Origin: Tractidigestivibacter scatoligenes
Lineage (GTDB): Bacteria; Actinomycetota; Coriobacteriia; Coriobacteriales; Atopobiaceae
Assembly (NCBI RefSeq): GCF_001494635.1
Contig: NZ_LOJF01000001.1
Coordinates: 620,001-684,000, forward strand
DNA: 64,000 bases
Reading direction: 5' to 3'
The translations under genes were made by a program, and so were the position numbers. Below, in pieces: positions 1 through 64,000 of this stretch. The notes beneath the pieces were generated by a model that worked only from the letters and a program-made list of their open reading frames with translations, had not been told where the DNA came from and did no database searches. Position 1 is the stretch's first letter. Each line of letters opens with the position of its first letter.

Positions 1-569
1 TTCTCCGAGGCCTTTTCCGTGGCCTTCTCTTCGGGTTTCTCCGAGGTTCCCTCAAGGCTCTCTCCAAGGCCCCTCAGTTATTGAACGTTATTTCTCGCCA
101 GAATCACATTTGGTCAGTTGAACGTGAAGAATAGCCGGAAAAACGCGCAATAATCTCGGCTCAATCCAGATTTCGGCTGGATGCCGACGTTGACTGGATA
201 CAGTTCTCGGCTGGATGCCGACCTTGGCTGGATGCCGCAACAAGGGATTTGCAACCAGCCCTTGGTCCAACTTCGACCAACAGAGAAACCTGCGGCTTAA
301 TTGCAGTGCCGACGAGAGCTGCAAGCCATCTACCTGCGGTTCTTCTCGGGAGCTTCCACGCGAGACTGCTATTAAGTTGCAGGTTTGCAGAAGGAAGGGG
401 GCGAGAAACCTCTGAGGTCAAGCAGCCCTGGCGGCTACGCACTTCTCGCACACCCCGTACAAATCCGTTCACGTTTGCACAACGTTTATCGCGTATGGTT
501 GAGTGGCTGGCATGGCGCCCCCTGGACGCCGTCCGCACGGGCGTCTCGCCCACGACGAGAGGAGCAACG
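1..569. other. Non-coding region upstream of the GH13 gene
   Basis: I see no convincing gene here. Open frames exist but lack a good start and recognisable protein sequence. The first 80 bases carry a repeated TTCTCCGAGG motif, and bases 173-237 hold three GGCTGGATGCCG repeats. The first bases could be the tail of a gene outside the window, but this cannot be supported. Confidence 0.5.
173..237. repeat. Three short direct repeats
   Basis: TCGGCTGGATGCCGAC occurs at 173-188 and 207-222. A shorter copy, TTGGCTGGATGCCG, is at 224-237. The role is unknown; this may be a decayed tandem duplication. Confidence 0.7.
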
Positions 570-1901
570 ATGAGCTGGTACGAGCCATCCTTTGTCTATC
601 AGGTCTATCCGCTGGGACTGTGCGGTGCACCGCACGAGAACGACGGTGTCACGGTCCCGCGCCTGCGCAAGCTCGTTGACGACGGCTGGATCGATCACAT
701 GAAGCGCCTTGGGGCAACCTGCCTCATGCTCAACCCCGTTTTCCAGAGCCTTTCGCACGGCTATGACACCACGGACTACACGACCGTCGACTGCCGCCTG
801 GGCACCAACGACGACCTGCGCTTTGTTGTGGACGCTTGCCACAAGGCGGGCATCCGCGTGCTTCTCGACGGCGTCTTTAACCACGTGGGTCGTGAGTTCT
901 TTGCCTTCCGCGACGTGCGCGAGAAGGGCCAGCAGAGTCGCTACGCCGGCTGGTTCAACATTGACTGGAACGGCAACAGCGAGTTCAACGACGGCTTTGG
1001 CTACGAGACCTGGGCGAGTGTCTCCACGCTCGTGAAGCTCAACCACGGAAACTTCGAGCTCAACGACTACCTGGCCGACGTCATTCGCGGCTGGGTGCGC
1101 GACTTTGACATCGACGGCCTGCGCCTGGACGTGGCCTACTGCCTTGACCGTGGCTACCTGGGCTACCTGCGCCAGATTGCCGATGGCATCTCGCAGGAGC
1201 GTGGCGAGAAGTTCGTGCTGGTTGGCGAGACCATGTTTGGCGACTACAACCAGTGGATGGGCGACGGCCTATGCGACTCGGTGACGAACTACGAGGCCTA
1301 CAAGGGCCTCTGGTCGAGCTTCAACAGCGCGAATATGCACGAAGTGGCCTATGCGCTTGAGCGCCAGAGCGGCTCCAAGCCCTGGGACCTTTACACGGGT
1401 AAGCACCTGCTGGACTTTCTCGACAACCACGACGTGCCGCGCATTGCGACCAGGCTGGACGACAAGCGCCAGCTCAAGCCGCTCTACGGGCTGCTGTTTG
1501 CCATGTGCGGCGTGCCCTGCGTCTACTACGGCAGTGAGTGGGGCATCGAGGGCGAGCAGCACTACGGCGACTACGAGCTGCGCCCCGCACTCGATGCGCC
1601 GGAATGGAATGACCTCACGGACTGGGTGGCCGCACTGGCACATGCGCGCGAGAAGAGCGACGCCATCGTGTGGGGCGACTACCACGAGCTGCAGTGCCAG
1701 CCGCAGCAGCTTGTCTTCCAGCGCTGCCATGGGGACGAGCGGGTCATTGTGGCGATAAACGCGTCGGCCGAGCCTGCCGTGGCGCACTTCGATGCGGGAT
1801 GCGGCCGCGCCGTGGACCTCATCACCGGCGAGCCGCACGACTTTGGCGGCGGCTCCGAGCTGGCGCCCTTCTCGGCGTACTGGTGGCTCTGCGAGCGATA
1901 G
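570..1901 (+). CDS. Alpha-amylase family (GH13) glycoside hydrolase
   Basis: A 443-residue cytoplasmic enzyme (no signal peptide) that should cleave alpha-glucosidic bonds in maltodextrins or related oligosaccharides. The four GH13 regions are visible: region I DGVFNH (100-105), region II GLRLD with nucleophile D187, region III VGE with acid E220, and region IV FLDNHD with D288. The ATG at 570 follows AGAGGAGCAACG, a good ribosome binding site, so an open frame reaching back to 249 is not used. It is short for a neopullulanase because it has no N-terminal carbohydrate module, so a cyclomaltodextrinase- or glucosidase-like activity is as likely as amylase. It stands alone, convergent with pyk. 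Substrate specificity cannot be read from sequence. Confidence 0.9.
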   Translation: MSWYEPSFVYQVYPLGLCGAPHENDGVTVPRLRKLVDDGWIDHMKRLGATCLMLNPVFQSLSHGYDTTDYTTVDCRLGTNDDLRFVVDACHKAGIRVLLDGVFNHVGREFFAFRDVREKGQQSRYAGWFNIDWNGNSEFNDGFGYETWASVSTLVKLNHGNFELNDYLADVIRGWVRDFDIDGLRLDVAYCLDRGYLGYLRQIADGISQERGEKFVLVGETMFGDYNQWMGDGLCDSVTNYEAYKGLWSSFNSANMHEVAYALERQSGSKPWDLYTGKHLLDFLDNHDVPRIATRLDDKRQLKPLYGLLFAMCGVPCVYYGSEWGIEGEQHYGDYELRPALDAPEWNDLTDWVAALAHAREKSDAIVWGDYHELQCQPQQLVFQRCHGDERVIVAINASAEPAVAHFDAGCGRAVDLITGEPHDFGGGSELAPFSAYWWLCER

Positions 1902-2025
1902 CGGACTGGCGGCGGCCGGATGCGGTCGCGCTTGTCGGCGACTTGCCTCCCCTGACAGAAATTGCGCCTCGGGCGAGAAAAAGAGGCCGAGCAGCGGCTT
2001 TGTACGGGATTTCGTACGAGACGTG

Positions 2026-2109
2026 CCCTCCGGCGCCGTTTTGACGCCGGAGGGCCCATTATCGCGGCAATTGCGTACGGAAGCCCCCCTCGGGCGCCGT
2101 TTTCTCGCC
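2026..2109. repeat. Degenerate copy of the 105-bp dispersed repeat
   Basis: The spacer 1902-2237 contains CTCCGGCGCCGTTTTGACGC and, further on, a GGCAATTGCGTACGGA segment, matching the order of motifs in the repeats at 34144 and 38473. Bases 2026-2035 and 2045-2054 form a perfect 10-bp hairpin (CCCTCCGGCG). The rest has diverged, including loss of the strong terminator hairpin. No gene lies in this spacer. Confidence 0.55.
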
Positions 2110-2175
2110 GATAGGCGCATTCTCGCAGCGCGCCGGCACTGCGCGTCCCGCGGCTCTTGTCCTTCTCGCCAAAGA

Positions 2176-2208
2176 AAACCGCCCCGGGCGAGAAACCCGA
2201 GGCGGTTT
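2176..2208 (-). terminator. Intrinsic terminator of pyk
   Basis: AAACCGCCCCGGG at 2176-2188 pairs with CCCGAGGCGGTTT at 2196-2208 with one mismatch. Read on the minus strand it is followed by TTTTCTTT and lies 30 bp past the pyk stop. It may also stop reading from the GH13 gene. Confidence 0.8.
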
Positions 2209-2237
2209 GCGTAATGCGACAAAACCTAGCGTAAACC

Positions 2238-3692
2238 CTACTGGATCTGCGCCACCATGGCCATGTTGGTGCTGGTGGTGTAGTCGCCCTGGCGCGGGGA
2301 GGTCTGCGGATCGCCAGCGGTGATGACCACAATGTCACCGGGGTCAACGACCTTGTTCGCCTTGGCAACGTTGAGGGCGTTGTAGAGCGTGTTGGAAAGC
2401 GAGCCCTGCTCCGTGGTCTTGAACGCGTAGACACCCCAGTAGAAGCAGGTGCGGCGAATGGCCTCCTCGCTCGGGCTCATGGCGTACAGAGGGATGCGGG
2501 GACGGAAGTTGGAGACGATGCGCGCGGTGCGGCCGGAGTGCGTGGGGCACAGGATGCACTTGGCGTCAACGCGGTCGGCCATCTCGACGGCCGCAAAGCC
2601 GGTGGCGCCGTTCACGTTGCGCACACCGCCGCGGTCGTGGTAGACCTTGCGCTCCTCGAGGTAGCGCTCGGTCTCCTTGGCGACCTCTGCCATGGTGCGC
2701 ACGGCAGCCACGGGGTACTTGCCGGCAGCGGTCTCGCCGGAGAGCATGACGCAGTCGGTGCCGTCATAGATGGCGTTGGCAACGTCGGCGACCTCGGCGC
2801 GCGTGGGGCGCGGGTTGCGAATCATCGAGTCGAGCATCTGCGTTGCGGTGATGACCGGCTTGTATGCGTTGTTGCACTTGCGGATGATGGTCTTCTGGAT
2901 GTGGGGCACCTCAGCCGCAGGCACCTCGACGCCCAGGTCGCCGCGGGCGACCATGATGCCGTCGGAGGCCTCGAGAATCTCGTCGAAGTTCTTGACGCCA
3001 AGGGCGCTCTCGATCTTGGGGAAGATCTGGACGTGCGGTGCGCCCATCTCGACGCAGATGTCACGAATCTGCTTGACGGCGGCACCGTCGCGGATGAAGG
3101 ATGCAGCGATGGCGTCGATGCCCAGCTCGCAGCCAAACATGATGTCCGCACGGTCCTGGTCGGTGACGGAGGGCAGGCCAATGTTCACGTTGGGAACGTT
3201 GACGCCCTTCTTCTCGCCAATCTCGCCGCCGTTGGTGACCACACAGTGGATGTCGGAGCCCTCCACGTGGTCGACCTCAAGGCCGACAAGGCCGTCGTCG
3301 ATGAGGAGGATGGAGCCCTTCTCGACCTCGTTGGGGAGGTTGAGGTAGTCGAGGGAGATGTGACCGGCGTTGCCGTGGAAGTCCTCGCTGGTGGGCTGGG
3401 CGGTAACCACGATGGCGTCGCCAGTGTTGACGGTGACCTTCTTGCCATCCTCGAGAAGACCGGTGCGAACCTCGGGGCCCTTGGTGTCGAGCATGATTGC
3501 CACGGGGATGCTGAGCTCGGCCGAGATGCGGCGGACGCGCTCGATCATCTGACGGTGGTAGTCGTGGCTGCCATGGGAGAAGTTGAAGCGGGCGACGTTC
3601 ATGCCGTTCTCGATGAGGGAGCGAAGAACGTCATCGCTCTCGGTGGCGGGGCCCATGGTGCACACGATCTTGGTCTTCTTGCTAAATGCCAT
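2238..3692 (-). CDS. pyk: Pyruvate kinase
   Basis: A 484-residue glycolytic enzyme making pyruvate and ATP from phosphoenolpyruvate and ADP. The N-terminal KTKIVCTMGPA, the KIESALG active-site segment (K226), the Mg/ATP region GIMVARGDLGVE (245-256) and ITATQMLDSM (281-290) are typical, and the length is normal for bacterial pyruvate kinase. The ATG at 3692 follows AAGGAGAAAT. A longer open frame starting at 3746 would overlap the upstream gene and has no comparable ribosome site. It lies 43 bp downstream of ldhD on the same strand, so the pair probably forms an operon for the last steps of lactate fermentation. A terminator follows at 2176-2208. Confidence 0.97.
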   Translation of the reverse strand: MAFSKKTKIVCTMGPATESDDVLRSLIENGMNVARFNFSHGSHDYHRQMIERVRRISAELSIPVAIMLDTKGPEVRTGLLEDGKKVTVNTGDAIVVTAQPTSEDFHGNAGHISLDYLNLPNEVEKGSILLIDDGLVGLEVDHVEGSDIHCVVTNGGEIGEKKGVNVPNVNIGLPSVTDQDRADIMFGCELGIDAIAASFIRDGAAVKQIRDICVEMGAPHVQIFPKIESALGVKNFDEILEASDGIMVARGDLGVEVPAAEVPHIQKTIIRKCNNAYKPVITATQMLDSMIRNPRPTRAEVADVANAIYDGTDCVMLSGETAAGKYPVAAVRTMAEVAKETERYLEERKVYHDRGGVRNVNGATGFAAVEMADRVDAKCILCPTHSGRTARIVSNFRPRIPLYAMSPSEEAIRRTCFYWGVYAFKTTEQGSLSNTLYNALNVAKANKVVDPGDIVVITAGDPQTSPRQGDYTTSTNMAMVAQIQ

Positions 3693-3735
3693 ATTTCTCC
3701 TTTTGCCTGTCCTCTTTGGTGCGATGTCTCTATGG

Positions 3736-4764
3736 CTAGCAGACAACGCTCCTGGGCACGAAGTCCGTGCCGTGAGCGAATGCCTGCGCGTTGTCGAGCG
3801 TCACGCGGGCAATCTCGCCAAGGGCCTCCTTGGTGAAGAACGCCTGGTGAGAAGTCATGACCACGTTGGGGAAGGAGCAGAAGCGCGCAGTGATGGAGCT
3901 GCCGAGAATCTCGTCCTCGCGGTCCTGGTAGACGTTGGCGTTCTCCTCCTCGTAGACGTCGAGGCCTGCGGCGCCAATCTTGCCGGCGCGGATTCCGCGG
4001 ATGAGCGCGTTGGAGTCGACCAGAGCGCCACGGGCGGTGTTCACAAAGATGACGCCATCCTTCATCTTGGAGATGGAATCGTCGTTGATCATGTGGTAGC
4101 TCTCCTCGTTGAGGAAGGCGTGCAGCGAGATGAGGTCGGCGCGGGCGTAGAGCGAGTCGTAGTCGACCTTGCCATCCTTGATGTCGACGTACTCGTCAAC
4201 AACGTGCTCCTCGTCGATGAGCTTCTGGTTGGGGTAGAGGTCGGCACCAATGACGTACATGCCAAAGCCCTTGCAGATGCGGCAGAGGGCGGCGCCAATG
4301 CGGCCGGTGCCGATGATGCCGGCGGTCTTGCCGTGCAGGGTCACGCCAACAAGGCCGGTGAGGTCGAAGTTGTTCTCGCGGACGCGGATGTAGCCCTTGT
4401 GGATGCGGCGGTTGGCGCAGAGGGCAAGGCCCATGGCGTGCTCGGCGATGGCCTCAGGCGAGTAGGCGGGGACGCGGGTGACCTTCATGCCAAGGTCCTT
4501 GGCGACCTCGACGTTCACGGCGTCAAAGCCGGCGCAGCGCATGAGGACGAGCTTCACGCCAAAGCCGGAGAGGATCTCGAGGGTCATGGCGCCGCAGTCC
4601 GCGTTCACGAAGGCGCAGACCGCATCATACCCGCGGGCAAGGGGTGCGGTCATGGGGGTGAGGTTGGTCTCGGTGAAGTCGATCTTGACGTCCGGGTAGT
4701 CCTTGAGCTCCTTGGTGAAAGAATCCTTGTCATAGCTGGCGGTTCCGTAGAACAGAATCTTCAT
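3736..4764 (-). CDS. ldhA: D-lactate dehydrogenase (D-2-hydroxyacid dehydrogenase)
   Basis: A 342-residue NAD-dependent enzyme expected to reduce pyruvate to D-lactate. The Rossmann motif GTGRIG is at 152-157. The catalytic set R245, E274 and H306 has the same 29- and 32-residue spacing as R235/E264/H296 of characterised D-lactate dehydrogenases. The ATG at 4764 follows GAGGAAAGGGCAACG. It is first in a two-gene unit with pyk, which fits NADH reoxidation coupled to pyruvate formation. A related hydroxyacid specificity, such as 2-hydroxyisocaproate, is possible, but the pyk neighbour favours lactate. Confidence 0.92.
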   Translation of the reverse strand: MKILFYGTASYDKDSFTKELKDYPDVKIDFTETNLTPMTAPLARGYDAVCAFVNADCGAMTLEILSGFGVKLVLMRCAGFDAVNVEVAKDLGMKVTRVPAYSPEAIAEHAMGLALCANRRIHKGYIRVRENNFDLTGLVGVTLHGKTAGIIGTGRIGAALCRICKGFGMYVIGADLYPNQKLIDEEHVVDEYVDIKDGKVDYDSLYARADLISLHAFLNEESYHMINDDSISKMKDGVIFVNTARGALVDSNALIRGIRAGKIGAAGLDVYEEENANVYQDREDEILGSSITARFCSFPNVVMTSHQAFFTKEALGEIARVTLDNAQAFAHGTDFVPRSVVC

Positions 4765-4955
4765 CGTTGCCCTTTCCTCGAGACCCTGTGGAATCAATCT
4801 CGCACGCGGTTACGTGCTGACTTAGCGAAAGTTTACCGCATGGGGCAAGCGCCGTGGGGCATACGTCGATAAGTCCTTACGAATGCGATACGAGAGGGGG
4901 CTTCACCACCAAATTGCACCTTCATCCAATAAAGACTGACGCGCGTTTCATCGGG

Positions 4956-4961
4956 TAGAAT
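4956..4961 (+). promoter_or_regulatory. Candidate -10 box (TAGAAT) of the Ca2+-ATPase gene
   Basis: TAGAAT lies about 112 bp before the chosen start. The -35 region is poor (CTGACG at a 14-bp spacing). If used, transcription begins near 4968, which excludes the upstream ATG codons at 4960 and 4963 and leaves a leader of about 105 nt. The same TAGAAT hexamer occurs upstream of the ACT-domain gene (31274), the S10 peptidase (41344) and phosphoglucomutase. Confidence 0.4.
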
Positions 4962-4974
4962 GATGCGGTATCAA

Positions 4975-5073
4975 CCATGCGTCCAGCATGGCAGCCTTGG
5001 TGAGCCCTTGCCCCTCCTGGGGAATTATGATCGGGCATCAATCTGCTGGGCGCCCGTGACCCCAGGAGGAGAA
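4975..5073 (+). promoter_or_regulatory. Structured leader with sequestered ribosome site and a leader peptide
   Basis: The leader holds a hairpin CCATGC/GCATGG (4975-4991). It also holds a perfect 10-bp stem in which CCTCCTGGGG (5013-5022) pairs with CCCCAGGAGG (5060-5069). The right arm contains the AGGAGG ribosome site of the ATPase, whose TTG start is at 5074. The loop encodes a 10-codon open frame (ATG 5027, TGA 5057-5059; MIGHQSAGRP) whose own GGGG ribosome site lies in the left arm. The frame ends one base before the right arm. This suggests translational attenuation or a metal-responsive RNA. It matches no riboswitch class that I recognise. Confidence 0.6.
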
Positions 5074-7752
5074 TTGAAGGAGTACCTGCAGGAGTCTGCG
5101 CAAGTCATCAAGGATGTTGCGTCAGATGACACCTACGGCCTTGCCGCAGATGAGGCGGCTGCACGCCTCGAGAAGAACGGTCCCAACAAGCTCAAGGAAG
5201 CCAAGAAGGACCCGCTCTGGAAGCGCTTTTTTGCCCAGATGGCAGACCCGATGATCATCATGCTTATCGTGGCCGCGGTCATCTCGGCCCTTACGAGTAT
5301 GGCTCAGGGCGAGGCGGACTTCGCCGACGTGATCATCATCTGCTTCGTGGTTGTGGTGAACGCGGTTCTCGGCGTGGTGCAGGAGTCCAAGGCCGAGGAG
5401 GCCCTGGCCGCGCTCCAGGAGATGTCTGCCGCACAGAGCAAGGTCGTGCGCGACGGTAAGGTGGTTACCGTGCCGTCTTCCGAGCTTGTCGTTGGCGACC
5501 TCGTGATTCTTGAGGCTGGCGACTCCGTCCCTGCGGACTGCCGCATCATCGAGAGCGCGTCCATGAAGATCGAAGAGGCCGCCCTCACGGGCGAGTCCGT
5601 GCCGGTCAACAAGATTGCCACGGTTCTCGACGTGCTCGACGAGGGCAAGGACGTTCCTCTCGGCGACCGTAAGAATATGTGCTACATGGGCTCCACCGTG
5701 GTATACGGCCGTGGCCGCGCCGTGGTTGTTGCCACGGGCATGGACACCGAGATGGGCAAGATCGCCGACGCCCTCACACGTGCCGAGGACGAGGAGACGC
5801 CGCTCCAGAAGAAGCTGGACGAGCTCTCCAAGATTCTCTCCATCATCTGCATCGTGATCTGCGCCCTGGTCTTTGTGGTCACCTGGCTCAAGCATGGCAT
5901 GGGCTTCTTTGACAACATGACGCTCGTGCTCAACACCTTCATGGTCGCTGTGTCGCTTGCCGTTGCCGCCATCCCCGAGGGCCTGGCCGCCGTCGTGACC
6001 ATCGTGCTTTCCATCGGCGTCACCAAGATGAGCCAGCACAACGCCATCATCCGCAAGCTCTCCGCCGTCGAGACCCTTGGCTGCACGCAGGTCATCTGCT
6101 CGGACAAGACGGGCACCCTCACGCAGAACAAGATGACCGTCGTGCGCCACTTCACCGAGGACCAGGATCGCCTCGTTCGCTGCATGGCGCTATGCTCCGA
6201 CGCCAAGTGGGACTCTGCGCACGAGACCGCCGTGGGCGAGCCCACCGAGGCTGCGCTCGTGGCTGATGCCGCCAAGCTCGGCTTCACCTCGGGTGACCTC
6301 GACTCCGCCAACCCCCGCGTGGGCGAGGCACCCTTCGACTCCGGTCGCAAGATGATGTCCGTGGTCAACAAGGCGCCTGACGGCAACTACATCCAGCACA
6401 CCAAGGGCGGCCCCGACGTCATTCTCGCCCGCTGCACCATGGTCCACACTGCCAACGGCGACGTGCCCATGACCGACGAGTGGCGTCAGCGCATCATGGA
6501 GGCCAACAAGGCCATGGCTGACGACGCACTTCGCGTGATGGCCGCCGCCCGCGTGAACTACGGCAAGACGGCCCCCACGGACTTCTCGCCCGAGGCGCTT
6601 GAGCACGACATGACCTTCCTGGGTCTGTGCGGCATGATCGACCCGGTTCGTCCCGAGGTCAAGCAGGCCGTGGCCGAGGCGCACTCCGCCGGCATGCGTG
6701 TTGTCATGATCACCGGCGACCACATCGACACCGCCGTGGCCATCGCCAAGGAGCTGGGTATCATTGTTGACCGCTCGCAGGCTATCACCGGCGCAGAGCT
6801 TGACCGCATGTCCGATGAGGAGTTCGCGAAGAACATCTCCAAGTACGGCGTGTACGCCCGCGTTCAGCCCGAGCACAAGACCCGCATCGTCGACACCTGG
6901 AAGAAGCTCGGCAAGGTTGTTGCCATGACCGGCGACGGCGTGAACGACGCCCCATCCATCAAGCGCGCCGACATTGGCGTGGGCATGGGCATCACCGGCA
7001 CCGACGTCACCAAGAACGTGGCCGACATGGTGCTTGCCGACGACAACTTCGCGACCATCATCAACGCCTGCGAAGAGGGCCGTCGCATCTACGACAACAT
7101 CAGGAAGTCCATCGCCTTCCTGCTCTCGTCCAACCTCGCCGAGGTCATCGCGGTCTTCGTGGCGTCGCTCATTGGCTTTACGATTCTTGAGCCTACGCAC
7201 CTCCTGTGGCTCAACCTCATCACAGACTGCTTCCCCGCGCTTGCCATGGCCATGGAGGAGGCCGAGCCGGGCATCATGAAGCGCGAGCCCCGCAACGCCG
7301 ACGACGGCATCTTTGCCAACGGCATGGGCCTCGACTGCCTGATCCAGGGTGCCTTCATTGGCACGCTGACGCTCATCTCGTACTTCATTGGCCTCAACAT
7401 CGAGGGCGTGCCCCTGTCGTCCGTGCTGTCTGGTGCCGACAAGGGCCTCGACGGCATGACCATGGCCTTCCTCACGCTCTCGATGGTCGAGATGTTCCAC
7501 TCGTTCAATATGCGCAGCCGTCGTCAGTCCGTCTTCAAGCTGCCCACTCAGAACAAGTGGCTGTGGTTCGCGTTCGCGGGCTCGCTCGTCCTCACCTTTG
7601 TGGTCATCGAGACCCCGCTCGCCCAGGCATTCGACTTCGCCGAGATCAACGCGTTCGAGTACGGCATCGCTATGCTGCTCGCCGCAGCTATCATCCCGCT
7701 GGTGGAGATCTACAAGGCCATCATGCGTGCGGTCGAGAAGGGCAGGAACTAG
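5074..7752 (+). CDS. P-type Ca2+-transporting ATPase (SERCA/PMR1-like)
   Basis: An 892-residue membrane ion pump, probably exporting Ca2+ and possibly Mn2+. Visible motifs are TGES at 172-175 (actuator domain), PEGL with E302 in M4, the phosphorylation site DKTGT with D344, TGDGVND from 619, SSNLAE in M5 and NLITD in M6. The M4 Glu and the M6 Asn/Asp of calcium site II are present, while the M8 acidic ligand of site I (SERCA E908) is not evident. That is the pattern of one-calcium bacterial pumps. The start is TTG at 5074, directly behind AGGAGGAGAA. An in-frame ATG at 4960 would add 38 unrelated residues and lies upstream of the likely transcript start. rsgA follows after 6 bp. Confidence 0.93.
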   Translation: MKEYLQESAQVIKDVASDDTYGLAADEAAARLEKNGPNKLKEAKKDPLWKRFFAQMADPMIIMLIVAAVISALTSMAQGEADFADVIIICFVVVVNAVLGVVQESKAEEALAALQEMSAAQSKVVRDGKVVTVPSSELVVGDLVILEAGDSVPADCRIIESASMKIEEAALTGESVPVNKIATVLDVLDEGKDVPLGDRKNMCYMGSTVVYGRGRAVVVATGMDTEMGKIADALTRAEDEETPLQKKLDELSKILSIICIVICALVFVVTWLKHGMGFFDNMTLVLNTFMVAVSLAVAAIPEGLAAVVTIVLSIGVTKMSQHNAIIRKLSAVETLGCTQVICSDKTGTLTQNKMTVVRHFTEDQDRLVRCMALCSDAKWDSAHETAVGEPTEAALVADAAKLGFTSGDLDSANPRVGEAPFDSGRKMMSVVNKAPDGNYIQHTKGGPDVILARCTMVHTANGDVPMTDEWRQRIMEANKAMADDALRVMAAARVNYGKTAPTDFSPEALEHDMTFLGLCGMIDPVRPEVKQAVAEAHSAGMRVVMITGDHIDTAVAIAKELGIIVDRSQAITGAELDRMSDEEFAKNISKYGVYARVQPEHKTRIVDTWKKLGKVVAMTGDGVNDAPSIKRADIGVGMGITGTDVTKNVADMVLADDNFATIINACEEGRRIYDNIRKSIAFLLSSNLAEVIAVFVASLIGFTILEPTHLLWLNLITDCFPALAMAMEEAEPGIMKREPRNADDGIFANGMGLDCLIQGAFIGTLTLISYFIGLNIEGVPLSSVLSGADKGLDGMTMAFLTLSMVEMFHSFNMRSRRQSVFKLPTQNKWLWFAFAGSLVLTFVVIETPLAQAFDFAEINAFEYGIAMLLAAAIIPLVEIYKAIMRAVEKGRN

Positions 7753-7758
7753 TCGTTC

Positions 7759-8958
7759 ATGGGCAAGCGCGCACCAAAGAAGAGTTCCCAGAAGGGTTCG
7801 CGCAAGCGTAGTGTCTCGAGTGCCGGCAGGTCCCAGCAGGGCCTGCCGGCCCTTTCTTCTCTCGCGGACCTGCCTCGCTTTTCCGAGCTCACGCCATCCG
7901 AGCGCCAGCGGAGCACCTTTGGCGAGGCGGCAGCGCAGGCCGCGCGGGCTCTGGGCTGCAGCGTGGACGAGATGGCGCTTGGCTGCGTGGTGCGGCTGGA
8001 CCGCGGCTTTCCTGCCGTGGTGACGGCAGATGCGCTCTTCCGCGCGGAGTTCTCGGCGCACCTCACCAAGGGTGGGGACTCGCGCGTGGCCGTAGGCGAC
8101 TGGGTTCTGGCGCGCGTGCCCGCGGGCCACGACATGGGCCTTATCCTTCAGATCCTGCCGCGCGAGAGCGACATTGCCCGCTGGCGGGGAGGCTCGCGCG
8201 GCGAGAGGCAGACCCTTGCCGCAAACGTGAGCGTGGTGCTCGTTGTCCAGCAGCTGGGAGCGGCGCCCATCTCGTGCGAGAGAATCGCGCGCTCTGCCGT
8301 GATTGCGCGCGACTGTGGCGCGCGGGTCGCCGTTGTTCTCACCAAGGCGGACCGCGCCCCCAGCGCGGTGCTGGCAGAGGACGTTGCCGCCGTTCGTGAC
8401 GTCCTAGGCGAGGAGTGCGGGCTGGTCATGACCTCCTCGGCGGATGGCGTGGAGGCCGAGCGTGCCGAGAAGGACGCGGGCGCCCTGGGAGTTGCCTGGG
8501 GTCCCGCCGCCGTGCGCTCGCTTGCGCCCGCAGGTACCGTTGCCATTGTGCTGGGGGAGTCCGGCGCGGGCAAGTCAACGCTGCTCAACGCCCTATTGGG
8601 ACATGACGTGCTCAAGACCGGCGCCGTGCGCGGGTCCGATGACGCGGGCCGGCACACGACGGTGGCGCGCCGCATGGTCTCTGTGCCGGGCGGTGGCGTG
8701 ATCGTGGATGAGCCGGGGCTGAGGAGCCTTCCCATCGTGGGTCACGAGCGTGGCCTTGCGGCTGTGTTTCCCGAGGTGGCGGATGCCGCGCGTGGGTGTC
8801 GCTTCTGTGACTGCACGCACACGCACGAGCCGGGATGCCAGGTGCGCGAGCTTCTCTCCGAGGGGCGCATCTCTCAACGTCGCTACGACGCGTACGTGGC
8901 GCTGGCCGCCGAGATGCGCGAGAGCGCGCGGACACTCGACCCGGATATCGTGCTTTAG
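7759..8958 (+). CDS. rsgA: Ribosome small-subunit-dependent GTPase A
   Basis: A 399-residue circularly permuted GTPase that helps late 30S subunit maturation. An OB-fold region lies around residues 75-130 and the Walker A motif GESGAGKST spans 266-274. The C-terminal zinc knuckle C347-x4-C352-x-H354-x5-C360 has exactly the spacing of E. coli RsgA. The N-terminal 40 residues are basic and Ser-rich. The start is 6 bp past the ATPase stop, so the two are co-transcribed. The pairing has no obvious functional logic. Confidence 0.95.
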   Translation: MGKRAPKKSSQKGSRKRSVSSAGRSQQGLPALSSLADLPRFSELTPSERQRSTFGEAAAQAARALGCSVDEMALGCVVRLDRGFPAVVTADALFRAEFSAHLTKGGDSRVAVGDWVLARVPAGHDMGLILQILPRESDIARWRGGSRGERQTLAANVSVVLVVQQLGAAPISCERIARSAVIARDCGARVAVVLTKADRAPSAVLAEDVAAVRDVLGEECGLVMTSSADGVEAERAEKDAGALGVAWGPAAVRSLAPAGTVAIVLGESGAGKSTLLNALLGHDVLKTGAVRGSDDAGRHTTVARRMVSVPGGGVIVDEPGLRSLPIVGHERGLAAVFPEVADAARGCRFCDCTHTHEPGCQVRELLSEGRISQRRYDAYVALAAEMRESARTLDPDIVL

Positions 8959-9316
8959 CTGGGCGGCTGTACGCGGCGGGCGCCGCGTGACGCAGCGTGC
9001 ATGCGCAGAACAGCGAATATTTGATATGGACTCTGTCGCGGTGCGCACACAATTCCTACACATTTAAATATATGCCATCTGAGCTGCGCAAATGCGGCTG
9101 CGGGGCCGTGCTGGGCGCGGTTCTGGCATGCCCAGGCAATAACAGCAAATCGCGATTTCTCATAGCAAAAATCCCGCGATAACAACAAAATGTGACAGCT
9201 TCCTGCAAGAGAGATGCCCGTTCCTGGCAGCTCTTTCTTGGAAGGATGGCGATTCGGGGCTTCTCCCACCGGACAATTTTCTCAGCCAGGAACGGAGGTT
9301 GGGAAAGGGGGAGCCC
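8959..9316. other. Leader/promoter region of the Tad operon
   Basis: No gene is seen here. A hairpin (ACGCGGC/GCCGCGT, 8972-8989) may end the rsgA transcript. An AT-rich stretch at 9017-9075 is a likely promoter area, but no clear -35/-10 pair can be named. An exact 11-bp inverted repeat, CCGTTCCTGGC (9218-9228) and GCCAGGAACGG (9285-9295), encloses 56 bp and ends just before the ribosome site of the first tad gene. Confidence 0.55.
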
Positions 9317-10012
9317 ATGTCACGCCGCTTCAAGATCGTGCTCTCTGGGGCGTTTGCGCTGCTTGCCGTTGTGCTGTGCCTGGCATATGGCGAGAGCGTG
9401 CGTGCGGAGGAGGAGGCGCGTCGCCAGGAGACGCTCACGCGCTACGGCGGCGAGGTGGTGAGCCTGGTTGTTGCCACATCCCAGTTGGAGGAGGGGCAGG
9501 TCATCTCGGCGGGTGACGTTGCCAAGCGAGACTGGGTCTCTGACCTGGTGCCAGAAGGTGCCATTACGAACCTGGACGATGCCATTGGCAAGAAGATCAC
9601 GGTTGCCGCTGCCTCTGGGACACCGCTCACCCAGCTCAACTTTAGGGAGACGGGCGCCGCTGTCGAGGTGCCGTCAGGAAAGATTGCCGTCTCTGTTCCC
9701 ATGGCAGACAAGCTTGGCGTGGGCGAGGGTGTAGTAGCGGGTGACCGGCTCGTTGCCTACCGCGTGGCAGATGGCGCAGCAACGGTGCTTGCCAAGGAGG
9801 CAACGGTGCTCTCGATGCCCGAGGGGTCGCGCACGCTTGCATCGGGATCACAGGTCATGACCGTTGCGCTTGCTCCGACGGACGTTTCGAGCGTCCTGGC
9901 GGCGTCGACCGAGGGGAGCCTTCGGTTTGGCCTTCCCGCAAGCGACGTCGAGGGCGCTGAGGTGGGCGTGCCCGCCGCGCCAACCAAGGTTGACCAGGAG
10001 GTGGGCGAGTGA
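9317..10012 (+). CDS. cpaB: CpaB-like Flp pilus assembly protein (SAF domain)
   Basis: A 231-residue protein with an N-terminal membrane segment (about residues 6-24) and a following SAF domain (about 47-110, with the pattern LEEGQVISAGDV). This arrangement matches CpaB/RcpC, which in Gram-negatives works with the pilus secretin. Here there is no secretin, so it probably acts at the outer face of the membrane. The ATG at 9317 follows GGAAAGGGGGAGCCC. It is the first gene of the operon, and its TGA overlaps the tadZ start. Confidence 0.8.
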   Translation: MSRRFKIVLSGAFALLAVVLCLAYGESVRAEEEARRQETLTRYGGEVVSLVVATSQLEEGQVISAGDVAKRDWVSDLVPEGAITNLDDAIGKKITVAAASGTPLTQLNFRETGAAVEVPSGKIAVSVPMADKLGVGEGVVAGDRLVAYRVADGAATVLAKEATVLSMPEGSRTLASGSQVMTVALAPTDVSSVLAASTEGSLRFGLPASDVEGAEVGVPAAPTKVDQEVGE

Positions 10013-11274
10013 TGGGACATGCGTGGAGCGTGCTGTGCCCAAAGGAGGAGCGCGCCGGGATGGTCGAGGCGCTCAGGACGATAGACGGCCTGGCAGAGTG
10101 CGAGTTTGCCCAGGATGCCAGCGAACTGCGGGAACGCATGGCAGAGTGCGCCAGCGGCGAGCGGTCCGCCCTTATCGGCCTCTCCAAAAGCGGTGTCTCG
10201 GACGTCAACCTTGCGGCCGCCATTGCGTCCGACGGCCATGCCGAGAAGGTCGTGCTTGCGCTGAGGTCACCCTCTGGGTCGCTGAGGTCTCGCGCTGCGA
10301 GGGCGGGCATCGACCTTGTCGTTGACCTGGACGGCGTGTCCCCTGCGCCGTCTGCGGAGATGGACGCCGCGCCGGTTCCGGAGCCCCTGCAGAACAGCGA
10401 TGGGGGTCGCACCTCGGCTGCTCCGGGGCCGGCGCTGGCGCCCGAGGGGGCCCGCGCGCCCATTCTTACGTTCTGCTCGGGAAGAGGCGGCGTTGGCAAG
10501 ACGTCCGTCGTGGCGTGCGCTGCGGTTGCCGCAGCCTCGTGGGGCATGCGAGTAGAGGTGGTTGACCTGGACCTCTCCTGTGGGAACCTCTACGCGATGG
10601 TTGGCCTTGCGCGCGGGACGGACCTCTCGCGCCTCTCGGCGGAAGACCTGGGGGACGCAGAGCACCTGGGGAGGCTTGGTGCTCCGTGCGGCGAGCGCAT
10701 CCGCGTGTGGGGGCCATGCGAGCGTCCGGAAACCTCCGAGCTTGTCTCGGGGATTGTGTCTGTACTGCTTGGCACCCTTGCGCTTGATGCCGATCTGGTG
10801 CTTGTCGATACGTCTCCCACATTCTCTGAGGCGGTGGCGCTTGCCGTTCGCCAGAGCGACCGCGTGGTTCTCGTACATGACAGCCGGCCCGGATCACTGG
10901 CAGCGCTTGCCCGCACGAGCGGACTTGCCGTGCGGCTGGGCGTTGCGCGCACGCGCATTGCCCGGTTGGAGAACCGCGTGGACGTGCGGGACAGGACAGA
11001 CCCGGCGCTGGGCAGGGCAGAGGTGGGGCTCGAGGCTGCGCGTGCGTTCACGGCGCTCGATGGCGGGGACGAGGTTTCTGACTACCTGGGATATGGAGAT
11101 GCGGCAGGCCTATTGGAGGTTGGCTCGCCGTTTGCGGAGTCTGTTGCCGCCTGCCTGGCGCAGCTCCTCCAGGAGCTTGGGTCGCTCCCAGAGGCCGAGC
11201 CTGCACAGCGCGCTGCCCAGGGGCTTGCCCCGCGGCGCAGGGGCCTTTTCCGGCGCAGGAGGGAGGCGGTCTAG
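10012..11274 (+). CDS. tadZ: TadZ/CpaE-like pilus localisation ATPase
   Basis: A 420-residue ParA/MinD-type protein expected to place the pilus machinery in the cell. An N-terminal receiver-like domain (about 1-110) precedes a linker and the P-loop SGRGGVGKTS (156-165), a deviant Walker A. VVDLDLSCGN supplies the Asp-rich strand expected of this family. The start is ATG at 10012, overlapping the TGA of cpaB by one base. A GTG three bases earlier is also possible. It ends directly against the GTG of tadA. Confidence 0.85.
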   Translation: MGHAWSVLCPKEERAGMVEALRTIDGLAECEFAQDASELRERMAECASGERSALIGLSKSGVSDVNLAAAIASDGHAEKVVLALRSPSGSLRSRAARAGIDLVVDLDGVSPAPSAEMDAAPVPEPLQNSDGGRTSAAPGPALAPEGARAPILTFCSGRGGVGKTSVVACAAVAAASWGMRVEVVDLDLSCGNLYAMVGLARGTDLSRLSAEDLGDAEHLGRLGAPCGERIRVWGPCERPETSELVSGIVSVLLGTLALDADLVLVDTSPTFSEAVALAVRQSDRVVLVHDSRPGSLAALARTSGLAVRLGVARTRIARLENRVDVRDRTDPALGRAEVGLEAARAFTALDGGDEVSDYLGYGDAAGLLEVGSPFAESVAACLAQLLQELGSLPEAEPAQRAAQGLAPRRRGLFRRRREAV

Positions 11275-12600
11275 GTGTCTGTACTCGAGATGGTCCGCGA
11301 GGAGGAAGCGCGGAGAGGGACTGCCACAACGGAGGGACGCGACCTTCGCCAGCAGCGGCTGAGCCTCAAGAACGCCCTGGTGGAGCGGTTGGGGCTTGCG
11401 ACCATTGCCTCGATGCTCTCTGCGGGCGATGCCACCCAGGCGCGCTCGGCACTTGCCGTGACGTGCAACGCAATCATAAACACTGGGGGCTACGAGGGCC
11501 TTTCGCGCGAGGACGTGGCGCGTCTCGTGCGCCAGGTGACGGACGAGATTTGCGGTCTTGGCCCCATCCAGCCACTTCTCGAGGACGAGGATGTCTCTGA
11601 GATTATGATCAACGGCTGCGATGCGCTCTTCTATGAGCGTGGGGGCGAGGTCTTCTCGGCACCAGCGGTGTTTGACTCACCCGAGCAGATCATGATCGTG
11701 ATCGACCGAATTCTGGCACCCCTTGGGCGAAGGCTCGACAGGAGCTGCCCCATTGTGAACGCGCGCCTTGCCAACGGCGACCGCGTGAACGCCGTGGCGG
11801 ACCCGGTTGCCATAGGCGGGCCGGTGGTCACCATCAGGCGATTCTCCAACCGCATCACGTCGCTGGGCACGCTGGTCGAGCTGGGCTCGCTGCCTGAATG
11901 GTACGCGCAGCTGCTGCGCTGGGCTGTGAGGACGCGAAAGGGGATAGCAGTAGCCGGAGGCACCGGGTCGGGCAAGACCACGCTCCTCAACGCGCTCTCG
12001 TGCGAGATTGACCCCGGCGAAAGGATTGTGACCATAGAGGACTCCGCCGAGCTGCGCTTTGATGCGCATCCGGACGTGGTGAGCCTTGAGGCAAGGGGCG
12101 CCTCGATTGAGGGGTCCGGCGAGGTCACGATTCGCGACCTGGTCAAGAACTCGCTGCGCATGCGGCCGGACCGCATTGTGGTGGGGGAGGTTCGCGGCGA
12201 GGAGTGCATCGACATGCTGGCCGCAATGACGACCGGACACGACGGCTCGATGACCACGCTGCACGCGGGCACCGCCGAGGAGGCCGTGCTTCGCCTGGTG
12301 CTCATGGCGCGCTTTGGGATGGACCTGCCCGCCGACATCATCGAGGAGCAGATTGCCTCGGCGCTCGACCTCATCGTGATGTCGCGGCGTGCGCCGGATG
12401 GGTCGCGCTACATCACTACGACGCATGAGGTTGGGTGGTCGAGAGGGGCAAAGTCGGTGGACCTCGTCGAGTGCGTATCGTTTGACGTGGCAGAGCGCTC
12501 CTGGAAGCTCGTCCGCGAGCCGGCGTTTGTGGCACAGGCGGTGTGCGACGGGATTCTCGACGAAGGCGAGGTGGAGCGATGGAGGTCTTCCTTCCGCTGA
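11275..12600 (+). CDS. tadA: Tad pilus assembly ATPase TadA/CpaF
   Basis: A 441-residue secretion ATPase of the VirB11/GspE superfamily that powers Flp pilus extension. Visible are the Walker A GGTGSGKTT (228-236), the Walker B/His-box region RPDRIVVGEVRGEE and the arginine-rich N-terminal domain. GTG at 11275 follows the tadZ TAG with no gap, implying translational coupling. The last 22 bases overlap tadB. Confidence 0.95.
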   Translation: MSVLEMVREEEARRGTATTEGRDLRQQRLSLKNALVERLGLATIASMLSAGDATQARSALAVTCNAIINTGGYEGLSREDVARLVRQVTDEICGLGPIQPLLEDEDVSEIMINGCDALFYERGGEVFSAPAVFDSPEQIMIVIDRILAPLGRRLDRSCPIVNARLANGDRVNAVADPVAIGGPVVTIRRFSNRITSLGTLVELGSLPEWYAQLLRWAVRTRKGIAVAGGTGSGKTTLLNALSCEIDPGERIVTIEDSAELRFDAHPDVVSLEARGASIEGSGEVTIRDLVKNSLRMRPDRIVVGEVRGEECIDMLAAMTTGHDGSMTTLHAGTAEEAVLRLVLMARFGMDLPADIIEEQIASALDLIVMSRRAPDGSRYITTTHEVGWSRGAKSVDLVECVSFDVAERSWKLVREPAFVAQAVCDGILDEGEVERWRSSFR

Positions 12601-13520
12601 TGGCTGCCGCCTGCGCGTTTTCGGCCGTGCGGATACTCATCGCAAGCGGCGAGCGTGGCGCCAAGACCATGGCGTCTCGAACGCTCCGTGCATGCGAGCG
12701 CTGGGCAGGTAGACGTCTCGAGTCCCTGGGGCGCAGTGGCATGGTGGCTGCGCTTCTCGAGGGTGAGGACTGGAGACAGGCGTCGGACGCCCTTGCCGCG
12801 CTTCCCCATGAGGGCAGGCCGGGCTTGAGAAGGGAGTCCGCGTGCGCTGCGCTGCTGGTCGCTGGGGTGGGGATTGCCTGCGTGGGAGGCCTGCTCTTCC
12901 TCTCGCTCGTCTCGGCGTTCGTTCTTGCCTGTCTGGAGAGGATTGCCCTATCTGCATGGCGCTCTTCGCGTGACCGGCGTCGTGTGCACGATATTTCGCA
13001 GGAGATGCCTGGCGTGTTCCGGACGCTCTCCGTGGCGCTTGGCGCTGGCCAGACACTGGCCCAGGCTATCGAGTACGTGGGGTCGCACGGCCACGGGCCG
13101 GTCTCTGCGGGCTTTGCATCTGCCTCGCTGGGGCTTCGCTGTGGCGTATCGACAGAGGACGCGCTTGAGTCGCTCTCACGCACTCTCGACGCGCCAGGGA
13201 TGGGACTTCTCACCACGGCGCTCGTGATCTCGCATCGCACGGGAAGCCCGCTGCGTGACCTGCTCGCGCGGTCTGCCGCGCTCGTCGAGCGGCAGGGAGA
13301 GTTCGAGCGCGAGCTTGAGGTGAAGACGGCTCAGGTGCGTCTCTCTGCCCGTATCGTGTGCAGCCTGCCGTTTCTCATGGTGGCGCTTCTCGCCGTCATC
13401 TCGCCCGACTTTCAGCGGGGTCTGCTCTCGCCCGTTGGGCTTGGCTCCGTTGCCGTGGCCGCCGCGCTCGACTCGTTTGCGGTCCTTGTCATCAGGCGCC
13501 TCATGAGGGCGGTGCTCTGA
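12579..13520 (+). CDS. tadB: Tad pilus inner-membrane platform protein TadB
   Basis: A 313-residue membrane protein of the type II secretion system F family. Hydrophobic segments lie near the N-terminus, around residues 90-120, and near the C-terminus, with the T2SSF core (EMPGVFRTLSVALGAGQTL) between them. ATG at 12579 lies inside the end of tadA behind AGGTGGAG and gives a normal TadB length. It should form the assembly platform with TadC, which begins at its stop codon (TGATG overlap). Confidence 0.88.
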   Translation: MEVFLPLMAAACAFSAVRILIASGERGAKTMASRTLRACERWAGRRLESLGRSGMVAALLEGEDWRQASDALAALPHEGRPGLRRESACAALLVAGVGIACVGGLLFLSLVSAFVLACLERIALSAWRSSRDRRRVHDISQEMPGVFRTLSVALGAGQTLAQAIEYVGSHGHGPVSAGFASASLGLRCGVSTEDALESLSRTLDAPGMGLLTTALVISHRTGSPLRDLLARSAALVERQGEFERELEVKTAQVRLSARIVCSLPFLMVALLAVISPDFQRGLLSPVGLGSVAVAAALDSFAVLVIRRLMRAVL

Positions 13521-14173
13521 TGGCCGGTATCGCACTCATTGCGGCAAGCGCGTCCAGCGCGGTCCTGGCGGGGCTGCTGGTGGTGAGCGGGACTGGTGGC
13601 CACGTCCAGGGCGCGGCATTGGGCGCGGGGCTCGAACGTTGCTTTGCCAGCGCGCGAGAGGCGATCCGGGGCATCCCCGCCGTACGCCAGGCGAGGGAGC
13701 GAGAACGTCTTGCGCGAAGGAGGTCTGCCTGCCTGCGCGAGATGCCCACGCTGATTGACGTCCTCACGCTGGGGCTCTCCGCGGGCCTCTCGTTTGATGC
13801 GTCGCTCTCGCTCTACTGTGACCGCTATCAGACGGAGCTCTCGCAGGCGTTCTCGGAGGCCATGCTCAGCTGGAGGATGGGCGTCACAAGCAGGGAGGAG
13901 GCACTCGAAGCGATGGCCTGCGAGCTGGGGGTTGACGCGTTGGCGCGCTTTGCCACGGTCGTGGGGGAGTCGCTCGACTTTGGCTCGCCGCTCGCATCTG
14001 CGCTGGAGGTGCAGGCGAAGGCCATCCGCGACGAGCAGCGGGCGCAGGTGGAGGAGGAGATCGAGAAGGCGCCGGTCAAGATGCTCGTCCCCTTGGGCGT
14101 CCTGGTTGTGCCTGCCATGCTTCTCGCGATTCTGGGGCCGCTGCTTGCCTCGGCGGCCTCGTTTGGAAGGTAG
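13520..14173 (+). CDS. tadC: Tad pilus inner-membrane platform protein TadC
   Basis: A 217-residue T2SSF-family membrane protein and partner of TadB. A hydrophobic N-terminus is followed by the core EMPTLIDVLTLGLSAGLSFDASL and two C-terminal membrane segments ending in LGPLLASAASFGR. It is shorter than many TadC proteins (about 280-300 residues), having a reduced N-terminal part. The start ATG overlaps the tadB TGA by one base. Confidence 0.82.
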   Translation: MAGIALIAASASSAVLAGLLVVSGTGGHVQGAALGAGLERCFASAREAIRGIPAVRQARERERLARRRSACLREMPTLIDVLTLGLSAGLSFDASLSLYCDRYQTELSQAFSEAMLSWRMGVTSREEALEAMACELGVDALARFATVVGESLDFGSPLASALEVQAKAIRDEQRAQVEEEIEKAPVKMLVPLGVLVVPAMLLAILGPLLASAASFGR

Positions 14174-14201
14174 ACGGCGGTGCGAGGGAAAGGAGCGTCA
14201 C

Positions 14202-14399
14202 ATGACATGGGAAAGCATGGGTCGAGAGGTTCGCAGGGTGGCCGTAGGCACCCTCCGCGACAATCGTGGGCAGGGCACCACGGAGTACGCGATTCTCGTT
14301 GGGGTTCTGGTGGTGATTGCCATCGTGGCCATCCTGGCATTCCGCGAGCGGGTCTCGCAGCTGTGGAGCGCCATAGCGAACGGCATCAACTCGCTGTGA
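14202..14399 (+). CDS. flp: Flp-type pilin
   Basis: A 65-residue prepilin, the likely major pilus subunit. The class IVb leader ends in ...NRG, and the processed part would begin QGTTEY, with Glu at +5 and Tyr at +6, followed by a hydrophobic helix (AILVGVLVVIAIVAILAF). Cleavage is expected after G23. The ribosome site AAAGGAGCGTCAC is strong, as suits the most abundant product. No TadV/CpaA peptidase gene lies in this window, so it must be encoded elsewhere. Confidence 0.93.
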   Translation: MTWESMGREVRRVAVGTLRDNRGQGTTEYAILVGVLVVIAIVAILAFRERVSQLWSAIANGINSL

Positions 14400-14878
14400 G
14401 AAAAAGACGCGCTGTCCTTGTCGCTGCGGTGGTTGCCTGCGCGCTTGCAGCGGGCGTGGTGGTGCTTTCCGGCCGCGGGCAGACGGGCGGACCGTCGCCT
14501 GCGACTGGAACGGGTGCAACTGGCGAGGAGCGCTTGGACACAAGCCCTGGCGAGGCGATTGGGGGCGAGCTCGTCTCCTTATCCGGGGATGCCGCCGCGA
14601 GCGAGGCGGATATCGGATTGGCCGCTGCTGCCAATGGGGTGCAAGAGGCGGCAACCGAGCTCGTGTGTCAGTACGAGCAGCGAGGCGACTGTGTGCTCGT
14701 GAGGTCTGGGTACCTCGACCTCTCGGGCCGGGTCTGGAGCATGGTTGTGGAGGGATCGGGATGGGTCGACGTGTGCATAGTCCAAAGTGCAGACGGCGGG
14801 ACGAGCGAGACCAAGGTCATGCACATGGACGCCGCAGAGTGGGGGGAGTCCCTGGGCGAGCTTGGCCTTGGTGGCTAG
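14396..14878 (+). CDS. Secreted or membrane-anchored protein of the Tad operon, unknown function
   Basis: A 160-residue protein starting at GTG 14396, which overlaps the flp stop (GTGA). The first residues (RKRR, then a hydrophobic run to about residue 25) look like a signal anchor. A Gly/Thr-rich linker follows, and then a C-terminal part with one Cys pair (CQYEQRGDC) and the strand-like sequence SGRVWSMVVEGSGWVDVCIV. No family is recognised. Its place between two pilin genes and its coupled start suggest an extracytoplasmic pilus accessory role, which is inference only. Confidence 0.65.
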   Translation: MRKRRAVLVAAVVACALAAGVVVLSGRGQTGGPSPATGTGATGEERLDTSPGEAIGGELVSLSGDAAASEADIGLAAAANGVQEAATELVCQYEQRGDCVLVRSGYLDLSGRVWSMVVEGSGWVDVCIVQSADGGTSETKVMHMDAAEWGESLGELGLGG

Positions 14879-15069
14879 CCGGGGACTCTGGGCAGTCCAC
14901 GCTTGAGTACGCGCTGGTGCTGGTGGCGTTTCTCTCCATGGTCGCTGCCCTGGGGCTGGCGTGGCATGCGGCGCGTGACGGGACCCTCGTGCGCATGGCA
15001 ACGAATGCGGCAACGCATCAGGCCTCTGGCGGGACGCTTGCCTGGCTCCAGGATCTTCTGGGGTTCTGA
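14839..15069 (+). CDS. Second Flp-like prepilin (minor pilin)
   Basis: A short protein with the same class IVb signature as flp: ...GDSG followed by QSTLEYALVLVAFL, again with Glu at +5 and Tyr at +6. The mature part would be about 58 residues. The start is uncertain. GTG at 14839 is the only standard codon close upstream in frame and overlaps the previous gene by 40 bp; its ribosome site is weak. The protein is clear from the pilin motif even though the start is not. Confidence 0.7.
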   Translation: MGGVPGRAWPWWLAGDSGQSTLEYALVLVAFLSMVAALGLAWHAARDGTLVRMATNAATHQASGGTLAWLQDLLGF

Positions 15070-15070
15070 G

Positions 15071-15562
15071 ATGGGTCGCAGGCGGTGGTGGGTAGGCCAC
15101 GTGGGCGAGGAGGGACAGGCAACGGTCGAGGCAGCCGTGCTCATTCCCACGGTGATGGTCGTGCTCGCGCTTCTCCTCCAACCGGCGATGCTCCTCTACA
15201 CGCGTGCGGTCATGAGCGGGGCAGCTGCCGAGGGGGCCCGGCTTGCCACGACCGCAACGTACGACGAGGAGGTGTCTCTCGTCGACTCCTACGTGAGACG
15301 GAGGCTCAGGGCCGTGCCGGACGTCGCCTGCTTCCACGAGGGAGGAGCCGACGCTTGGAACGTTTCCGTCGAGCAGGACGGGAATCGCGTACGCGTCTGC
15401 GTTGTTGGCCATGCCCGGCCGTTACCGCTGATGGGGGTGACGGCGGGGCTGGTTGGACAGATGGATGGCGAGGGCGTGCTCCTATCGGCCAAGGTCGAGC
15501 GCAGCACGCGGGCCGAGTGGGTTGGGGGTGACTACGGTGATTGGATTGCAGCGTGGGGCTAA
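15071..15562 (+). CDS. tadE: TadE-like pseudopilin
   Basis: A 163-residue protein with a short basic N-terminus and a prepilin-type motif, EEG then QATVEAAVLIP with Glu at +5. A long hydrophobic helix follows, then an extracellular domain with YTRAVMSGAAAEGARLATT, typical of TadE. ATG at 15071 directly follows the previous TGA. It probably acts as a minor pilin in assembly. Confidence 0.85.
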   Translation: MGRRRWWVGHVGEEGQATVEAAVLIPTVMVVLALLLQPAMLLYTRAVMSGAAAEGARLATTATYDEEVSLVDSYVRRRLRAVPDVACFHEGGADAWNVSVEQDGNRVRVCVVGHARPLPLMGVTAGLVGQMDGEGVLLSAKVERSTRAEWVGGDYGDWIAAWG

Positions 15563-15563
15563 G

Positions 15564-17630
15564 GTGGCCGTATCCGGAACGGCGTCGAGGCAGGGCGGCT
15601 TGCGCCTGGGCCTCTCGCTCTTCCTGGACGACGAGGGTGGATACACCACGGTCGCCGTGGCGGTTGCCCTGCTCGTGAGCATATCGCTGGTCTTTGCGGC
15701 CGCATCCGCGGAGTGGGTGATGGCGCGCTCGTACGAGGTCCAGCCTGTGGCAGATGCCGCGGCCATGGCCGGGGCAAACTCCGTGGCAGCCTATGCCACC
15801 ATTGCCAGGGTGCTCGATGCCTGCGTGCTTAGCCTGGGGCTTCTTGGCGTGACGGTCTTTGGGGCGGGGCTCGTGCTCTCGTGCGTACCGGGCGCTGCGA
15901 CCTTTGGGGGAAGCGTCTGCGATGCGGGAAGGAAGGTCCTCGATGCCCGGCGGGACTTCGCGAGAAGCGCGTCGGAGGGCCTGGAGCGTCTGGAAAAGGT
16001 GCTGCCTGCGGTTGTGGTTGCAAACTCGGCCGTCTGCGTCGCGGAGAACGCGCGGGCGCAGGGCCTGCCGTATGTTGGCTGTGCCATTCCGTTTCCCACG
16101 GAGTCGCAGTCCGACTTCTCGTCTCTTGCTGCAGAGCTTTCCTCAGACGAGATGGAAAAGGATGCCGAAGAGTTACGGAACCTCGCGCGGCAGGTGGACG
16201 AGGCCAAGTCCCTGGCAGATGATGCACGCCTGCGTGGGTGGATTGCGGACTGTGGGAGCACGCCTTACTGCCTTGAAGAGCGCGCAGCCACGCTCGCCGG
16301 ACTTTCTGGCGAGAAGAACCCCCACTACCCAAGCGCAGAGGGGTGGGGCTTCGGCGTTCCCCTATTGCGGGCTCGCGCATACTACGTAATTCGCCTTGCG
16401 CAGGAGAGACCGCTGAATGCATCTGTGGATGAGCTTACAAACTCTGCAGCCCGAACTGCCTTCTACGATTTTGCGCTCGCGCAGGTGCGTGTTGGGACCT
16501 ATACGGAGCACGAAAACGGTTCGGTTGACATCGACCTGCCGAGCCTCCCGCACAATGCCGAGGAGACCAAAGCCTGCAGTCTCTACACCGATGACCTCTG
16601 GCCCTGTACCGGAGAGGAGGCGGGGACGGTGCTTCACTCGTCACCCGCGTGTCCGGGCGCAATTGGCTCCTCGGCGGGACGCGCGTCCCTCCAGGACCTC
16701 GATGCTGGGGCGGTCAAGAGGTGCGAAACATGCTGCATGGACCTTGCTGCCATGGGTGCGGTTGCCGCTGCGTCGACCTCAACGGACAACGGCTTCGAGC
16801 ACTACTGGCGCGAGGTCGTGGCGGCATCTAAGGAGTACGAGGCCGCGCGCAACAAGCAGGCGGATGCCGAGAAGGACCTGCGCGACAAGGCAGAGGACGC
16901 GCGCGGCTCTTTCGAGCGCGCCGTGGACCAGCTCTCGGTCGTGCGGCCGCGCATCTGCCCGCCAGGAGCCTGGGGCTGCGTTGCCGTGGTCTCCAGGACG
17001 GAGGCAACAACCGTTCCCACCGAGCTCACCGCCTCGTTTCTCTCCTCGGGAGAGCTTCCCGCGGGGTCTGCGGTCTCGGCTGCGGCGCTTGCGCCGGACG
17101 AGTCGACTGCCGAGAACAACGTGCTTGCCAGCTTCTTTGACGGAGTCACGTCCCAAGGAACGGGCTCTGCGCTGGGAGGCGCCTTCGACGGCGTCTGCGA
17201 GCTCTGGGGGCGCCTGCTCGTGGGGTATGGCTCAAGGTACGATTCGGCCTCTGCCTCGGTGGGGGACTTTCTCGACAGGCTCGACAACGTGTTTGGTGGG
17301 ACGGTGGGCTCGTGGCTGCGCGGCAAGATCAAGGAGACGGTCGCCGCCTGTGGCTTTGAACCCGTGGACATGAGGCTCATGAAGCCCGCGCTGGTGGGGT
17401 GGACTCGTGTGCTCGACCAATCTGGCTATGACGCGGCTGGCAAGGCGCGGCAGATGATTGAGGCACTGCCTCCTGGGACAAGCTCGTTCGACTTGGCAAA
17501 GACCCTGGGCGTCTGGGCGGCAGACTCCCTTGGCTACGGAGAGATCACTGTGGCGGAGCTCACCATTCCAGGGACGGACATCTCCATACCTCTTACCATC
17601 AGGCTTGATGACCTCTTGGAGGCATCATGA
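15564..17630 (+). CDS. Large TadG-like membrane-anchored protein
   Basis: A 688-residue protein with one N-terminal membrane helix (TTVAVAVALLVSISLVFAAA) and a long, probably extracellular region. The helix is preceded by EGG|YTTVAVA, which resembles the pseudopilin motif but has Val where the others have Glu at +5. The ADAAAMAGANSVAA segment after the helix is typical of TadG/TadE relatives. Several Cys residues and a Glu/Lys/Ala-rich helix (about 410-450) follow. The start is uncertain: GTG 15564, just after the tadE stop, is preferred, with GTG 15528 and 15537 as alternatives. Confidence 0.7.
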   Translation: MAVSGTASRQGGLRLGLSLFLDDEGGYTTVAVAVALLVSISLVFAAASAEWVMARSYEVQPVADAAAMAGANSVAAYATIARVLDACVLSLGLLGVTVFGAGLVLSCVPGAATFGGSVCDAGRKVLDARRDFARSASEGLERLEKVLPAVVVANSAVCVAENARAQGLPYVGCAIPFPTESQSDFSSLAAELSSDEMEKDAEELRNLARQVDEAKSLADDARLRGWIADCGSTPYCLEERAATLAGLSGEKNPHYPSAEGWGFGVPLLRARAYYVIRLAQERPLNASVDELTNSAARTAFYDFALAQVRVGTYTEHENGSVDIDLPSLPHNAEETKACSLYTDDLWPCTGEEAGTVLHSSPACPGAIGSSAGRASLQDLDAGAVKRCETCCMDLAAMGAVAAASTSTDNGFEHYWREVVAASKEYEAARNKQADAEKDLRDKAEDARGSFERAVDQLSVVRPRICPPGAWGCVAVVSRTEATTVPTELTASFLSSGELPAGSAVSAAALAPDESTAENNVLASFFDGVTSQGTGSALGGAFDGVCELWGRLLVGYGSRYDSASASVGDFLDRLDNVFGGTVGSWLRGKIKETVAACGFEPVDMRLMKPALVGWTRVLDQSGYDAAGKARQMIEALPPGTSSFDLAKTLGVWAADSLGYGEITVAELTIPGTDISIPLTIRLDDLLEAS

Positions 17631-18133
17631 GCGGCTCTCGGGTGATGGTGGCTTGGCGCTGGTGGTGCCACAGGTGCGAAGGGATGCAATCCGGGCAGAT
17701 GACCGTGGAGCTCGCTGTGCTGGTGCCCGTGGTCATTGTGGTTGCCCTGATTGTGGGGAACCTCATGGAGTTTGTCGACGCCTGCGCGGCCTTTGACCGT
17801 CTGAGCTTGGACGAGGTCATTGCCGAGGGTGTCTCTCCCGCAGGCGAGCAGAACGTGACGGCATCCGTTGCTGCGGTCGAGGATGCGATTCGCGCGGCGC
17901 TTGGCCGTGAGGGTTCCTGCGATGTCGAGGTGAGGACAGAGCGCGTCTCGGCTGGGGAAGGCGAGAGTCTGCTCTCTGTGGCGCCTCTTCTCACGCGCTA
18001 CACCTGCACGTTGGTGTTTAGGCCGTGGCCCAGGGAGCTTCGGCTTCCGGGCATCACGTATTCCGCGCCGCTTGAGCTGCGGCACGAGCGGACGCTTGTC
18101 ATCGATAGGTATCGTCCGGGGGTGGTGGTCTGA
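17627..18133 (+). CDS. Second TadE-like pseudopilin
   Basis: A 168-residue protein with the prepilin motif QSG then QMTVELAVLVPVV, with Glu at +5 and a hydrophobic helix behind it. The extracellular domain is about 110 residues long. The leader is long and carries four Trp residues. ATG at 17627 overlaps the previous TGA (ATGA) behind TTGGAGGCATC. With tadE it may form the minor-pilin tip complex. Confidence 0.78.
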   Translation: MSGSRVMVAWRWWCHRCEGMQSGQMTVELAVLVPVVIVVALIVGNLMEFVDACAAFDRLSLDEVIAEGVSPAGEQNVTASVAAVEDAIRAALGREGSCDVEVRTERVSAGEGESLLSVAPLLTRYTCTLVFRPWPRELRLPGITYSAPLELRHERTLVIDRYRPGVVV

Positions 18134-18555
18134 TGAGGTGGATGTTCGTCCAAATAGAGAGCCCGGCGGTCGAGAAGGGCTCTCCCATGCTGGGGTTCAG
18201 GGTTCTCTCGTCCTGGTTCGAGCGGCTCGTGGGGCTTCTCGGCACCGGGCCATCCGCTCAGCCCGTGGTGCTCATGAGGTGCGGCTCCATCCACACGTAC
18301 GGGATGGCCTATCCCATTGACGTGGCCCTTGTAGGCAGCCGCGGAGAGGTGCTTGCCTCCGAGCGTGCGCTGCCGCCATGCCGCGTCTTCTCCCACGCCG
18401 CGGCGTTCTGTGCCTTCGAGCGCCCGGCAAGTCCCTTCCCGTGGCCACTTGTGGGAGAGACACTGCGCGTGAACTCGCTCTTGTTTGAGCCAGAGAAATC
18501 GGCGCAACCGTGTGCGGCGCTCCCCGAGCCGGTGAGGGAGGTGGCTGGGTCATGA
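18133..18555 (+). CDS. DUF192 family protein in the Tad operon
   Basis: A 140-residue protein with the DUF192 core: FRVLSSWFERLVGLLG, then MRCGSIHTYGMAYPIDVALVGSRGEV and PPCRVFSHAAAFCAFE. DUF192 proteins elsewhere are often secreted, but this one has no evident signal peptide. Its start overlaps the previous stop (TGATG), and its end overlaps the next gene, so it is clearly part of the pilus operon. Function is unknown. Confidence 0.75.
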   Translation: MRWMFVQIESPAVEKGSPMLGFRVLSSWFERLVGLLGTGPSAQPVVLMRCGSIHTYGMAYPIDVALVGSRGEVLASERALPPCRVFSHAAAFCAFERPASPFPWPLVGETLRVNSLLFEPEKSAQPCAALPEPVREVAGS

Positions 18556-19178
18556 AGGAGTACGCGACCAAGGTATGCCCACGCTGCGGGGAGGAGCTCT
18601 TTGCCGACATGCACGTCTGCTACGGCTGCCTTTACGAGTTTCCGCCCGGGAGGGACGTTCCGGCACCGGCTAGTCCAGCTGTGCCCAAGACAGAGGAGAC
18701 GGCTTCTGCCGCCGAGGAGCCCTTGCTGCCAGAGCTTGTGGAAGACGAGCCGTTCCTCTGGGATGTGGGGTTGCCCCCTGCCGAGATCGGCTGGGAGGAC
18801 GACACGCTTGATCTCTCGGGCGTTGGTAATAAGGCAATCGCCACGGCTGCATCAAGCCCAGATACCCAGCCGTCCTCCCGTGAGGTGCTCTGCTGGGTGC
18901 GTACGCCCTCCATGGAGGTAAGGCTTCCCATACCCAATGAGGGCCTGGTCATAGGCCGTGATCAGACGTGCGACGTTGTGCTCCGCTCGCGTGCCGTGTC
19001 CCGCTCGCACGTTCGGATACTTCCCGCGCAGGATGGCGAGGAGGGCATGCGCGTCATAGACTTGGGGGCCACCAACCCCGCGATATTTTCCGGGAGGGAG
19101 GTGAGGGGAGAGGTTCTCGTCCCCCTTGGCTGGACGGTCTCCATCTGCGGAGCCTTCGCCACGCCGATGCGCGCCTAG
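18552..19178 (+). CDS. Zinc-ribbon/FHA domain protein
   Basis: A 208-residue cytoplasmic protein. The N-terminal zinc ribbon (CPRCGEE ... CYGC) is followed by a Pro/Glu-rich linker (about 35-115) and a C-terminal FHA domain (about 120-205) with GLVIGRDQTCDVVLRSRAVSRSH. The Arg of GRD and the SRSH segment are the usual phosphothreonine-binding positions. The start ATG overlaps the DUF192 stop. It is the last gene of the operon and suggests control by a Ser/Thr kinase encoded elsewhere. Confidence 0.85.
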   Translation: MKEYATKVCPRCGEELFADMHVCYGCLYEFPPGRDVPAPASPAVPKTEETASAAEEPLLPELVEDEPFLWDVGLPPAEIGWEDDTLDLSGVGNKAIATAASSPDTQPSSREVLCWVRTPSMEVRLPIPNEGLVIGRDQTCDVVLRSRAVSRSHVRILPAQDGEEGMRVIDLGATNPAIFSGREVRGEVLVPLGWTVSICGAFATPMRA

Positions 19179-19251
19179 GTATGAGTCTTGCTCTGGTATT
19201 CTGGGACCGCGATGCCACAAGGTCTTCCACAACCGTTCATTGGGGGATTCT

Positions 19252-21261
19252 ATGAGTAACCGGCACCCCGCCGGCGTCCTTAGGCGCCGTAGGCCTGCGC
19301 TTCTCGTGCTTCCGCTCCTGGTCATGCTCTTTGCTCTTGTCCTTGGCGTCACTCCCGCACATGCGGATGACTACAGCATGGACCAGACGGACATCGACGC
19401 GACGCTGGACACGTCGGGTGGTCTTACCGTGACCGAAGTGCGAACATTCGACTTCAGCGGGGACTTCCATGGCGTCTACTGGGAGATTCCCAAGGGGGAG
19501 AACAGCTCCAACGGGCGCACGGTGAGCGTCCAAGTGCTGGATGCTGGCATTGTCGAGAACGGCAACGCCCGCTCCTTCACGGAGTCCAACTCTGGCGCCA
19601 ACGAGACCTACTCCATCACAGACGAGGGTTCCTATCTGCAAATCAAGCTCTACTCTGCCCAAAGTGACACAACGGTGCAGTTCTACGTGTCCTATTTTGC
19701 CGATGGGATAGCCACGCGTTGGTCGGACACGGGCGAGCTGTACTGGAAGTTTGTCTCTGACGGCTGGGATGCCGAGTCGCAAAACGTCACCTGCACCATC
19801 CACTTGCCCGTTCCGAGCGGAGAGTCCGTGGCGGGTGGTGACAACGTGCGGGCCTGGGGCCACGGCCCCCTGGATGCGAGCCTTGCATTCGACGGAAACG
19901 ACGTGGTCTATTCCGTGCCGGGCGTCGGCACCAGCGAGTATGCCGAGGCGCGCATCACTTTCCCGGCAAGCTGGATCTCCGATTGCCCAGAGACCTCGGG
20001 TACGGTGCTCAGTTCCATCTTTGCGGAGGAGCAGAAGAACGCCGATGACGCAAACGCGCGTCGCGCCGCGGCACGCGCGGCCGTGTATGGGGTCACAGGG
20101 TTCTGCCTTGCCGTTGCCGTGGCGACCATCGTTGCAACCGCCATCGCAAAGCGTCGCTACAAGGCCTCGCACACTGCGCAGTTTGACGACAAGTACTTCC
20201 GCGATGTGCCCACGGGCGACCACCCAGTTGTTCTCGCTATGCTCGCCACCGGCGAGGACCCCGGCTCCGACGGTCTCACCGCCTCGCTCATGCGCCTTAC
20301 CGACGAGCACGCCGTGCAGCTTGACAAGGTCAAGGTGAGTAAGAAGAAGATGCTCGGTTCCAAGCAGTTCGACGACTACCGCGCGTCAATCGTGGGACCA
20401 ATTCCCCAGGGGACCTTTGGCACGCCCGCGGAGTGCAAGTCCGCCAAGCGCGCGGATGAGGCTGCCGTGGAATTCCTCTTCCACCGCGTTGCGCGTAGGA
20501 TACAGGCGCCTAACGATCTCTCGTACACCGGAAGCGAGCCTGCCCTGTACTTCTCGGCCATCAAGAAGTACGCAAAGTCCTCGCCAGAGGCGTACTCGGA
20601 CGCCTACGAGTCCTGGCAGTCCTCGATCAGGGTTGAGTACCTCAAGCGCTTCGCAGGCAACGGCTCTCTCAAGGGGACGGGTCATGGGCTTGCCGTTGGG
20701 CTTAGTGCGTTCTCCATCCTTGCGGCATTCCTGGAGCTGTTCGTTGTTGGCATCATGTTCGAGGCCGACATCCTTCTCGCACTTGGCGTCACCGCGGTCT
20801 GCGGCGCAAGCGGTGGTATCTCGCTGTTCCTGCTCAGTGACAGGTTCTTCAAGGACATTAGTGTCGAGGGGGTCGAGACAAAGGCCAAGGTCCTGGCCCT
20901 CAAGCGCTGGCTCCAGGAGTTCACCCGCCTGGACGAGGCGGTGCCGAGCGACGTTATCCTCTGGAACCGCCTGCTGGTGATGGCGGTGGCGCTCGGCGTT
21001 GCGGACAAGGTCATCGAGCAACTCAAGGTTGCCATGCCGGAGCTCATCGACGATCCGGACTTTATGCCGATTTACTACTGGTACTACATCGGCCAGCCGG
21101 GTGTGGGCTCTCCCGCAGATGTCTTCAGCGGTGCTATCCACGATGCTTCTGTGGCTGCGATTGCCAACTCGGTCGACGCAAGCGGCAGCGGCGGGGGAGG
21201 CGGCTTCTCCTCTGGCGGAGGGGGCGGCTTTGGCGGTGGCGGAGGCGGCGGCGCGTTCTAG
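19252..21261 (+). CDS. DUF2207 family membrane protein
   Basis: A 669-residue protein with a signal peptide ending at AHA-DD (about residue 35) and an extracellular domain of about 240 residues rich in polar strands. A membrane helix follows at about 280-300, then a cytosolic region and two more helices near 485-530. The C-terminus is a Gly-rich tail (GGGGGF repeats, then AF). This is the layout of YciQ-like DUF2207 proteins, whose function is unknown. ATG at 19252 follows TGGGGGATTCT. It is 73 bp from the Tad operon with no terminator between, so read-through is possible. Confidence 0.88.
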   Translation: MSNRHPAGVLRRRRPALLVLPLLVMLFALVLGVTPAHADDYSMDQTDIDATLDTSGGLTVTEVRTFDFSGDFHGVYWEIPKGENSSNGRTVSVQVLDAGIVENGNARSFTESNSGANETYSITDEGSYLQIKLYSAQSDTTVQFYVSYFADGIATRWSDTGELYWKFVSDGWDAESQNVTCTIHLPVPSGESVAGGDNVRAWGHGPLDASLAFDGNDVVYSVPGVGTSEYAEARITFPASWISDCPETSGTVLSSIFAEEQKNADDANARRAAARAAVYGVTGFCLAVAVATIVATAIAKRRYKASHTAQFDDKYFRDVPTGDHPVVLAMLATGEDPGSDGLTASLMRLTDEHAVQLDKVKVSKKKMLGSKQFDDYRASIVGPIPQGTFGTPAECKSAKRADEAAVEFLFHRVARRIQAPNDLSYTGSEPALYFSAIKKYAKSSPEAYSDAYESWQSSIRVEYLKRFAGNGSLKGTGHGLAVGLSAFSILAAFLELFVVGIMFEADILLALGVTAVCGASGGISLFLLSDRFFKDISVEGVETKAKVLALKRWLQEFTRLDEAVPSDVILWNRLLVMAVALGVADKVIEQLKVAMPELIDDPDFMPIYYWYYIGQPGVGSPADVFSGAIHDASVAAIANSVDASGSGGGGGFSSGGGGGFGGGGGGGAF

Positions 21262-21430
21262 CGTCGGCAGCTGCTAAGCCGCAGCTCCGCAGCTCAAGGT
21301 TTCGCACCTATCCGGATTCTGGAACCCAACGAACGGCCCCGTCGCCGTACGACTTTGCAGTTCTCTCAGCTCCCTGGGCGCGAAACCTCGTGGAATCGAA
21401 TATCATCAGAGCGGACTATTCAAGCGCTTA

Positions 21431-21464
21431 CCAAACGCCCCGGCGTATCGAGCGGGGCGTTTGG
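21431..21464 (+). promoter_or_regulatory. Hairpin upstream of fprA
   Basis: CCAAACGCCCC (21431-21441) and GGGGCGTTTGG (21454-21464) form a perfect 11-bp stem 66 bp before the fprA start. There is no U-tract on the plus strand, so it may be a leader hairpin or a weak terminator for the preceding gene. Confidence 0.5.
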
Positions 21465-21530
21465 TGTGGACATGGCAGTCGGGTGGTAAGGCGCCGCCCG
21501 TGCCGCCCGGAAGCGGGCGAAGGGAGAGCA

Positions 21531-22736
21531 ATGTACAACGTGCGCATGATTGGCGAGGACACCTGGTGGCTGGGCGCGTCTGATCGCAGGATTCAGCTGT
21601 TCGAGAACACCTACCCCGTGCCCAACGGCATGTCCTATAACAACTACCTCATCATGGACGAGAAGACCTGCCTGCTCGATGGCGTGGATGAGTCTGTCTC
21701 GCGTCAGTTCGAGGAGAACCTCGCCCACGTTCTCGACGGCCGTCCCCTGGACTACCTGGTGATCGACCACATGGAGCCCGACCACTGCGCCGTTATCCCC
21801 GACCTTGTCCGCAGGTGGCCCAACCTCAAGCTCGTCGGCACCCCCAAGGCCTTCGACCTTGTCCGCCAGTTCCATGGCTTTGACCCCACGCCGCACGCCA
21901 TCAAGGTCAAGGAGGGCGACACTCTCTCGCTTGGCCGCCACACGCTGCAGTTTGTCCTCGCCCCCATGGTCCACTGGCCGGAGGTCATGGTGAGCTACGA
22001 CCAGCTCACGGGCACGCTCTTCTCGGCAGACGCCTTTGGTGCGTTTGGCGCCACCGGTGGCGCCATCTTTGCCGACGAGGTCGACTGGGAGCGCGACTGG
22101 GCGGACGAGGCGCGCCGCTACTACACCAACATCGTGGGCAAGTACGGCATGCAGGTGACGTCGCTGCTCAAGAAGGCCTCCAAGCTGGACATCAAGGAGA
22201 TTGCGCCGCTGCACGCGCACATCTGGCGCCGCGACTTCGACCAGATTCTCTCCCGCTACCAGAAGTGGGCCGCCTACGAGCCCGAGGACAAGTCCGTTGC
22301 CATCTTCTACGGCTCCATCTACGGCGGAACCGCCAACGCGGCAGACATCCTCTCGACCAAGCTTGCCGAGGCGGGCGTGCACGACGTCCGCGTCTACGAC
22401 GTCTCCAAGACCCCCGTCTCCGAGATGCTCTCGCAGTCCTTCCGCTCGCCGGTGCTGGTCTTCGCCTCTGCCACGTACAACATGGGCATCTTCGACGGAA
22501 TGCGCGAGCTTCTCGAGGACCTCAACGCCCACGCGATGAAGAACCGCACCGTAGGCGTCATCTACAACGGCTCGTGGGCACCGCAGGCGGGCTCGCTCAT
22601 GCTCGACGCCATCCAGCGCATGAAGGGCATGGAGGTGCTCGACGCCGAGGTGCACGTGACTTCCGCGGTGGACGAGGGCGCGCTCGAGCAGATCGATGCC
22701 CTTTCCGCTGCCATCGTGGCGAAGCTCGCGGAGTAG
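21531..22736 (+). CDS. fprA: FprA-type flavodiiron protein (O2/NO reductase)
   Basis: A 401-residue two-domain enzyme expected to reduce O2 (or NO) to water in anaerobes. The N-terminal metallo-beta-lactamase-like domain has the diiron ligands H80-x-E82-x-D84, with H85 next, then H148, D167 and the PLHAH histidine (228 or 230). A C-terminal flavodoxin domain (about 255-401) starts with the FMN loop GSIYGGTAN. ATG at 21531 follows AAGGGAGAGCA. No rubredoxin gene is adjacent. It ends at its own terminator just before the decayed element. Confidence 0.95.
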   Translation: MYNVRMIGEDTWWLGASDRRIQLFENTYPVPNGMSYNNYLIMDEKTCLLDGVDESVSRQFEENLAHVLDGRPLDYLVIDHMEPDHCAVIPDLVRRWPNLKLVGTPKAFDLVRQFHGFDPTPHAIKVKEGDTLSLGRHTLQFVLAPMVHWPEVMVSYDQLTGTLFSADAFGAFGATGGAIFADEVDWERDWADEARRYYTNIVGKYGMQVTSLLKKASKLDIKEIAPLHAHIWRRDFDQILSRYQKWAAYEPEDKSVAIFYGSIYGGTANAADILSTKLAEAGVHDVRVYDVSKTPVSEMLSQSFRSPVLVFASATYNMGIFDGMRELLEDLNAHAMKNRTVGVIYNGSWAPQAGSLMLDAIQRMKGMEVLDAEVHVTSAVDEGALEQIDALSAAIVAKLAE

Positions 22737-22778
22737 GGAAGACGGCCAGTTCCAAGTTTGCCACCGGACGACAACGTT

Positions 22779-22813
22779 GCGGCCCGCGGCGCCTGTGCGC
22801 TGCGGGTCGTTTT
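22779..22813 (+). terminator. Intrinsic terminator of fprA
   Basis: GCGGCCCGC and GCGGGTCGT form the outer stem, with an inner GCGC pair, followed by TTTT at 22810-22813. It marks the left limit of the normal chromosome before the element. Confidence 0.7.
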
Positions 22814-22846
22814 GGTGAGAAGAACGTGGGGCCATCCTTGCGGGCA

Positions 22847-23207
22847 CTACTTGTCTCCACCGAACGTTATGAAGAGTCCCGTGAAGAACTTGGGCCCCCC
22901 TCTTGTTGGGCTTGCGCTCGACGGGAGGCCTCTCGGGCTTCTTGTACTTTGCGTTCTTGGCTTCGGCTAGCTCGCGCGCGACGTTCTCCTGGACCTCCTG
23001 CCAGCGCTTCTCGGCCTTGGCCTTTGCCTCGGGGGACTCGTCGTAGACGTAGTGAAGTAGAGAGTCCATGACCTCCTTACGTCCTTCATCTCCCGGGAGA
23101 AGTCTGCGCATCTTTCCGACCCGCTCAAGTTGCTTCTCGAGCTCCTCCTCGCCCTCCTGTGCGTAGTCGTGCTCCTCGACGGAGAGGACGTGCCAGGAAC
23201 CGTCCGA
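22847..23207 (-). pseudogene. Truncated charged, coiled-coil-like protein (element remnant)
   Basis: On the minus strand an open frame begins at a TAA (23208-23210) without a start codon and reads a highly charged sequence (EEELEKQLERVGKMRRLLPGD ... AKAKAEKRWQEVQENVARELAEAK) likely to form a coiled coil. The frame then runs on antisense through fprA. A +1 shift at a run of six G (near 22896) gives the natural-looking end FFTGLFITFGGDK and a TAG at 22847-22849. No family is recognised. The N-terminus is missing. Confidence 0.5.
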
Positions 23208-24124
23208 TTACCGACCTCAAGTTCAGGAAGCGCATGCGATTGATATGGCGTGCGCGGGGCATCCCGCGCGAGGCGCAGGCCCGCTTCATGTGGGAGCCGA
23301 GAAAGGACGCCGTGAGGACCGCGAGGGAAGCGAGGTGCATCGTCAACGACCTGCTGGGGAGGGTCAGGCCGGGCGACTTCGTGATTATCGACTGCCTATA
23401 CATGCTGCTGCACGGCGGCGACGAGAACTCCGCGCAGACCTTGCAGCCGATGGTCATGGAGTTCGACCGCCTACTCACGGAGGGCGGATGCTCCGGCGTG
23501 CTGCTGGTCCATCATCAGGCTAAGGGCGCTAGCGGGCAGAAGGCCGTAATCGACCGTGGCGCGGGGTCCGGCGTCGTGTCGCGGTTCGTCGACAACGTGT
23601 TCTCGCTCGATTACCTGGACGCGGACGAGGAGGACGAGTTCATCCGCCAGGCCGGGGAGCAGAAGCTCCGCCCGCGCCGCCTGTCGTGCGTCATGCGCAA
23701 CGCGGAGGAGGACGAGAGCGTGGACTTCCTGTTCGGCGGGCCGCGCCTGGTGACGGACGCGGGCGGAGACCTGTCCCGCTACTACGTCAGCGGAAGCCCA
23801 CAGGCGAACGGCGCTCACAGCGCACGGGGCAACCGGGAGCGCGCCGAGCAGGATTGGGCGGCGAAAGCCGAGCTGGTGGGCGCGGCGCTAGAGGAGGCCG
23901 CGCGGGAGGGCGCGTCGCCCACGCCCGAGTACGTGTCCGCCTACTACCAGGCCCACCACGGCGAGCACGGGCTGGGCAAGAAGGCGGGGCTGGGGACCAT
24001 CCGCAACTGGCTCAAGCCTGGCTGCGTGAGCCTCCCGTTCCACACGGAGGGGGGCGTGGTCGTTCCGGACGAGTCCGGGGGCGAGGGGCAGCAGGAGGCG
24101 GCGCACGAACGAGCACCCCTATAG
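23159..24124 (+). pseudogene. RepA-like AAA ATPase, N-terminally truncated
   Basis: The recognisable part starts near 23204. FRKRMRLIWRARGI, GDFVIIDCLYMLLHGGDENSA, VMEFDRLL and VLLVHHQAKG (with a following DRGAGSGVVSR) match the second half of RepA/AAA_25-type helicases of plasmids and phages, where the ID/DP-LY segment is Walker B. The Walker A half is absent because the sequence switches to the opposite-strand fragment. The C-terminal 90 residues look like a helix-turn-helix or primase-contact tail. GTG 23159 would be an artificial start. Confidence 0.75.
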
Positions 24125-24199
24125 GGGCTACCGTTCGTGCGTGCGTCCCGCCCGACGAACGTACGAACAGACTCTCTTTAGCGCCGGTCGTTCGTTCGT
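24105..24199. repeat. Cluster of ACGAACG/CGTTCGT heptamers
   Basis: ACGAACG occurs at 24105-24111 and 24155-24161. CGTTCGT occurs at 24132-24138, 24189-24195 and 24193-24199. GCACGAACG (24103-24111) and CGTTCGTGC (24132-24140) form a hairpin with an inner CCCC-TATA-GGGG across the stop codon of the RepA-like remnant. An iteron-like origin remnant is possible. Confidence 0.5.
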
Positions 24200-24400
24200 G
24201 CGCGCGAGCCGGGGGAGGCGCGCCGCGTGTGGGATGCCACGCCCCGAGGCCCCAAACCCCCTCGCCGCTCGAACCGCCCCGACCGGCGCACAGGCCCCGG
24301 ATTCCGAGCGACGGCGCATTATTTTTTTCTGTGGGAGGGCATGCCGCCATGACGAGGAGGCGCGCCCCGGAGTGGCTAAGGCCGGGTGGATTGCAGGATT

Positions 24401-24433
24401 TGGTGTACATCTTGGTGTACAGCGTGGTGTACA
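24401..24433. repeat. Three TGGTGTACA direct repeats with 12-bp period
   Basis: TGGTGTACA is found at 24401-24409, 24413-24421 and 24425-24433, so the period is exactly 12 bp. They lie 58 bp from the tRNA-Phe 3' end. Direct repeats of this kind next to an attachment site are typical of integrase arm or excisionase sites, but no integrase remains to test this. Confidence 0.7.
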
Positions 24434-24451
24434 TGAGGCTCGAAACAAGAA

Positions 24452-24489
24452 GCCCGCCTACCGTTTTCGCAGGTAGGCGGGCCTTTTTT
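24452..24489. terminator. Bidirectional terminator at the tRNA-Phe 3' side
   Basis: GCCCGCCTACC (24452-24462) pairs perfectly with GGTAGGCGGGC (24472-24482). On the plus strand it is followed by six T. On the minus strand it follows tRNA-Phe and is trailed by TTCTTGTTT. Confidence 0.8.
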
Positions 24490-24491
24490 AC

Positions 24492-24567
24492 TGGTGGCGG
24501 GGAAGGGAGTCGAACCCCTGACACGGGGATTTTCAGTCCCCTGCTCTACCAACTGAGCTACCCAGCC
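24492..24567 (-). tRNA. tRNA-Phe (GAA), CCA encoded
   Basis: A 76-nt cloverleaf on the minus strand. The anticodon loop CTGAAAA gives anticodon GAA between GGGGA and TCCCC stems. The T loop is TTCGACT and the D arm is GCTCAGTTGGTAGAGC. The 3' CCA is encoded at 24492-24494. The acceptor stem pairs GGCTGGG with CCCCGCC, leaving one U-C mismatch at 4-69, where CCCAGCC would be expected. The altered 3' half may come from element integration. Confidence 0.93.
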
Positions 24568-25160
24568 AAAGGCTTGCTCTTGCAAGCTCGTTTACTATAC
24601 CAAACCGTACGGAAACGTCAACGAGAATCTTTGCAATGCCGAGAAAATCACCGTGTGGAGTCGCGTTAGAAGGCAAAGCGTTGGTGGCATTGAAGGTCTG
24701 CGCTGCTTCTAGGTTGCATCGAACTGCTCCTCGTTGCACTAAATTCCTTGCGATTGCGCCGAACTGCGCCTCGTTACATGTCTTATTCGCGACCGGGGCC
24801 GCCCTCGGAAGTGGTTGCGCATTTGATTTGCTATTCTACCTGGGCGTTCGCGGCATCCTCGGACTGCCGCTAACTGGGGTGTGCCCGAATCCGTGTGTAA
24901 CGAAGGACAGTTCGGTGCACGAGAACCCAGAAATGTGTAACGAGGGCGAGTTCGATGCGACTTTATTGCCCCGCCACGCTCCCGTCTGGCATTGCGGACC
25001 AGAAGAGTAACAGTTAACCTGCGAGGCCAGGCACGGTTGGGTTACAAAGTGCTCAGATACCACGGCGCTGCACCCGGCATGTGCGGCGAGGAGACGCCGC
25101 CCTGCTCCCACTCCCGCTTCCGCAAGCCGTAGGCCGGTATTTCTGAGACTCCGTTGGCCC
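24568..25160. other. Long spacer without a gene
   Basis: No credible coding region is seen; open frames here have no protein-like composition. The main content is the set of four dyad repeats at 24714-24960. A GTTACA/TGTAAC theme recurs further on (25010, 25040). Confidence 0.55.
24714..24960. repeat. Four dyad repeats in two head-to-head pairs with 40-bp spacing
   Basis: A unit of about 25 bp, consensus TGTAACGAGGNNNAGTTCG followed by RTGCA, occurs reversed at 24714-24738 and 24754-24778 and forward at 24896-24920 and 24936-24960. The spacing inside each pair is exactly 40 bp. Each unit is itself an imperfect dyad (TGYAACGA ... TCGRTGCA). Confidence 0.7.
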
Positions 25161-25415
25161 CTACGCTAGGCGGAAGGACTTCCCATCCTCGTCGAACGCC
25201 ACGGGCTTCGACCTTCCGGCAAAGTACGAGCTCACGACCTCGCGCGCCGCCGCCAGCACGGCGTCATCGTCCTTCTCGGCAACCGCCTCGCGGCTCACCT
25301 CCACCCACAGCGACTGCCCGCCGCAGGCGTCGCGCAGGCGCACACGCGCTGGCACCCCGGCGTTGAGCAGGGTCTCGTTCACATCGGCAATCTCAAGGAT
25401 GTTGACGACCTTCAT
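25161..25415 (-). CDS. Small conserved-looking protein downstream of the DNA glycosylase
   Basis: An 84-residue protein (MKVVNILEIADVNETLLNAG ...), acidic and without membrane segments. It is not assigned to a family. The ATG at 25415 overlaps the TGA of the upstream glycosylase gene (ATGA), so it is translationally coupled to it. An alternating strand/helix composition (RVRLRD, SLWVEVSREAV, DDDAVLAAAREVV) suggests a compact alpha/beta fold. A role linked to the glycosylase is inferred from position only. Confidence 0.7.
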   Translation of the reverse strand: MKVVNILEIADVNETLLNAGVPARVRLRDACGGQSLWVEVSREAVAEKDDDAVLAAAREVVSSYFAGRSKPVAFDEDGKSFRLA

Positions 25416-26200
25416 TTCCCACGCCCCTTCTCGCGCATCCACGCGAAGACAAACTGCTGCTGGATTCCGCCCCACCGCGAGTCCCACGTTACGTGGTGTT
25501 CGCGCTCCGCCCGCTTGATCCAGGTATCGCGCGGCACCGCCTCGAGGTACCCCAGCCCAAAGAGGCAGATGCAGCTTGCAACCTTGGGGCCAATGCCTGG
25601 GCTCTCCTCGAGCTCGGCCATGGACTCCTCAAGCGAGGTGTCCCACCGGTCAATCCGCGTGGGGTGCCAAGCCTGCGCCCGCGCCGCAAGCGCCTCGAGA
25701 TAGGGCCTCCTGTAACCCAGCTTGAGCCCTTCAATAAACGCCTCGTTGCCGAGAAGTGCCGACAGCCGGCCTGGCCCCGGTACGCATCCTCCGCCGGCGT
25801 CGAGCAGCGCGTCCATCGTCCGCTGGATGCGCACGATGTTCGAATTCTGCGACACCACAAAGCTCACGGCCGTGTCCCACCAGTCCTGCGCGAGCACGCG
25901 AATCCCGGCGCCCACCTCCATGACCTCGGCTGGCATGGCAAGCTCGTCCAGAATCTTCTGGTAGTCCACATCCAGGGCCAAGTAGTGGCGCCAATAGGCA
26001 AGCTCGTCGGCGTTGACGTCGCTTCCGTCCGCGCGCCGTACGAAGACAACGCCCTTCTCGGCATCGCCCTCCTGCGAGAGCAGACACCGCCTTTCTCCGC
26101 TGGCCACGAGCCATCCGTCCTCGGTGCGCCGCCACGTAAACACCTGGCCCGACGCGGCTATGGCGTCAAGCGAGAAGAGCGTTGTTGCAATCGCTGCCAT
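25412..26200 (-). CDS. ogg: OGG1-type 8-oxoguanine DNA glycosylase/AP lyase
   Basis: A 262-residue base-excision repair enzyme of the HhH-GPD superfamily. The N-terminal OGG domain (SGQVFTWRR, 17-25) and SQNSNIVRIQRTMDAL are typical. The helix-hairpin-helix PGIGPKVASC (201-210) holds the catalytic Lys206, and Asp225 (VPRDTW) follows 19 residues later, exactly as K249/D268 in human OGG1. It should remove 8-oxoguanine. It is the middle gene of a three-gene unit, 8 bp after the acylphosphatase. Confidence 0.88.
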   Translation of the reverse strand: MAAIATTLFSLDAIAASGQVFTWRRTEDGWLVASGERRCLLSQEGDAEKGVVFVRRADGSDVNADELAYWRHYLALDVDYQKILDELAMPAEVMEVGAGIRVLAQDWWDTAVSFVVSQNSNIVRIQRTMDALLDAGGGCVPGPGRLSALLGNEAFIEGLKLGYRRPYLEALAARAQAWHPTRIDRWDTSLEESMAELEESPGIGPKVASCICLFGLGYLEAVPRDTWIKRAEREHHVTWDSRWGGIQQQFVFAWMREKGRGK

Positions 26201-26208
26201 GCGGCCGC

Positions 26209-26574
26209 CTAGAAGCGCACGGAGAACTCGGCCTCGTCCGGCACGGGCGGGATGTCCTCCTTGGAATCGATGGTGTAGCTGATGGGGAAGCGCCGGTAGC
26301 TCTCGAGCAGCCGCGTGAAGAACGTGGCCACGGCCTCGCTTGGACCCTGGAGCTCCATGCTTACCGAGCCGTCGGGCTCGTTTCTCACCCAGCCGGTAAG
26401 CCCCAGGTCAAAGGCCACGCGCTGGCTGGTCCACCTAAAGCCCACGCCCTGGACCTGCCCCACGAAGCGCACGTGGATCCGCCGCGTGTCGCCGCCCGCA
26501 GCCGCGCCGCCCGCAGCCGCGCCGCCCGCAGCCGCGCCGTTTTCGACCTCGTTCCTGTTCCTTCTTGCGAACAT
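26209..26574 (-). CDS. acyP: Acylphosphatase with repeat-built N-terminal extension
   Basis: A 121-residue protein. Residues 32-121 form an acylphosphatase domain, with VQGVGFRW carrying the phosphate-binding Arg47 and GWVRNEPDG carrying the catalytic Asn65; their 18-residue spacing is as in known enzymes. It hydrolyses acyl-phosphates in vitro. The N-terminal 30 residues are an added tail with three AAAGG units, encoded by three exact copies of a 15-bp repeat (26491-26535). It begins an operon with the glycosylase gene. Confidence 0.9.
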
Positions 26575-26720
26575 AGCGTCTCCCTCGAGTGCCTGCCCAT
26601 TGCCCTCACGAGCCCGCCCGCAAGCTCTCCGTTTATCGTGGTTGTTGCCTGTGCAAACGACCCCACGCGCGGGTACGCTTACAATACTACCCGGACAACT
26701 AGGGCGACCGAGGAGACCAC

Positions 26721-27668
26721 ATGGCGACCAAGTGCAACATCATGACGGACTCGTGCTGCGACTTTTCCCCCGAGGAGGTCGAGCAGGCGGGCATTACGTG
26801 CCTCTCGTTCACCTATACCGAGGCAAGCAAGCCCGACGGCGGTCTCTCCGGCGTCGACGACCTCTTCCAGTCCCGCTCGGCCCACGACTTCTACTCCGCC
26901 ATCGAGAACGGCGCCTGCCCCATGACCTCGCAGCCCTCCCAGATGGTCTACGAGGAGGCGTTCGAGAAGGCCATTGCCTCCGGCATCCCCACGGTTCACT
27001 TTGCCCTCTCGAGCGGCATCTCCGGTGCGTACAACGGTGCCGTGACGGCGCTTGACCGCGTGCGCGAGAAGCACGGCGGCACGCTTCCCACGCCCATCTA
27101 CGTGGTCGACTGCCTCATAGGATCCACCACGCAGAACCTCTTCATCCACGCTGCCATCGAGAAGCGCGACCAGGGCGTTACGGCCGAGGAGCTGGTTGCC
27201 TGGGCCGAGGACGCCCGCTTCCACGTCCACACCATCTTCATGGTGGACAACCTCGACGCGCTCCACCGCGGCGGCCGCATTCCCAAGTCCGTCGCCGTGG
27301 TTGGCGGCCTTCTCGACGTGAAGCCGCTTCTCACCTTTAACCTCGACGGCTCGCTGGCAATCATGGGCATGGCGCGCGGCCGCCGGAAGGCAATGCGCAA
27401 GATGGCGGAGTTCTACGAGGACTTCCACGACTCTGCCTACGAGGGCCACGTGGTGGCCATTGGAGACGCGGACTGCGTGGCCGACGGCGACTCGCTTGCC
27501 CGCATGCTCAAGCCCACCGAGCACGAGCTCAAGGTCTACCGCTCGAGCATTGGCCCCACCATCGGCTGCCACGTGGGACCCGGCATGTACTCTTGCTGCT
27601 TCTGGGGGCCGGATCGCCGTGACGACAAGTACAACGATGCCAAGAACAAGGGCAAGGCGGCCAAGTAG
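26721..27668 (+). CDS. DegV family fatty-acid-binding protein
   Basis: A 315-residue DegV protein. These proteins bind fatty acids, and some (FakB) present them to the kinase FakA. The N-terminal [11 protein letters not shown], the TSQPSQ segment, SSGISGAYN and the [27 protein letters not shown] stretch are family hallmarks. The start follows GAGGAGACCAC. The C-terminus is longer than usual and Lys-rich. A second DegV gene lies at the right edge of the window. No FakA gene is seen nearby. Confidence 0.92.
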
Positions 27669-27694
27669 GCGCCGTGCCTCTCGCTAACGTTTGC

Positions 27695-27723
27695 CGGGCC
27701 GCACCGCGGCCCGTTACCATTTT
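27695..27723 (+). terminator. Probable terminator after degV
   Basis: CGGGCCGC (27695-27702) pairs with GCGGCCCG (27706-27713) around ACC and is followed by TTACCATTTT. It lies only 13 bp before the next start codon, so attenuation of that gene is also possible. Confidence 0.55.
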
Positions 27724-27735
27724 AGGGGGTCTGCG

Positions 27736-29700
27736 ATGAGCTGGACACGTAGGGAATTCCTCGAGCTTGCATCGGCTGGTGCCGCAAGCATGGGCCTTGC
27801 CGCCTGCAGCGCGCCCGCGCGACAGCAGACCGACAATACCTCCGATCAGCCCGCAGAGACCACCACGCAGCCCACCGAAAACGTGGATCTTGGCGAGTTC
27901 AAGAGCCTGACGCTCGACACCAACGCCTGGAAGTACGACGCCGACAACGACGTCTACTACCAGCTGGGCCTTACCTACTGCCTGAAGCCCGCCACGACGG
28001 CCTACGAGTCCCTGGCGGTCTTTGTCCCCGGCAAGTTCTTCACGGCTGAGAAGAAAGGCGACACCTACTCCTGCACGGTGAACGAGAAGGCCGTGGTGGG
28101 CGGCTTCACGCCGTCCACGGCGCCCGTCCTTCTGCCCATCAACAGCGGCACGCTCTCACCGCAGGCGAGCCCCACGAAGTACGGCTACGACGGCCTGGGC
28201 ACCTTCCTCGATGCTGGCTGCGTCTACGTGTACGCAGGCTTCCGCGGCAGGAGCGCTGGCTATGACTCCTCGACCGGCTCCACCGACCTCTACCCTGGTG
28301 GCGCTCCCTGGCCCGTGGTCGACCTCAAGGCGGCCATTCGCTACCTCCGCTACAACAAGGACGCGCTTCCCTGCGACACCTCGAGGGTCTTCTCGTTTGG
28401 TTTCTCTGCGGGTGGCGGCGTGAGCGCGCTGCTCGGCTCTGCTGGAGATGCCGAGATCTATAAGCCCTATCTGGACTCCATTGGCGCCATCACGCACGAT
28501 GCCGAGGGCAACGCCGTCTCGGACGCCGTCTTTGGCAGCGCGTCGTGGTGCCCCGTCACCTCCTTCGACACCGCCGACGCGTCCTACGAGTGGATGATGG
28601 GGCAGTTCTCGACGGCTGGAAATCGCGCGGATGGCACGTGGACGGCCTCGCTCTCGCAGGGCTTGGCCACAGACTACGCGAGCTACATCAATGCGATGGA
28701 CTTGCGCGACTCCGATGACTCCCAGCTCACGCTCGACGAGTCCGAAGGCAGCGTCTACACGCTTGGCTCCTACGCAAGCCAGCTCCTCTCGATTCTCGAC
28801 GAGTCTGCCACCAACTTTGTCGCCGACACCACGTTCCCGTACACGTACACGCCTCAGCACATGGACGACCCAAGCTTCCCCGGTGACCCAAACCTTGCGA
28901 CCAACCGCGCGACCGAGGCTGCCGTGGCTGCTGCCAAGCAGGAGGCGCAGTCCTCTGCTGCTGCGGACGCCCAGGGAGACGGCACGAGCACGGATGCCAC
29001 GGGTTCGGCTGACGCTGCCGCAACGACCACCACGACGCTCCCCACGGGCACCACACAGGTGCAGTCCACCATCTATGACACCGTGCAGAACTACTTCGCG
29101 GCGCTCAACTCCGACTACTGGTGGATCAACTACAACGTGAGTCGCCAGACGGTCTCCATCTCGAGCCTGCGTGACTTCTCGACGCACCTGCGTCCCGCCG
29201 AGCTCTCGGTTCCCGCCTTTGATGCTGCCGATCGTTCCACGAAGACCAACCAGCTCTTTGGCATTGGCGAGGAGAGCACCCTGCACTTTGACGAGACGGT
29301 TGGCAATCGTGTGGCGGCAAACGCCGACGCCTATGCCTCGCTTGAGGGCTGGGACGAGTCCTACGCCACGGCATGGCAGGACGACCTCGAGAAGACCGAC
29401 TCTCTCGACACCGACATCCCCACGCGCGTCTCCATGGTCAACCCGCTCTACTTCCTGAGCGGTACCTACGGCGGCTATGGCACTGGTTCTGTGGCACCGC
29501 ACTGGCGCGTGAACGAGGGCGTTTTTGACACTTCGACCTCGCTCGCCACCTCGGCCAACCTGGTGCTGGCGCTGCGCCACTTCAGCGGCGTCGAGGACGT
29601 CGCCTACGAACCCGTGTGGGGCCAGGGCCACGTGATGGCGGAGCGCTCGGGCACCGCGAGCGACAACCTCCTCTCCTGGATCGCCTCCTGCTGCGAATGA
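27736..29700 (+). CDS. Tat-exported lipoprotein, alpha/beta-hydrolase (esterase/tannase-like)
   Basis: A 654-residue extracytoplasmic protein. The N-terminus has a twin-arginine motif (R5-R6-E-F-L) and a lipobox LAAC with C24. A hydrolase core follows with GFRGRSAGYDS, WPVVDLKAAIRYLRYN and the nucleophile elbow GFSAGG (S224). The insert at about 380-450 is Ala/Thr-rich and low complexity. The C-terminal GQGHVMAE may supply the catalytic His. Similar proteins are annotated as esterases or subtype B tannases; the substrate is unknown. Its TGA stop is part of a 29-bp palindrome. Confidence 0.78.
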   Translation: MSWTRREFLELASAGAASMGLAACSAPARQQTDNTSDQPAETTTQPTENVDLGEFKSLTLDTNAWKYDADNDVYYQLGLTYCLKPATTAYESLAVFVPGKFFTAEKKGDTYSCTVNEKAVVGGFTPSTAPVLLPINSGTLSPQASPTKYGYDGLGTFLDAGCVYVYAGFRGRSAGYDSSTGSTDLYPGGAPWPVVDLKAAIRYLRYNKDALPCDTSRVFSFGFSAGGGVSALLGSAGDAEIYKPYLDSIGAITHDAEGNAVSDAVFGSASWCPVTSFDTADASYEWMMGQFSTAGNRADGTWTASLSQGLATDYASYINAMDLRDSDDSQLTLDESEGSVYTLGSYASQLLSILDESATNFVADTTFPYTYTPQHMDDPSFPGDPNLATNRATEAAVAAAKQEAQSSAAADAQGDGTSTDATGSADAAATTTTTLPTGTTQVQSTIYDTVQNYFAALNSDYWWINYNVSRQTVSISSLRDFSTHLRPAELSVPAFDAADRSTKTNQLFGIGEESTLHFDETVGNRVAANADAYASLEGWDESYATAWQDDLEKTDSLDTDIPTRVSMVNPLYFLSGTYGGYGTGSVAPHWRVNEGVFDTSTSLATSANLVLALRHFSGVEDVAYEPVWGQGHVMAERSGTASDNLLSWIASCCE

Positions 29701-29726
29701 GACAAAGGGACAGTCCCTTTGTCTCA
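29698..29726. repeat. 29-bp palindrome, copy 1 (supplies a stop codon)
   Basis: TGAGACAAAGGGAC and its exact reverse complement flank a central A. The first three bases are the stop codon of the esterase gene. Related 29-bp copies are at 42940, 47317 and 60921. RNA from it would form a strong hairpin and may act as a terminator or stabiliser. Confidence 0.9.
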
Positions 29727-29737
29727 TGGAGTGGAAT

Positions 29738-30469
29738 ATGACTGACGAGAACAACGTACGTACGGCATACGCGGCCATCACAAGGCGCGGCTTCATGGGC
29801 CTGGCGCTTGCTGCGGCGTCCTTCTCGCTTGCCGCCTGCGGAGCCTCATCCAGCGCGAGCGGAGAGGGGAGCGCAAGCACCTCCTCGTCCTCCTCGGACA
29901 CGTCGTCTGACTCCTCGACGATCAGCGATGCTACGGACACCAGTGACCAGCCCACGGGCCCCTACGCCTCGGGCGTCCACCATGCTACCATCGAGGTCAC
30001 GGACTACGGCACCATCTCGGTTGCCTTGAACGCCAACGTCGCCCCTATCACCGTGTCCAACTTTGCCGACTTGGTCGAGCAGGGCTTCTACAACGGGCTC
30101 ACCTTCCACCGCGTGGTGAAGGACTTCATGATTCAGGGCGGTGACCCCAACGGCGACGGCACCGGCGGCTCCGACACCACCATCAAGGGCGAGTTCTCGG
30201 CCAACGGGGTGAAGAACGACATTGCCCACGTGCGCGGCACCATCTCGATGGCACGCTCGTCGGACTACAACTCGGCCAGCTCGCAGTTCTTCATCGTCCA
30301 GAAGACGGCGGCCTCGCTCAACGGCCGGTACGCCGCCTTTGGCAACGTGACGGACGGCATGGACGTGGTCGATGCCATCGTGGACGCAACGGCCGACAAG
30401 GGCGATTCCAACGGGATCCTCCCCAAGGAGGACCAGCCCGTCATTGCCTCCATCACGATGGTCGACTAG
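29738..30469 (+). CDS. Tat-exported cyclophilin-type peptidyl-prolyl isomerase lipoprotein
   Basis: A 243-residue protein. A Tat-like R16-R17-G-F and lipobox LAAC (C34) are followed by a Ser/Asp-rich spacer and a cyclophilin domain (about 83-243). VSNFADLVEQGFYNGLTFHRVVKDFMIQGGDP and SASSQFFIV are the usual active-site segments. It should assist folding at the outer face of the membrane. ATG 29738 sits behind GGAGTGGAAT; ATG 29726 lies inside the palindrome and has no ribosome site. Confidence 0.93.
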   Translation: MTDENNVRTAYAAITRRGFMGLALAAASFSLAACGASSSASGEGSASTSSSSSDTSSDSSTISDATDTSDQPTGPYASGVHHATIEVTDYGTISVALNANVAPITVSNFADLVEQGFYNGLTFHRVVKDFMIQGGDPNGDGTGGSDTTIKGEFSANGVKNDIAHVRGTISMARSSDYNSASSQFFIVQKTAASLNGRYAAFGNVTDGMDVVDAIVDATADKGDSNGILPKEDQPVIASITMVD

Positions 30470-30617
30470 GGATGGGCACGCCCTGCACTCCTCGCCACAA
30501 CGAAATAAACCAAACAAGATAGTGTGCTTTGCCGCAATAGGCAAGGGCATATATCCAAACGGTATAGAAAACGACGTTATCGTGCTAATATCATATGCAT
30601 GAGAAAGGAGTTTTCGC

Positions 30618-31118
30618 ATGTATGAGATTGGTGAGTACGTTGTCCATCCCGGCCAGGGCGTGTGCCGCGTTGAGGATGTGACAGATGGTCCCACCCCTTG
30701 CTACCAGCTCATGCCTGTTGGGGAGCGCCATCCCATGCGCATCAGCTATCCCGTCTCCAGTGAGTCTCGCCTGCGCCCGGTTCTCTCGGCGGAGGAAGCT
30801 CGTGCCATCATTGACGAGTACCCCACCATGGAGGTGGAGTCCTACTCCGAGCACAGTGGAACCCTGGAGGAACAGCACTTCAAGGACGAGATTCGCCGTG
30901 GTAGCTGCCAGGACTCCGTACGCATCGTAAAAACCTTCCGCGAGCGCATCGACGAGGTCAAGGCCCGCAACAAGAAGCCGCCCGTTGCCTTTGACCGCAT
31001 CCTCAAGCTGGCGACGGCCCGTTCGCTCCAGGAGCTCTCCGTTGCGCTTGATACCACGCCCGAGGACGTCCAGGCGCTCTTCGAGGGCGCGCTTGATGCC
31101 GCTGACGAGGAGAACTAG
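30618..31118 (+). CDS. carD: CarD family RNA polymerase-binding regulator
   Basis: A 166-residue protein with the N-terminal CarD/TRCF RNAP-interaction domain (YEIGEYVVHPGQGVCRVEDV) and a helical C-terminal DNA-binding part. In actinobacteria CarD binds RNAP beta and stabilises open promoter complexes. The ATG at 30618 follows AAAGGAGTTTTCGC. The upstream region 30520-30600 is unusually AT-rich and probably holds a strong promoter. A clear terminator follows. Confidence 0.93.
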   Translation: MYEIGEYVVHPGQGVCRVEDVTDGPTPCYQLMPVGERHPMRISYPVSSESRLRPVLSAEEARAIIDEYPTMEVESYSEHSGTLEEQHFKDEIRRGSCQDSVRIVKTFRERIDEVKARNKKPPVAFDRILKLATARSLQELSVALDTTPEDVQALFEGALDAADEEN

Positions 31119-31148
31119 CTAGCACGTTTCCAGGCACTTTTCGCATGC

Positions 31149-31181
31149 AAAGCCGGCCGCCACGCGCGGCCGGCTTTCTTG
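31149..31181 (+). terminator. Terminator of carD
   Basis: AAAGCCGGCCGC (31149-31160) pairs perfectly with GCGGCCGGCTTT (31166-31177) around CACGC, followed by CTTG. Confidence 0.85.
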
Positions 31182-31319
31182 TCGAAGGCGTTATGCTCAC
31201 AGCATGCGCCCGACACATTCTTTCCGCTGCGTTGCCATTCTCGCCAAAGCGTGGGCAAAGCGCTCACCTTGGGTAGAATTGGTCTCACTCAACCTTATGG
31301 CCTCGACCAAGGAGGATCC

Positions 31320-31616
31320 GTGCCTACCGCAGACGAGACAGACCAGAACCGTGCAATCATCACCGTCCTGGGAGAAGACCGCCCGGGCATCGTTGCAGCA
31401 GTGTCCACGGAGCTCTCTGAGCGTTCCGCCAACATCCTCGACATCTCGCAGACCATCCTCCAGGGCACGTTCACGATGACCATGCTCGTGGACCTGGCAC
31501 AGGTCAAGACAGACTTCTCCGAGCTCAAGGGTGCCCTCGACGCGCTCTCGGAGCGCCTGGGCGTCCAGATTCGCATCCAGCGTGAGGAAGTCTTCCGCTA
31601 CATGTACCGCCTGTAG
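31320..31616 (+). CDS. ACT domain protein (UPF0237-like)
   Basis: A 98-residue protein made almost entirely of an ACT domain: ITVLGEDRPGIVAAVSTELSE, NILDISQTILQGTFTMTMLVD. Such small ACT proteins probably sense a small molecule, often an amino acid. The start is GTG at 31320 behind AAGGAGGATCC; a longer frame from 31179 crosses the carD terminator and is not used. The usual partner, a UPF0210 protein, is not beside it. Citrate synthase follows 74 bp later. Confidence 0.87.
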   Translation: MPTADETDQNRAIITVLGEDRPGIVAAVSTELSERSANILDISQTILQGTFTMTMLVDLAQVKTDFSELKGALDALSERLGVQIRIQREEVFRYMYRL

Positions 31617-31690
31617 CTCCTCCCAGCGCAAGCTAACGGTCTTCGGCGCGTCCGTCTCGCGGTGCGGGACGGCGAGAAAGGTGTTAGGCC

Positions 31691-33217
31691 ATGCCCCTCT
31701 TCAAGTCAAACCGCAGCAGGAACGAGGTCTTTGGGCCCATCCTCTCGACGCTCGACACCTCCGCCATGACGCACGTGGCGGATGCCTACCCCATGCCGTC
31801 CCAGGCCCTGGGCCGTCCCGCCGTCTCCGATGGCCTCTATGACGGCTACAAGGACGCCGACGTCCTGGACGGCGACCTCTACAGCCGTTACGACGTGAAG
31901 CGCGGCCTGCGCAACGCCGATGGCTCCGGCGTGCTCGTGGGTCTCACTACCATCTCGAACGTCCACGGCTACACCAAGGAGAACGGCGTGGTCGTGCCCG
32001 ACAAGGGCGACCTCATCCTTCGTGGCTACCACATTGATGACCTGGTGGCAGGACCGCAGCGCGAGGACCGCTTTGGCTACGAGGAGGTGGCCTACCTCGT
32101 GATCACCGGGCACCTGCCCACTACCGCCGAGCTGGACGATTTCCGCGCTCGCATCGACTCGCGCAGGCAGCTGCCCGACGGCTACCTCTCGATCTTCCCC
32201 CGCACCACGTACAGCCACTCGATCATGAATGTGCTGCAGCGCGCCACGCTCCTGCTGTACGCCTTCGACCCCACGCCGGACGACACCTCGCCCGAGCACG
32301 AGATTGACGTGGCCCTCTCGCTCCTTGGCCGCTGGCCGCGCACGGCAGCTGTGGCCCATGCCGCAAGCGTGGCGGCCATGAACGAGGACCGCCTGGTGGT
32401 GCCGCCCGCGCGCGAGGGCTTCTCGATGGCCGAGACGGTGCTCGACGTGCTTCGCGGTGACGAGGGCTTCACGCACGACGAGGCCATGATGCTCGATGTG
32501 ATGCTCATGCTCCACGTGGAGCATGGCGGCGGCAACAACTCCACCTTCACCACGCGCGTGCTCTCGTCCTCGGGGACCGATGCCTACTCTGCCTACGCGG
32601 CGGCACTGGGCTCCCTCAAGGGCCCCAAGCACGGCGGCGCCAACTTCAAGGTTGGCCAGATGATCGACGACATTGGCTCCCATGTGGCCGACTGGACCAA
32701 CGACGACGAGGTGGCGGGCTATCTCGAGAAGATTGTCCGCGGCGAGGCCTTTGACAAGACCGGCCTCATCTACGGCCTTGGTCACGCCGTCTACACGCTC
32801 TCCGACCCCCGCGCGCAGCTGGTCAAGCGCTATGCGCGCAAGCTGGCGCACCAGAAGGGTGCCGAGGACAAGCTCGACCTCATCGAGAGCATCGAGCGCC
32901 TGGGGCCCGAGGTCATGCGCAACGTCAAGGGCACCAAGAAGCCCATCTGCGCCAACATCGACATGTACACGGGCTTTGTCTACTCCATGCTCGGCGTGCC
33001 CAAGGACCTCTACACGCCCATCTTTGCCATGGCGCGCGTCGCCGGCTGGGCGGCGCACCGCATGGAGGAGCTCTACGGCGCGGGCCGCATCATCAGGCCG
33101 GCATATCGCTCTGTCTTCGACATGCGCGAGTACGTGCCGCTTGAGGAGCGCGATGACGCCGCGGACGAGAAGGGCGCCGCAGGTGAGAAGGACGCTGGCG
33201 TGACAGATGGGCAGTAG
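31691..33217 (+). CDS. gltA: Citrate synthase
   Basis: A 508-residue enzyme condensing oxaloacetate and acetyl-CoA. Catalytic residues are in place: H314 (GPKHGGAN), H365 (GLGHAVY) and D424 (NIDMYTGFVY). The length exceeds the usual 370-430 because of an N-terminal extension of about 80 residues and an acidic C-terminal tail. A 2-methylcitrate synthase activity cannot be excluded. No other citrate-cycle gene is nearby, so it may serve glutamate synthesis. The HAD gene begins inside its 3' end. Confidence 0.93.
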   Translation: MPLFKSNRSRNEVFGPILSTLDTSAMTHVADAYPMPSQALGRPAVSDGLYDGYKDADVLDGDLYSRYDVKRGLRNADGSGVLVGLTTISNVHGYTKENGVVVPDKGDLILRGYHIDDLVAGPQREDRFGYEEVAYLVITGHLPTTAELDDFRARIDSRRQLPDGYLSIFPRTTYSHSIMNVLQRATLLLYAFDPTPDDTSPEHEIDVALSLLGRWPRTAAVAHAASVAAMNEDRLVVPPAREGFSMAETVLDVLRGDEGFTHDEAMMLDVMLMLHVEHGGGNNSTFTTRVLSSSGTDAYSAYAAALGSLKGPKHGGANFKVGQMIDDIGSHVADWTNDDEVAGYLEKIVRGEAFDKTGLIYGLGHAVYTLSDPRAQLVKRYARKLAHQKGAEDKLDLIESIERLGPEVMRNVKGTKKPICANIDMYTGFVYSMLGVPKDLYTPIFAMARVAGWAAHRMEELYGAGRIIRPAYRSVFDMREYVPLEERDDAADEKGAAGEKDAGVTDGQ

Positions 33218-34085
33218 CTCTCGCACTGATGCGCAGGGCGCCCCCGTGCGCCCGCGCATCGTCTTCTCGGACATGGACGACACCTTCCTTGCACCTGACA
33301 AGTCGCTGCTGCCGCGCAACATGGCTATGCTCGATCGCCTGGCCGAGGAAGGCATCGAGTTTGTGCCCTGCACGGGACGCGCGTGGCACGCGATTCCGCC
33401 CGAGGTCCGCCGCCATCCGGCGACGCACTACGGCGTGCCTTCGGACGGCTCCGTGGTGATCGATGCCGCGTCCGAGAAGGTCCTTCTCGACCAGAGCCTG
33501 GGCGCACGGCGCGCGCTGGCACTGCTCTCGCGCGTGGGCGGGCTTCTCGACCGCATGACCTTCGAGGTGTTTGCCGACGGCCGCGTGCTTACCAACGGGG
33601 CGAGCTGGGAGCTTATCGGGCAGCTGGGGCTGTCCGCGGCCCAGACTGCGTACATGCAGGCGTCGCGCACGCTGGTGGACAAGCCACTCGAGCAGGTGAT
33701 CCTCGACGCTCGCACGGTCGAGCGCGTAGGCATGTGCTGGGGCGTTGGCGCTGGCGCGCGCGAGGTCGCCTGTGCTGCGCGCTTGGCCGTGGAGGAGGAC
33801 CCCACGCTGCGGCACACGGGTTCCTACGGGAGCGCCATCGAAGTGGTGGACGCGCGGGCGTCGAAGGGCTCCGCGCTGGCGTGGCTCTGCGACAGGCTTG
33901 GCATTGCGCGCGAGCAGAGCGTGGCGTTTGGCGACTCACCCAACGACCTTGAGATGATTCGCGCTGCGGGCGACGGCGTGGCCGTGGGTAACGCGTGCGA
34001 GGCGCTGCTCGCCGAGGCGGACCACGTGACGGCGACCAACGCCGAGAGCGGCTTCGCGACGTACCTGGAGGCACTTCTCGGGTAG
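33207..34085 (+). CDS. Cof-type HAD-IIB family phosphatase
   Basis: A 292-residue hydrolase. Motif I is DMDDT with nucleophile D22 and acid D24. The cap domain is the large C2b type, and motif IV is GDSPND with D243. Members dephosphorylate sugar phosphates, nucleotides or flavins; the substrate cannot be predicted. The start overlaps the gltA end by 11 bp, so the two are probably co-translated. The 105-bp repeat with a strong terminator follows. Confidence 0.9.
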   Translation: MGSSSRTDAQGAPVRPRIVFSDMDDTFLAPDKSLLPRNMAMLDRLAEEGIEFVPCTGRAWHAIPPEVRRHPATHYGVPSDGSVVIDAASEKVLLDQSLGARRALALLSRVGGLLDRMTFEVFADGRVLTNGASWELIGQLGLSAAQTAYMQASRTLVDKPLEQVILDARTVERVGMCWGVGAGAREVACAARLAVEEDPTLRHTGSYGSAIEVVDARASKGSALAWLCDRLGIAREQSVAFGDSPNDLEMIRAAGDGVAVGNACEALLAEADHVTATNAESGFATYLEALLG

Positions 34086-34143
34086 GGAGTAGGGTTGTCG
34101 GCGCCCGAAGGCGCGCTTTGGCAGCAAGCCTGTACGGAGATGC

Positions 34144-34248
34144 ACCTTCCGGCGCCGTTTTGACGCTCGTAGGCACGTTCTGGCAGCAAGTGCGCACAAA
34201 GTCGCGGCTCCGGCACCAATTCTGCGCCGGAGCCGCGTTTTTCTCGCC
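34144..34248. repeat. 105-bp dispersed repeat, copy A
   Basis: Starts ACCTTCCGGCGCCGTTTTGACG and ends TTTTTCTCGCC. It is the same length as the copy at 38473-38577, and most bases are identical. Its right third is a perfect terminator hairpin. A partial unit (GGCAGCAAG ... GTACGGAG) precedes it at 34120-34140. Confidence 0.85.
34203..34242 (+). terminator. Terminator inside repeat copy A
   Basis: CGCGGCTCCGGC (34203-34214) pairs perfectly with GCCGGAGCCGCG (34226-34237), followed by TTTTT. It should end the gltA-HAD transcript. Confidence 0.88.
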
Positions 34249-34270
34249 CTTGAGTTCCCCGTACTGGTCA

Positions 34271-34347
34271 AATGTGTACAAATAGAAGCGCCGAGAAATC
34301 CGTCAACTGGGGTTTCTCGGCGCTATGCTTACCAAATTGTACACATT
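34271..34347. repeat. Nested inverted repeats between two convergent genes
   Basis: Outer arms AATGTGTACAA (34271-34281) and TTGTACACATT (34337-34347) and inner arms AGCGCCGAGAAA (34287-34298) and TTTCTCGGCGCT (34313-34324) are all perfect. This may be a small non-autonomous insertion, or the terminator of ade on the minus strand. Confidence 0.75.
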
Positions 34348-34362
34348 CCTCGAACTGCGGCG

Positions 34363-36156
34363 CTATTTCTGCGCCGGCGCCGCACCCGTGTCGCTATCCA
34401 CCTCAAGCGGAATTAGCCTCACGCCCAACACGTCGACCAGGCCCTTGTCAGTAAGCCCAAGCTCGGGCACCGTGGGAAGCGAGACAAAGCTCAGCGACAT
34501 GAACGGCGCCGCCATCTGGCACCCAAGCTCTCGCGCGGCAGCGTTGAGCTCGTCCATGCGGTCCATGACCTTCTCGGCAGGCCACTCGCTCATGAGGCCG
34601 CCAATGGGCAGCTCCATGCTTCCTGTCACCTTGCCTTCGCAGACCACGCACAGCCCGCCGCAGAGGCGAGCGACCTCGTTGACCGCAATGCTCATGTCCT
34701 CATCGCTTGTGCCTACCACCACGATGTTGTGGTGGTCGTGAGACATGGAGTAGGCAAGCGCCCCGCGCGTGAGCTTGAACCCACGCACCAGGCCAAGCCC
34801 CACGTTGCCATTTTTACCGTAGCGCTCGACGATTGCCATTTTGAGGATGTCGCGAGAAGTGCTGGGAAGAATCTCGCCGCCCTTGGCCTCTAGTTCTTCC
34901 ACCGCATCGTTATTGATGATTTGGTCCGGGATGAGGTCTATGACGTGGCAGCGCACTGTGCCGTTGGGCGCGTGCGTGCGGATGCGGAAGCTCTCTGGCG
35001 TGATGGGGCGCTTAAGCTGCACCGTGTGCTTGATCCACTCGGGATACGGTCCCACGGGGCACTCTCTGGTAAGCGAGCCGTTCTCTGCCACGACCTTGCC
35101 CTCAAAGATTACCGTGGTGGGCCGCACGTCCCTCCAGTCGTCCACTAGGATGATATCTGCCAGGCGCCCCGGCGTGATGCTTCCTATCTCGTCCTCAAGG
35201 CGGAAGTGGCGCGCGGCGTTTACGGTTGCCATCTGGATGGCACGCATGGGGTCAAGCCCCAGTTCGATGGCCCGGGTGACGTTGTAGTTGATGTGACCCT
35301 CCACCTGTATGTCGCGTGCGTGCTTGTCGTCCGTACAGAACATGATGTTATCTGTTGTCAGGCGTCGGTCGAGAATGCCCCTTACCAGCGCATCGACGTT
35401 TCTCTCGCTGCTTCCTTCGCGGATGAAGACGCACATTCCCACCTTGAGGCGCTGCTCCATCTCTTCGGCGTTTACGCACTCGTGGTCGTCGGAGATGCCG
35501 GCCGAGGCATAGACGTTGAGCTCCTGCCCCAGGCGCCCGATGGCGTGGCCGTTCACGATCTTTCTGCGCGCGAGCGTGTCGGCGACCTTGTGGAGGTACT
35601 CGTCCTTCACGAAGAGGATCTTCGAGGGGTCGAGCTCGCCCAGGCTCACGCTCTCGTCCCAGCCCATGATGTCCGCGACCTCGCTGGCGTCGAGAACGGC
35701 GCCTGTGGTTTCGAGCCCCGGTGCCGTGGGGACGCGCGAGGACACCTCGATGAGCATGCGGTAGGGGAGCCGGCTGATGGACTCGAGCATGGTGCGCAGG
35801 CCGTCCTTGCCGGCAACGTTGGCAATCTCCATGAGGTCGGCGCAGAGCGTGGTGGTACCCTGCGGCACAACGACACTGGCCAGCGCCTCGGGCGAGAGCA
35901 TCGTGGACTCAAAGTGCATGTGGGCGTCGATGAGGCCAGGCAGGGCGTACTGGCCGTGACAGTCGATGACCTCACGCGCCTCCAGATGCGCCTCGGGGTC
36001 TATCGAGACGATTCTGCCGTTGGCTATGTAGATGTTCGTTGGGTACACCGAGCCGGAGAAGACGTTGACGAGACGGACGTTAGCAAGCTTGGTGTCGCAG
36101 GGACGTCGGCTAAGCCCTGCCTCGATGGTCGCCTTGATTTCATCGAATGTCCTCAT
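34363..36156 (-). CDS. ade: Adenine deaminase
   Basis: A 597-residue amidohydrolase converting adenine to hypoxanthine. GLIDAHMHFEST places metal ligands H79 and H81, and later segments (CTDDKHARDIQVEGHINYNVTRAIELGLDP, and SMSHDHHNIVVVGTSDEDM) are typical of Ade. The start MRTFDEIKATIEAGL matches family N-termini. ATG 36249 would precede the likely transcript start. The last codons (GAAPAQK) resemble sequence of the 105-bp repeat. It is controlled by a promoter with a 12-bp element shared with the BMP lipoprotein gene. Confidence 0.95.
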   Translation of the reverse strand: MRTFDEIKATIEAGLSRRPCDTKLANVRLVNVFSGSVYPTNIYIANGRIVSIDPEAHLEAREVIDCHGQYALPGLIDAHMHFESTMLSPEALASVVVPQGTTTLCADLMEIANVAGKDGLRTMLESISRLPYRMLIEVSSRVPTAPGLETTGAVLDASEVADIMGWDESVSLGELDPSKILFVKDEYLHKVADTLARRKIVNGHAIGRLGQELNVYASAGISDDHECVNAEEMEQRLKVGMCVFIREGSSERNVDALVRGILDRRLTTDNIMFCTDDKHARDIQVEGHINYNVTRAIELGLDPMRAIQMATVNAARHFRLEDEIGSITPGRLADIILVDDWRDVRPTTVIFEGKVVAENGSLTRECPVGPYPEWIKHTVQLKRPITPESFRIRTHAPNGTVRCHVIDLIPDQIINNDAVEELEAKGGEILPSTSRDILKMAIVERYGKNGNVGLGLVRGFKLTRGALAYSMSHDHHNIVVVGTSDEDMSIAVNEVARLCGGLCVVCEGKVTGSMELPIGGLMSEWPAEKVMDRMDELNAAARELGCQMAAPFMSLSFVSLPTVPELGLTDKGLVDVLGVRLIPLEVDSDTGAAPAQK

Positions 36157-36244
36157 GCTGGTGCGCCGCGGGGATGGCCCCCGGCGTCCCTCCCTTCTGC
36201 TACGGTACCTGCAAGCGTGCCTGCCGATAGAAATGAATCTTAAG

Positions 36245-36271
36245 GACATATGGTAATACCTATAATGTCAA
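36245..36271 (-). promoter_or_regulatory. ade promoter with embedded operator TAGGTATTACCA
   Basis: On the minus strand TTGACA (36271-36266) is followed after 15 bp by TATGTC. The near-palindrome TAGGTATTACCA (36262-36251) fills the spacer. The identical 12-mer lies at 37191-37202 on the other side of the GntR gene. This looks like the binding site of that regulator. Confidence 0.65.
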
Positions 36272-36338
36272 TGTGAAGGATACCTCGGCGAAGGGAAGAT
36301 TCATAGGCGGCGACGGTTTGTGCGCAGCACGTTGGCTT

Positions 36339-37082
36339 CTAACACACGTCCTTAACGCGGAGAAGCTCAAACTTTACGATGCTCGTGTCGTAGATTTCGG
36401 TGTCCACCATCACGGGTACGTTGTCACGGTTGTAGTTGATGCCATTGAAAGCGAGCGCCGTCTCGCAGCACAGCTGCGCACCCGCCTTGGCAAGCTGGCA
36501 GGCCCTGAGGTGCGTGATGGACTCAATCTCGATCTTGTCTCGCACAATGGCGAGGCCCGCCTCATCCCTCAGATAGTCGAATATGGGATGGCCCGACAGA
36601 TACTCTGCGGTTGGGAGATTCTCGACAAGGGTCGTGGGGAACCTGTCCACGCTGATAATTGCTGGCGTGCCGTCTGCGCAGTAGAGTTTCTCGACGGAGC
36701 AGAGCTCGGTGCCTGGCGCAATACCAAGGCGCTTCACCTCGTCTTGTGTTGCAGGCCTGGTGGAAATGTCCATGACCGCGGTGGTCGCCTGATGCCCGCT
36801 CCCGGCGATGAGCTTGGTAAACTCCTCGCCGGGAACGAGGTTAATCTTGATGCTGGCAGAGGCAGGATTGATGAAGGTACCACGGCCCTGCTCCCTGAGT
36901 ACAAGACCTTCTCGCTCGAGCTCCCCAAGCGCGCGACGGATGGTAATCCTGCTCACGCCAAAGAGCTTTGCAAGGTCGTTCTCGGGCGGAAGCTTTGTCT
37001 GCCCCTTGCGATACAGGGACATGACATAGGTGGTGAGCTGCTGCTTTGCGGTTCCGCTGAGGTTTGTCCGAACGAGTTCCAC
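36339..37082 (-). CDS. GntR/HutC family regulator with UTRA domain
   Basis: A 247-residue transcription factor. A winged helix at about residues 10-75 (LPPENDLAKLFGVSRITIRRALGELEREGLV) is followed by a UTRA ligand-binding domain (about 95-235). GTG 37082 follows GGAGGCGGGC. It sits between ade and the BMP lipoprotein gene and very likely controls both through TAGGTATTACCA sites. The ligand may be a purine, nucleoside or phosphorylated sugar. Confidence 0.9.
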   Translation of the reverse strand: MELVRTNLSGTAKQQLTTYVMSLYRKGQTKLPPENDLAKLFGVSRITIRRALGELEREGLVLREQGRGTFINPASASIKINLVPGEEFTKLIAGSGHQATTAVMDISTRPATQDEVKRLGIAPGTELCSVEKLYCADGTPAIISVDRFPTTLVENLPTAEYLSGHPIFDYLRDEAGLAIVRDKIEIESITHLRACQLAKAGAQLCCETALAFNGINYNRDNVPVMVDTEIYDTSIVKFELLRVKDVC

Positions 37083-37190
37083 GCCCGCCTCCGCACTCCT
37101 GGCCTTCTGTTGGGTAAAGACGCATGATTATCTACCCTTGTATCAAGGAGATGAACGGGCGAAGGGCAATTCTCGATAGATACCGTCCGC

Positions 37191-37266
37191 TAGGTATTAC
37201 CAATCTTTTACCGAATTTAACCAGAGTATTTCTCGACACATACAGCTTTTAAAAAAGATAATACCT
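37191..37266 (+). promoter_or_regulatory. Operator and promoter of the BMP lipoprotein gene
   Basis: TAGGTATTACCA at 37191-37202 is identical to the element in the ade promoter. Downstream TCGACA (37233-37238), 18 bp and GATAAT (37257-37262) form a plausible promoter. Its -10 overlaps a half-match, GATAATACCTT. This region also precedes the gntR gene on the other strand, so autoregulation is possible. Confidence 0.6.
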
Positions 37267-37341
37267 TTTAATGCTATGTAGATGTCGTCCCATCGATAAT
37301 CGCTGCAGGCACTGTCCGCCCAAGGAGGAGAGGAACCATCC

Positions 37342-38460
37342 ATGTCGAGCATCGATCACGGTCTTCACGCGGTTACAAGGCGACAAGCGCTTAAGGGGGC
37401 GACGGGCATCCTTGGCCTGGCCGGGGTATTAGGCGTTTCTGGTTGCAGTTCTTCGTCCACGGATGGCCAGTCCAGCGGCTCATCCGATGGGGGAGACGAG
37501 AAGAGCTACAAAGTTGCCATGATTATGAGCGAAACGCTCACCGACCGCGGCTGGGGCCAAGGGCATTATGAGTCCCTGCAACGTGCCGTCGAGTCGCATC
37601 CAAATTGGACCATGCTCCAGCCACGGGAGAACACGGCAAGTGCTGATGCGGCAAATGCAGCCCAGAGCTATGTGGACCAGGATGTCGACCTCATCATTGG
37701 TGCAGGCAACGAGTTTGCCTCGGATTGGAAGGATGTTATCGAGAGCGCTGCGGACGGCAACCCCAATGTGCACTTTCTTCTTACCAACACCAATCCCATG
37801 GACGAGCTGGCGGACTATACCACGCTTGCCAACGTTGAGACCGTCCTTCCCAACTTCATACAGATTGGTGCGCTTGCGGGTGTTATTGCGGGTCTCATGA
37901 CTAACAGCAACAGCATTGGGTTCATTGCTGGCATGAAGCTGCCGTCCTCAACGGCAAAGTATGCTGCCTACCTTGCCGCCGCGCAGAAGGTCAATCCTCA
38001 GGTGACCGGCATGTACAACTTTGACGCCGGGTTTACTGATTCCGCTTTTGGGGCGAACCTCACAAATCAGTGGATCGCTTCGAACAACGTGGACGTGATG
38101 TGGGGTGACGCTTCGGGCGTAGACAACGGCGCACGACAGGCCCTTGAGCAGGCAGGCGCGGAGACGCACTTTGATATTGCGCAACCTATCGACATCGTTG
38201 GTGACAGTGAGCCTACGGTTATCGCCTCTACCGTCTTGGACTGGATGATTGCTCAAGTCCTGGATGAGGTTGAGGCCGGTACCTTTGGGAACGGCGAAGT
38301 CATCACCGCAAGCATGGACAATGGAGGCGTCTCGCTGGGAAAGTTCTCGGACAAGGTGCCCGCCGACGTACAGGAAAAGATTGAGGAGTACGAGGATCAG
38401 ATCTCTGCCGGCACGTTCCTTACCGACGATGAGGTCAGCGCCATCGAGCAGACTCTGTAG
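37342..38460 (+). CDS. BMP family substrate-binding lipoprotein
   Basis: A 372-residue lipoprotein with lipobox VSGC (C35) after a hydrophobic stretch and an RR pair (13-14). The mature domain has KVAMIMSETLTDRGWGQGHYES, IGAGNEFASDWKDV, FIAGMKLPSSTAKYAAYLAAA and NVDVMWGDASGVDNGA, the pattern of BMP/Med/PnrA nucleoside-binding proteins. With ade and the GntR gene it suggests purine nucleoside uptake. No permease or ATPase gene follows, so it must use transport components encoded elsewhere. The ribosome site is AAGGAGGAGAGG. Confidence 0.9.
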   Translation: MSSIDHGLHAVTRRQALKGATGILGLAGVLGVSGCSSSSTDGQSSGSSDGGDEKSYKVAMIMSETLTDRGWGQGHYESLQRAVESHPNWTMLQPRENTASADAANAAQSYVDQDVDLIIGAGNEFASDWKDVIESAADGNPNVHFLLTNTNPMDELADYTTLANVETVLPNFIQIGALAGVIAGLMTNSNSIGFIAGMKLPSSTAKYAAYLAAAQKVNPQVTGMYNFDAGFTDSAFGANLTNQWIASNNVDVMWGDASGVDNGARQALEQAGAETHFDIAQPIDIVGDSEPTVIASTVLDWMIAQVLDEVEAGTFGNGEVITASMDNGGVSLGKFSDKVPADVQEKIEEYEDQISAGTFLTDDEVSAIEQTL

Positions 38461-38472
38461 CTGCATAAAAGT

Positions 38473-38577
38473 ACCTTCCGGCGCCGTTTTGACGCCCGAA
38501 GGTCCGTTTTGGCAGCAAGTGCGTACAAAGTTGCGGCTCCGGCGCCAATTCTGCGCCGGAGCCGCGTTTTTCTCGCC
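38473..38577. repeat. 105-bp dispersed repeat, copy B
   Basis: Same motif order and length as copy A at 34144-34248, beginning 13 bp after the BMP gene stop. It carries a 13-bp perfect terminator hairpin. Confidence 0.88.
38533..38571 (+). terminator. Terminator inside repeat copy B
   Basis: GCGGCTCCGGCGC (38533-38545) pairs perfectly with GCGCCGGAGCCGC (38553-38565) around CAATTCT, with TTTTT at 38567-38571. It separates the convergent BMP and kup genes. Confidence 0.9.
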
Positions 38578-38615
38578 ATATGGCAATGAGACCTGCGGGT
38601 TACTTGGGCCGCACG

Positions 38616-40946
38616 CTACTTGTCGTCGCCCTGGTCCTGCTCGCCAATCTTTGCCTCGGCGGCCTTGACGGCGTACTCGAGCTCTTCTTCCTCGGAGTCC
38701 TCGTCGCCCTCATCCTCGTCGATGCGCAGCGGCTTGAAGCTCGCGGTATCGCCGCCCACCAGGGTCTTCTCGGCGTCGTTGGCGTTCTCCTCGCGCTCGT
38801 TGTGCATGGAGGCAGAGAAGATGTCCTCGTCGTCGGAGTCCTCGCTGTTCTCGGCAGGCTTTGCCTCGATCTTCTTGGGGGCCGCCGCCAGCACGGCATT
38901 GGCGTCAAGCGGAATGCGCGTGAGCTTGTGCTGGCGCTTGGCCTTGGCAAACAGCGGTACGTACTCGAAGATCACCGAGGAGTTCTCCAGGCCGTACCAG
39001 CGCATGGGCGTGCCGCACAGGCGGCGGATGAAGTACTTGGCCTCGATGGTGCGCGCGTCCGTTCCCGAGATGTCCGTCTCGGGCGAGAGGACCTTGCGAA
39101 TCAGGCAGAAGCGAAAGTCACCCACGATGCTGTGCTTGCGGTAGATCGAGTACCTGTGGTTCTGCGGTGCCAGCTGGTTGTGCTCCACCAGGTCCTCGAC
39201 AATCTGGTAGAGGTACGTGTTCACGCGCTGGTTCACGCGGAAGCCCAGGCGCAGCTGCACCTTGAACACAAAGTCAGTGTCAAAGGTGTTGACCATGTAC
39301 TCGTGGGTGTAGGGCTCGTCGGTAACCTGGACGTTGAGGAAGTAGTACGCCCTCGCGCGCTTGGGACGCTTGTCCAGGATTGAGTAGAGAATGTCGCGGT
39401 CGAGCTTGTCGAGTGACGAGTCGTTGGTGAGGAAGACCAGGTTGTCGGCAAGTAGCGGGTAGGACTCGTCGTGCGAGAGATCGAAGAGTTGGTCGAGGTA
39501 CTCGCGAACCGGCAGGTAGACGGACTGCGTGCGCTCGATGGCCGTTCCGCGGCGCCAGATGTACATCACAAGGAACAGTACGGTGGCGAGAAGCACGGTC
39601 ACGTAGCCGCCGTGGAAGAACTTTGTGAGGCTCGAGAAGAAGAACATCAGCTCGATGGCACCAAAGAAGACGAGAAACACCACTGCCGCCGCCGGCTTGC
39701 GACGAATGCGCGAGAGGTAGGTGAACAGCAGGAGCGTGGTCATGAGCATGGTGCAGGTGATGGCCAGGCCGTAGGCGGCCTCCATGTGCTCGGAGCTCTG
39801 GAAGAGCAGCACCACGCCCATGCAGCCAACCCACATGATGTTGTTGACCAGCGGGATGTAGATCTGGCCGCGCGTCTCGGAGGGGTAGTTGATCTTCATG
39901 TGGGGCATGAGGTCAAGGCGAATGGCCTCGGAGACAATGGAGTAGGAGCCCGTGATGAGGGCCTGCGATGCGATGATTGCCGCAAAGGTGGAGAGGATTA
40001 CGGCAAAGACGCGGAACTGCTCGGGCAGCATCTGGAAGAACGGGTTGAGGTCCGTGATGGCGGCAAGCTCTGCGCTGCCGTGGTTGGCGATGATCCAGGC
40101 GCCCTGGCCCAGGTAGTTAAGGATGAGGCAGAGCTTCACGAACGGCCAGGAGACGTAGATGTTGGCCTTGCCCACGTGCCCCATGTCCGAGTAGAGGGCT
40201 TCGGCGCCGGTGGTGCACAGGAAGACGTTGCCCAGCACCATGAGGCCGGCTGCGTTGAGGTTTCTATCAAAGAGGAACATGATGCCGCGCAGCGGGTTGA
40301 GCGCACGGAAGACGTTGAGGTCAAACCCCACGTTGAGAAGGCCGGTGATGCCCAGGAAGAGGAACCACACGGTCATGACCGGGCCAAACGCCTTGCCGAT
40401 TGTCGAGGTGCCCGCTTTCTGCATGGCAAAGAGGATACAGAGAATAACGAGGGTGATGCCAACGACGATGGCCTGGTTGTCTCCGATGATGCCGTAGAAG
40501 AAGTCGATGGTGCGCAGGCCCTCGATGGCGGTGGTAACGGTGACGGCGGGGGTGAGGATGCCGTCGGCGAGAAGTGCCGCGCCTCCGACCATGGCGGGGA
40601 TGATGAGCCACTTGCCGCAGCGCCTGACGAGGCTGTACAGCGCGAAGATGCCGCCCTCGTTGTGGTTGTCGGCCTTCATGGCAACCAGCACGTACTTGAC
40701 CGTGGTGATGAGCGTGATGGTCCAGATGAGCAGCGACAGTGCGCCAAGAACCACGTCCTCGCTCATGGTGGCCAGTCCGCCGTTGCCGGACATGATGGCC
40801 TTGAGGGTGTACATGGGGCTGGTGCCGATATCGCCGTAGACGACGCCCAGCGTTACAAGCACCATACCTGCTGAGAGTGGAATGCCGCCCTTCTTGATGG
40901 GCTTTCTGGCTCGCTTGGTTGGGGCCGGTGCGTTGGATGTAACCAT
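38616..40946 (-). CDS. kup: Kup-type potassium uptake protein
   Basis: A 776-residue K+/H+ symporter. About 12 membrane helices follow the N-terminal GVVYGDIGTSPMYTLK signature. ADNHNEGGIFALYSL, YSDMGHVGK and a cytosolic C-terminal domain are typical of KUP/HAK/KT. The C-terminal 110 residues form an unusually acidic tail (EDSDDEDIF, EDEGDEDSEEEELEYAV). The ATG at 40946 follows TTGGAGCGTC. The leader contains an imperfect hairpin (AGCACTC ... GAGTGCT, about 41012-41042). No c-di-AMP riboswitch was recognised. Confidence 0.95.
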   Translation of the reverse strand: MVTSNAPAPTKRARKPIKKGGIPLSAGMVLVTLGVVYGDIGTSPMYTLKAIMSGNGGLATMSEDVVLGALSLLIWTITLITTVKYVLVAMKADNHNEGGIFALYSLVRRCGKWLIIPAMVGGAALLADGILTPAVTVTTAIEGLRTIDFFYGIIGDNQAIVVGITLVILCILFAMQKAGTSTIGKAFGPVMTVWFLFLGITGLLNVGFDLNVFRALNPLRGIMFLFDRNLNAAGLMVLGNVFLCTTGAEALYSDMGHVGKANIYVSWPFVKLCLILNYLGQGAWIIANHGSAELAAITDLNPFFQMLPEQFRVFAVILSTFAAIIASQALITGSYSIVSEAIRLDLMPHMKINYPSETRGQIYIPLVNNIMWVGCMGVVLLFQSSEHMEAAYGLAITCTMLMTTLLLFTYLSRIRRKPAAAVVFLVFFGAIELMFFFSSLTKFFHGGYVTVLLATVLFLVMYIWRRGTAIERTQSVYLPVREYLDQLFDLSHDESYPLLADNLVFLTNDSSLDKLDRDILYSILDKRPKRARAYYFLNVQVTDEPYTHEYMVNTFDTDFVFKVQLRLGFRVNQRVNTYLYQIVEDLVEHNQLAPQNHRYSIYRKHSIVGDFRFCLIRKVLSPETDISGTDARTIEAKYFIRRLCGTPMRWYGLENSSVIFEYVPLFAKAKRQHKLTRIPLDANAVLAAAPKKIEAKPAENSEDSDDEDIFSASMHNEREENANDAEKTLVGGDTASFKPLRIDEDEGDEDSEEEELEYAVKAAEAKIGEQDQGDDK

Positions 40947-41190
40947 GACGCTCCAATTTCCGTGGGTTCTACCTGCGAATCCGTGGTTATTCCAAATACA
41001 AATCGTTGAATATAGCACTCTCCTTAAAGAAAGGTGAGTGCTTCACTCCTCTGACAAGTATATGCAGTTGAAGCGGGGTTTGCCTGCGGCTCCTCTCGGC
41101 GGAAATCGTGTTGTCTCGCCGGCCGCCGGCGCCCCGCCTGGGACCCCGCCGCCCCCGCCGCCCCCGCCCCGGCGCCGCCCCCGTCTGGCG

Positions 41191-41268
41191 TTCTTTATCG
41201 GTATCTGAGAATCGCACGGAATTCTACCTGCGCAAACGTCGTTGAGATTCTCAAAAACCGATAAAGAA
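41191..41268. repeat. 23-bp imperfect inverted repeat
   Basis: TTCTTTATCGGT ... TGAGAATC at 41191-41213 is mirrored by GATTCTCA ... ACCGATAAAGAA at 41246-41268, with 3 mismatches in 23 bp and a 32-bp centre. It may be the relic of a small insertion. Confidence 0.75.
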
Positions 41269-41273
41269 GGGAA

Positions 41274-41343
41274 GGGGAGCGAGAGGCGACGGCGGGGAGC
41301 GAGAGGCGACGGCGGGGAGCGAGAGGCGACGGCGGGGAGCGAG
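41274..41343. repeat. 20-bp tandem repeat, 3.5 copies
   Basis: GGGGAGCGAGAGGCGACGGC repeats exactly at 41274, 41294 and 41314, with half a copy at 41334-41343. It ends at a TAGAAT box, so copy number would change the -35 region of the S10 peptidase gene. Confidence 0.9.
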
Positions 41344-41424
41344 TAGAATAGTGCATGTTGTCGCTTTTCTCGGCTGGGTGGTCTTGTGCAACTTGGTCGA
41401 GGCTCTACAAGGGAAGGGGTTCTT

Positions 41425-42942
41425 ATGGCAGACGAGAACACGCAGGCGCCTCAGACGGCGCCCGCCCCGGAGACGTCGCGCCGCCCATACGAGGGCGTGC
41501 CCGCAAACGTGGTGAGGAGCGTGCCCAACCCGGCGAGCGCGCGCCTCTCGTGGACTGACGGCGAGAGGACCATCGACTACGTGTCCACGGCCGCCCACCT
41601 CGACGTCCGTGACGACTCGGGGCGCCTTGAGGGCAAGATGTTCTCGCTCTCCTACGTGGCGGTGGACGCGGAGGGCCAGCCCAACGCCACCCGCCCGGTG
41701 ACCTTTGCCTACAACGGCGGACCGGGCTCGGCTTCGGTGCCTATCAACTTCGGCGGCATTGGGCCCCGCCGCGTTGAGACCGACGGCACCAACCACCTGG
41801 CGGCATCCGCGCGGGTGGCCGACAACCCCCATACGCTGCTCAAGGACTCTGACCTCGTGTTTCTCGACGCCCTAGGTACCGGCTGGTCCGTGGTGGCTGA
41901 CGATTGCGACCCCGCGACGGTCTTCTCGGTCGACGGCGACGCGGACGCCTTTGCCCGTGCGATCATGGACTGGCTCGAGAAGAACCACCGCTGGTCAAGC
42001 CCCATCTACCTCTATGGTGAGTCCTACGGCACCTTTAGGAACGCCGTGCTCATGAGGCTCCTGGGCGAGAGGTCCGTCAAGCTCACCGGCGTGGTGATGC
42101 TCTCGGCCATCTGGGACTGGGTGCAGACGCTTCCCGGCGAGGACCTCTACTACCTGGGCATGATGCCCACCTACGCGGCTGCGGCGCAGTTCTTTGGCCG
42201 CACGGGCGAGGGCGTGGACCCCGACGAGTGGTTTGACCGCGCGATGGACTTTGCCGACGAGACGCTGGCACCGGCGCTTCTCCGCGGCGACCGCCTGGGC
42301 GCGGAACGCGAGTGCGACGTGGCGCGCGAGCTCTCGCAGTTCGTGGGTCTGCCCGTCGACTTCCTTGCGCGTCACCACCTGCGCGTGGAGCTCACGGAGT
42401 TTCGCCGCGAGCTGTTGCGCGACGAGGGACGCGTGTGCGGCCGCCTGGATATGCGCTTCTGCTCGGACGAGCCGTCGCCCATGCAGGCAAGCCTCGACTG
42501 GCTGGGCGGCGAGGATGCCGCTGACGACGCCGTGGAGGCCAACTGGACCAACGCCTTCCGCGCGTTCTGCGCGGACGAGCTGGGCTACCAGGGCCCCTCG
42601 GTTTACCTGGGGCAGAACTGGGAGCGCGTGGGCCACAAGTGGATTTGGCAGCACGAGGTTCCCGGTACGGGCGAGAAGGTCGGCGCGCCCAACGTGACCG
42701 GCGACGTCGCGCTTGCGCTGCGCCGCAACCCCACCATGAAGCTTGCCATCATCGGCGGTCGCTATGATGCGGCGACCACGTTCTGGAACGTGCGCCACGA
42801 CCTGAGCTGCCAGTTCCTCTCGCCCGCGCTCAAGGAGCGCGTGACTTGGCTGCGCTACGGCTGCGGCCACATGGCATACGTGGACGAGCCTACGCTGGCC
42901 GCCATGGACCGCGACATCCACGACTTCTACCAGAAGGCATGA
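41425..42942 (+). CDS. Serine carboxypeptidase-like protein (peptidase S10)
   Basis: A 505-residue alpha/beta-hydrolase with the S10 catalytic triad: S200 in GESYG, D448 in GGRYD and H482 in GCGHM. FAYNGGPGSASVPINFGGIGP is the S10 oxyanion and substrate region. There is no signal peptide, so it is cytoplasmic, unlike the vacuolar enzymes of eukaryotes. The ATG at 41425 follows AAGGGAAGGGG. It stands alone. Its stop TGA is provided by a 29-bp palindrome. Confidence 0.9.
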   Translation: MADENTQAPQTAPAPETSRRPYEGVPANVVRSVPNPASARLSWTDGERTIDYVSTAAHLDVRDDSGRLEGKMFSLSYVAVDAEGQPNATRPVTFAYNGGPGSASVPINFGGIGPRRVETDGTNHLAASARVADNPHTLLKDSDLVFLDALGTGWSVVADDCDPATVFSVDGDADAFARAIMDWLEKNHRWSSPIYLYGESYGTFRNAVLMRLLGERSVKLTGVVMLSAIWDWVQTLPGEDLYYLGMMPTYAAAAQFFGRTGEGVDPDEWFDRAMDFADETLAPALLRGDRLGAERECDVARELSQFVGLPVDFLARHHLRVELTEFRRELLRDEGRVCGRLDMRFCSDEPSPMQASLDWLGGEDAADDAVEANWTNAFRAFCADELGYQGPSVYLGQNWERVGHKWIWQHEVPGTGEKVGAPNVTGDVALALRRNPTMKLAIIGGRYDAATTFWNVRHDLSCQFLSPALKERVTWLRYGCGHMAYVDEPTLAAMDRDIHDFYQKA

Positions 42943-42968
42943 GACAGAGGGACAGTCCCTTTGTCTCA
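42940..42968. repeat. 29-bp palindrome, copy 2 (supplies a stop codon)
   Basis: TGAGACAGAGGGAC, a central A, then GTCCCTTTGTCTCA: one mismatch between arms. The first three bases are the stop codon of the S10 peptidase gene. Confidence 0.9.
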
Positions 42969-42970
42969 AT

Positions 42971-43008
42971 GAGGAGGCCGGCTCCTGCGCAAGGGGGTCG
43001 GCCTCCTC
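42971..43008. terminator. Hairpin between convergent genes
   Basis: GAGGAGGCCG (42971-42980) and CGGCCTCCTC (42999-43008) form a perfect 10-bp stem. There is no long U-tract on either strand, so termination strength is uncertain. Confidence 0.5.
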
Positions 43009-43022
43009 GCTAGGCACGGCGC

Positions 43023-45323
43023 CTAGAAGCCCAGCTCGCGCGCCGTGATGCCATCCTCTCGGCGCGTCACCAGGTACGCGTGGTGGATCTTGGGGTTGCG
43101 CGAGAAGTCCTCGGGGATGGTCTTGGCGGTGATGTCTTCGAGCTCCACGCCGGCCTTCTCGAGGGTCTCGACGTCTGGCTTGAAGCTCCGCAGGTTGCAC
43201 GAGAAGATCGCGCAGCCGCCGCGCGAGAGCAACCTGGATACAGAGATGATGAGGTCCGCGTGGTCGCGTTGCACGTCCCACGAGCTGGAGTGCATGCGGT
43301 TTGAGTTGGAGAACGTAGGAACGTCGCAGAAGATGAGGTCCCAGGTGTAGCGGTGCTCGTGGCGGCGGTCAGCCACCCACTGCAGCACGTCTGCCTGGAT
43401 GAACTCGTGGTTGCGGCCGACAAACCCGTTGCGCTCCATGTTGCGGTGCGCCCAGTCGAGCGACGGCCGGGAGAGGTCTACCGTGGTGGTGAGCCCCGCG
43501 CCGCCGTCCGCCGCGTAGCAGCTTGCCGTGCCGGTGTAGGCAAAGAGGTTGAGGAAGCTTCCGCCCGGCGTGCGCTTCATGAGCTCGCGCAGCATGGAGC
43601 GGGTCTCGCGGTGGTCGAGGAAGAGCCCGCAGTCAAGGCGCTCGGAGAAGTTGACCTCAAAGGTGAGGCCGCCCTCGTCCACGAGGTGCGCGCCGCGGGG
43701 TAGCTCCACGCGCCCGTCCCGCCTGCGCGCGGGGCGCTCGTCGCGCGCCGCTGGGCCGCGTCCCTCTCGCCCGCCGTCCGCGTACTGCGAGCCGCCGCGG
43801 GCCCGTGTGCGCACGCGCACGTGCACGTTGGCGGGATCCACGTCCAGTACGCGTGGCGCGATGGCCAGCACGTCGAGAAGGCGCCTGCGCGCAAGCCCCG
43901 CGTCCACGTCGCGCGGCGCGGCGTACTCGGAGACGTAGAGCCAGCGGCCCGGCGTGGCCGAGCCACGGAAGAGGTCGATTGAGACGGCGTAGTCCGGCAG
44001 GTCCGCGTCGTAGACGCGGTAGCAGCTCACGTCCTCGCGCGCCGCCCACTTGGCGCGGAGCTTGGCCACCTTGGCGAGGCGCGCGGCAAACTGGTCCGAC
44101 GCCCCCACCAGCACGGGAACGCTGCCCGCGTCTCCGCGCAGCTGCACCATCGGGTGCTCTGCCGAGAGGGACATGGGGTCGTAGCAGCGGATGGTTGCGT
44201 CGTCGCGGCCCAAGATCACGGGGATCGCCTCCGCGGGCTCGCCGCCTGCGGCCGCGTCCGCCGCGTCGTCGGGGGAGAGCGCTACCACGCCGGCGCCCTC
44301 GTGCCCCGCCACGGCTCCAGCCCCTGCCGAGAAGAGCGAGAGCGCCTCGGCCTCGCTGGCAAGGTCGTCCGGCTGCGGCCACGCGAGGTCTGCCACCAGG
44401 AGCGGCGAGCCGTCGACCACGGCGGCCGCAAGTTCGCCTGCGGCGAGGAAGCGCGACTCCACGTCCATGCCAGCGGCGCGAAGAGCCCTTCTCGCCGCGC
44501 CCTCCGCGCCTGGCCGCGTGTCGCAGAGCAGAAGCTCCACGCTGTTCTCGGCGCCCGCTGCCGCGCGGTCTGCGGCTTCTGTGGCAAGCGCGTCCCAGGC
44601 CTCGGCGTCGTGGCCGGCCCAGTGCGCAAATCCCCAGCGTGTGCGCAGCAGCCCCGGCGCGCGGTCGAGCGCCTGGCTCGCCGCCTCCACGGCCACGCTG
44701 CCGGTGCCGGAGAAGAGGTCTACCAGCACGGGCGAGCCGTGTCGCACGTCGCGGAACCAGCAGCCGGCCTCCAGAAGCGCCGCTGCGTAATCCGCCCGGC
44801 GCGGAGCAAGGCGCCCGCGACCCAGGGGCGCCTCCCAGCCGCGGTTGAAGAGCGGCTCTCCCGTGAGGTCTATGCCCACGAGCGCGCGCTCGCGCGAGAG
44901 GCGCACCACAATGCCCACGTCCGGCATGTCCGTGTTCACCAGGGGCCGAGCGCCCCGGCGCGAGAGAAGCCTGTCTGCCACGGCGTCCTTCGAGCGCAGG
45001 GCCACAAACTGCGTGTTTCTCAGCTGGTCGTTGGTGCCGCGCGCCTCGATGGCCATGGTTGCGCCTGGTGCCACGTGGTCTTCCCAGGGGATGGCCGAGA
45101 GGCCCTCGTAGAGCTGGTCCGCATTGGCCGCCCCCACGCGCGCCAGCACGAGCGTCACGTTTGATGCCAGGCGCGACCACAGGCAGCAGCGGTAGGCGTC
45201 CGCAAGGCCTCCCGTGAACGAGACCTGGCCCACAAGCGGGCGCACTCCCTCGGCGCCAAGCGCGTGCAGCTCTCCTGCCAGCAGAGACTCGAAGCCCTTG
45301 GGGCATGTTGCGACAAACTCCAT
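43023..45323 (-). CDS. rlmL: RlmKL-like bifunctional 23S rRNA methyltransferase
   Basis: A 766-residue fusion. The N-terminal half has FVATCPKGFESLLAGEL, a THUMP region (about 45-155) and a methyltransferase domain with VDLFSGTGSVAVEAA. The C-terminal half has NLFAYTGTASCYAADGG and the RlmK-type CDVPTFSNSNRM. The family makes m2G2445 and m7G2069. In the RlmL half the expected NPPY catalytic motif is not visible; the equivalent position reads VADLAWPQPDD, so that activity is doubtful. ATG 45323 follows GAAAGGTGTCCCG. Confidence 0.85.
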   Translation of the reverse strand: MEFVATCPKGFESLLAGELHALGAEGVRPLVGQVSFTGGLADAYRCCLWSRLASNVTLVLARVGAANADQLYEGLSAIPWEDHVAPGATMAIEARGTNDQLRNTQFVALRSKDAVADRLLSRRGARPLVNTDMPDVGIVVRLSRERALVGIDLTGEPLFNRGWEAPLGRGRLAPRRADYAAALLEAGCWFRDVRHGSPVLVDLFSGTGSVAVEAASQALDRAPGLLRTRWGFAHWAGHDAEAWDALATEAADRAAAGAENSVELLLCDTRPGAEGAARRALRAAGMDVESRFLAAGELAAAVVDGSPLLVADLAWPQPDDLASEAEALSLFSAGAGAVAGHEGAGVVALSPDDAADAAAGGEPAEAIPVILGRDDATIRCYDPMSLSAEHPMVQLRGDAGSVPVLVGASDQFAARLAKVAKLRAKWAAREDVSCYRVYDADLPDYAVSIDLFRGSATPGRWLYVSEYAAPRDVDAGLARRRLLDVLAIAPRVLDVDPANVHVRVRTRARGGSQYADGGREGRGPAARDERPARRRDGRVELPRGAHLVDEGGLTFEVNFSERLDCGLFLDHRETRSMLRELMKRTPGGSFLNLFAYTGTASCYAADGGAGLTTTVDLSRPSLDWAHRNMERNGFVGRNHEFIQADVLQWVADRRHEHRYTWDLIFCDVPTFSNSNRMHSSSWDVQRDHADLIISVSRLLSRGGCAIFSCNLRSFKPDVETLEKAGVELEDITAKTIPEDFSRNPKIHHAYLVTRREDGITARELGF

Positions 45324-45594
45324 CGGGACACCTTTCGCCCGTGACCTGCGCGCCAGTCGGCGCGCCCAGCGGCGCCCACGCGCCGAGAAAACCATTGCGA
45401 CCATGATACGTGTGCCGGCCTCGCGCGGCGGACGGCGCCCGACCATCCGCTCACAGCTCCACAAAGTCGTTCGTCCGCATGAGCGCCCCGCGCCGCGCCG
45501 TCACGGATAGAATCTAAGGTGCATTGTTCGTGCTTGTTCGTAGACAGCCGCAGCGCACCACGCGTGTTCGTGCGGCGGGAAGCAAGGGGGAACC

Positions 45595-47319
45595 ATGGAC
45601 GCAGGCGTGAAGGAAACCATCAAGCTTTGGCAGGACAACGTCAACGAGCCAGACCTCAAGGCCGAGCTTGACGCCCTTGTCAGCGCTGGCGATGAGGATG
45701 CGCTCAACGACGCCTTCTATCGCACGCTCGAGTTTGGCACTGCGGGCCTGCGCGGCACGCTCGGCGTGGGCACCAACCGCATGAACGTCTACGTGGTTGC
45801 CCAGGCAACCCAGGGCGTGGCCAACTACTTGAACGCCCACTATGACCACCCCACCATTGCCATCGCGCGCGATTCTCGCCTCAAGGGCGAGGACTTCCAG
45901 CGCGTGGCGGCCGGCGTCCTTGCTGCCAACGGCGTGCACGTCTACGTCTACCCGCGCATCGAGCCCGTCCCCACGCTCTCCTTTGCGGTGCGTTACCTGC
46001 ACACCTCCGCGGGCATCGTGCTTACGGCGTCGCACAACCCGGCACAGTACAACGGCTACAAGGTCTACAACGACAACGGCGGCCAGATCGCCAACGAGGC
46101 CGCGGATGAGATCAGCGCCTCCATTGCCCAGACGCCCGTCTTTGGCGGCGTTAAGATGATGGACTTCGACGAGGGCCTCAAGCAGGGCCTCATCGAGTGG
46201 ACGCCCGAGGAGGTTCTCGACGCCTTCATCGACGCCGTCAAGAAGGTCTCGGTCCCCGGCTTCAAGGCGCCCGAGGGCTACAAGGTTGTCTACACTCCGC
46301 TCAACGGCACCGGCATGGAGTGCGTCACGCGCATCCTCAAGGAGATTGGCGTGAACGACGTCACCGTTGTGCCCGAGCAGGCCAACCCCGACGGCAACTT
46401 CCCCACGTGCAAGTACCCCAACCCCGAGTTCCGCGAGGCGCTGCAGCTGGCGCTCGACCTTGCCGAGAAGGTCAAGCCCAACCTGGTCGTGGCTACTGAT
46501 CCTGACGCTGACCGCATGGGCACCGCCATTCCGCACAACGGCGAGTACAAGCTGCTCACCGGCAACGAGATGGGCGTCCTCATGATGGACTGGCTCATCA
46601 AGATGGCAATCGACCGCGGCGAGGACCCCAAGCGCAAGGTCGCCGTGTCCACGATCGTCTCGTCCGTGATGCCTGACGCCCTGGCCAAGCACTACGGCTT
46701 TGAGATGCGCCGCGTGCTCACCGGCTTCAAGTACATTGGCGACCAGATCGACCAGCTCAAGGACGAGGGCGAGGAGGACCGCTTCCTCATGGGCTTCGAG
46801 GAGTCCTACGGCTACCTCGTGGGCACGCACGCGCGCGACAAGGACGCCATTGTGGCCGTGGAGATGTGCGTCGAGATGGCGGCGTACTACGCCGAGCGTG
46901 GCATGGACCTCTACGAAGCCATGGAGGAGCTCTACAAGCAGTATGGCTATTACCTCAACGGCACCGTGAACGCGCAGTTCCCGGGCGAGGCCGGTGCCAA
47001 GCGCATGGCGCAGATCATGACCGACCTGCGCGAGAAGCCCCTCACCGAGATCGCTGGCTACAAGGTCGTGGGCATGACCGACTTTGGCAAAGGCGCCGAG
47101 ATGCCGCGCGTCTCCGGCCTGCAGAAGGAGCCCGCGCAGGAGCTGCCGGCTGCTAACGTGATCGAGTATCGCCTGGAGGACGACAACAAGGTGATCTTCC
47201 GTCCGTCTGGCACCGAGCCCAAGGTCAAGGCATACCTGTTCGCCAAGGGCGCCACGCGCGCCGAGGCTGAGGCCGTGCGCGCCAAGCTGCAGGCTGCCGC
47301 CGAGAAGGCCCTCTCGTGA
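45595..47319 (+). CDS. pgm: Phosphoglucomutase/phosphomannomutase family enzyme
   Basis: A 574-residue alpha-D-phosphohexomutase. The active-site phosphoserine is S146 in TASHNP, the Mg loop is DPDADR (302-307), the sugar loop is GFEESYGY, and the C-terminal phosphate-binding loop is RPSGTEPK. The length and N-terminus fit the PgcA/Pgm2 type that interconverts glucose 1- and 6-phosphate. The start follows AAGGGGGAACC. Its TGA belongs to a 29-bp palindrome. Confidence 0.94.
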   Translation: MDAGVKETIKLWQDNVNEPDLKAELDALVSAGDEDALNDAFYRTLEFGTAGLRGTLGVGTNRMNVYVVAQATQGVANYLNAHYDHPTIAIARDSRLKGEDFQRVAAGVLAANGVHVYVYPRIEPVPTLSFAVRYLHTSAGIVLTASHNPAQYNGYKVYNDNGGQIANEAADEISASIAQTPVFGGVKMMDFDEGLKQGLIEWTPEEVLDAFIDAVKKVSVPGFKAPEGYKVVYTPLNGTGMECVTRILKEIGVNDVTVVPEQANPDGNFPTCKYPNPEFREALQLALDLAEKVKPNLVVATDPDADRMGTAIPHNGEYKLLTGNEMGVLMMDWLIKMAIDRGEDPKRKVAVSTIVSSVMPDALAKHYGFEMRRVLTGFKYIGDQIDQLKDEGEEDRFLMGFEESYGYLVGTHARDKDAIVAVEMCVEMAAYYAERGMDLYEAMEELYKQYGYYLNGTVNAQFPGEAGAKRMAQIMTDLREKPLTEIAGYKVVGMTDFGKGAEMPRVSGLQKEPAQELPAANVIEYRLEDDNKVIFRPSGTEPKVKAYLFAKGATRAEAEAVRAKLQAAAEKALS

Positions 47320-47345
47320 GACAAAGGGAGTTTCCCCTTGTCTCA
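47317..47345. repeat. 29-bp palindrome, copy 3 (supplies a stop codon)
   Basis: TGAGACAAAGGGAG, then TTT, then CCCCTTGTCTCA. The arms are less perfect than in other copies. The first three bases are the pgm stop codon. A separate terminator follows at 47360. Confidence 0.85.
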
Positions 47346-47359
47346 TTAGAAGTTTGATG

Positions 47360-47389
47360 AAGCCCCGGCGCTTGTGCGTCGGGGCTTTT
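47360..47389 (+). terminator. Terminator of pgm
   Basis: AAGCCCCG (47360-47367) pairs with CGGGGCTT (47380-47387), with an inner GCGC/TGCG pairing and TTTTC behind. Confidence 0.8.
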
Positions 47390-47404
47390 CGTTGTGTTTG
47401 TCGG

Positions 47405-48193
47405 CTAGCCCGCGAGGTGCTCGCGCACGCGTGCGAGCTGCAACTTGGTGACGCCGCAGGAAAGAAGGTACGCCCCAATCGAGCCGTAGCTCTCAAGCAG
47501 GCCGTCGTACACGCGGCCCATGAGCTTGGCCAGCACGTCCACGGTGGTGAAGCTGGGAGATACGCCCCGGTAGATGTAGGCGTCGACCTCCTCGCGCGAG
47601 GCAAACGAGTAGGTGTAGTCCGCCACGATGCTCGTGCGGTCCACTCCGCACAGGCCTAGAAGCAGCATCGACGTGATGCCGGTGCGATCCATCCCGGCTG
47701 CGCAGTGGTAGAGCACGCACTCCTCGGGTGCCGCATCGGCAAAGGCTGAGAAGATCTGGCGCATGGCCTCGTGGTTGTCGAGCATCCTGAGATAGCCGGA
47801 GGCGAGGTAGTCGCGCGCGTCTCCGGGAAGGTGCAGCCTGGGGTCGTGCAGGTTGACGCCAAAGAGCGGCACGTTTGTGTAGGTGACACCGGGGTAGGAG
47901 GCAAAGACGTCCGGCGAGCTTGCGCACTCCTGCGTGCTTCTCAGGTCAACCACCCGCGTGACGCCGTATTCGCGCAGGTAGTGGGCCTCCTTGCGCGAGA
48001 GCGTCGAGGTGGAGCCAGAGCGCAGGAAGCGATGGGTGAGCGTGGTTGCGCCGGCAGCGCGGCCGGGGCCCGTGGGCAGGGGATAGCCGCCTAGGTCGCG
48101 GCAGTTGTCGCCCACGGGAAGGAGCTGCCCGCCGTTGGTGGGTTTCTGCCCAGCAGCGCTCCCGTTGCCTTGCTTGCGGAACCAGCCCAGCAT
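47405..48193 (-). CDS. Tyrosine/serine phosphatase (Tyr_phosphatase3-like)
   Basis: A 262-residue protein phosphatase of the PTP fold. The P-loop is HCAAGMDRTG, with C164 and R170 (CX5R); NCRDLGGYP and RSGSTSTLSRKEAHYL are typical of the MptpB/Tyr_phosphatase3 group, which can act on phosphoproteins or phosphoinositides. There is no signal peptide. It lies 13 bp after the small gene 48207-48497, so they form an operon. Confidence 0.88.
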   Translation of the reverse strand: MLGWFRKQGNGSAAGQKPTNGGQLLPVGDNCRDLGGYPLPTGPGRAAGATTLTHRFLRSGSTSTLSRKEAHYLREYGVTRVVDLRSTQECASSPDVFASYPGVTYTNVPLFGVNLHDPRLHLPGDARDYLASGYLRMLDNHEAMRQIFSAFADAAPEECVLYHCAAGMDRTGITSMLLLGLCGVDRTSIVADYTYSFASREEVDAYIYRGVSPSFTTVDVLAKLMGRVYDGLLESYGSIGAYLLSCGVTKLQLARVREHLAG

Positions 48194-48206
48194 GTCTGTG
48201 CCTTCT

Positions 48207-48497
48207 CTACTCGTCGCGCTCGCGGTTGTAGAACTCCGTGATTTTGGCGTTGTAGTATTCGCCCTTCTTTCGCTCTATCCAGGCGTCGCGCTGCTCGACG
48301 ATGGCGACGGCCTCGTCGGCGGCTTCCTCCATCGACTGGGGCCGCGCCTGTGCGAGGTAGGCGGCCATGCGCTCCATGGCGCCAACGGAGCCCAGGTAGA
48401 GGGCGAGCGCCTCGCCAAACTCCGCTGGCCAGCCGCAGCGCTGCGCCGCCCGAGCGAGCGCCTGGCGTGCCTGGTCCTTGTCCTCCGCCTCGTCCAC
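48207..48497 (-). CDS. Small protein of unknown function upstream of the phosphatase
   Basis: A 96-residue charged, mostly helical protein (YLGSVGAMERMAAYLAQ, AVAIVEQRDAWIERKK). It is not assigned to a family. GTG 48497 follows AAGGGAGGCCGAA, a strong ribosome site, which supports it as a real gene. It is probably co-transcribed with the phosphatase. Confidence 0.75.
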   Translation of the reverse strand: MDEAEDKDQARQALARAAQRCGWPAEFGEALALYLGSVGAMERMAAYLAQARPQSMEEAADEAVAIVEQRDAWIERKKGEYYNAKITEFYNRERDE

Positions 48498-48627
48498 TTC
48501 GGCCTCCCTTCGCAGTTTGCTTCTGCAATCCTAGCAGTGCGCGGCGGTCGGCCGAGTCGCAAGGTGGCAGCTCTGCTTGAGGGTGCTGATTTCGTAACTC
48601 GCGAGCAGGTCCAGGGGCGTTTCTGCG

Positions 48628-51405
48628 CTATCGAAGCGCTTGCACGGGGTCCTTGCGCGCGGCGCGGATTGCGGGTACGAGACCTGAGAGCACAGCAAGG
48701 ATAATGCCCACCGCCAAGGCGGGAATGACGGTCCATGGGGTGGGAGATACCAGGCGTGTCTCCCCGGTGAGGTTTGCAATTGTGTAGGACAGCGGGAAGC
48801 TGGCAATGAGTGCGGCAAACGAACCTACACAGCCTGCAATGAGGCCAATCAGGGCGTTCTCCCAGCTAAACAGCTTGACAATGTCACGCCTGGCGGCTCC
48901 GAGCGCCCGTAATGTTCCTATTTCAGCACGACGCTCGATGGCCGCGACCGAGGTCACCGAGAACAGCATGAACACGCTCAGTGCCAACGCTAGCACCATG
49001 AGCGCGACAAGAGCGTTGTTCACGACGCCCACTACTTTGGTCACCTGCTCGACCCCGCGCTGGCTCATGTCCTCGTAGCTCAGCGGTGCCGAGTCATCGC
49101 CCACGACGTTCGAATTGAAGCTGTCGATCTCGTTCACAATCTGCGTTCGCTCGTCGACCCCAGCGGGATAGATGCGTATGGAGGTTGGCTTGTCTATATC
49201 GGCTGCACCCAACTCTTCCATGTTCTGAGCATATGCGCTGTTCAGCGTGGGTGGTGCGATAGACTCGATGTCATGCACGAAGTCTTCGTCAGAGAGGGCA
49301 GAAACCGTTGCCACGTCCTCTGCGCTAATGGTGAGGTTGCCGTTTTCATCAAAGTAGTCCTTGAAGTGCTCTCGCAGAGCAACGACCTGCTCGTCGCTTA
49401 GACTATCGATGTAGGCTCGCTTGGCGGGGGAAAGCTCCATCTCGTCCACTACCGCACGAAATGCCCCGCGCGCCCGAGCGGCCTCGGCAGCCTGCTTGGA
49501 ACCCCGCGATTCCTCCGAGAACTTCCGCCCGGTAAAGACGTCCACATCTGGCGATGCCTTCTGGGCAACTGCGACCTCGCTCTGATTACAGTGCTCGACA
49601 AGCCAGGGAATGAGCGTCGAGCTGTATCCGATTGCTCCGGTTTCTGCAACGTCTTTAATCTCGGCGGACTCGCGCACGATCCCCACAATCTTGAGTTTGG
49701 GGGCGTTCGCTAGCGCCTGGTCCATTTGACTGCTGCCTTGTGTGACCTTCATCCAGCCGCTGCCGCTTTGTACGTAATAGTCGCAAGCAGGCATGATGGT
49801 GAACTCGCGCCCGAGCAGGTCATCGAACGAATATGAATCGCTGATTCCTGGAATTTGCGTGTCCTGCTTGTTCAGGAGGAGGTCGGCTGACACGTCCTTT
49901 AATGCCTGAAGGTCCGCGATGCCGGTCGCATAGAGGAAGTAGTCGGAAACGCGACCTTGCCGGTCGGTAATGATGACCGCCTCGTCATACTCCGTTGGCA
50001 TCTTTCCGGCGAGAAGTTCATACGGGCTCTTGCCGGTATGCTCGTTGTACGGAAGCTCGCGCACGAGGGACGTTGGGTCTGGAAGCACGTTCGAGAGCGC
50101 ATCTTCCCCGTCGCTCCCAAACACGTGACTCAGCGAGAGGTTCTTCAGCAGCGTCGCGGAGCCATCGTCCACAATGCAGGTTCCTGCAGAGTCATAGAGG
50201 TCCAGCGGTTCGTCATAGCCCACCTGCACGTCATATGCATTGTCCCAGATGCTTGACTGGGCTGAGTTTACGTACCACAGAAACTCTTGCAGGTCGCTCG
50301 CGCGGCTTCCCTGGAGTGCGGCAAAGGTCACGTCTTCGGCGATGGGGGAGGTTGTCACCTCAGTTGGGGTTTCGTCTGTCCCGGAAGTGCTGTCAACATC
50401 GTTGATCGCGACTTGGGATATTGCAGCAGCTGTGCCGTTCTGCTGTATCACGATGGGATTTGTAGCCAGAGTGGTTGCCGCTACCTGACGCGTGTAGGCG
50501 CGTGCGCCGTCCTGCACCGAAAGCGCGAGGCACATGCCCATGATGCCCAACGCGGCCACCACGGTTGTGATGATTGCCCGCTGCCGCTTGTTGCGCATGT
50601 GGCTGAGGGCTGTCCTGCGAATGAGTCTGCTGCGCTGCTGCGGCTTGTGGAATGCGAGCCCGGCTTCCGCGCCTGTCGACTCTGGCTCTGGGGTCTCCTG
50701 CGGCTCGGGCTTCTCGGCAGGTGGCTCTTCTCCAGGCTTGGTGTCGCTAACCACGCAGCGCTCGCCAAGCTCGATGACGCGACCCGCATACTCATGGGCA
50801 AGCTCGCGGTTGTGGGTTACCACGATGACCAGGCGTGATTTTGACGCTTGAGCGAGAAGGTCCATGACCTGCCGGCTGCTTTGAATGTCAAGCGCCCCGG
50901 TGGGTTCGTCGGCGAGTATCACTCGGGGATTTTTCACGAGTGCTCGCGCAACGGCTACGCGCTGTGCCTGTCCGCCAGAGAGCTCGGAGGGCATGTGCGA
51001 TTCAAGCCCCGAAAGCCCCACCTCGTCGAGCGCGCGCTGCACAAGCTCGTCAGCATTATCGTACGCAAGCGATTCGTGATCTTGAGCCATGTCAAGCGCC
51101 AACCGCACGTTGTCGGCCACGTTGAGATAATCCACCAGGTGAGCGTCCTGGAATACGAAGCCCACAAGATCGCTTCGATAGGAATCCCAGTCTTTCTCGT
51201 CAAACGAGGATGATGCCATGCCGTCTATCTGAAGCGAGCCTTCGTAGTCATGCTCGAGTCCCCCAAGGATATTGAGCAGCGTTGTCTTTCCGCATCCCGA
51301 GCGGCCGAGAATCGCCACGAGCCCACGACTGCCAAAAGAAAGCGAGAGCCGGCTCAGAACGAGCTGGCTCCCGTAGCGCTTTGTGATCGACTCAGCTTGA
51401 ATCAT
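48628..51405 (-). CDS. MacB-like ABC transporter, ATPase and permease fused
   Basis: A 925-residue protein. The ATPase domain (1-220) has Walker A GRSGCGKTT (34-42), Q-loop Q86, signature LSGGQ (142-146) and Walker B LADEP. A Pro/Glu linker is followed by a membrane helix (about 277-296), a large extracellular domain (about 300-780) and a C-terminal FtsX permease domain with three helices and EIGTLRALGA. MacB-type mechanotransmission is likely; the substrate is unknown. The block has clearly lower GC than its neighbours. It follows the zinc-ribbon gene by 34 bp. Confidence 0.88.
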   Translation of the reverse strand: MIQAESITKRYGSQLVLSRLSLSFGSRGLVAILGRSGCGKTTLLNILGGLEHDYEGSLQIDGMASSSFDEKDWDSYRSDLVGFVFQDAHLVDYLNVADNVRLALDMAQDHESLAYDNADELVQRALDEVGLSGLESHMPSELSGGQAQRVAVARALVKNPRVILADEPTGALDIQSSRQVMDLLAQASKSRLVIVVTHNRELAHEYAGRVIELGERCVVSDTKPGEEPPAEKPEPQETPEPESTGAEAGLAFHKPQQRSRLIRRTALSHMRNKRQRAIITTVVAALGIMGMCLALSVQDGARAYTRQVAATTLATNPIVIQQNGTAAAISQVAINDVDSTSGTDETPTEVTTSPIAEDVTFAALQGSRASDLQEFLWYVNSAQSSIWDNAYDVQVGYDEPLDLYDSAGTCIVDDGSATLLKNLSLSHVFGSDGEDALSNVLPDPTSLVRELPYNEHTGKSPYELLAGKMPTEYDEAVIITDRQGRVSDYFLYATGIADLQALKDVSADLLLNKQDTQIPGISDSYSFDDLLGREFTIMPACDYYVQSGSGWMKVTQGSSQMDQALANAPKLKIVGIVRESAEIKDVAETGAIGYSSTLIPWLVEHCNQSEVAVAQKASPDVDVFTGRKFSEESRGSKQAAEAARARGAFRAVVDEMELSPAKRAYIDSLSDEQVVALREHFKDYFDENGNLTISAEDVATVSALSDEDFVHDIESIAPPTLNSAYAQNMEELGAADIDKPTSIRIYPAGVDERTQIVNEIDSFNSNVVGDDSAPLSYEDMSQRGVEQVTKVVGVVNNALVALMVLALALSVFMLFSVTSVAAIERRAEIGTLRALGAARRDIVKLFSWENALIGLIAGCVGSFAALIASFPLSYTIANLTGETRLVSPTPWTVIPALAVGIILAVLSGLVPAIRAARKDPVQALR

Positions 51406-51439
51406 TGGGGTTTCCTAAGCCGTTGAGCGCGCGTTGCTC

Positions 51440-52387
51440 CTACTTCACGTAGATATCGGAGACGAGCTGCTGATATGCGCTCTTGAAGTTTGACATGTTG
51501 CTGCCGGTGCCCGAGACAAAGTCCGGGGTGGCAGAGAAGATGACTACCTCGGTGTAGTTGGAGAACGTGAAGGATGCGGCAACCGCAAAGTAGTTCTTGT
51601 TTTCTCCCGCAGCCAGGCACATGCCTTGTGCCTGGGAAGCCATCGGTCTCAGATTGTAGCTCGAGAGAACGTTGGAGGCGAGTTCTGAATTCGCGCTTGC
51701 GGAAACCACGTGGTCGCTTGAAAGCCCGGCCTTGCTCATGCAGTCAGCAAGATCCTTGGCCTTGAAGTCGGTCTTCTTGATGACCGTTACGTATGCAACG
51801 CAGCCCGTGCTCTGCTCGGTGATGTTGTCAGAGGAACTGATGTTTACGAGCGCCCACTGGCCGTCCAGCGTCTTTACGTCGTCATCGGTTAGGGAGAGGC
51901 CGCTGCCGTAGCTGCCCGACCCGGAGTTCACCTTCTCTTGGACAAGCTTGGCAGCATCCTGGTTTGAGAAGTAGACCGGCTCGTCGGCTACGTTTGCCTT
52001 GGTCGCAGACGAGAGCGCGGTGGAATCTCCGCTCATCACTTTCCCAAGCATTCCGTTGGAAGAGCCAATCGCGGGGAGAACCAAGAACACGACAAGGAGG
52101 ACTGCTGCCACCGCAATGGCGCCAATGATTGCGAACATGGGGACCTTGCTCTTTGGCTTAGCGGCGGTGCCCATGGTGCTTGCTCCGGTGGCTGGAGTAT
52201 AGGGAGGCACGGCAGGGCTTGTGCCAAAGGACCCGGCGTTAGGCATCTGGCCGTTGACCTGCGGTGCGGGGTTGGTGCTCGGAATTGGCTGCGTGCCGGT
52301 AGCGCTACTCTGCGTTAATGGCTGGCCGCACTTCTGGCAGAACTTCGCTCCGTCGACGTTCTTCGTTCCGCATTTTGGACAGAACAT
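51440..52387 (-). CDS. Zinc-ribbon membrane protein
   Basis: A 315-residue protein. The N-terminal zinc ribbon has Cys pairs C3/C6 and C17/C20, followed by a Pro/Thr-rich linker and one membrane helix (about 86-108), with the remaining 200 residues probably outside. AAGGAGGACTTGCC before the ATG is a strong ribosome site. It is co-transcribed with the ABC transporter. The function is unknown; the ribbon may sense or assemble with a partner inside the cell. Confidence 0.8.
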   Translation of the reverse strand: MFCPKCGTKNVDGAKFCQKCGQPLTQSSATGTQPIPSTNPAPQVNGQMPNAGSFGTSPAVPPYTPATGASTMGTAAKPKSKVPMFAIIGAIAVAAVLLVVFLVLPAIGSSNGMLGKVMSGDSTALSSATKANVADEPVYFSNQDAAKLVQEKVNSGSGSYGSGLSLTDDDVKTLDGQWALVNISSSDNITEQSTGCVAYVTVIKKTDFKAKDLADCMSKAGLSSDHVVSASANSELASNVLSSYNLRPMASQAQGMCLAAGENKNYFAVAASFTFSNYTEVVIFSATPDFVSGTGSNMSNFKSAYQQLVSDIYVK

Positions 52388-52619
52388 GGCAAGTCCTCCT
52401 TAGGTCAACTTCAAATGCCATGGCAAGATTATCGCCCAATGCTTTGGCGTTCGTTGCGCAACCTTTGGGAGAGGCAAATGCCCCGGTGGCACTTTTTCAG
52501 ACTTTGCCTCGCTTGCCACACGTAAGCTTTTGTTGCGCAACAGACGCGTGGTTTTGTGCTGATACCATTCAGTAGACGGTTGGAGAATCCCGAACTAATT
52601 ATTTGAGAGCGAGGCTGGC

Positions 52620-54035
52620 ATGATTTGTCCCAAGTGCGGGGCCGAAAACGCCGACGGATCCCGGTTCTGCAAGACATGCGGAGCGCCCTTGGCAGATGCC
52701 ACATCAACTGTAGACACAGCTGTACCCACGTATTCCAATAAGAGTTCAAAGAAAGCTCTGGTGGCGGTGATAGCCGTTGTGGCCGTTGTGCTGGTGGCGG
52801 TTCTGGCTGCAAACCTGCTGGGGCTTGTGCACATTGGGGCTTCTTCAAGCGCGGGGTCGCAGGCTTCTGGCGGCAAGACTTCGCCTGACACTACCGTGGT
52901 GAGCTCCGCTCTCTGGTCTGGGAATGACACCTCGCCTTACGTAGACCAAGATGGGACGGAGTGCGGGAACACCCCTTCGAATTATGGGCAGCGAGCTGAA
53001 ACCGTAAGCGATTCTGACTACGACTACTTCTACTCCGATAGCGAGGGCGGCCTTTGCCGGGCAAAGAAGGGCAGCTCGCAGGTGGATGTCATCCTTCCTA
53101 CCAGCAAGCTCGAGAGCGCGAACTCACACACAACTTTCTACCTCAACAAAGACGGTGACACTCTCTACTTCATGGAGATATACTCGCGCTATAATGAATC
53201 CTCGGATAGTTCGTTTGCCATTTGCTCGGTTGGTGCCGATGGCTCGGGCTTCACCACGCTCCTAGAAATCCCATCGACGGATAAAAGCACGGGGTCATAC
53301 TCCTACATCAGCGGACTCTACTTGTACGATCACACGCTGTACTTTGTCGTGGAGAGCATGTCCGGTGGGTCAATGTATTCAGATTACACGTACGATGTGT
53401 ATACGATGGATGAGGATGGATCAAACCAGCAAAAGCGCTGCAGCATACAGCATGTAGGTGCTTCTACGCTGTTTGTGACGAAGGAGAAGGTTTACTACTC
53501 CTATAACTGTCCAGACACTGAAAATCCTGGAGATTATTCGCGCAGCAGCGTGTTCTCCCAGAACTTGGATGGGTCTGACCAGCAGGAGATTTATGTGAGC
53601 AACCTGGATTGGATTGCGGATGGCCCCATCGTTCAGGACGGTTTTGTCTACGTAACGGAAAGCAACTTAACCAACTATGCCGTGGGCGATTGGAGCTTCC
53701 AATTGACACGTATGGATACGTCAGGAAACGCTCCAAGTGTAATTTGGAGTGGGAAGACGGGTCGCAACTCTTACTATAAGTTGAGCGCCATTGCTGGCAA
53801 CAGCGTGTATTTGGCGGAAACCAATGACGGAAGGCTGGCGAGTCTTATCAGCGTACCCCTCTCGGGTGGTGACTCAGCTACACTCGATACGAGCTTTGCG
53901 GGCATGGATCCCGTACTTTCTAACTCTTGCGACTGCCTGCTTCTGTATGGTTATGGCATGGGGACCTGGTCCAGTGGCGCAGAGGTATCGCGCATCGGCT
54001 TTGACGGCACGGTGTTCCGCGAGGTAGTCGGCTAG
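52620..54035 (+). CDS. Zinc-ribbon membrane protein with beta-propeller-like exterior
   Basis: A 471-residue protein with a zinc ribbon (C3/C6, C17/C20) closely resembling that of the divergent gene, a membrane helix (about 46-67) and a long exterior. The exterior has repeated strand units such as DYDYFYSDSEGGLCRA, DGDTLYFMEIYSR and SVYLAETNDGRLASL, as in DUF5050 proteins. GC is low for this genome, about half. It is divergent from the zinc-ribbon/ABC pair and probably part of the same system. Confidence 0.78.
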   Translation: MICPKCGAENADGSRFCKTCGAPLADATSTVDTAVPTYSNKSSKKALVAVIAVVAVVLVAVLAANLLGLVHIGASSSAGSQASGGKTSPDTTVVSSALWSGNDTSPYVDQDGTECGNTPSNYGQRAETVSDSDYDYFYSDSEGGLCRAKKGSSQVDVILPTSKLESANSHTTFYLNKDGDTLYFMEIYSRYNESSDSSFAICSVGADGSGFTTLLEIPSTDKSTGSYSYISGLYLYDHTLYFVVESMSGGSMYSDYTYDVYTMDEDGSNQQKRCSIQHVGASTLFVTKEKVYYSYNCPDTENPGDYSRSSVFSQNLDGSDQQEIYVSNLDWIADGPIVQDGFVYVTESNLTNYAVGDWSFQLTRMDTSGNAPSVIWSGKTGRNSYYKLSAIAGNSVYLAETNDGRLASLISVPLSGGDSATLDTSFAGMDPVLSNSCDCLLLYGYGMGTWSSGAEVSRIGFDGTVFREVVG

Positions 54036-54099
54036 AGGCTGTTCAGTTGTGGCGTGATGCTCATCATCGCGCCCCTGGGGGCCATCCCTGCTTGGGTGT

Positions 54100-54141
54100 A
54101 AAGTGCTGACAGGCAATTGCCGTTGTCTGCCAGCACTTTTG
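54100..54141 (+). terminator. Terminator after the zinc-ribbon gene
   Basis: AAAGTGCTGACAGGCAA (54100-54116) pairs with TTGTCTGCCAGCACTTT (54123-54139) with two mismatches, and T-rich sequence follows. It lies 14 bp before the phosphatase start, so it may also affect that gene. Confidence 0.75.
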
Positions 54142-54155
54142 TTGTGAAAGGAATC

Positions 54156-54686
54156 GTGATCGTGCCGAGTATCCTGTTCGTCTGCCACGGCAACATCTGC
54201 CGCTCGACCATGGCCCAGTTCGTGATGGAGGAGCTGGTACGTCGCGCCGGCCGCGAAGGAGGCTTCCAGATCGACTCTGCCGCGACCAGCCGCGAGGAGC
54301 TTGGCAACGACGTTCACCCCGGCACGCGCGAGCGCCTGCGTCGAGCGGGCATCCCCTGTGGCCACCACGCCGCTCGCCAGATGGGGCCAAGGGACTACGA
54401 CCGCTTCGACTACATCGTTGGCATGGACCGAGACAACTATGACGGCATGTACCGGCTGCTTCTGGGCGAGAGGGGCATGGGTTTCTCGTGGCCGCCCGTC
54501 TCGGCGCAGCTTGTGCGCGAGGCGGATCCGCTGCACAAGGTCTCGCTGCTCATGGACTGGACCGGCCACCCGCGCGACGTGGCGGACCCCTGGTACACGG
54601 GCAACTTCGATGCCACCTTTGACGATGTGATGGCCGGCTGCACAGCGATGCTCGACAAGCTGCTTGCCAGGGGCGAGGGTCGCTAG
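54156..54686 (+). CDS. Low molecular weight protein-tyrosine phosphatase
   Basis: A 176-residue enzyme. The P-loop VCHGNICRS has C10 and R16 (CX5R), and the acid Asp is in ADPWYTG. It removes phosphate from tyrosine or arginine residues. The start is GTG 54156 behind AAAGGAATC; GTG 54162 is nearly as good. The U32 gene begins 2 bp after its stop. No capsule or BY-kinase gene is near. Confidence 0.92.
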   Translation: MIVPSILFVCHGNICRSTMAQFVMEELVRRAGREGGFQIDSAATSREELGNDVHPGTRERLRRAGIPCGHHAARQMGPRDYDRFDYIVGMDRDNYDGMYRLLLGERGMGFSWPPVSAQLVREADPLHKVSLLMDWTGHPRDVADPWYTGNFDATFDDVMAGCTAMLDKLLARGEGR

Positions 54687-54688
54687 CG

Positions 54689-55894
54689 ATGGGCGAAATG
54701 GGCGAGATGGGTGAGCAGATCCCCATGGAGCTTCTGGCGCCTGCGGGTGGCCCGGAGCAGCTGCGCGAGGTCATCCACTTTGGCGCAGACGCGGTCTATC
54801 TGGCTGGCCAGCGCTGGGGCATGCGCGCCGGTAGCCGTAACTTCTCGGACGAGGAGCTGATAAGGGCGGTGGCCTACGCGCACGCGCGGGGCGTTGCGGT
54901 CCACGTGACCGTGAACACGGTCATGACCGATAGGGACGCAGACGCGCTACCGGTGTTCTTCTCGCTTCTGACAGAGGCCGGCGCAGACGCGGTGATCGTG
55001 GCCGACCTCGGCGCCATTGCGCTTGCGCGCAGGTACGCGCCGCAGGTGGCGGTGCACGTCTCAACGCAGGCATCGGTTATGAGCGCCGCCGCGGCCGAGG
55101 AGTACGCGCGGCTTGGGGCCAGGCGCGTGGTTCTCGCCCGCGAGATGACGCTTGGGCAGATCGCCGAGCTGCGGCGCCGCGTGACGGGGGAGCTCGAGCT
55201 TGAGGCATTCGCGCACGGCTCGATGTGCATGGCGTACTCCGGGCGGTGCCTGCTCTCGGCAGGGCTCATGGGGCCAGGGCGCTCCGCCGGCCACGGGGCC
55301 TGCGCGCAGCCCTGTCGCTGGGCGTGGTCGCTCACGGAGGAGAGGTCTGGGGCGGTGCTGCCGGTTGAGCAGGATGGCCGTGCGAGCTACCTGCTCTCGT
55401 CGAATGACCTCTGCATGATCGAGCACCTTGGTGACCTGCGCGCGGCGGGCGTTGACGCCATCAAGCTGGAGGGTCGCTCGAAGGGCGCCTATTACGCGGC
55501 GGCGGTGACCAACGCCTACCGCCACGTGCTGGATGGCGAGGACGCGCGACCGTGGCGTCAGGAGCTGGACCTCGTGAGCCATCGCCCGTACTCAACGGGC
55601 TTCTACCTGGGAGAACCCCAGCAAAACCCGGGCAGGGTGGACTACCAGCGCGAGAGGCGCCTCGTGGGCGTGGTGGAGCAGGCCTCGGCTGGCGCGGACG
55701 GTGCGTGCGTCGCTTGCGTCCGTTGCCGCAACCGTGCTGACGTCGGCGGCGAGCTTGAGGTGCTCTCGCCCGGCCAGCCGGTGCGAAGCTTTGAGCTGGA
55801 CGCGCCTCTCGTCACCAATGGCGAGCTCTACCAGCTGAGGCTTCCTTTTGCTGTGGAGCCGCTCGACCTGCTCTGCGTGCGGGTGAAAAGGTAA
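54689..55894 (+). CDS. Peptidase U32 family protein
   Basis: A 401-residue member of the U32 family. The signature EAFAHGSMCMAYSGRCLLS is followed by CAQPCRW, giving four Cys that may hold an iron-sulfur cluster. The N-terminal MELLAPAGGPEQL is also typical. Characterised relatives (TrhP, RlhA) modify tRNA or rRNA rather than cleave proteins, so RNA hydroxylation is a better guess than proteolysis. ATG 54689 or ATG 54725 could be the start. Confidence 0.88.
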   Translation: MGEMGEMGEQIPMELLAPAGGPEQLREVIHFGADAVYLAGQRWGMRAGSRNFSDEELIRAVAYAHARGVAVHVTVNTVMTDRDADALPVFFSLLTEAGADAVIVADLGAIALARRYAPQVAVHVSTQASVMSAAAAEEYARLGARRVVLAREMTLGQIAELRRRVTGELELEAFAHGSMCMAYSGRCLLSAGLMGPGRSAGHGACAQPCRWAWSLTEERSGAVLPVEQDGRASYLLSSNDLCMIEHLGDLRAAGVDAIKLEGRSKGAYYAAAVTNAYRHVLDGEDARPWRQELDLVSHRPYSTGFYLGEPQQNPGRVDYQRERRLVGVVEQASAGADGACVACVRCRNRADVGGELEVLSPGQPVRSFELDAPLVTNGELYQLRLPFAVEPLDLLCVRVKR

Positions 55895-55939
55895 ATCCTT
55901 CTCTCAATTCGCAAACTCAAGCAGTTGCTTTGGGGTATG

Positions 55940-55964
55940 ATTACTACTGAATTTCGGAAGTAAT
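55940..55964 (+). promoter_or_regulatory. Candidate HigA operator
   Basis: ATTACT (55940-55945) and AGTAAT (55959-55964) form a dyad with a 13-bp spacer, 8 bp before the higB start. TTGCTT lies just upstream at 55925. Antitoxins of this type usually repress their own promoter. Confidence 0.5.
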
Positions 55965-55972
55965 GAGGGGAC

Positions 55973-56260
55973 ATGCAATTTGCCCAGCAGGACATCAAGC
56001 TCTTCTGGGAAGACCCCGTAGCTCATCCGCCGCGACGGGTTCCTCCCGAAGTTAGGAAAGCGCTTTTTCGGAAGCTGCAGATGATCGATGCGGCGGCTGA
56101 TATCAATGACCTTCGTGTGCCTCCTGGAAACAGACTTGAGCAATTGCGTGGAAACACGAAGGGGCTCTATAGCATTCGCGTCAATGACCAATGGCGAATC
56201 TGCTTTACCTGGCGAGATGGGGAAGCGAAGGGAGTTGAGCTCTGTGACTACCATTCATAG
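55973..56260 (+). CDS. higB: HigB-type toxin (RelE/ParE superfamily)
   Basis: A 95-residue ribosome-dependent mRNA endonuclease candidate. RLEQLRGNTKGLYSIRVNDQWRICFTWRDG and the final VELCDYH are characteristic of the HigB/killer-protein group. The ATG follows TGAGGGGAC. The order toxin then antitoxin, with a 17-bp overlap, is the standard HigBA layout. Confidence 0.92.
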   Translation: MQFAQQDIKLFWEDPVAHPPRRVPPEVRKALFRKLQMIDAAADINDLRVPPGNRLEQLRGNTKGLYSIRVNDQWRICFTWRDGEAKGVELCDYHS

Positions 56261-56531
56261 CTATATTTCCACCCCAGGCGAGATTCTTCTCGAGGAGTTT
56301 CTCGAGCCGATGGGCATTAGCCAGTACCGGCTTGCCAAAGCCATTGGCAAGCCGCAGTCTGCGATATCCGACATCGTGAATGGTCGGCGAGGCATTACAG
56401 CTGAGATGGCATGGCTTCTGGGGGAGGCGCTGGGGACCACCGCTCAATTCTGGCTCAACCTGCAGTCGACCTATGACCTAAAGACAATTGATACTACCAA
56501 GCTTCCGCATGTAGAAGCTCTTGTCGGTTAG
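56244..56531 (+). CDS. higA: HigA-type antitoxin (HTH)
   Basis: A 95-residue XRE-type DNA-binding antitoxin. STPGEILLEEFLEPMGISQYRLAKAIGKPQSAISDIVNGRRGITAEMA is the family core. GTG 56244 lies inside the end of higB. The C-terminal region (FWLNLQSTYDL) is as usual for HigA. It should neutralise HigB and repress the operon. Confidence 0.92.
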   Translation: MTTIHSYISTPGEILLEEFLEPMGISQYRLAKAIGKPQSAISDIVNGRRGITAEMAWLLGEALGTTAQFWLNLQSTYDLKTIDTTKLPHVEALVG

Positions 56532-56615
56532 GGCCGCTCCCGGAGGGGCATCCCGCCGCGTATATGTGTCACTCGCCGAATAGCAATTAGAAGCCGGCTG
56601 TACTGCTCGGGCAAT

Positions 56616-56636
56616 ATGTTATACAGAAGATAACAT
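56616..56636 (+). promoter_or_regulatory. Dyad upstream of the NADH oxidase gene
   Basis: ATGTTAT (56616-56622) and ATAACAT (56630-56636) form a perfect 7-bp dyad, 99 bp before the start. It is AT-rich in a GC-rich region and may bind a redox- or oxygen-responsive regulator. It does not match the Rex consensus. Confidence 0.45.
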
Positions 56637-56735
56637 TAGCCCAAGGGACTGCCGGCAGCTGCCCTTCGTCTGTCCGCTGCGTCCCTCACGTCCGTCCGCG
56701 CGGCATGCCCGCGGGAGGGAAGGGAAGGGGAGCAC

Positions 56736-58088
56736 ATGAGCAGGATCGTGATCGTCGGCGCCAACCACGCGGGGACCGCGGCGGCCAACGCCATTCTCGA
56801 CAACCACCCCGGCAACGAGGTCGTGATCATCGACCAGAACAGCAACATCAGCTTTTTGGGGTGCGGCATGGCGCTGTGGATTGGTCGGCAGATCTCTGGT
56901 CCGGACGGCCTCTTCTACCAGACCAAGGAGGGCTTCGAGGCCAAGGGCGCAACGGTCTTCATGGAGACGCGCGTCGAGTCCATCGACTACGACGCGCAGG
57001 TGGTCCACGCCGTTGCGGCGGACGGCACGCGCGTTGACCAGCCCTACGACAAGCTCATCCTGGCCACGGGTTCGCTGCCCATCATCCCGCCCATCGAGGG
57101 CGTAGACCTCCAGAACGTCCAGCGCGTGAAGCTCTTCCAGGACGCGCAGGCAGTGGTCGAGAAGCTCAAGGACCCCGCCATCCGCCGCGTGACCGTGGTT
57201 GGCGCGGGCTACATTGGCGTCGAGCTGGCGGAGGCCTTCCAGCGAAACGGCCGCGAGGTAACGCTCGTCGACATGGCGCCTGCCTGCGTCTCCGGCAACT
57301 TTGACGAGGAGTTTTGCGACCTCATGGCCGAGAACCTCCGCAGTCACGGCATCGAGCTCGCCTTTGGCGAGAAGGTCCTGCGCCTTGAGGGCGAGAACGG
57401 CAAGGTGGCCCGCGTGGTAACCGACAAGGGCACCCACCAGGCGGACCTCGTGTGCCTGTGTATTGGCTTCAAGCCAAATGCCGCGCTTTTCGAGGGCGCA
57501 GGCTTTGACACGCTGCGGAACGGCGCGCTTCTCGTCGACCACCACCAGGAGACCAGCCGTCGAGGCGTGTATGCGGTGGGGGATTGCTCCAGCTGCTATA
57601 GCAACGCCAAGGATGGCGAGCCGGCTTACATTGCGCTGGCGACAAACGCCGTGCGCTCGGGCATCGTGGCGGGTCACAACGCCTGCGGCATGGCAATCGA
57701 GGGCGTGGGCGTGCAGGGCTCCTCGGGCATCTGCATCTACGACCTCAAGATGGTGGCCACGGGCCTCACCGAGGCGGCCGCGCGCAGGGCGGGCTACGAT
57801 GCCTGCGTGAGTGACTTCTCGCAGGTGCAGAAGGCGACTTTCGTTGAGACCGAGAACCCCGAGGTCAAGATTCGCGTGGTCTTCGACGGCACCACGCGCA
57901 GGGTCCTTGGCGCGCAGATGGCCTCGACCTACGACATGAGCGCGGGCATCCACATGTTCTCGCTGGCGATTCAGGAGGGGCTGACCATCGACCGCCTGGC
58001 GCTGCTCGACGTCTTCTTCCTTCCGCACTTCAACCAGCCGTACAACTACTACACCATGGCGGCGTACTCCGCGGTCCTGGGCGCGTAG
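56736..58088 (+). CDS. nox: NADH oxidase/CoA-disulfide reductase family flavoprotein
   Basis: A 450-residue enzyme. The FAD motif is VGANHAGTAAA, with H11 next to the flavin. The redox Cys is C43 in FLGCGMALW, which matches C42 of H2O-forming NADH oxidase. The NAD motif is VVGAGYIGVELAEAF and the second FAD segment is VYAVGDC. Four-electron reduction of O2 to water is most likely and would complement FprA in oxygen defence. The start follows AGGGAAGGGGAGCAC. Confidence 0.9.
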   Translation: MSRIVIVGANHAGTAAANAILDNHPGNEVVIIDQNSNISFLGCGMALWIGRQISGPDGLFYQTKEGFEAKGATVFMETRVESIDYDAQVVHAVAADGTRVDQPYDKLILATGSLPIIPPIEGVDLQNVQRVKLFQDAQAVVEKLKDPAIRRVTVVGAGYIGVELAEAFQRNGREVTLVDMAPACVSGNFDEEFCDLMAENLRSHGIELAFGEKVLRLEGENGKVARVVTDKGTHQADLVCLCIGFKPNAALFEGAGFDTLRNGALLVDHHQETSRRGVYAVGDCSSCYSNAKDGEPAYIALATNAVRSGIVAGHNACGMAIEGVGVQGSSGICIYDLKMVATGLTEAAARRAGYDACVSDFSQVQKATFVETENPEVKIRVVFDGTTRRVLGAQMASTYDMSAGIHMFSLAIQEGLTIDRLALLDVFFLPHFNQPYNYYTMAAYSAVLGA

Positions 58089-58096
58089 GGCTCGCG

Positions 58097-58208
58097 GCGG
58101 GATACAGATTCGGGTGCGAATGTGTGGCGGGGCGATACAGCTTCGGCATCCGAACGTGTATCGACCTGGGCGGGATACAGCTTCGAGTGCGAATGTGTGG
58201 CGGGGCGA
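58097..58208. repeat. Three hairpin units after nox
   Basis: GATACAG followed by a TTCG-N4/5-CGAA mini-hairpin and GTGT occurs three times (about 58101, 58134 and 58174). The first and third are followed by GGCGGGGCGA. Confidence 0.75.
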
Positions 58209-58227
58209 GAAGAACCGCGGGATTTTG

Positions 58228-58259
58228 TTGCCCGGTAGTGGGATCCCATTGCCGGGCAA
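58228..58259. repeat. 32-bp near-perfect palindrome
   Basis: TTGCCCGG and CCGGGCAA enclose TGGGATCCCA. Part of the sequence is repeated just after it (CAATGGGATTCCATTGG). It may act as the nox terminator, though the following U-tract is weak. Confidence 0.75.
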
Positions 58260-58342
58260 TGGGATTCCATTGGAGGTTCCAATTAGTGTCGTCTCCGGGC
58301 GTTAGACTCTTGTGAGTCAACTCGATACCACAGGAGACATGC

Positions 58343-60904
58343 ATGCCCTCTGACCAGCAGTTCTCGTTCTTCTCCGCAGCTAGCGACCAGCAGGCGCCCG
58401 CCGTCCAGCCCGCCGCGTCCGGTGCCGTCCAGCCGCCTGCCGCCAATCGCCCCTCCGCCGTTGACATCGACGGCCTCAACCGCGCGCAGCGCGACGCCGT
58501 GCTCTGCACGCACGGCCCGCTCTTGGTGCTTGCCGGCGCGGGCTCGGGCAAGACGCGCGTGCTCACGTACCGCATCGCGCACATGGTCGCCGACGAGGGC
58601 GTGCGCCCGTGGCAGGTGCTCGCCATTACGTTCACCAACAAGGCGGCGGCCGAGATGCGCGAGCGTCTCAACGCGCTTCTCCCCGGTGGCACCCGCGGCA
58701 TGTGGGTGTGCACCTTCCACGCCATGTGCGTTCGCATGCTGCGAGACGACCCTGAGCTGGTGGGCTACCAGCCAAACTTCACCATCTACGACGATGATGA
58801 CTCGAAGCGCCTGGTCAAGACCATCATGTCCGAGCTCGACGTGGACCCCAAGCAGTTCCCCATCCAGGCTATCCGCTCGCAGATCTCGGGCGCCAAGAAC
58901 GCGCTCGTCTCGCCCGATGAGATGCAAGGCCAGGCCCAGACGCCGCTGGAGCGCAAGGCGGCGCAGGTCTACCGCGTGCTGCAGGGCCGCCTGGAGCGCG
59001 CCAACGCCATGGACTTCGACGACCTCCTGGTAAAGGCCTTCGAGCTTCTCGCCAAGAACCCGCAGGTACTCGACGCTTACCAGGAGCGCTTCCGCCAGAT
59101 CAGCGTGGACGAGTACCAGGACACCAACGGCGTCCAGTACGCCATCACCAACCTTTTGGCTCGCAAGTACAGAAACCTCATGGTCGTGGGCGACGACGAC
59201 CAGTCCATCTACTCCTGGCGCGGCGCGGACATCAAGAACATTCTCTCCTTCGAGAAGGACTATCCCGACGCCCACGTGGTCAAGCTCGAGCAGAACTACC
59301 GCTCCACCGGCCACATCCTCAACGCGGCCAACGCCGTGGTGGCCCACAACTCGCACCGCAAGGCCAAGCGCCTCTTCACCGACGCGGGCGATGGCGAGAA
59401 GATCCGCGTGTACCAGGCCGCGGACGAGCGCGACGAGGGCCGCTGGATTGGCTCGGAGATCGAGAAGCTGCACGACAAGGGCACCAGTTACGACGACGTT
59501 GCCGTCTTCTACCGCACCAACGCGCAGTCGCGCATCCTCGAAGACATGTTCCTGCGCGCCGGTGTGCCCTACAAGATCGTGGGTGGCACACGCTTCTTCG
59601 ACCGCCAGGAGGTCCGCGACGTAATGGCCTACCTCAAGGTCGTCGTGAACCCGGATGACGACGTGGCCGCGCTGCGTGTGGTCAACACGCCGCGCCGCGG
59701 CATTGGCTCCACGTCCATCAACAAGATTCGCACGTACGCCGCCGAGAACCGCATCTCGTTCTTTGCCGCGTGCGAGGCGTGCATTGCCGAGCAGGGCCTG
59801 CTCTCGCCCAAGGTGCGCAACGCCCTCTCCGAGTTCACGGGTACCATCGAGGCCGGCCGCCACATGACGGGCGAGCTCTCGGACGTAGTGGAGGCCATCA
59901 TCGATCGCTCCGGCCTCATCCGCGCCCTGGAAGCCGAGCACTCCGTCGAGGCAGACAGCCGCATCGAGAACATCAAGGAGTTCTACGGCGTCGCGGCCGA
60001 GTTCGACGAGACCCACGATGACGCAGCCGAGACGCTCGAGAGCCTGGAGCAGCTCCGGGCGGCGGGACTGGCGGACAGCTCGGCTTCCCCCAGCGGCGAT
60101 TTCGTGAGCGAAGCGAGCGAGCGAGCGTCGTCAGACGCGAGCGCTGAGCCGCAGGGGGATGCCGGGCTGCCCGCCGTTGCGGCGGAGAAGCTTCCGGCGC
60201 TCATGGAGTGGCTCGCGCTGCGCTCGGACCTGGACTCGCTTGCGGGCTCGGCGAGCGCCGTCACCATGATGACCGTGCACTCGGCGAAGGGCCTGGAGTT
60301 CCCGGTGGTCTTCGTTGCCGGCATGGAGGAGGGAATCTTTCCGCACTCGGCGCACGAGGGCGACCCGGCGTCGATCGAGGAGGAGCGCCGCCTGGCGTAC
60401 GTGGCCATCACGCGCGCCCGCAAGCGGCTCTACCTCACCTACGCCCTCACGCGCCGCACCTTTGGCTCGGTGCAGGCAAACCCGCGCAGCCGCTTTGTGA
60501 ACGAGATTCCCGCGGCAGACGTTGAGGCCGTGGGCGTGGGTTCGTCGGGCTTCTCGGGTGTGGGCTGGGAGAAGCGCGGAGACAGGCACGGCACCTTTGG
60601 CAGCGGGCGCGGTTCCGAGGTCTATGGTGGCCACGTCTTTGGCTCGCGCACGCGCTCGACGGGCGGCTCTGTCGCCCCAAGCGCCGTGGCCTCCGCGCCC
60701 CTGCCGCGCCCGCAGGCCCCGCGCCGCGATGCGGCGAAGGCGGCGGAGTCCTTCTCGGCAGGAGATCACGTCTCGCACAAGACCTTTGGTCCCGGCGTGG
60801 TCATCGCCGCCAAGGGCGACACCATTGAGGTGCGCTTCTCTCGCACGGGCAAGACCAAGAAGCTCATGAAGGGCTTTGCGCCCATCGTGAAGATTGAGGG
60901 GTAA
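58343..60904 (+). CDS. pcrA: UvrD/PcrA-family DNA helicase
   Basis: An 853-residue superfamily 1 helicase for repair and replication restart. Motifs in order are GAGSGKT (65-71), TFTNKAAAEM, VDEYQDTN, DDDQSIYSWRGAD, QNYRST and TVHSAKGLEFPVVFVAGMEEG. The C-terminus (VSHKTFGPGVVIAAKGDTIEVRF) is the PcrA Tudor-like RNAP-contact domain. A Ser/Ala-rich insertion (about 570-605) is encoded partly by GCGA repeats. The start follows CAGGAGACATGC. Confidence 0.95.
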   Translation: MPSDQQFSFFSAASDQQAPAVQPAASGAVQPPAANRPSAVDIDGLNRAQRDAVLCTHGPLLVLAGAGSGKTRVLTYRIAHMVADEGVRPWQVLAITFTNKAAAEMRERLNALLPGGTRGMWVCTFHAMCVRMLRDDPELVGYQPNFTIYDDDDSKRLVKTIMSELDVDPKQFPIQAIRSQISGAKNALVSPDEMQGQAQTPLERKAAQVYRVLQGRLERANAMDFDDLLVKAFELLAKNPQVLDAYQERFRQISVDEYQDTNGVQYAITNLLARKYRNLMVVGDDDQSIYSWRGADIKNILSFEKDYPDAHVVKLEQNYRSTGHILNAANAVVAHNSHRKAKRLFTDAGDGEKIRVYQAADERDEGRWIGSEIEKLHDKGTSYDDVAVFYRTNAQSRILEDMFLRAGVPYKIVGGTRFFDRQEVRDVMAYLKVVVNPDDDVAALRVVNTPRRGIGSTSINKIRTYAAENRISFFAACEACIAEQGLLSPKVRNALSEFTGTIEAGRHMTGELSDVVEAIIDRSGLIRALEAEHSVEADSRIENIKEFYGVAAEFDETHDDAAETLESLEQLRAAGLADSSASPSGDFVSEASERASSDASAEPQGDAGLPAVAAEKLPALMEWLALRSDLDSLAGSASAVTMMTVHSAKGLEFPVVFVAGMEEGIFPHSAHEGDPASIEEERRLAYVAITRARKRLYLTYALTRRTFGSVQANPRSRFVNEIPAADVEAVGVGSSGFSGVGWEKRGDRHGTFGSGRGSEVYGGHVFGSRTRSTGGSVAPSAVASAPLPRPQAPRRDAAKAAESFSAGDHVSHKTFGPGVVIAAKGDTIEVRFSRTGKTKKLMKGFAPIVKIEG

Positions 60905-60920
60905 CTCCGCTGCTCCCCGA

Positions 60921-60949
60921 TGAGACAAAGGGAAACTCCCTTTGTCTCA
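60921..60949. repeat. 29-bp palindrome, copy 4
   Basis: TGAGACAAAGGGA, loop AAC, TCCCTTTGTCTCA: perfect arms, extended outside by CCCGA/TCGGG with a one-base bulge. It starts 16 bp past the pcrA stop (TAA), so here the TGA is not the gene stop. Confidence 0.9.
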
Positions 60950-60963
60950 TTCGGGAGAGTATC

Positions 60964-61818
60964 ATGGCTTCCCACGAACCGTTTGGCCACCTGGAGGGCG
61001 TGATGGGGGACATTCTCGCGGACATTGATACGTCGGCGCTCATAGGGAAGATTGTCTTTCTCGCCGTTGTCATTGGCGTCGCGCTGCTCGTGCAGCGTGT
61101 CGTGGTACACGGCCTCAAACGCGCGCTCGACGCGGCGGGCGTGCCCAAGGCGTCGATCTTCGTGAACATCGTGCGCGCCGTCATCTGGGTGTTTGCTCTG
61201 CTCGCCGTGCTCGAGCCCGTCTTTGGCGTCCAGCCCACCGCCTTTGTGGCCGCCCTGGGCGTGACTTCCGTGGTAATCTCCTTTGGCCTGCAGGACACGG
61301 TCTCAAACATCGTCGCTGGCCTGGGGCTCATGATGGGGCGCGTGGTGCGCCCCGGCGACCAGGTCACCATTGGCGGCTTTACCGGCGAGGTGGTGGACGT
61401 CACGTGGCGCTCGACTATGGTGCGCGACAAGGGCGGCAAGGTCGAGGTCATCCCCAACTCCGTCCTCAACAAGACTGCCCTTACGCGCGAGACGGACTGG
61501 TCGGTCACGGACTGCCCGGTCGAGTTCTACGCCGAGCCGGGAAGCGACCTGGACGCTGTGACCCGCGAGGTGCAGGACCTTGCGAGCAAGGCTTGCGGCG
61601 CCGCGCTTGCCCCCGACTACACGACTGAGGTCCTCTTCGACGCCCTGGGCCCCCTGGGAATGCACGGTACCGCCCACCTGCATCTTGTTGCCGGTTCCAA
61701 CTACTCCGCGCAGGCCGACGCCCTTGTGCGTGCCATCTCTCGCGCGCCGTGGGTCGCGCGGCCGGCGTCTGCCGCGGCTGCCGCCGCGGCAGACGCAACA
61801 TCCAACACAACCAACTGA
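60964..61818 (+). CDS. MscS family mechanosensitive channel
   Basis: A 284-residue small-conductance channel. Three N-terminal helices are seen; the pore helix region FVAALGVTSVVISFGLQDTVSNIVAG leads into the MscS beta domain (GDQVTIGGFTGEVVDVTWRSTMVRDKGGKVEVIPN). The C-terminus ends in an Ala-rich stretch. It should release solutes on osmotic downshock. The ribosome site is GGGAGAGTATC. luxS starts 12 bp later. Confidence 0.93.
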   Translation: MASHEPFGHLEGVMGDILADIDTSALIGKIVFLAVVIGVALLVQRVVVHGLKRALDAAGVPKASIFVNIVRAVIWVFALLAVLEPVFGVQPTAFVAALGVTSVVISFGLQDTVSNIVAGLGLMMGRVVRPGDQVTIGGFTGEVVDVTWRSTMVRDKGGKVEVIPNSVLNKTALTRETDWSVTDCPVEFYAEPGSDLDAVTREVQDLASKACGAALAPDYTTEVLFDALGPLGMHGTAHLHLVAGSNYSAQADALVRAISRAPWVARPASAAAAAAADATSNTTN

Positions 61819-61830
61819 AAGGCAACGACT

Positions 61831-62355
61831 ATGAAGACCATCGCAAGCTTCACCGTGAACCACCTCGTGCTCGAGCCCGGCGTCTACGTGAGCCGCGTGG
61901 ACGAGGACCCCGCCACCGGCGCTGTGGTCACCACGTTTGACCTGCGCCTCACGGCGCCTAACCGCGAGCCCGTCATGGACACGGCGGCGGTCCACGCCAT
62001 CGAGCATCTGGGTGCGACCTTCCTGAGAAACGACCCCGAGTGGTCAAGCCGCGTAGTCTACTTTGGCCCCATGGGCTGCCGCACGGGCTTCTACCTGGTG
62101 GTGTTTGGCCAGCGCACCTCGCGCGAAGTGCTGCCGCTCGTGCGTCGCTGCTTTGAGTTCGTGCGCGACTTCGAGGGCGAGATCCCGGGCGCCCGCCCCG
62201 AGGCCTGCGGCAACTGGCATGACGCTGACCTCAACCTGGCGCACTGGTGGGCGCGCCGCTACCTCGCCAACACGCTCGAGGTCATCGATGACGCGCATCT
62301 CACGTACCCTGCCCTGCTCGACGGCGAGAACAACGAGGAGTCCCACAATGCGTAG
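61831..62355 (+). CDS. luxS: S-ribosylhomocysteine lyase
   Basis: A 174-residue metalloenzyme splitting S-ribosylhomocysteine into homocysteine and the AI-2 precursor DPD. The metal ligands H55 and H59 (HAIEH, with E58) and C126 (ACGNWHD), plus catalytic C83 (GPMGCRTGFY), are all present. The start follows GAAAGGCAACGACT. It overlaps mtnN by 8 bp, which supplies its substrate. Confidence 0.96.
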   Translation: MKTIASFTVNHLVLEPGVYVSRVDEDPATGAVVTTFDLRLTAPNREPVMDTAAVHAIEHLGATFLRNDPEWSSRVVYFGPMGCRTGFYLVVFGQRTSREVLPLVRRCFEFVRDFEGEIPGARPEACGNWHDADLNLAHWWARRYLANTLEVIDDAHLTYPALLDGENNEESHNA

Positions 62356-63061
62356 CGATATCAAGGTTGGCATCATCGGCGCTATGGAGGTCGAGGTGGC
62401 GCACCTCGTGGCAAGCCTTGAGGGCGAGTCCGTCTCGACCGTGGCCGGCATGGAGTTCCACGCGGGCACCCTGGGCGGCGTGCCGGTGGTCGTGGTGCGC
62501 TCCGGCGTTGGCAAGGTCAACGCCGGCGTGTGCGTGCAGGTGCTGGTAGACCGCTATTGCGTGACACACGTGGTGAACACCGGCGTCGCCGGGTCCCTCG
62601 ATGCGCGCATCGACGTGGGCGACATCGTGGTCTCGACCGACTGCCGCTACCACGACGTGGACGCGACGGTCTTTGGCTACGAGCCGGGAGAGATTCCGCA
62701 GCTGGGATGCGTGAGCTTCTCGGCAGATGAGGGGCTTCGTGCGCAGGCCGTGGCAGCTGTGCACGACGTGGCGGGTGACGTGCGGGCCTTCGAGGGGCGC
62801 GTGGTCTCGGGCGACGTCTTTGTGACCGACGCGCACGACAAGGAGCGTCTGGCCCACGACTTTGGCGGCATGTGCTGCGAGATGGAAGGCACTGCTGTTG
62901 CCCAGACGGCATGGCTCAACCGCGTTCCGTTCGTGGTGGTGCGGGCGATCTCGGACAAGCCGGGGTCGACGACGCCCGTGGAGTACGCCGCGTTCGAGAC
63001 GGCTGCGGCCGAGCACTGCGCCGCCATCGTCGCGCGAATGGTGTCGCGCCTGGGCGAGTAG
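62348..63061 (+). CDS. mtnN: 5'-methylthioadenosine/S-adenosylhomocysteine nucleosidase
   Basis: A 237-residue nucleosidase that removes adenine from SAH and MTA. VGIIGAMEVEV holds the catalytic-site Glu (E14). NTGVAGSL, GMCCEMEGTAVAQ and SDKPG (D203) are family motifs. ATG 62348 lies within luxS behind GAGGAG, giving a coupled two-step pathway from SAH to homocysteine and AI-2. The adenine released could feed the deaminase encoded at 34-36 kb. Confidence 0.95.
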   Translation: MRSDIKVGIIGAMEVEVAHLVASLEGESVSTVAGMEFHAGTLGGVPVVVVRSGVGKVNAGVCVQVLVDRYCVTHVVNTGVAGSLDARIDVGDIVVSTDCRYHDVDATVFGYEPGEIPQLGCVSFSADEGLRAQAVAAVHDVAGDVRAFEGRVVSGDVFVTDAHDKERLAHDFGGMCCEMEGTAVAQTAWLNRVPFVVVRAISDKPGSTTPVEYAAFETAAAEHCAAIVARMVSRLGE

Positions 63062-63199
63062 GGCGAGGGCACCGGGGCCGCCGCTGGCGGCTGTCGCCGG
63101 AGGCGCCTAAATGTTGCAAATCTCTCCAAAAGCGGCTCTCCGGCGACAATGTCCTGTCTGTTGCTGCCGCTACGCCCCGCCGCGTCGGCCCCCGCGGCG

Positions 63200-64000
63200 C
63201 TACACCCCCTGGATCGCGATCCCCACGATCTCCGGGCCGGTGTGCACGAGAAGGTCCGCCGAGATTCCCGAGCGAATGACCTCCACCGCGTTGTCCACCT
63301 GCGCCAGCACGCGCTCCTCAAGTTCGTCGAACATGTCGACGCACGCGCTCGAGCAGCAGATGGCCACGCGCACCTTGTCATACTTTCTCGCCTGCTCCTC
63401 GACAAGGGCAATCTCGGTGTCGATGGAGCGCTCCCAGCCGCGCGCCTTGCGCGCCACCACGTAGGCGCCCTCCTCGTTGCAGGTGATTACAGGCTTGATG
63501 TTTAGCGCGGTGCCCAGGCGATACACGGCAGCGCTGATGCGTCCACCCTTGCGCAGGTAGTCCAGGCTCTTTACCGAGAAGAACACAGAGTTCTTATGTG
63601 CCACCAGCTCGAGCATCGCGCCAATGTGCTGCAGCGTGATGCCCTCCTCGACCATGCGCACGGCCTCCATCACCACAAGCCCGGCGGCAACGCCAATGGT
63701 CTTGGTGTCGACGACCTCAACGGGGAAGTCGTCCAGCTGATCGGCAACCATGCGCACGGTGTCGCAGGTGGCCGAGAGGCCCGAGGAGATGCTCACGAAG
63801 ATAGCCGCCACGTAGCCGTCGTCATGCGCGCGGTCGAACTCGCGGCGAATGGTCGCGGGCGAGGGCAGCGAGGTCGAGGGCACCTCGGTTGCCATGCGCT
63901 CGACAAGCTGCTCGGGTGTGATGGTGACGCCGCTCTCGTACGTCGAGCCGTCCGAGAAGTTGATGCGCAGCGGGACAATGCGCACGTCATGCTCGTACGC
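63200..64000 (-). CDS. DegV family protein, N-terminus beyond the window
   Basis: At least 267 residues of a second DegV protein. VRIVPLRINFSDGSTYESG, TSLPSPATIRREF, SISSGLSATCDTVRM and KSLDYLRKGGRISAAVYRLGTALNIKPVI are typical. The reading frame remains open to base 64000, so the start lies outside. It shares only family features with the DegV at 26721-27668 and is not a recent duplicate. Confidence 0.9.
   Translation of the reverse strand, partial: AYEHDVRIVPLRINFSDGSTYESGVTITPEQLVERMATEVPSTSLPSPATIRREFDRAHDDGYVAAIFVSISSGLSATCDTVRMVADQLDDFPVEVVDTKTIGVAAGLVVMEAVRMVEEGITLQHIGAMLELVAHKNSVFFSVKSLDYLRKGGRISAAVYRLGTALNIKPVITCNEEGAYVVARKARGWERSIDTEIALVEEQARKYDKVRVAICCSSACVDMFDELEERVLAQVDNAVEVIRSGISADLLVHTGPEIVGIAIQGV

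Follow-up and report, generated by a model that had tools for sequence, protein, structure and literature searches.

TGAG-tagged REP palindromes and the stop codons of Tractidigestivibacter

A 29-bp palindrome, TGAGACAAAGGG-N5-CCCTTTGTCTCA, that recurs throughout the genome of Tractidigestivibacter scatoligenes provides the TGA stop codon of many of the genes that it adjoins, and a strong excess of copies is found exactly at stop codons among the sites sampled. The palindromes are very probably REP elements of a RAYT/REP (REPtron-type) system, spread by the RAYT transposase, which have taken over stop codons and have since been kept while their loops were exchanged between copies.

Palindromes in the window

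The window, that is, the whole stretch of 64,000 nucleotides that was analysed (G000:C1:620001-684000), belongs to a genome (G000) of 2.47 Mb that is 99.9% complete. It contains four palindromes of 29 bp, all given here on the forward strand, as an earlier note on this DNA had described, and their sequences are not identical. The copies at 29698..29726 (loop ACAGT) and 60921..60949 (loop AAACT) have perfect arms, and one arm change each is present at 42940..42968 (loop ACAGT, left arm TGAGACAGAGGG) and 47317..47345 (loop AGTTT, right arm CCCCTTGTCTCA). The placement relative to genes that had been claimed for them, with the TGA serving as stop codon in three copies and the fourth lying 16 bp past a TAA, also holds, and the four upstream ORFs, which likewise run on the forward strand, all match Pfam families. 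The first copy ends a gene for a 669-aa protein matching BD-FAE hydrolase (27691..29700, stop at 29698-29700), the second one for a 518-aa protein matching peptidase S10 (41386..42942, stop at 42940-42942), and the third one for a 574-aa protein matching phosphoglucomutase/phosphomannomutase (45595..47319, stop at 47317-47319). The fourth copy follows, after the 16-bp gap, the TAA of a gene for an 853-aa protein matching UvrD/PcrA helicase (58343..60904).

With up to two mismatches allowed, the single 12-nt arm is matched 10 times in the window, where chance would give 3.8. Two lone arm-like matches, each with two mismatches and without a partner arm, are located at 12087-12098 and 20874-20885, their count being at chance level, and another palindrome copy (G000:C1:619933-619961) lies just outside the window, ending 40 bp ahead of position 1. 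The sole match in an Rfam scan of the window was a tRNA.

Distribution in the genus and family

The paired, spaced form occurs in 99 copies in the G000 genome (up to one mismatch) against none for a reversed-pattern control, so the window palindromes are not chance occurrences. All eight Tractidigestivibacter genomes (Atopobiaceae, Coriobacteriia) carry the palindrome, with 17-105 copies each. Among 132 other genomes of the family that were searched, ten have 1-6 copies and the remainder none.

The transposase gene

A REP-type transposase gene, for which the earlier note had suggested a search, is present in the genome. The one PF01797 gene of G000 (G000:C12:88826-89581, 252 aa) scores 42.3 bits against a cut-off of 23, and its translation contains NHVHLLV and YIHNNP, read by eye as the HUH motif and the catalytic Tyr. 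This gene is bounded by two exact palindrome copies in inverted orientation, and the same arrangement is found in the four congeners that have an orthologue (87-89% identity). A single-copy gene of this kind alongside 99 palindromes is the pattern of RAYT/TnpAREP systems, and the system is a RAYT/REP system with a TGAG tag instead of GTAG. The sole NCBIfam match to the protein, NF047646 (REP_Tyr_transpos), reaches 61 bits and thereby stays below its cut-off of 80, and a PDB sequence search found no relative of it. Two congeners lacking an orthologous RAYT still hold 67-78 copies of the palindrome, which indicates that copies persist without it.

A second RAYT (37-39% identity) is encoded in the genus by G001, G002, G004, G005 and G007 (L037-L041), and in several of these genomes it is flanked by a different palindrome (TCCCCGGCAATGG..., TTACCTGGCAACGG...). 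In Olsenella-like genomes, RAYTs of 49-50% identity are bounded by TGATTCAAAAGGGGACAGACCCCTTTTGAATCA. A matching perfect hairpin pair within 500 bp was detected for eight of 47 more distant RAYTs examined, most being without one.

Excess at stop codons

Gene ends were sampled in stretches around palindrome sites of G000 and its sister species G001, later stretches being chosen by synteny; the sample was drawn around palindromes and covers most of the G000 copies. In 55 of 391 gene ends, which are our own calls by a simple codon-usage score and not curated annotation, the TGA of the palindrome is the exact stop. Offset 0 accounts for 55 gene ends, compared with a mean of 0.78 at each of the positions 1-60 nt downstream. 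With looser criteria, 67 gene ends at 155 sites are counted, so that about 40% of the sites supply a TGA stop in the two species sampled, and at eight sites both of two convergent genes are terminated by one palindrome. Since the two genomes share ancestry, counts across both are not independent and a Poisson figure for the excess is descriptive only. In the sampled sites, the count of copies at stop codons that the earlier note had proposed bears out its observation.

At gene ends of the sample without a palindrome, the stops are TAG in 202, TAA in 47 and TGA in 38 cases, TGA thus being the rarest stop elsewhere. The dominance of TAG at these ends (202/287, G000 and G001 sample) is unexpected for a GC-rich genome. 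A mutated copy (L064) is still read on one side as a stop, in this case TAA.

The sole independent replicate of the excess comes from a second palindrome family in the Olsenella-like genus g34. This family (TGATTC...GAATCA) is 33 bp long, begins with TGA, differs in its arms from the TGAG palindrome and reaches 72 copies per genome (up to two mismatches). It stands on both sides of the RAYTs of 49-50% identity mentioned above, and 24 of the 52 sites sampled are stop codons, with one read-through.

Homologous sites without the palindrome

Empty sites, at which a homologous gene end lacks the palindrome, do exist in congeners, where the earlier note had advised looking for them; the stop there mostly occupies the same codon, as TAG. 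The distant congener G006 has TAG at the same codon and no palindrome in its homologues of 47317, L045 and L129, and its homologue of 60921 also has no palindrome. Among eight such empty cases in G006, three proteins are exactly equal in length to their counterparts, two differ by one residue and two others align poorly; 62 of 79 control genes of G006 are equal in length to their homologues. The protein at L009 ends six residues short of its G006 homologue.

At 42940, the window reads gca|TGA-palindrome where G005 (98.8% identical upstream) and G002 read gca|TAG without a palindrome, and the bases after the stop have been replaced, not pushed aside, relative to these two genomes. Either TAG or the TGA-palindrome may be the older state at this site. 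Four states are found across the genus at L129 (TGA-REP; TAG followed by the REP; TAG with 9-10 nt and then the REP; TAG without a REP), and the distance of one and the same REP from the stop at L129 and L098 is 0, 3 or 12-14 nt, depending on the species, from which it follows that these junctions were reshaped afterwards. The alignments indicate a stop that stays in place and a repeat whose junction with it varies.

In L141, L153, L154, L178, L318 and L330, one arm has its outer 10-11 nt duplicated in tandem (TGAGACAAAG-TGAGACAAAGGG...). In these copies, which come from several species, the first TGA stays the stop and the hairpin moves 10-11 nt downstream.

Age of the sites and exchange between copies

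Most sites are common to the sister species G001, in a sample with some bias, many of the G001 stretches having been chosen around that genome's own copies, and shared sites are inherited rather than freshly inserted. Plain vertical descent, which the earlier note had set against its own reading, accordingly accounts for many single sites but leaves the excess at stop codons unexplained.

Across 30 orthologous pairs, divergence is 2.8% in the arms, compared with 11% in the 30 nt upstream. The loops of twelve of these pairs have switched, six being inverted and six of another type, and this switching is read as exchange between copies (concerted evolution). As loops are exchanged between copies, conservation of the arms alone is not evidence of function. 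Movement of copies is supported indirectly, by the empty homologous sites together with the switches of loop type.

One locus differs among the genomes by a segment of about 2 kb between two palindrome copies, which is present in G001, G003 and G005 and in G001 includes a 622-aa ORF with no Pfam match. The window genome and G002 have one copy and no segment at this locus; G004, likewise without the segment, has two copies separated by 52 bp (window 29690-29741; L178:2410-4606; L175:16626-18787; L177:1720-3753; L176:1958-2071). The absence of the segment looks like deletion by recombination between REPs.

Origin of the palindromes at stop codons

The RAYT of G000 or an ancestor of it most likely carried the hairpin (A)TGAGACAAAGGG-N5-CCCTTTGTCTCA(T) into intergenic positions, for the most part at the 3′ ends of genes, a role suggested by the flanked gene and the number of copies. 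Because both outer ends of the hairpin read TGA from the outside in, a copy abutting an ORF in the right frame would act as its stop. Such a copy would replace an older TAG or TAA, usually with the protein unaltered, and would then be kept since the gene needs its stop, while the interior of the repeat would be refreshed by exchange between copies. We infer in particular that the RAYT moved the copies, that the change at most sites was in the direction just given, and that selection rather than insertion specificity holds the copies at stops.

Several observations fit this RAYT/REP explanation less well. Current mobility is unsupported, given that two congeners without an orthologue keep their copies and that the sister species has most of the sites too; the repeat carries TGAG in place of a GT(A/G)G tag, and the NCBIfam score lies below the cut-off. 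A retention ratchet would predict better conservation of stop-supplying copies in G006, and this was not seen there, the numbers being small. Moreover, random insertion and selection alone leave the exactness of the junction unaccounted for. The exact junction may result from a preference of the enzyme for R-T, from later reshaping with selection for an unchanged protein, or from both.

An enzymatic preference is the substance of one alternative, which we regard as rather unlikely. It supposes that the RAYT attaches the REP strand by its 5′ end behind a purine-T dinucleotide, with a preference on the sense strand for the R-T within R-TAG or R-TAA stop codons, which would make the excess a property of the enzyme. 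In 258 of 262 arms TGA follows a purine, and at stop sites the final wobble position holds A in 38, G in 17 and C or T in no case, as opposed to G 145, C 103, A 26 and T 13 in controls, so that a pyrimidine is found at 0/55 stop sites versus 116/287 controls. Protein ends are mostly preserved, and the loop has a polarity relative to the gene, with ACAG on the sense strand in 31:10 of the single-stop sites (both related genomes together; G000 by itself 14:5, p = 0.06) and a ratio of 19:3 (p = 0.0009) in the TGATTC...GAATCA family. However, if a REP were inserted cleanly behind the R-T of TAG, AG or AA would remain to its right, where the flank is almost always a pyrimidine; the replacement of the bases following 42940 is not what insertion would give either, and the variable spacing at L129 and L098 implies reshaping after arrival. 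The insertion with strong target preference that the earlier note had put forward is hence possible, but with most sites shared with the sister species later reshaping and selection could also yield the excess. A stronger form of the idea, in which the RAYT recognises gene ends and performs a protein-preserving stop swap on the sense strand (R-TAG to R-TGA plus hairpin), appears unlikely; if true, REP spread in Coriobacteriia would systematically rewrite stops and put a hairpin at the terminating ribosome.

Also unlikely is a function at the mRNA level, in which a hairpin at the stop would slow the terminating ribosome or protect the 3′ end and position 0 would be kept for that purpose. The window copies are predicted to fold as strong RNA hairpins (-17.6 to -22.8 kcal/mol, z -4.9 to -6.7), and E. 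coli REPs within 15 nt of the stop have been reported to stall ribosomes and lower translation (PMC12306157). Against this, the conservation of the arms is explicable by the same exchange that affects the loops, and the arm duplications displace the hairpin by 10-11 nt in several species.

A combined stop codon and intrinsic terminator copied between gene ends, as the earlier note had also envisaged, is highly improbable. The stop-codon part of that proposal stands, and the location at gene ends, at times between convergent genes, and the strong hairpin are in its favour, but the palindrome is not an intrinsic terminator. No T-run follows any of the window copies (copies 2 and 3 by terminator scan and fold, copies 1 and 4 by their flanks), and a terminator scan of 42800-47500 did not flag the palindromes at 42940 and 47317. 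The scan found instead a separate terminator-like hairpin with a T-rich tail on the forward strand at 47359..47388, 13 bp past copy 3, which means that the palindrome need not be a terminator, and at 29698 the next gene runs in the same direction.

There is equally little to recommend a truncation artefact, by which copies would insert anywhere near gene ends and only those in frame be counted at position 0, for although L009 is shorter than its G006 homologue, roughly double the number of read-throughs would be expected in the two remaining frames, where they are seen at only 2/131 sites, and most well-aligned empty homologues are equal in length. Random insertion with truncation is likewise disfavoured as a general account, the empty homologues mostly ending at the same codon. 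Insertion into a pre-existing TGA is unlikely, TGA being the rarest stop and most aligned empty homologues having TAG, and insertion just before an old stop that was left on the right was rejected, as the flanks, inspected by eye, seldom have TAG or TAA immediately to the right of the palindrome.

Comparison with known REP systems

RAYTs flanked by inverted REPs have been described previously (PMC2817692). TnpAREP cleaves at CT or CA, with the GTAG tag helping to choose the site (PMC8266576), and GTAG REPs often supply the TAG stop of flanking ORFs (PMC3733652). The central phenomenon is therefore known in kind. The present system resembles the GTAG REPs with RAYT/TnpAREP of Stenotrophomonas, Pseudomonas and E. 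coli (PMC2817692, PMC8266576, PMC3733652) in having a single-copy Y1/HUH gene between two inverted REPs and REPs that number from tens to hundreds and lie mainly at the 3′ ends of genes, and in a tag that contains a stop trinucleotide, although GTAG gives TAG and the TGAG palindrome gives TGA. It differs in that the tag lies inside the palindrome and both ends carry it, which is why one copy can end both of two convergent genes, in its origin from Actinomycetota (Coriobacteriia), and in a RAYT below the NCBIfam cut-off. A GT(A/G)G head is absent next to the palindrome, the consensus being A/G-TGAGACAAAGGG, for which reason the repeat is classed here with the REP-type repeats of RAYT systems and not with the GTAG REPs. 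The CGTC-tagged REPs (PMC3733652) are similarly short palindromic repeats near gene 3′ ends but have a different tag; no CGTC is present at the end of the palindrome, which places it outside that super-family. The TGATTC...GAATCA family of g34 shares the pattern of flanking a RAYT and starting with TGA, and differs in arms, length and genus. E. coli REPs close to stop codons (Liang et al. 2015, cited in PMC12306157) likewise place a hairpin by the stop, but there the REP follows the stop, whereas here the stem begins with it.

As far as literature searches show, what is new is a tag, TGAG, that yields TGA and can serve two convergent genes at once, the two REP families of Coriobacteriia, the comparison of stop positions with and without a copy, and the quantification. 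REP-flanked RAYTs are thereby documented in gut Actinomycetota, where the occupied and empty sites offer a tractable set for the question of how REPs spread, and a testable account is provided of how mobile palindromes could become hard to lose, namely by taking over an essential triplet at gene ends. A REP end with a well-placed stop trinucleotide looks like a repeated theme, with TAG in the GTAG REPs and TGA in the two REP families considered here.
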